DNA of 13,574 nt. Source: Anaerolineales bacterium. GTDB taxonomy: Bacteria; Chloroflexota; Anaerolineae; Anaerolineales; Anaerolineaceae. The DNA lies in contig JAGVAB010000021.1 in the NCBI GenBank assembly GCA_020060485.1, positions 1-13,574 on the forward strand, read 5' to 3'. Positions 1 through 13,574 of this stretch are shown one piece after another (the stretch's first letter is position 1; every line of letters starts with the position of its first letter). The position numbers and the translations under genes are program-made. Below the pieces are notes generated by a model, which was given only the letters and a program-made list of their open reading frames with translations, was not told the origin of the DNA and ran no database searches.

Positions 1-134
1 CAAAGCCAGGGCTGCCTGGCTCAGCGATCAATGGGATCACCTGGCTGCCCGTCGGGCTATTTTACCGTTGGCCATCTAACAACCTTTGAGTGCTCCCGCT
101 GCGGGCGGGTACACTAAAATGTTGTAGATTTTGT

Positions 135-222
135 CACTGCGAGGAGGGTTTTACCCGATGTGGCAATCCCCAACACGGCTTGGCCACAGTCGCTCACCTG
201 CACTCCCTGGAGCCTCGCAGTG
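135..222. repeat. Palindromic intergenic repeat with 10-bp arms
   Basis: CACTGCGAGG at 135-144 is matched by its exact reverse complement CCTCGCAGTG at 213-222. Just inside the left arm lie a GGAGGG tract and a GGCAATCCCC segment. The pattern of CACTGCGAGG followed by GGCAATCC resembles the dispersed intergenic REP-like elements carrying CATTGCGAGG and GCAATC that occur in many bacterial genomes; that resemblance is from memory. It lies downstream of the zinc-ribbon gene, outside any coding region. Confidence 0.5.
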
Positions 223-238
223 TGATTCTCCTTAAAAG

Positions 239-265
239 AACAGAGCTGCGGTTTTCGCGCAGCCC
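239..265 (-). terminator. Putative intrinsic terminator of the zinc-ribbon gene
   Basis: On the minus strand, about 20 bases after the stop codon at 286, GGGCTGCG and CGCAGCTC form an 8-bp stem with one G-T pair around a CGAAAAC loop (plus-strand arms 243-250 and 258-265). The stem is followed by a moderately T-rich TGTTCTTTT. The position and shape fit a terminator, although the T tract is interrupted. Confidence 0.55.
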
Positions 266-285
266 TGGCTTTGGAAGGGAGGGGG

Positions 286-930
286 TCAAATCTTGTGCCC
301 GCAGTCCATGCAGAACTTGGCATTGGGCTGCAATTTGGCGCCGCATTCCGGGCAGTGAACGGTCTGCGCCAGCTTGGCGCCGCAGCTCGGGCAGAACTTG
401 GCATTGCCGCTGAGCGGCTCGCTGCATTCCGGGCAGGAAGCGCGGATCGTCTCCCGCCAGTTGCCTTCGGCCAGTTTCTTGTCCTCTTCCGCCATTTTGG
501 CATGCGCCCAGATCTCTTCCACTGAGCGCGAAGATTGGGCGGCGCTCATTTCCACACCCAGGTCAGGCGCGCATTCTTTGCACAGGCCGCGCTTGTGATT
601 CCAGCAGCTTTTCTTGCACACCCAGGACATGCAGCGCGGGCATTGCTGAAAGTCACCCTTCATTTCGCCGGCGGCTTCCTGGAAGGCGTCGTCATGTGCT
701 TTCTCCCAGCTTGCCGAGCGGACGCGTTCTGTCAGGTCGGCGGCTGTGCCCAGGATGCCGCCAAAAACACTGCTGGCAGCACCCATCGCACCGGAAAGGG
801 TACCGGTAACGGATGGCTTGAAGCGCGTCCGGTAACCGGTACCGCAGCGATCACAAAAGAACTCAAACTGGAAGCCGCGGTCGGTGCTGAGATCGGAATA
901 ATTTCGAACAAATTCTATACGATCGGTCAT
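286..930 (-). CDS. Zinc-ribbon protein with paired C-terminal ribbons
   Basis: This is a 214-residue soluble protein rich in CxxC motifs. Residues 26-29 (CDRC) form a first knuckle. Residues 97-120 hold a cluster (CPRC, then C105, C109, CKEC at 117-120). Two near-identical ribbons close the protein: CPEC 166-169 with CPSC 180-183, and CPEC 193-196 with CMDC 207-210. Residues 41-62 are a glycine/alanine-rich stretch. The tail resembles the double zinc ribbons common in bacterial proteins of unknown role; binding of zinc is the only function I would assign. The frame opens with a TTG at 942, but the ATG at 930 is preceded by GGGAG at a 5-base spacing and is preferred. A TATAAT at complement(983-988) could be its -10 box. 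Confidence 0.85.
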   Translation of the reverse strand: MTDRIEFVRNYSDLSTDRGFQFEFFCDRCGTGYRTRFKPSVTGTLSGAMGAASSVFGGILGTAADLTERVRSASWEKAHDDAFQEAAGEMKGDFQQCPRCMSWVCKKSCWNHKRGLCKECAPDLGVEMSAAQSSRSVEEIWAHAKMAEEDKKLAEGNWRETIRASCPECSEPLSGNAKFCPSCGAKLAQTVHCPECGAKLQPNAKFCMDCGHKI

Positions 931-935
931 GTACA

Positions 936-988
936 CTCCCAAGATGTGATTCTGGAAATAGAGTAACTGTGGATTAAAAAATATTATA
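936..988 (-). promoter_or_regulatory. Candidate -10 box and RBS of the zinc-ribbon gene
   Basis: On the minus strand a perfect TATAAT lies at complement(983-988), about 50 bases before the ATG at 930, and GGGAG lies at complement(936-940). No good -35 hexamer is seen at 16-18 bases, so this is a weak or activator-dependent promoter at best. Confidence 0.35.
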
Positions 989-1079
989 CGCCCAGATGAA
1001 TAAAATCGTGTGGGTAATTTGCCCGATGCAGGGTAATCGCATTTGAGCGTTCAACATTTGCCTCAGTCGAAAAATAAAG

Positions 1080-1120
1080 GGGTGTGATAAAAATTTGCGC
1101 AGCAAATTTTTATCACACCC
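1080..1120. repeat. Perfect 19-bp hairpin with a 3-base loop
   Basis: Bases 1080-1098 are exactly complementary to 1102-1120, leaving a loop of only three bases (GCA). On the minus strand the stem is followed by CTTTATTTTTCG. On the plus strand an eight-T run occurs seven bases after the stem. It could be a bidirectional terminator, but the stem is unusually long and AT-rich in its core. A small palindromic mobile repeat is the alternative. Confidence 0.8.
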
Positions 1121-1162
1121 TATTCAGTTTTTTTTGCACGTCGCGTCGTGATTGTGGGCGGC

Positions 1163-1196
1163 AAAAAAGAGCGGAACACCTGAAATTTTCGCTCTT
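1163..1196 (-). terminator. Intrinsic terminator downstream of the GNAT gene
   Basis: On the minus strand AAGAGCG and CGCTCTT (plus-strand positions 1190-1196 and 1167-1173) form a 7-bp stem around a 16-base loop, immediately followed by TTTT. It lies about 50 bases after the GNAT stop codon at 1247. A second, longer hairpin follows at 1120-1080. Confidence 0.6.
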
Positions 1197-1246
1197 ATCG
1201 TTGGCCACTATTCCTAATGCGATTGCCCTATACCCGATGTTTGCGA

Positions 1247-1687
1247 TCAGCGCAGCCGCAATTGGTAAAGGTTGGTCTCATGGCGTTGAAAGCCCAGCTT
1301 CTGGTAAAGGCGGTTGGCCGCCACCCGCGCCGGATTCGAGGTGAGATGAATGGAACCGACCCCCGCCTGACGCGCATACCCGATCAGGGCCAGGGTCAGC
1401 GCTTCGCCAATGCCCTGGCCGCGCAGAGCTTCATCCACCACCACATCCTCGATCCAGGCTTTCAGGCCGCTGGGCACGCACAAGATGACCACCGCCCCCA
1501 TGCCAACAATGTCTCCATTGGGTCGGCGCGCCAGGAACAGGCAGGTAGTTCCTGCTTTCAACATACCTTCCAACTCGCTCAGGCTGGGCGGCGTAGCGGA
1601 AGTTAACTGTGCCATCAGGCATGTCATTGCTGCCAGGAGTTCTTCGCTGGCATCGCGGGCCTGTTCGAGGTGGATATCTGGGTGCAT
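1247..1687 (-). CDS. GNAT family N-acetyltransferase
   Basis: This is a 146-residue single-domain GNAT, the usual length for the family, predicted to transfer an acetyl group from acetyl-CoA to an amine. The acetyl-CoA pyrophosphate-binding motif A is clear: the beta strand WIEDVVVDEALRG at 78-90 leads into RGQGIGEAL at 89-97. The C-terminal NPARVAANRLYQKLGF segment (118-133) is the classic motif B. The acceptor substrate cannot be told from sequence. The open frame continues upstream to 1942, but that extension overlaps the end of the permease gene and has no GNAT character. The ATG at 1687 is preceded by CGAGG at a sensible distance. It is a single-gene unit, and its upstream region is where the flanking repeat of the export module begins. 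Confidence 0.9.
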   Translation of the reverse strand: MHPDIHLEQARDASEELLAAMTCLMAQLTSATPPSLSELEGMLKAGTTCLFLARRPNGDIVGMGAVVILCVPSGLKAWIEDVVVDEALRGQGIGEALTLALIGYARQAGVGSIHLTSNPARVAANRLYQKLGFQRHETNLYQLRLR

Positions 1688-1759
1688 GAGGGCCTCGTTT
1701 GTGAATATGATTAGGTGCTGGCAACCATGGCTGAAGTTGTCACTACAATGCGGTATTTT

Positions 1760-1792
1760 AATTTCTCTTATTGTACCTGTTTCCTGATCCCG
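1760..1792. repeat. Left copy of the 33-bp repeat bracketing the export module
   Basis: This copy matches 5861-5893 at 29 of 33 positions without gaps, and the last 18 bases (1775-1792) are identical. The sequence outside the two copies is unrelated. It lies between the GNAT start codon and the hairpin that follows the last permease gene. Confidence 0.85.
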
Positions 1793-1824
1793 CATCCTCC
1801 CATATCTGATGATAGGGGAGGATG
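1793..1824. repeat. 14-bp hairpin directly after the last permease gene
   Basis: CATCCTCCC at 1793-1801 pairs with GGGAGGATG at 1816-1824. The stem continues inward through 1803-1806 and 1811-1814 to a four-base loop, with one mismatch (1802/1815). On the minus strand it starts at the base next to the permease stop codon (1825-1827) but has no T tract after it. It therefore looks like an mRNA 3'-end stabiliser, a rho-dependent end, or the terminal palindrome of the inserted block. It abuts the 33-bp repeat exactly. Confidence 0.7.
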
Positions 1825-2904
1825 TCACTTCACCTTCGCAACAGGCGCGGAACGAACTGCAAAGCGACCCTTTTGGCGAATGACCGCAAGCAAAAGGGTC
1901 TGAAAGAGCACGAATATACCAAGCAAAGCCGCGATTTCCCACGCATCGGCAGGCTTGAAGCTGCCATCGGAAAGCTTGAGGAGCGGGGAGAAGAAGTAGT
2001 AAGTCGGAAAAAGCTTCGGGAGCCAGCCCGGTGTCTTCGGGAACAGATTAAGTATGGCCGGGGCATACATCAGCAGCATCAAGCTTTGCGCAAGTGTTGT
2101 TACCGATTTCATATCTCTCGAGACAAACCCGATGATGCAACCGAAGCACGAAGCAGACATCGCGATAATTGCAAGCACGGCAAGCAGTGGTGCCGTATTG
2201 ATGGAAAGGCTCTGGTTCAGCGCCAGTATCATCAGCCCCATTAGAAAGCTGACAAGTCCCCCGAGTAGCATTTTCGCCCATAGAACTTCATAGGTATTAA
2301 CGGGTGCAGCAAGAAGGGCCTGCAAGGTCTTTCGCTGTTTGTCATCGATCAGGGATGTAGCGGGAATGAATATGCCACCCATCATCACGGCGATCAGCAC
2401 GACCAGCGGAAGCAGGCGATAGTACCAGGGCTTGATGTCCGCACCGCCAAGTGGCTCAGTGGTGATTTCTATGACCGGTTCCCTGTTTTGCAATGCCACC
2501 ACTCCCTTTTGCAGCAATATGAATGCCTGAACGCGTCGCTGCAGCGGGGATGAGCCACCGATGAAGATTTTCATTTCCGTCTCTTCGGAGGAGTTGACCA
2601 ATTCATCAAAGCCGGGCGACAGTATGATTGCCATATCCAGCTTTCCAGCTTCCAGCCTGCTAAGCATATCGTCCTGGGCTGGATAACGGCTGACTTGCGC
2701 GTTTTGCACAAAGGGCTGCACCAGCTTGGAGTTTTCGTTTTCGAGCAGACCGATTTTAGGTTTGCCTATGGACATCTGGCCGAAGACAAGGTATATGATC
2801 AACCATAGGCTCAACGGCGCTAAAAACAGCTGGAAGACAAGAAAGCTCTTTAAGCACATCTTCAGGTCGTGGAGAAACAATGAAAAAATATTTCTTATTG
2901 ACAT
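1825..2904 (-). CDS. ABC-2 type export permease, second subunit
   Basis: A 359-residue integral membrane protein of the ABC-2 type (ABC2_membrane_3-like). One N-terminal membrane segment lies at about residues 18-42. It is followed by an extracytoplasmic domain of about 120 residues, then five to six membrane segments from about residue 165 to the end. The cytoplasmic coupling sequence DDKQRKTLQALLAAPV between the second and third segments is typical: such permeases have an E/D-K-x-R-K/S-T pattern there. It is the last gene of a minus-strand operon and overlaps the upstream permease by 10 bases, implying translational coupling. With the paralogous permease it would form a heterodimeric export channel driven by the ATPase. 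The substrate is unknown; drug, lipid, peptide or Na+ export are all known for relatives. Confidence 0.88.
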   Translation of the reverse strand: MSIRNIFSLFLHDLKMCLKSFLVFQLFLAPLSLWLIIYLVFGQMSIGKPKIGLLENENSKLVQPFVQNAQVSRYPAQDDMLSRLEAGKLDMAIILSPGFDELVNSSEETEMKIFIGGSSPLQRRVQAFILLQKGVVALQNREPVIEITTEPLGGADIKPWYYRLLPLVVLIAVMMGGIFIPATSLIDDKQRKTLQALLAAPVNTYEVLWAKMLLGGLVSFLMGLMILALNQSLSINTAPLLAVLAIIAMSASCFGCIIGFVSRDMKSVTTLAQSLMLLMYAPAILNLFPKTPGWLPKLFPTYYFFSPLLKLSDGSFKPADAWEIAALLGIFVLFQTLLLAVIRQKGRFAVRSAPVAKVK

Positions 2905-3980
2905 TGTATTTTCCTGCGAATACAGAGCATCCCGGCGGTCAGGAAAGCGGCCGCTGTGATGCTCAGCGCAATAATCTGAGCTGTGACTTCTTGCCAGATC
3001 ACCTCGCGGTTAATTAAGAGGTTCATGCTGTCAGCGAGTATATAGGTCGGAATGACACGCATCCACGGAGACAGCATCCCCGGGAACAGTACGCCCAACA
3101 ACGGCACCATCATGATAATCATCGCAAAAACGCCCTTGGATACCAAGGACATCATATCGATGGAAAACGCGGCAAGCAGGGCCGAAACGCCCGTCGTCAG
3201 CACTGCACCGGTAAAAATGACCCACAGAACAGCTGGAACCTGTGCAACCAGAGCGCCAGTGGCGGCAAGGTATATCAGGATCTGCAGAAATATAATGGAT
3301 ATCCCCGCCAGGTTTTTTGCCAAAAGAAATTCTCCCATGCCGACCGGGGCCGCCAGAACAGCCTTGATGCTTCTGCTCTCTTTTTCCTCAACCAGTGAAA
3401 TCCCCAATGAAAACACCTCCATGACAAGCAGCACGCTGACCATCAGCGGTATCATCTGGTTTTTGAAAGGCACGGTGTTCTCCAGTATATTCTCGCCGAC
3501 AAAGATCTCCTTTGTTGCGATGTTCAGCGTAGAATCCTGCATACGGTAGGTCATCTCGCTGAACACAATCTCTATAATGAACGATATGGAACGAACATAC
3601 TCGTCAGCCAAACCGGGCACGGTATACAGAGTTACATCTGCCGTTTTGCCATCTTCAATATCCTGCAATATTTTCTCGGTGATGATAATCCCCGCAGTAT
3701 GCCCACCGCTTTTTACCGAATTCATGAGCGCTTGGGCTGACGGCATGCGCTCATACCGGACCGCTTCGACGCCTTCGTCCCATGCGCTGAAAAATGCGGA
3801 CGCGTCCACCTCTGAATAGACTGCGATCGATGGCTCTTCCTGGGATAACTCCGCTGGCAGCACATAGTGCAGGGCGATTAACGCGGCAAGTGGCACCAAA
3901 CTGAAGATCAGGAATATTTTATTGCGCAACAAAAGCCTGTATTCCTTACCTAAAAGAATGAGGATTGTTCTTGCAATCAT
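2895..3980 (-). CDS. ABC-2 type export permease, first subunit
   Basis: A 361-residue permease with the same plan as its neighbour: an N-terminal membrane segment at about residues 22-43, an extracytoplasmic region to about residue 170, then five to six membrane helices. The motif VEEKESRSIKAVLAAPV marks the cytoplasmic loop contacting the ATPase and matches ABC-2 exporters. The ATG at 3980 overlaps the ATPase stop codon as ATGA, and the stop overlaps the next permease start, so the three genes are tightly coupled. The gene order TetR, ATPase, permease, permease recalls the Escherichia coli CecR-YbhFSR export system, but no HlyD-type membrane fusion gene is present, which fits a cell without a classical outer membrane. 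Substrate unknown. Confidence 0.88.
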   Translation of the reverse strand: MIARTILILLGKEYRLLLRNKIFLIFSLVPLAALIALHYVLPAELSQEEPSIAVYSEVDASAFFSAWDEGVEAVRYERMPSAQALMNSVKSGGHTAGIIITEKILQDIEDGKTADVTLYTVPGLADEYVRSISFIIEIVFSEMTYRMQDSTLNIATKEIFVGENILENTVPFKNQMIPLMVSVLLVMEVFSLGISLVEEKESRSIKAVLAAPVGMGEFLLAKNLAGISIIFLQILIYLAATGALVAQVPAVLWVIFTGAVLTTGVSALLAAFSIDMMSLVSKGVFAMIIMMVPLLGVLFPGMLSPWMRVIPTYILADSMNLLINREVIWQEVTAQIIALSITAAAFLTAGMLCIRRKIQCQ

Positions 3981-4840
3981 CCCGCAAGCCCTCTTCCGGT
4001 AATCTGTATGAATATATCTTCCAGCGTGGCTTCCTTGCTATGTACGGTAAGCACCTTGCGGTTCTCGAACAGGTCACGCAACTTCTCCCCCGAGGATGGC
4101 TGATCCATGGGAAGCTGGATCGTTTCCTTGCTGCCGTCCCCGTTTAACACATCCACAAAGAGCAATTGCCTGCCGTACTGGAGCTTCAAGTTATAAGGCG
4201 TGTCCAGTGCAACGATTTTTCCGCCAGTTATAAAAGCGACCCTGTCGGAAAGCTTATCCGCATCGGCCATATCATGCGTAGTCAGCAGTATTGCCGCGCC
4301 GCGCCGCTTTTCTTCGAGTATGATTTTGCGGAGCGCCTCGGCGGATACCGGGTCAAGTCCGCTGGCCGGCTCATCCAGAAATAGAACGTCGGGCGTGTTG
4401 ATCAAAGCGCGCGCCAACATTAGGCGCTGCTTCAGGCCTTTGGAGTATTTGGCGACTTTTTCGTTCATTCGGTCACCCAGGCCGACCTTTTCCAGAATAT
4501 GTTCCGGCTTAAATCCGTTGATCCGGAACAGCTTCGCAAAAAACACCAGGTTCTCTTTTGCAGTCAGCTGCTCATACAGGTTGGGCTGTTCGAAACACAC
4601 TCCGATGCGCCGCTTCACATCCTTCGGAAATTTACGCACATCAATCCCCAGTATTCTTGCGTTGCCGGATTTGGCAGTTATCTGCCCGGTCAACATTTGG
4701 ATCGTAGTGGATTTTCCCGCCCCATTCGGACCAAGAAAGCCGAGAATCTCTCCCCTTGATACGTTAAAACTAATGTCGTTGACAGCCAGGATATCGCCGT
4801 AATGGTAGACTAAATTGACAGCTTCAATGTATTTTTCCAA
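3977..4840 (-). CDS. ABC exporter ATP-binding subunit
   Basis: A 287-residue cytoplasmic ATPase that powers the two following permeases. All nucleotide-binding motifs are intact: Walker A GPNGAGKST (37-45), Q-loop glutamine at 85 in CFEQPN, signature YSKGLKQ (132-138), Walker B DVLFLDEP (151-158), D-loop SGLDP and H-loop histidine 189 in TTHD. The YSKGxKQR signature in place of LSGGQ is standard for CcmA/NatA/DrrA-type exporters, so it is not a defect. The C-terminal 65 residues form the usual accessory domain of this subfamily. Translation starts at a TTG (4840), supported by AAGGAG eight bases upstream. The gene begins 66 bases after the tetR stop codon. Confidence 0.92.
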   Translation of the reverse strand: MEKYIEAVNLVYHYGDILAVNDISFNVSRGEILGFLGPNGAGKSTTIQMLTGQITAKSGNARILGIDVRKFPKDVKRRIGVCFEQPNLYEQLTAKENLVFFAKLFRINGFKPEHILEKVGLGDRMNEKVAKYSKGLKQRLMLARALINTPDVLFLDEPASGLDPVSAEALRKIILEEKRRGAAILLTTHDMADADKLSDRVAFITGGKIVALDTPYNLKLQYGRQLLFVDVLNGDGSKETIQLPMDQPSSGEKLRDLFENRKVLTVHSKEATLEDIFIQITGRGLAG

Positions 4841-4906
4841 GCTTATTCTCCTTCCGTGTCACACGCTAATGATTGAATATTGGCTAAAGCAAGTATTGGG
4901 ATGCCG

Positions 4907-5452
4907 CTATTTTGCCAGAAGGCCGTGAAAATACAGTGTCCTCAACTGCCTGTGCAGCTCATTAAAATCGGGAACCTCGCCTCTCCAGCTGCCGTCAACC
5001 GCGATTTCATTCAGTTTTTCGGCAGCCAGCCAGATAAGCCCGGGGGACAGATCTTCGCGAACTTCGCCCTTCTCCTGTGCCGCCAGTATGTTCTTCATGA
5101 AGCGTTTCTTCATCTCTCTCTTGGTCTCTTCAAAAGAAATGATGTCCTCGATGAATTCGCTTTGCATCTGAGAGAAAAATTCAACCCGCCACTTTGTCAT
5201 CAAGTCTACTTTTTCGGAAAATGGCATATCCAACCCTACGATTTCATCGTACTTTGCAAAGCCTGTATTCATCAGATCATCGCGGATGTGCCGCACCACG
5301 GCCTCCTTGTTCTCAAAGTATTTGTAGAAGGTCACCTTGCTGACATTGGCCTTCCGGCAGATTTCCTCAACCGTGACCCGTTTCACACCATGCTTGAAGA
5401 ACAGGGATTTGGCCGTTTCAACCAGCTGTAGAAATTTTTCGTTTTTGGTCAT
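4907..5452 (-). CDS. TetR family transcriptional regulator
   Basis: A 181-residue one-component repressor. The N-terminal TetR helix-turn-helix is clear at residues 25-46 (VTVEEICRKANVSKVTFYKYF), followed by the FENKEAV continuation typical of the family. The C-terminal 130 residues are helical and divergent, as expected for a ligand-binding and dimerisation domain. It is the first gene of the export operon, so it most likely represses its own promoter and the ATPase and permease genes until a transported compound binds. An AT-rich promoter with a 12-bp palindrome lies directly upstream (5514-5542). The inducer cannot be deduced. Confidence 0.92.
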   Translation of the reverse strand: MTKNEKFLQLVETAKSLFFKHGVKRVTVEEICRKANVSKVTFYKYFENKEAVVRHIRDDLMNTGFAKYDEIVGLDMPFSEKVDLMTKWRVEFFSQMQSEFIEDIISFEETKREMKKRFMKNILAAQEKGEVREDLSPGLIWLAAEKLNEIAVDGSWRGEVPDFNELHRQLRTLYFHGLLAK

Positions 5453-5513
5453 TGATCAATCACCATTTGAATGAATATTTACGAAATAGAAATAATATAC
5501 GAATTACGTTAAT

Positions 5514-5542
5514 ATAATATATTATCGTTTTTTTATTGTCAA
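5514..5542 (-). promoter_or_regulatory. Promoter of the tetR-export operon with palindrome
   Basis: On the minus strand a consensus -35 TTGACA at complement(5537-5542) is followed after 17 bases by TATTAT at complement(5514-5519), about 60 bases before the tetR start codon. The 12-base perfect palindrome ATAATATATTAT (5514-5525) covers the -10 box and is a candidate TetR operator, although palindromes made only of A and T can arise by chance. The -35 box overlaps the 5' edge of the tnpB remnant frame. Confidence 0.65.
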
Positions 5543-5727
5543 TAGATAATCAATATGATTTGTTGATAAGAAACGAGCGCGGGGAAATCGTGGAAAAAGA
5601 CTTGTCAGTGCGGACGCATGAAAGTCCGTGCTGTGGATTAGTTCTTGACCGGGATTTGAACGCTGCCCGAAATATTCTGCAAAAAGCGTTCTACGCGCCT
5701 GGATCGGGCGTTCATGACCTAACGTGA
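5536..5727 (+). pseudogene. tnpB: 3' remnant of an IS200/IS605-type TnpB gene
   Basis: Only the last ~60 codons of a TnpB-like RNA-guided nuclease survive. The hallmark is PCCGLVLDRDLNAARNIL, the zinc-knuckle end plus the RuvC-III DRDxNAA motif with its catalytic aspartate. Upstream, RNERGEIVEKDLSVRTHESPCCG aligns with the family pattern CxxCG...CPxCG. Three of the four zinc-binding cysteines have become R, R and S, leaving one. The RuvC-I and RuvC-II parts and any tnpA are absent. The nominal TTG start is simply where the frame opens, inside the tetR promoter. It cannot be active as a nuclease; it marks a past mobile element at the right end of the export module. Confidence 0.8.
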
Positions 5728-5860
5728 GCGGCTACGTCGAGCGTGTCTTGAAAAGCTATTGTTTTTGAGCGATAGAGTGATCACTACCCCCCTCTCAGTG
5801 GCTTCTATTTTTTAAGTTGTCTCAAAGTATTGGCATCTATCAACTGCCAGGGTTGTTCCC
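5728..5860. other. Probable right-end debris of the TnpB element
   Basis: No gene is seen. A small hairpin (CTATTG 5756-5761 with CGATAG 5770-5775, one T-G pair) follows the tnpB stop by about 30 bases. In intact IS200/IS605 elements this place holds the right-end hairpin and the omega RNA 3' end. The assignment rests on position only, because the insertion boundary cannot be fixed. Confidence 0.3.
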
Positions 5861-5893
5861 AATTTCTTATGTTGCACCTGTTTCCTGATCCCG
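5861..5893. repeat. Right copy of the 33-bp repeat bracketing the export module
   Basis: This copy pairs with 1760-1792 (29/33 identical, last 18 bases exact, same orientation). It ends 17 bases before the -35 box of the padR promoter. The ~4.1 kb between the copies contains exactly the export module and the tnpB remnant. Confidence 0.85.
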
Positions 5894-5910
5894 AATTTCC
5901 TTTTCCCTCC

Positions 5911-5953
5911 TTGACAACTCCGCCGAATCTCACTATACTCACCGAGTGAGTAT
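5911..5953 (+). promoter_or_regulatory. padR operon promoter with overlapping palindromic operator
   Basis: A consensus -35 TTGACA (5911-5916) and a near-consensus -10 TATACT (5934-5939) are separated by exactly 17 bases. The 19-base sequence ATACTCACCGAGTGAGTAT (5935-5953) is a perfect inverted repeat of 8-base arms around CGA, and it covers the -10 box and the likely transcription start. PadR regulators commonly repress their own operon from such a site. The RBS GGAGG (5954-5958) follows directly. Confidence 0.85.
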
Positions 5954-5965
5954 GGAGGTAAATGT

Positions 5966-6541
5966 GTGAAAACATCCAAACCCGCCAGCAATCTCTCTCC
6001 CGAATACCCCCTGCTGGGTCTTTTGGCCCGGCAGCCGGCGCATGGCTATGAACTGCATCAGCGCCTGGTGGAGGAGTTTGGCCACACCTGGCATATCAGT
6101 CTCAGCCAGACCTACAACATTCTCAAGCGCCTGGAAAGCCAGGGCGTCATCTCCGGTGAAGACCAGAATCAGGAAAACCGCCCCGCCCGGCGGTATTTTC
6201 AACTTACCACGCTGGGACGCGAGCGGTTCGAGGCCTGGCTTGATTCCACCGTTGGATGCAGTACGCGCGCCATCCGTATCGAATTCCTCACCCGCCTGGC
6301 CTTTGCCGAAAGTCTGCGTCCGCAGCTTGTACCGCAGCTCCTGGCGCGGCAGATCACCGAAGTGGAAAACGGCCTGGCACAGCTGGAAGATGCCCTGCAA
6401 AAACTTCCCGCCGCACAAACCTACAACCGCCTGGCCTTGCATCTGCGCGTGCGCCAGCTTGCGCCCATGCTGGACTGGCTGATAGCATGCCAGACCGCCT
6501 GGCAGCAAGAGGCAAGTTTCCAATCCATTTCGTCACCCTGA
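5966..6541 (+). CDS. PadR family transcriptional regulator
   Basis: A 191-residue repressor. Residues 15-90 form the PadR winged helix: PLLGLLARQPAHGYELHQRL, then LSQTYNILKRLESQGVI (recognition helix and start of the wing) and RRYFQLTTLGRERFEAWL (wing strand). The C-terminal ~100 residues are helical, matching the longer PadR subgroup with a dimerising C-terminal domain. The GTG at 5966 is chosen because GGAGG lies seven bases upstream; no other start fits the domain. It is the first gene of the importer operon and most likely acts on the palindrome at 5935-5953. The ligand is not known; by context it may sense the imported substrate or a related stress. Confidence 0.92.
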   Translation: MKTSKPASNLSPEYPLLGLLARQPAHGYELHQRLVEEFGHTWHISLSQTYNILKRLESQGVISGEDQNQENRPARRYFQLTTLGRERFEAWLDSTVGCSTRAIRIEFLTRLAFAESLRPQLVPQLLARQITEVENGLAQLEDALQKLPAAQTYNRLALHLRVRQLAPMLDWLIACQTAWQQEASFQSISSP

Positions 6542-6579
6542 GACCAGGGTTCACAATCTTTCCATTCAGGAGACAGAGC

Positions 6580-7764
6580 ATGTACAGACCCTTTACCCGT
6601 ATCTTTACCCTTGTTATAGCCAGCGCGATGCTGCTTGCAGCCTGCACGCCCCAGGCGGCGCCCGCCGTCCCGGCCGAGCCGGAAATCCAAACCTCGCCGG
6701 CTGCGCTGGCAACTGTGGATGATCGCCCTGCCACACCTAAACCTGAAACGGCCGCTCCGGAACAGACCGGCTTCACCGTGACCGATGCCCTGGGCCGCGA
6801 GGTCTATTTCGAGACCGCCCCGCAGCGGATTGTCCTGACCGGCAGAGCCTGGTTCCAACTGGTGGACGCCATCTATGCCTTCCCCGCGTCCGATGAGCGG
6901 TTGATCGCCATTGGCGACCGCTTCCAGGGTTCGATGAACATCTTCTCCCTGCTGGACAGCAATTTTGCCGCCAAAACCCTGCTGGACCGGGACGCCAGCG
7001 CCGAGCAGATCGCCGCCCTGAAACCGGATCTGGTGATGATGAAAAGCTACCTGGCCGAAAGCCAGGGCAAACCGCTGGAAGTGCTGGGCATTCCGGTGAT
7101 CTACCTGGACCTGGAAACACCCGAACAGTACCAGCGCGACTTGCAAACCATTGGCTTGCTCTTCCAGGATGATGCCCGCACCAGCGAAGTGCTGGCCTAC
7201 TTCCAGGGCATGGCCGGACAGGTCACCAGCAAAACTGCCAGTCTGTCCGATGCCGACAAGCCTTCCGTTCTGCTGATCTACTATGATGACCGCGATGGCG
7301 AGATGGCCGTGCAGGTTCCGCCCCTCTCCTGGTTGCAAACCTCGCTGGTGGAAATGGCCGGCGGCCGCCCGGTGTGGCGTGATATTGAACTTGGCAATGG
7401 TTGGACCAGAGTCAACTTTGAGCAGATCGCCGTCTGGAACCCGGACAAGATCTTCGTGGTGGCCTACAACAAACCAGTCGCTGAAGCGGTGGGTATTCTG
7501 CAAGACGACCCGCAGTGGCAGGCGCTCGATGCAGTGAAAAACGGTGAAATGTACGCCTTCCCCGGCGCCCACTTCAGTTGGGATCAGCCGGACACCCACT
7601 GGGTGCTGGGCCTGAACTGGCTGGCCACCAGGATCCAGCCTGCTCTGTTCGCCGACCTGAATATGGAAGAAGAAACCCGTCAATTCTATGCTACACTATA
7701 CGGGCTTGATGAGGCAACCTATCTGCAGCACATTCAGCCGCGCATCACAGGCGATTATCCTTAG
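6580..7764 (+). CDS. Substrate-binding lipoprotein of a FecBCD-type importer
   Basis: A 394-residue lipoprotein of the periplasmic-binding-protein class III fold (Peripla_BP_2). Its signal peptide ends in the lipobox LLAAC with Cys22, followed by an A/P/T-rich tether to about residue 65. The mature domain begins with FTVTDALGREVYFETAPQRIV, the standard opening of iron-complex, corrinoid and some molybdate binders. The segment EQIAALKPDLVMM is the conserved linker-side motif. ATG 6580 is preceded by AGGAGA and is the correct start; the open frame extends upstream to 6256 only by overlapping padR. It delivers substrate to the downstream permease. The exact ligand cannot be told: ferric chelate, haem, cobalamin or oxyanion are all possible. 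Confidence 0.9.
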   Translation: MYRPFTRIFTLVIASAMLLAACTPQAAPAVPAEPEIQTSPAALATVDDRPATPKPETAAPEQTGFTVTDALGREVYFETAPQRIVLTGRAWFQLVDAIYAFPASDERLIAIGDRFQGSMNIFSLLDSNFAAKTLLDRDASAEQIAALKPDLVMMKSYLAESQGKPLEVLGIPVIYLDLETPEQYQRDLQTIGLLFQDDARTSEVLAYFQGMAGQVTSKTASLSDADKPSVLLIYYDDRDGEMAVQVPPLSWLQTSLVEMAGGRPVWRDIELGNGWTRVNFEQIAVWNPDKIFVVAYNKPVAEAVGILQDDPQWQALDAVKNGEMYAFPGAHFSWDQPDTHWVLGLNWLATRIQPALFADLNMEEETRQFYATLYGLDEATYLQHIQPRITGDYP

Positions 7765-7782
7765 ACCGGCGGAGAGCTGGTA

Positions 7783-8820
7783 TTGACTCACACCTCGCGC
7801 AACACTGCTCACCAAGAACACTCCGGCCTGCGGGCACATCCATTGCGCTTGCTGGCGCTCCTGTTTGGCCTGATGGCCGGGGTGTTCCTTTTTTCCCTGT
7901 TCCTCGGCCGCTACCCGCGCCTGGGGCTGATGTCGTTCCAGACCCTGTCCGAGGATGAACTGGCCCGGCGGCTGATGCTCAATTTACGTCTGCCGCGCAT
8001 CATCACTGCCCTGCTGCTGGGCATGTCGCTCTCGGCGGCGGGCAATGTTTTCCAAATGATCTTTGCCAATCCCCTGGTCGAACCGGGATTTCTGGGCGTT
8101 TCTCAGGGAGCGGCCTTTGGGGCGGCCTTCAGCATCATTGCCCTGGGTGGTTCGGCCGCCGCCACACAAAGCCTGGCCCTGGTGTTTGCCTTTGTCGGCC
8201 TGGGCAGCTCGTACCTGCTGGCGCGGCGCATCCGCTTTGGCGGCTGGGTGCTGCGCCTGGTGCTTTCCGGCATTGTCATCTCGGCCCTGTTTTCTTCCGG
8301 TCTGGGCATCCTCAAATACATGGCCGACCCGCTCAGCCAGCTGCCAGAGATCACCTTCTGGCTGCTGGGCAGCCTGTCCGGCATCACCTGGCCGGATGTG
8401 CGCAGCATCCTCATCCCTGTTCTGGCGGGTCTGCTCATCATTTATCGCATGCGCTGGCGGCTGAACCTGCTCTCGCTGGACGATACCATCTCCTTTTCAC
8501 TGGGCGTGACCCCCGGCCGCGAGCGCAGCCTGCTGCTAGTCTCGGCGGTGGCGGCCACGGCGGCGGTGGTCTCGGTAGCCGGCATGGTGGGCTGGATCGG
8601 TTTGATCGTGCCGCACCTCGCCCGGCGCCTGTTTGGGGCCAATACCCGTTACACGGTGCCGGGTTCGATGCTGATCGGCGGGAGCTTTGCCATGTTGAGC
8701 GATATGATCGCCCGCACCCTGCTGACCGGCGAAATCCCCCTGGGCATCCTCACTTCCCTGATCGGGGCATTGTTGTTCATTGCCTTGATGATCTCCCAAT
8801 CGATGCGGGTGAGAGAATGA
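7783..8820 (+). CDS. FecCD family ABC importer permease
   Basis: A 345-residue permease of the FecCD/BtuC family with about ten membrane segments. Typical motifs are LNLRLPRIITALLLGMSLSAAG near residues 65-88, NPLVEPGFLGVSQGAAFGA after it, FWLLGSLSGITW in the middle, and GWIGLIVPHLARRLFGAN near residue 280, the cytoplasmic loop that docks on the ATPase. It starts at TTG 7783, supported by GGAG about nine bases upstream and placed correctly before the first membrane helix. It begins 18 bases after the binding-protein gene, and its TGA overlaps the ATPase ATG as ATGA. It works as a homodimer in related class II importers. Confidence 0.92.
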   Translation: MTHTSRNTAHQEHSGLRAHPLRLLALLFGLMAGVFLFSLFLGRYPRLGLMSFQTLSEDELARRLMLNLRLPRIITALLLGMSLSAAGNVFQMIFANPLVEPGFLGVSQGAAFGAAFSIIALGGSAAATQSLALVFAFVGLGSSYLLARRIRFGGWVLRLVLSGIVISALFSSGLGILKYMADPLSQLPEITFWLLGSLSGITWPDVRSILIPVLAGLLIIYRMRWRLNLLSLDDTISFSLGVTPGRERSLLLVSAVAATAAVVSVAGMVGWIGLIVPHLARRLFGANTRYTVPGSMLIGGSFAMLSDMIARTLLTGEIPLGILTSLIGALLFIALMISQSMRVRE

Positions 8821-9632
8821 ACAACGTGCTGCTGTCCTTCGAAAAGATCGCCTTTGCCTATGACGCCAACGGCCAGACCGTGTTGAATGAGCTTTCGCTC
8901 GACGTGGAACAGAACACGGTAACCGCCATCCTCGGCCCCAACGGGGTGGGCAAGACCACCCTGCTCTATCTGGCCCTGGGCTGGCGGGTGCCGCAGCGCG
9001 GCCGGGTTCTGCTGAACGGCAAACCGCTGGCCGCCTACTCGCGCCGTGAAATGGGGCAGTGGATTGGCCTGGTGCCGCAAAACGAACATGTGTCCTTTGA
9101 TTATTCCCTGCTGGAGTACGTCCTTCTGGGGCGCGCCCCTTACCTCAAACCGCTCTCCATGCCCGGCAGGCAGGACCGTGAACTGGCAGCCGAAGCCCTG
9201 GAAACAGTCGGCCTGGGCAGCATGATCCACCGCCGGGTCACCGCCCTGAGCGGCGGGGAAAGACAGTTGGTGCTGGTAGCGCGCGCCCTGGCCCAGCAGC
9301 CGCGCCTGTTGTTGATGGACGAAGCCACATCCCACCTCGACCTGGGCAACAAACTGCGCCTGATGGACGTGGTACAAAGCCTGACCCGCAAAGGCATCAC
9401 CGTGGTGCTGACCACCCACGAACCGGAAGTGGCCGCTTCCATTGCCAGCCATCTGGTGCTGATGCGCGCCGGCAAGGTGGAGCATGCCGGGCCGATCGAG
9501 GAGGAGTTCACCGGCGAGCGCCTGACCGTCACCTATGGCGTACCGGTTGAAGTGAGCGAGGTCTCCGGTCGTCTGATCGCCCTGTGGGGACACGAGAACC
9601 TGCACCGCAAAGGCGGCCGTGATGAAGCCTGA
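8817..9632 (+). CDS. FecE/BtuD-type importer ATPase
   Basis: A 271-residue ATP-binding subunit with all motifs present: Walker A GPNGVGKTT (40-48), Q-loop glutamine 88 in LVPQNE, signature LSGGE (144-148), Walker B RLLLMDEA (163-170) and H-loop His201 in TTHEPE. The QNEHVSFDYSLLEYVLLGR stretch after the Q-loop is typical of the iron-chelate/cobalamin/molybdate class II importers. Together with the permease it forms the transporter core. The start overlaps the permease stop by four bases, and the end overlaps the following NTPase gene, so translation is coupled throughout. Confidence 0.93.
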   Translation: MNNVLLSFEKIAFAYDANGQTVLNELSLDVEQNTVTAILGPNGVGKTTLLYLALGWRVPQRGRVLLNGKPLAAYSRREMGQWIGLVPQNEHVSFDYSLLEYVLLGRAPYLKPLSMPGRQDRELAAEALETVGLGSMIHRRVTALSGGERQLVLVARALAQQPRLLLMDEATSHLDLGNKLRLMDVVQSLTRKGITVVLTTHEPEVAASIASHLVLMRAGKVEHAGPIEEEFTGERLTVTYGVPVEVSEVSGRLIALWGHENLHRKGGRDEA

Positions 9633-10206
9633 AGCCAGTCTGGTGATCGTCACCGGCTGGCGCGGCAGCGGCAAGACCAGCCTTTGCCGCCAGATGATCG
9701 CCGCCGCCGAAAGCCTGGGGTGGCAGGCGGCGGGGGTGCTTTCGCCAGCCAAATTCAAGGACGGACAGAAAAATGCCATCCTCATCGAGGACATCCGCAG
9801 CGCCGAGCAGCGCCAGATGGCCTGGTGGCCTTTGCCCGGTCAGCGGCCTGAAGCGGTATGCACCGATGAAAGCCCCTATGACCCCGACTGGAAACCGCAC
9901 TGGATCTTTGACCAGGAAGCCCTGGCCTGGGGCGAGCAGCTTTTGGCCGCCATTACCGTCTGCGACCTGCTGGTGATTGATGAGTTGGGGCCATTTGAAC
10001 TGGCCAAGGGTGAGGGCTGGGTCTCTGGCCTGCACCTGCTGGACGGGAGGCAGTACCGCCTGGCGCTGGTTGTCATCCGCCCGGAGTTGATCGAGCAAGC
10101 CCGCCAGCGCTGGCCGCAGGCTGAGGTGATAGAGTTGAAAAAGGTGCAAGACGTCGCCGCCGCAGTGGAGCGGTTACGACAGGAGCATCTGCGGGGAAGT
10201 TCTTAA
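9622..10206 (+). CDS. THEP1-like P-loop nucleoside-triphosphatase
   Basis: A 194-residue P-loop protein of the NTPase_1 (THEP1) type. Walker A is GWRGSGKTS (12-20) and Walker B is DLLVIDELGPFEL (115-127); the ELGPFE continuation is diagnostic of this family. THEP1 proteins hydrolyse nucleoside triphosphates slowly in vitro, and their cellular role is unsettled. The frame also allows a GTG at 9619, three bases earlier, but the ATG is the more likely start. It overlaps the ATPase gene by 11 bases and is the last gene of the operon. It has no membrane segment. Its place suggests a role tied to the imported substrate, perhaps in cofactor handling; that is inference from context. Confidence 0.82.
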   Translation: MKPEASLVIVTGWRGSGKTSLCRQMIAAAESLGWQAAGVLSPAKFKDGQKNAILIEDIRSAEQRQMAWWPLPGQRPEAVCTDESPYDPDWKPHWIFDQEALAWGEQLLAAITVCDLLVIDELGPFELAKGEGWVSGLHLLDGRQYRLALVVIRPELIEQARQRWPQAEVIELKKVQDVAAAVERLRQEHLRGSS

Positions 10207-10208
10207 GT

Positions 10209-10227
10209 CCAGGCAGCGCCTGGTTTT
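10209..10227 (+). terminator. Intrinsic terminator of the importer operon
   Basis: Three bases after the NTPase stop codon, CCAGGC and GCCTGG form a perfect 6-bp stem with an AGC loop, followed by TTTT. The region then adds a weaker hairpin (GGAGA 10233-10237 with TCTCC 10249-10253) and a perfect GGGTGA/TCACCC hairpin (10255-10270, loop TCGT), so it may be a layered stop. Confidence 0.75.
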
Positions 10228-10321
10228 CATCAGGAGAAAGTTTTTTTCTCTCCAGGGTGATCGTTCACCCAAAAGAAAGTTCATCTTCACTTCTGAAAAA
10301 TCCAAAATGGAGAAATAGATA

Positions 10322-10624
10322 ATGACTATTATCATTCCTGGTGAGGTCATTTTAGCCCCAATTCTTTTTTTAATCGCAATTATCGAACTATGGTACAGTA
10401 TTCAAATACTCTTTTTTGATAGAGAAAAGTATTTTGTTACTTTTCAAATTTTTTTTCTCCTTTATAAATTGTTGCCAATGAAAAAAGAACGCAAACAAAA
10501 AAGGTTAAATCACGCGATATCTGTTTATAAACAACGGATGAAAATATATGCCCGGCGTTGGTTAATTGGCGGCGTGTTTTCTGTAATCTATTTTGGCTGG
10601 GAAATACTCAAGATGGTTAATTAA
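10322..10624 (+). CDS. Small AT-rich membrane protein of unknown function
   Basis: This 100-residue protein belongs to no family I recognise. Residues 7-33 form one hydrophobic segment (VILAPILFLIAIIELWYSIQILFF), a second shorter one is near 38-52, and a third near 80-95. Between them is a strongly basic stretch (KKERKQKR), probably cytoplasmic. Composition shifts sharply here from the GC-rich operon to an AT-rich gene with different codon use, which suggests acquisition. GGAG precedes the ATG by about ten bases. It lies beside RHS remnants, so an immunity-protein role is possible but unproven. Confidence 0.6.
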   Translation: MTIIIPGEVILAPILFLIAIIELWYSIQILFFDREKYFVTFQIFFLLYKLLPMKKERKQKRLNHAISVYKQRMKIYARRWLIGGVFSVIYFGWEILKMVN

Positions 10625-10896
10625 TGCAATAACCATAAAGAAATTTGAAAAGACAATACGGTAAATCTGATATAGATGGGCAAACAGAGAAAGATTATTG
10701 CCGATGCAGTGGTTTGAATTTACCCATTTTGTATTTCAAGCACCTTAACAACAAAATTGCATTAAAGAAAAGAAGAGGTGTTGAAAATGAAGAGGTTGTT
10801 AGATGATGAATAATCGAATTTCTATTGCGCATAAATTATGACAGAGCCTGTTCTTCAACGGATATTTCTTTATTGGGAAAGGTGAAAAGTGTTGTT
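10625..10896. other. AT-rich gap between two small membrane protein genes
   Basis: No gene is supported. A possible promoter, TTGAAA (10645-10650) with TGATAT (10668-10673) at 17 bases, points toward the next gene. One in-frame stretch from 10671 to 10748 encodes a 25-residue peptide ending WFEFTHFVFQAP, which may be a scrap of a lost gene. Several short frames in 10790-10840 are too small to judge. Confidence 0.4.
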
Positions 10897-11259
10897 ATGA
10901 AGGCAAAAAAACAATTTGAATTATTAAACCACGAAACGATTCAAATGCCCTTTATATTTGCTCAAGGCTTTCCTATTGCAATAGCTTTTGTTATTTTAAT
11001 GATATTTCAAATAGTAGATGAGTCATTTCAAATTGGTGCCAATAATCCGTATCTCTTTGATTTGCTAATTGGAATCTCTGTTCTTATCGCAAGTTTAAGC
11101 TTTCTTGTGACAATCATTGAAAAAGAGATAGTTATTGCCTTATTGGCCATTCGTGGAAGTATTGCAGTATTTATTGGCCTGCTAGGACTAGCGGCTTGTT
11201 GGCGTTTAGGAATAGGTATGATAATTCAGTATTTTAATAATATTGCGACATTGAAATGA
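10897..11259 (+). CDS. Orphan four-helix membrane protein
   Basis: A 120-residue protein from the ATG at 10897. Four hydrophobic segments are visible: residues about 20-42 (FIFAQGFPIAIAFVILMIF), 53-72, 77-95 and 97-115. No family is recognised. The frame stays open upstream to a TTG at 10825, and a GTG at 10882 is also possible. The ATG is preferred because the upstream residues are polar and not conserved in any way I can see, but its RBS (AAAGG, about 13 bases away) is loose, so the start is uncertain. Codon use is AT-rich like its neighbours. Its position between RHS remnants suggests an immunity protein; this is inference. Confidence 0.6.
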   Translation: MKAKKQFELLNHETIQMPFIFAQGFPIAIAFVILMIFQIVDESFQIGANNPYLFDLLIGISVLIASLSFLVTIIEKEIVIALLAIRGSIAVFIGLLGLAACWRLGIGMIIQYFNNIATLK

Positions 11260-11489
11260 AAAGGCTTTACGCTGGATAGTAAATAAAATCGATCAATGAT
11301 CTGGATGCGATCATCGTCACGGACAGTGCAGCCACGCCGATCCCCACCGGGACGCCCTCGCCTACTACGAAGGTTGCGGCTCATACGTTGTGCATTTACA
11401 TCAATCGCTTGTTGGGTAAGCCAAATTTCCTTCAGATCAAAGCTCTAGCTTTTCCTAACTAGCATAAGGCCCTATTAAGTCTCCAATGA
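11260..11489. other. GC-rich fragment between AT-rich genes
   Basis: From 11283 to 11456 one frame reads INDLDAIIVTDSAATPIPTG and then a T/P-rich linker-like segment before a stop; upstream it is closed at 11280-11282. The GC-rich island is about 110 bases long and ends near 11400. T/P-rich linkers occur in surface proteins, so this could be a scrap of an exported or RHS-type protein. No start or RBS is seen. Confidence 0.35.
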
Positions 11490-11524
11490 ACAGTGGACGG
11501 CAGCACCAGCACGGTCAACAAGTT
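11481..11524 (+). repeat. 44-bp direct repeat, copy 1 (RHS core scrap)
   Basis: Identical to 12636-12679 at 42 of 44 bases, including 28 bases in a row at 11488-11515. The repeat encodes part of an RHS core and explains why two GC-rich islands sit in AT-rich surroundings. Confidence 0.9.
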
Positions 11525-11543
11525 CTATACGATGGGCAGTGTC
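11490..11543 (+). pseudogene. RHS/YD-repeat core fragment 1
   Basis: The frame at 11490-11543 reads TVDGSTSTVNKFYTMGSV, matching the RHS core stretch where a VDGxxSTVxKYYxxG motif precedes the RIAMR-like strand. It is closed upstream by a TGA at 11487 and loses all similarity after 11543. It is thus about 18 codons of a core gene that normally runs beyond 1000 codons. It is a decayed copy or recombination scar, not an expressed gene. Confidence 0.6.
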
Positions 11544-11571
11544 ATTATAGAGAGCTGTATGATACGCCATT

Positions 11572-11805
11572 TTGGAATTCAAAAAGAACCCTCGCAGGTA
11601 CTCTAAACGGACCTTGTGGAGTTTAATAAATTATACAGCCCAGGGCATGTGGTCTGCTGCATCGGGTGAAGGCGTTCTGGGAGCAATTGCGGCAGTAACA
11701 TATTGGAAGAATAAAGAATACACCCATCCTCCAAGCGGTGGGGTTATAGAATGGACTATACGGGGAGTGCAGGCATATCCTTATCACACTTTCCCAGAGT
11801 ATTAG
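11572..11805 (+). CDS. Possible small protein or RHS tip fragment
   Basis: A 77-codon frame with a TTG start and no good RBS. The protein is rich in aromatic and small residues (ending VQAYPYHTFPEY) and has a weakly hydrophobic middle (GEGVLGAIAAVTYW). It follows RHS fragment 1 directly but in a different reading frame. One reading is that it is the end of an RHS-linked toxin tip whose join to the core was lost by a frameshift. The alternatives are a genuine short gene starting at ATG 11647 or chance. It ends 18 bases before the next gene, whose RBS follows its stop, so coupling to a cognate immunity gene would fit. Confidence 0.35.
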   Translation: MEFKKNPRRYSKRTLWSLINYTAQGMWSAASGEGVLGAIAAVTYWKNKEYTHPPSGGVIEWTIRGVQAYPYHTFPEY

Positions 11806-11823
11806 GGATAAAAGGAAAAAAGC

Positions 11824-12543
11824 ATGTTCAAGAAATATTCAATACAAACATTTCTAAAACTATTAGTTGCTACAACAGTTGTTGAAATGGTGGGATATTT
11901 CCTCGATGGTTATTCCCTTGAGCATTGGGCTTTCATTGACATTCTCATATTAATGCTCCCAATTCGCATCCTTCTAATTGTTTTAATTTTTGTACAGATC
12001 ATTCGATCCATTGTTTCCCAAAGACATGAATGGAAATATGTAGTCTTAGGTTTATTGTTGATATGTATTAGCATGGTGCCTAAGCAACATTATTCAACTT
12101 TTGGGGAAATCACTCGTATGCATAATTCTAATCCAACGAGCGTATTGGTTGAATCAAGAAATTTGATGGATATTTATGAGCCCATGACTCATTTTGGAAC
12201 TGTTCACAGAACGCCTCTAAATAATCCTCGTTCTCTAGATGAGATTCCACAAATGATTAAGACAGTCCATAAAGGAGAAGTGTTGGTTTTAGAAAATGCT
12301 GTCTTACTAGAAAGTTGGGGAGGGAGCTTTGAACCTTCTTTCCAAGGTTTTGTTGTTTTTCGGGAAGGTTTTGATCCCTGGATAAATGAGAAACAAATCA
12401 TGTTAGAAGATTTTTGGTATTCGAGTTGGAGAATTAGAATAATTGATGGTTTGTATTGGTACAAAGTTAATGGATACAATAATCCTTTTTTAGAGCAAAT
12501 TCAACTAGAGCGGAGTCATAAAATTGAGAATTCAAGTGAATAA
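11824..12543 (+). CDS. Orphan membrane protein with extracytoplasmic domain
   Basis: A 239-residue protein. Three hydrophobic segments lie at about 10-28, 37-61 and 72-88, the third preceded by QRHEWKY. The remaining 150 residues are soluble, without cysteines, and rich in W/F/Y (WGGSFEPSFQGFVVFREGFDPW, then WYSSWRIRIIDGLYWYKV), suggesting a beta-rich domain outside the membrane. No family is recognised. ATG 11824 is backed by AAAGGA about nine bases upstream. It is AT-rich, sits between the two RHS core scraps, and is the best-formed gene of the zone. An immunity protein that meets an incoming toxin at the membrane is a possible role, unproven. Confidence 0.72.
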   Translation: MFKKYSIQTFLKLLVATTVVEMVGYFLDGYSLEHWAFIDILILMLPIRILLIVLIFVQIIRSIVSQRHEWKYVVLGLLLICISMVPKQHYSTFGEITRMHNSNPTSVLVESRNLMDIYEPMTHFGTVHRTPLNNPRSLDEIPQMIKTVHKGEVLVLENAVLLESWGGSFEPSFQGFVVFREGFDPWINEKQIMLEDFWYSSWRIRIIDGLYWYKVNGYNNPFLEQIQLERSHKIENSSE

Positions 12544-12571
12544 GAAGTATTAAATTATGAAAGGAACTTAG

Positions 12572-12686
12572 GACGGTGATGGCAATAAGGTCAAAGGCCA
12601 TGGTGAAAGGCGTAGCAACCTGCTGCCCCGGACGGCTCCAAAGAACAGTGGACGGCAGCACCAGCACGGTGAACAAGTTATACTGA
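12572..12686 (+). pseudogene. RHS/YD-repeat core fragment 2
   Basis: Bases 12572-12598 encode DGDGNKVKG, the classic YD-repeat opening. After a one-base slip, 12600-12686 encodes GVATCCPGRLQRTVDGSTST and then VNKLY before a stop. This follows the RHS order: YDGDGNRV, then GVTTYYPGR, then VDGSTSTVNKYY. Relative to fragment 1 it lacks two bases after AAGTT, which produces the TGA. With one frameshift, one deletion and no flanking core, it is a decayed scrap. Confidence 0.72.
12636..12679 (+). repeat. 44-bp direct repeat, copy 2 (RHS core scrap)
   Basis: Second copy of the repeat at 11481-11524 (two mismatches), in the same orientation. The two copies flank 1.1 kb holding the 77-codon frame and the 239-residue membrane protein, so recombination between them could delete or exchange that cassette. 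Confidence 0.9.
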
Positions 12687-12733
12687 GAAATCGATACTTT
12701 AAATTTGGGGGTTAATTCAAGAAAGGAAAACTC

Positions 12734-12790
12734 ATGCCAAAAAGAACTCATACACAACAGCAAGAAACCCTCACAATCATACGGGGATAA
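12734..12790 (+). CDS. Short upstream ORF before the lipoprotein
   Basis: An 18-codon frame encodes MPKRTHTQQQETLTIIRG, with AAAGGAAA about six bases before its ATG, and ends one base before the lipoprotein ATG. It could be a leader peptide coupling translation, or a scrap: the KRTHT...IIRG pattern faintly resembles the start of IS3-type OrfA proteins. I would not assign a function. Confidence 0.3.
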   Translation: MPKRTHTQQQETLTIIRG

Positions 12791-12791
12791 C

Positions 12792-13493
12792 ATGCAAAAT
12801 CACAATTTTCCTATCAAATATTTTTCGGCTCTATTGATTTTATGCCTGGTTACTTCCTGCACGCCTCAAACTCCAGAACAGGAAACACCTTTTCCCGTTT
12901 TAACTGCCTCAGTTACCTCTGCTCCTCCATCATTAATTCTGGAAACCGAAAGCATAAAACCAGTAGAATTGCCCACCCCAACAGTAACCGCGACAAGCAC
13001 CCAGGAAGTTTTGCCAATTCTGGAAATTATTACAGATGAGAATGAAAGCTATATCTTCATCGAGGAAAGTTCCGGCGCTATATACTTCATAGATATGGCT
13101 GCCGGTCAAACCAAAAATTTATTGCCCGAAGAACGCCGTCCCCAACTGTTGTCCATCCGCAAGAATAGCGGTGAAGTACTGGTGAAACTGCAAAACAAAA
13201 GCATCGTCGGGTTGGATTTGGATGGGAATGTTTTAACAGAATATCTGCCGCCCGACTGGCATCAGGGATTGGACCCCATTTTCTCAGAAACGCTATCCCC
13301 AGACGGCAGCTACCTTGCCTATAAAGTGGGTACAGGATACGCCAACCATATTTCTTATGAAAATCAGCATATCGAGATACTGAATATCGCTCAACAAACA
13401 ACTACCCAATTAACGGAACATGGTGGTCACTGTGGGTTAGCCTGGTCACCAGATGGCGCGATGCTGGCTTTCACAAATAGGGGCTTATGCTAG
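12792..13493 (+). CDS. Lipoprotein with beta-propeller repeat, 3' truncated
   Basis: The 233-residue product has a signal peptide ending in LVTSC with the lipidated Cys23, a T/P-rich tether to about residue 75, and then strands typical of TolB/PD40-like propellers. Two repeats are visible: SETLSPDGSYLAYKVGTG and LAWSPDGAMLAFTN. A propeller needs more blades than this, and the frame stops right after the second repeat with an unrelated tail (RGLC). The gene therefore appears cut at about 13480. ATG 12792 follows GGGG at a short spacing; the open frame reaches up to 12705 but that part lacks signal character. The intact gene would encode a surface-anchored protein of unknown target. Confidence 0.75.
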   Translation: MQNHNFPIKYFSALLILCLVTSCTPQTPEQETPFPVLTASVTSAPPSLILETESIKPVELPTPTVTATSTQEVLPILEIITDENESYIFIEESSGAIYFIDMAAGQTKNLLPEERRPQLLSIRKNSGEVLVKLQNKSIVGLDLDGNVLTEYLPPDWHQGLDPIFSETLSPDGSYLAYKVGTGYANHISYENQHIEILNIAQQTTTQLTEHGGHCGLAWSPDGAMLAFTNRGLC

Positions 13494-13574
13494 TTGAAAA
13501 TGATTGACAAAAAATCCTCTGATTGGTAAGAATGGGTCACCACAACACAATCTTGCCAAACGGAGGACACTCTG
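13478..13574 (+). mobile_element. Probable left end of an insertion sequence
   Basis: After the lipoprotein loses its repeat pattern, about 90 non-coding bases follow. They contain an imperfect inverted repeat (13516-13531 with 13551-13566, 13 of 16 pairs) and end in CGGAGGACACTCTG, a strong RBS (CGGAGGA 13561-13567) placed so that a start codon would fall just beyond the window. This is what the left end of an IS upstream of its transposase gene looks like. The family cannot be named, and the exact boundary and target duplication lie partly outside the window. Confidence 0.5.

Follow-up and report, generated by a model that had tools for sequence, protein, structure and literature searches.

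Two broken RHS-core-like scraps beside AT-rich membrane-protein genes in an Anaerolineales bacterium: a possible worn-down RHS locus

Are two short GC-rich scraps in a bacterial contig the remains of an RHS toxin locus, and are the membrane proteins encoded around them the immunity side of that locus? The question is raised by the right-hand part of the window, the whole stretch of 13,574 nucleotides analysed here (contig JAGVAB010000021.1 of an Anaerolineales bacterium), which the original prediction read as an eroded RHS orphan array with candidate immunity proteins. The locus is of a known kind: the orphan rhs-CT/rhsI and cdiA-CT/cdiI modules described in part of PMC3150448 likewise have core-gene fragments followed by small genes. 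RHS toxins of Chloroflexi are included in a listing within PMC3482391. Our literature searches found no paper treating Rhs, orphan, Chloroflexi and immunity together, and none combining Rhs, Chloroflexi and YD repeat, or RHS repeat and Anaerolineae.

Both scraps are on the forward strand: scrap 1 at 11481-11560 (GC content 0.54 over the 63 nucleotides 11481-11543) and scrap 2 at 12572-12686 (115 nucleotides, GC content 0.56). They stand amid three AT-rich genes with GC contents of 0.32-0.34, to the right of a block of 62% GC, and the predicted positions and difference in composition were thus confirmed. A mechanical repeat search, blind to RHS, returned as the longest direct repeat listed in 10150-13574 a pair of 47 nucleotides, with copy 1 at 11481-11527 and copy 2 at 12636-12682, both on the forward strand and equal at 44 of 47 bases (94% alike). 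This repeat was absent from the description on which the prediction was based. All three RHS-like words named there are present: VDGSTSTVNK is encoded by both copies in the same frame, PGR lies at copy 2 in the frame of VDGSTSTVNK and DGDGNKV, as part of DGDGNKVKG, lies at copy 2 in a different frame. Copy 1 has an in-frame TGA (11487-11489) two codons ahead of VDGSTSTVNK, and the frame of scrap 1 closes at 11604-11606. Copy 2 has a TGA two codons past the same word; scrap 2 contains a frame change and closes with TGA at 12684-12686. With a TGA in the frame of each copy and DGDGNKVKG out of frame, both copies are therefore broken.

The 100-, 120- and 239-residue frames of the prediction are present as well, all on the forward strand. 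The first gene (10322-10624, GC content 0.32, with GGAG upstream of the ATG) encodes a small membrane protein of 100 amino acids with one membrane segment by hydropathy, which matched no family in Pfam, NCBIfam, PADLOC or PHROGs and gave no tblastn match among plasmids. The second lies within a frame of 144 codons (10825-11259, TTG start), for which five relatives with 59-94% identity to the 144-aa frame were found among 55 candidates. Two of the five begin at the inner ATG at 10897, so that the gene is probably one of 120 codons (10897-11259), encoding a protein with three membrane segments by hydropathy. The third (11824-12543) encodes 239 amino acids with GC contents of 0.44/0.30/0.29 at the three codon positions; nine relatives at E up to 10, 35-95% identical, were found among 312 candidates from a search of 5.8 billion sequences, and 32 alignment columns are invariant, 22 of them from residue 120 onward. 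The 120- and 239-aa proteins are real, conserved, narrow families without a known family. In each family, one relative has a listed longest contig of 1,294,885 bases, and we take this to be the same contig.

The prediction did not recognise these families, and the searches agree: against Pfam, NCBIfam, PADLOC and PHROGs the membrane proteins gave nothing beyond noise and no known immunity family. As noise we regarded a weak match of the 239-aa protein to ABC2_membrane_2 (E 0.034), a match of the 144-aa frame to the PADLOC 2TM effector model (E 0.031) and PHROGs matches with E values of 0.13 or worse. Sequence searches of the PDB found nothing for the 120-aa family, and the two matches of the 239-aa family (E 0.21 and 1.4) were rejected. 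Pattern searches found no relative of the 239-aa family among 61 stretches in genome contigs and 25 in viral contigs, and none of the 120-aa family among 145 stretches in viral contigs. Structure prediction was poor for both the 239- and the 120-aa family (mean pLDDT 53.4 and 52.7, respectively), and a fold search with the 239-aa model returned nothing at E up to 0.001 (best E 1.7); we assign no fold. The 239-aa protein has its membrane segments within the first 100 residues, followed by about 140 residues; hydropathy gives one segment, 42-60, and the poor model has helices at 7-30, 35-65, 70-83 and 88-101, with confidence above that of the remainder. Because basic residues occur at 61-71, between two of these helices, the part after the third helix may lie outside the cytoplasm.

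In an orphan rhs module, an open toxin tip is expected after the core piece. Scrap 1 is followed by 80 open codons and a stop (11563-11805, forward strand), within which lies a frame of 77 codons that the prediction had listed. As a gene this frame is unsupported: a stretch as long as 80 codons is open in 69 of 1000 shuffles of 11481-11823, within the range of chance, and GC content by codon position is flat (0.46/0.49/0.44). With a length at chance level and no codon signature, it was also rejected as the toxin tip. A match of the 77-aa frame to SoxE (E 0.045) was taken as noise, and tblastn with the 80-codon stretch found nothing among plasmids. Scrap 2 is followed by the frame of a putative lipoprotein, and no open toxin tip could be demonstrated behind either scrap; a decayed one may be present there. 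In the part of PMC3150448 on orphan modules, toxin pieces were functional where tested, whereas no tip could be demonstrated here; most toxin pieces of the cdi orphan modules in that source lack start signals, and their immunity genes can be expressed.

The putative lipoprotein gene (12792-13490, forward strand) has a PD40-like end (21.3 bits against a cut-off of 20.9) and was probably cut off by an insertion sequence. The segment where its frame ends early, 13476-13495, has an inverted copy on the reverse strand at 11457-11476, 95% complementary over 20 nucleotides and four bases ahead of scrap 1. From this complementarity the two segments are probably ends of one kind of insertion sequence; no transposase was identified, and their identity is for this reason derived indirectly. 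The segment at 11457-11476 would then be a scar, and that at 13476-13495 would open an element running off the window. Disruption by insertion sequences has been reported for cdi orphans (PMC3150448, in part). The frame at 11286-11459 gave no tblastn match among plasmids, and neither Rfam models at gathering scores nor a tRNA were found.

The scraps could be RHS remnants with no connection to the membrane proteins, which would then be cargo that an AT-rich island carries, possibly delivered by insertion sequences and with some other function in the membrane. The AT-rich genes adjoin the 62% GC block, probable insertion-sequence ends lie at 11457-11476 and 13476-13495, no toxin tip is demonstrated and no immunity family was matched, all of which is in line with this explanation. 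Against it, the membrane genes lie next to or between the scraps and run in the same direction, the arrangement that immunity genes have, and for two of them a relative seems to be located on one common contig. We regard unrelated cargo as a possible account, to be held tentatively.

Whether the scraps descend from RHS at all depends on comparison with the RHS core. The comparison with curated profiles that the prediction had called for went against it: in three scrap frames no RHS family was recognised by Pfam or NCBIfam (E up to 10) or by PHROGs (E up to 1), a search of low power because the pieces are 38-47 aa long and broken. We therefore built an RHS core profile of our own from 17 RHS genes on plasmids, mostly of environmental bacteria (16 fetched pieces and Herpetosiphon, 17 of 60 records). 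A plain hmmsearch of the six frames with this profile gave no signal: the best score in the window was 0.6 bits and scrap 1 reached -0.2, while the best scores of 100 shuffles of the region had a median of 0.8 and a maximum of 8.5 bits. In part of PMC3150448, rhs loci have cassettes similar to the cdi orphan modules and bounded by PxxxxDPxGL, and the variable part of orphan modules is demarcated by PxxxxDPxGL or VENN; in contrast, the scraps have no PxxxxDPxGL core/tip boundary, and DPxG is absent from the six frames of 10207-13574.

A comparison that tolerates frame changes at a cost of 5 bits each, with the part of the profile chosen by guidance of the motif, placed both scraps on the core. 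The segment 12572-12620 of scrap 2 was placed with its end at position 27 of the sub-profile and 11505-11555 of scrap 1 with its end at position 62; judged by length, the former corresponds to the DADGLRVAKTKNGVTT stretch and the latter to the SGTVKASYVYGNDLISQ stretch of the RHS core. Both placements are in core order, 109-159 profile positions ahead of the DPxG boundary. Among the best eight places per strand, the scraps are third and fifth on the forward strand, and five other places outscore scrap 1 (19.9, 16.8, 16.5, 16.4 and 15.1 bits); these we took as chance. When tightly cut, scrap 1 scored 14.3 bits and the 5' part of scrap 2 scored 13.6 bits, each equalled by 1 of 400 shuffles. The score of scrap 2 as a whole was equalled by 9 of 400 shuffles and that of the 47-nucleotide repeat by itself by 117 of 400, so that the repeat alone carries no RHS signal. 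Real RHS pieces left out of the profile, all 17 of which scored for each stretch, reached 14.5-26.6 bits (median 21.2) for the first stretch and 9.3-28.9 bits (median 19.0) for the second. Both scraps are below the median; scrap 1 falls inside the range of real pieces, and scrap 2 does so only if the 5 bits charged for its frame change are restored.

In a fairer shuffle test, in which each repeat copy was taken with 75 bases per side and both strands were searched, the scores of the scraps were reached by 8 and 10 of 300 shuffles (about 3% each), and with the full profile by 13 and 8 of 150. When the window was cut into 67 tiles, with the scraps left in, five of them likewise scored at least 13.6 bits.

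Relatives of the scraps were sought more widely. A pattern for coding sequences of GSTSTVNK(F/Y)Y had no match in 84,980 genomes, which counts against an RHS origin, and no stretch in viral contigs; with two less strict patterns, viral contigs yielded 9 and 14 stretches, none of them RHS when the translations were judged by eye. A protein search with scrap 2 returned 10 candidates, none with E up to 10, and the PDB sequence search with scrap 2 found nothing. Among plasmids, tblastn found nothing with scrap 1 and four records with scrap 2 that were discarded as chance (E 2 to 9); one of these is a Streptomyces plasmid that has an RHS gene elsewhere. A DNA search with 10150-13574 returned 13 plasmid and two phage records (E 0.09 to 0.9), likewise discarded.

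These results leave room for another explanation, in which the repeat derives from a different repeated gene or from a mobile element, its RHS words being a chance likeness read by eye. The negative curated and plain profile searches, the absence of signal in the repeat alone, the fair shuffles at about 3%, the higher-scoring chance places in the window and the missing pattern match in the 84,980 genomes all agree with it. Yet two separate, non-overlapping stretches fit the core in the right order, with scores near those reached by real RHS pieces, and we consider chance likeness improbable. Words similar to the scrap motifs occur in RHS genes. Aided by this resemblance, an RHS origin of the scraps is indicated and appears quite probable. 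Allowing for a frame change, the scraps fit the core in order, and both copies are broken; from their sequence they are best read as an eroded RHS region. The predicted eroded orphan array has modest support from the ordered fit and the breaks in both copies; against it are the lack of DPxG, the lack of a demonstrated tip and the 8 and 10 of 300 shuffles that score as well.

It is extremely improbable that the repeats have been retained as short sites of homology for swapping tips and immunity genes into a distant full-length rhs gene. One model for orphan modules, given in part of PMC3150448, invokes recombination in conserved regions ahead of the tip, and the copies are 94% alike; but 47 nucleotides are short, the boundary is 109-159 profile positions further on, and neither DPxG nor a demonstrable tip follows the repeat.

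Our main reading, to which we assign a probability of roughly 40%, is a worn-down RHS locus in which the membrane proteins most likely served as immunity partners of toxin tips that it once had. Two copies of one stretch of the RHS core would persist as pseudogene scraps from ahead of the DPxG boundary, interrupted by stop codons, by a frame change and, in the case of scrap 1, probably also by an insertion-sequence end, which the inverted copy indicates. The core pieces would thus differ from those of the orphan modules described in part of PMC3150448 in being shorter and in coming from before the PxxxxDPxGL boundary. The toxin tips would have been lost from the locus, and the intact AT-rich membrane proteins would most likely be what remains of their immunity side. 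The 120- and 239-aa families are conserved, whereas the scraps are broken, which we count in favour of decay with immunity kept; a decay that spared the immunity side alone would be the natural reading of the locus.

Tsi5, the immunity protein of the RHS toxin Tse5, is a membrane protein. Tse5 is pore-forming (PMC10684867, in part), so that the membrane can be the target of an RHS toxin, and it is to such an attack that an immunity protein in the membrane would respond. The 239-aa protein would be membrane-embedded, with one domain on the non-cytoplasmic side, and may block a toxin whose action is at the membrane or across it; it is a candidate immunity protein.

The furthest-reaching form of the worn-down-locus reading, in which the 120- and 239-aa proteins, possibly joined by the 100-aa protein, are new membrane immunity families that have outlived their RHS toxins and leave the cell protected without the weapon, is somewhat unlikely. 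If it does not hold, the locus would be a pseudogene scrap next to uncharacterised membrane proteins. If it is true, the locus would provide undescribed membrane immunity families and a case of immunity genes outlasting the toxin gene that brought them.

The genes for a TetR regulator, an ABC ATPase and two ABC-2 permeases on the minus strand (1825-5452) are an efflux-type operon of the ordinary kind, and the consecutive plus-strand genes for a periplasmic binding protein, a FecCD permease, an ABC ATPase and an NTPase_1 protein (6256-10206) are an operon for the uptake of a metal or cofactor, in which the NTPase gene comes last. Between them lies a TnpB-like gene fragment (5536-5727, plus strand) that matches the Cas12f1-like TNB domain in the profile search (27.6 bits; cut-off 26.3); we take it to be a likely remnant of an IS605-type element.

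Two segments with AATAGGG[GC]CTTATGCTAGTT, at 13476-13574 and 11457-11476, lie in inverted orientation 2 kb apart and are probably insertion-sequence ends. A GC-richer open stretch of 58 codons (11286-11459, plus strand), which has neither a family match among the curated profiles nor a plasmid match in tblastn, has the probable insertion-sequence scar at 11457-11476 as its 3' limit and may encode the C-terminal end of a transposase. The right-hand putative end (13476-13574) probably truncates the frame of the putative lipoprotein and seems to be the start of an element that extends past the window edge.
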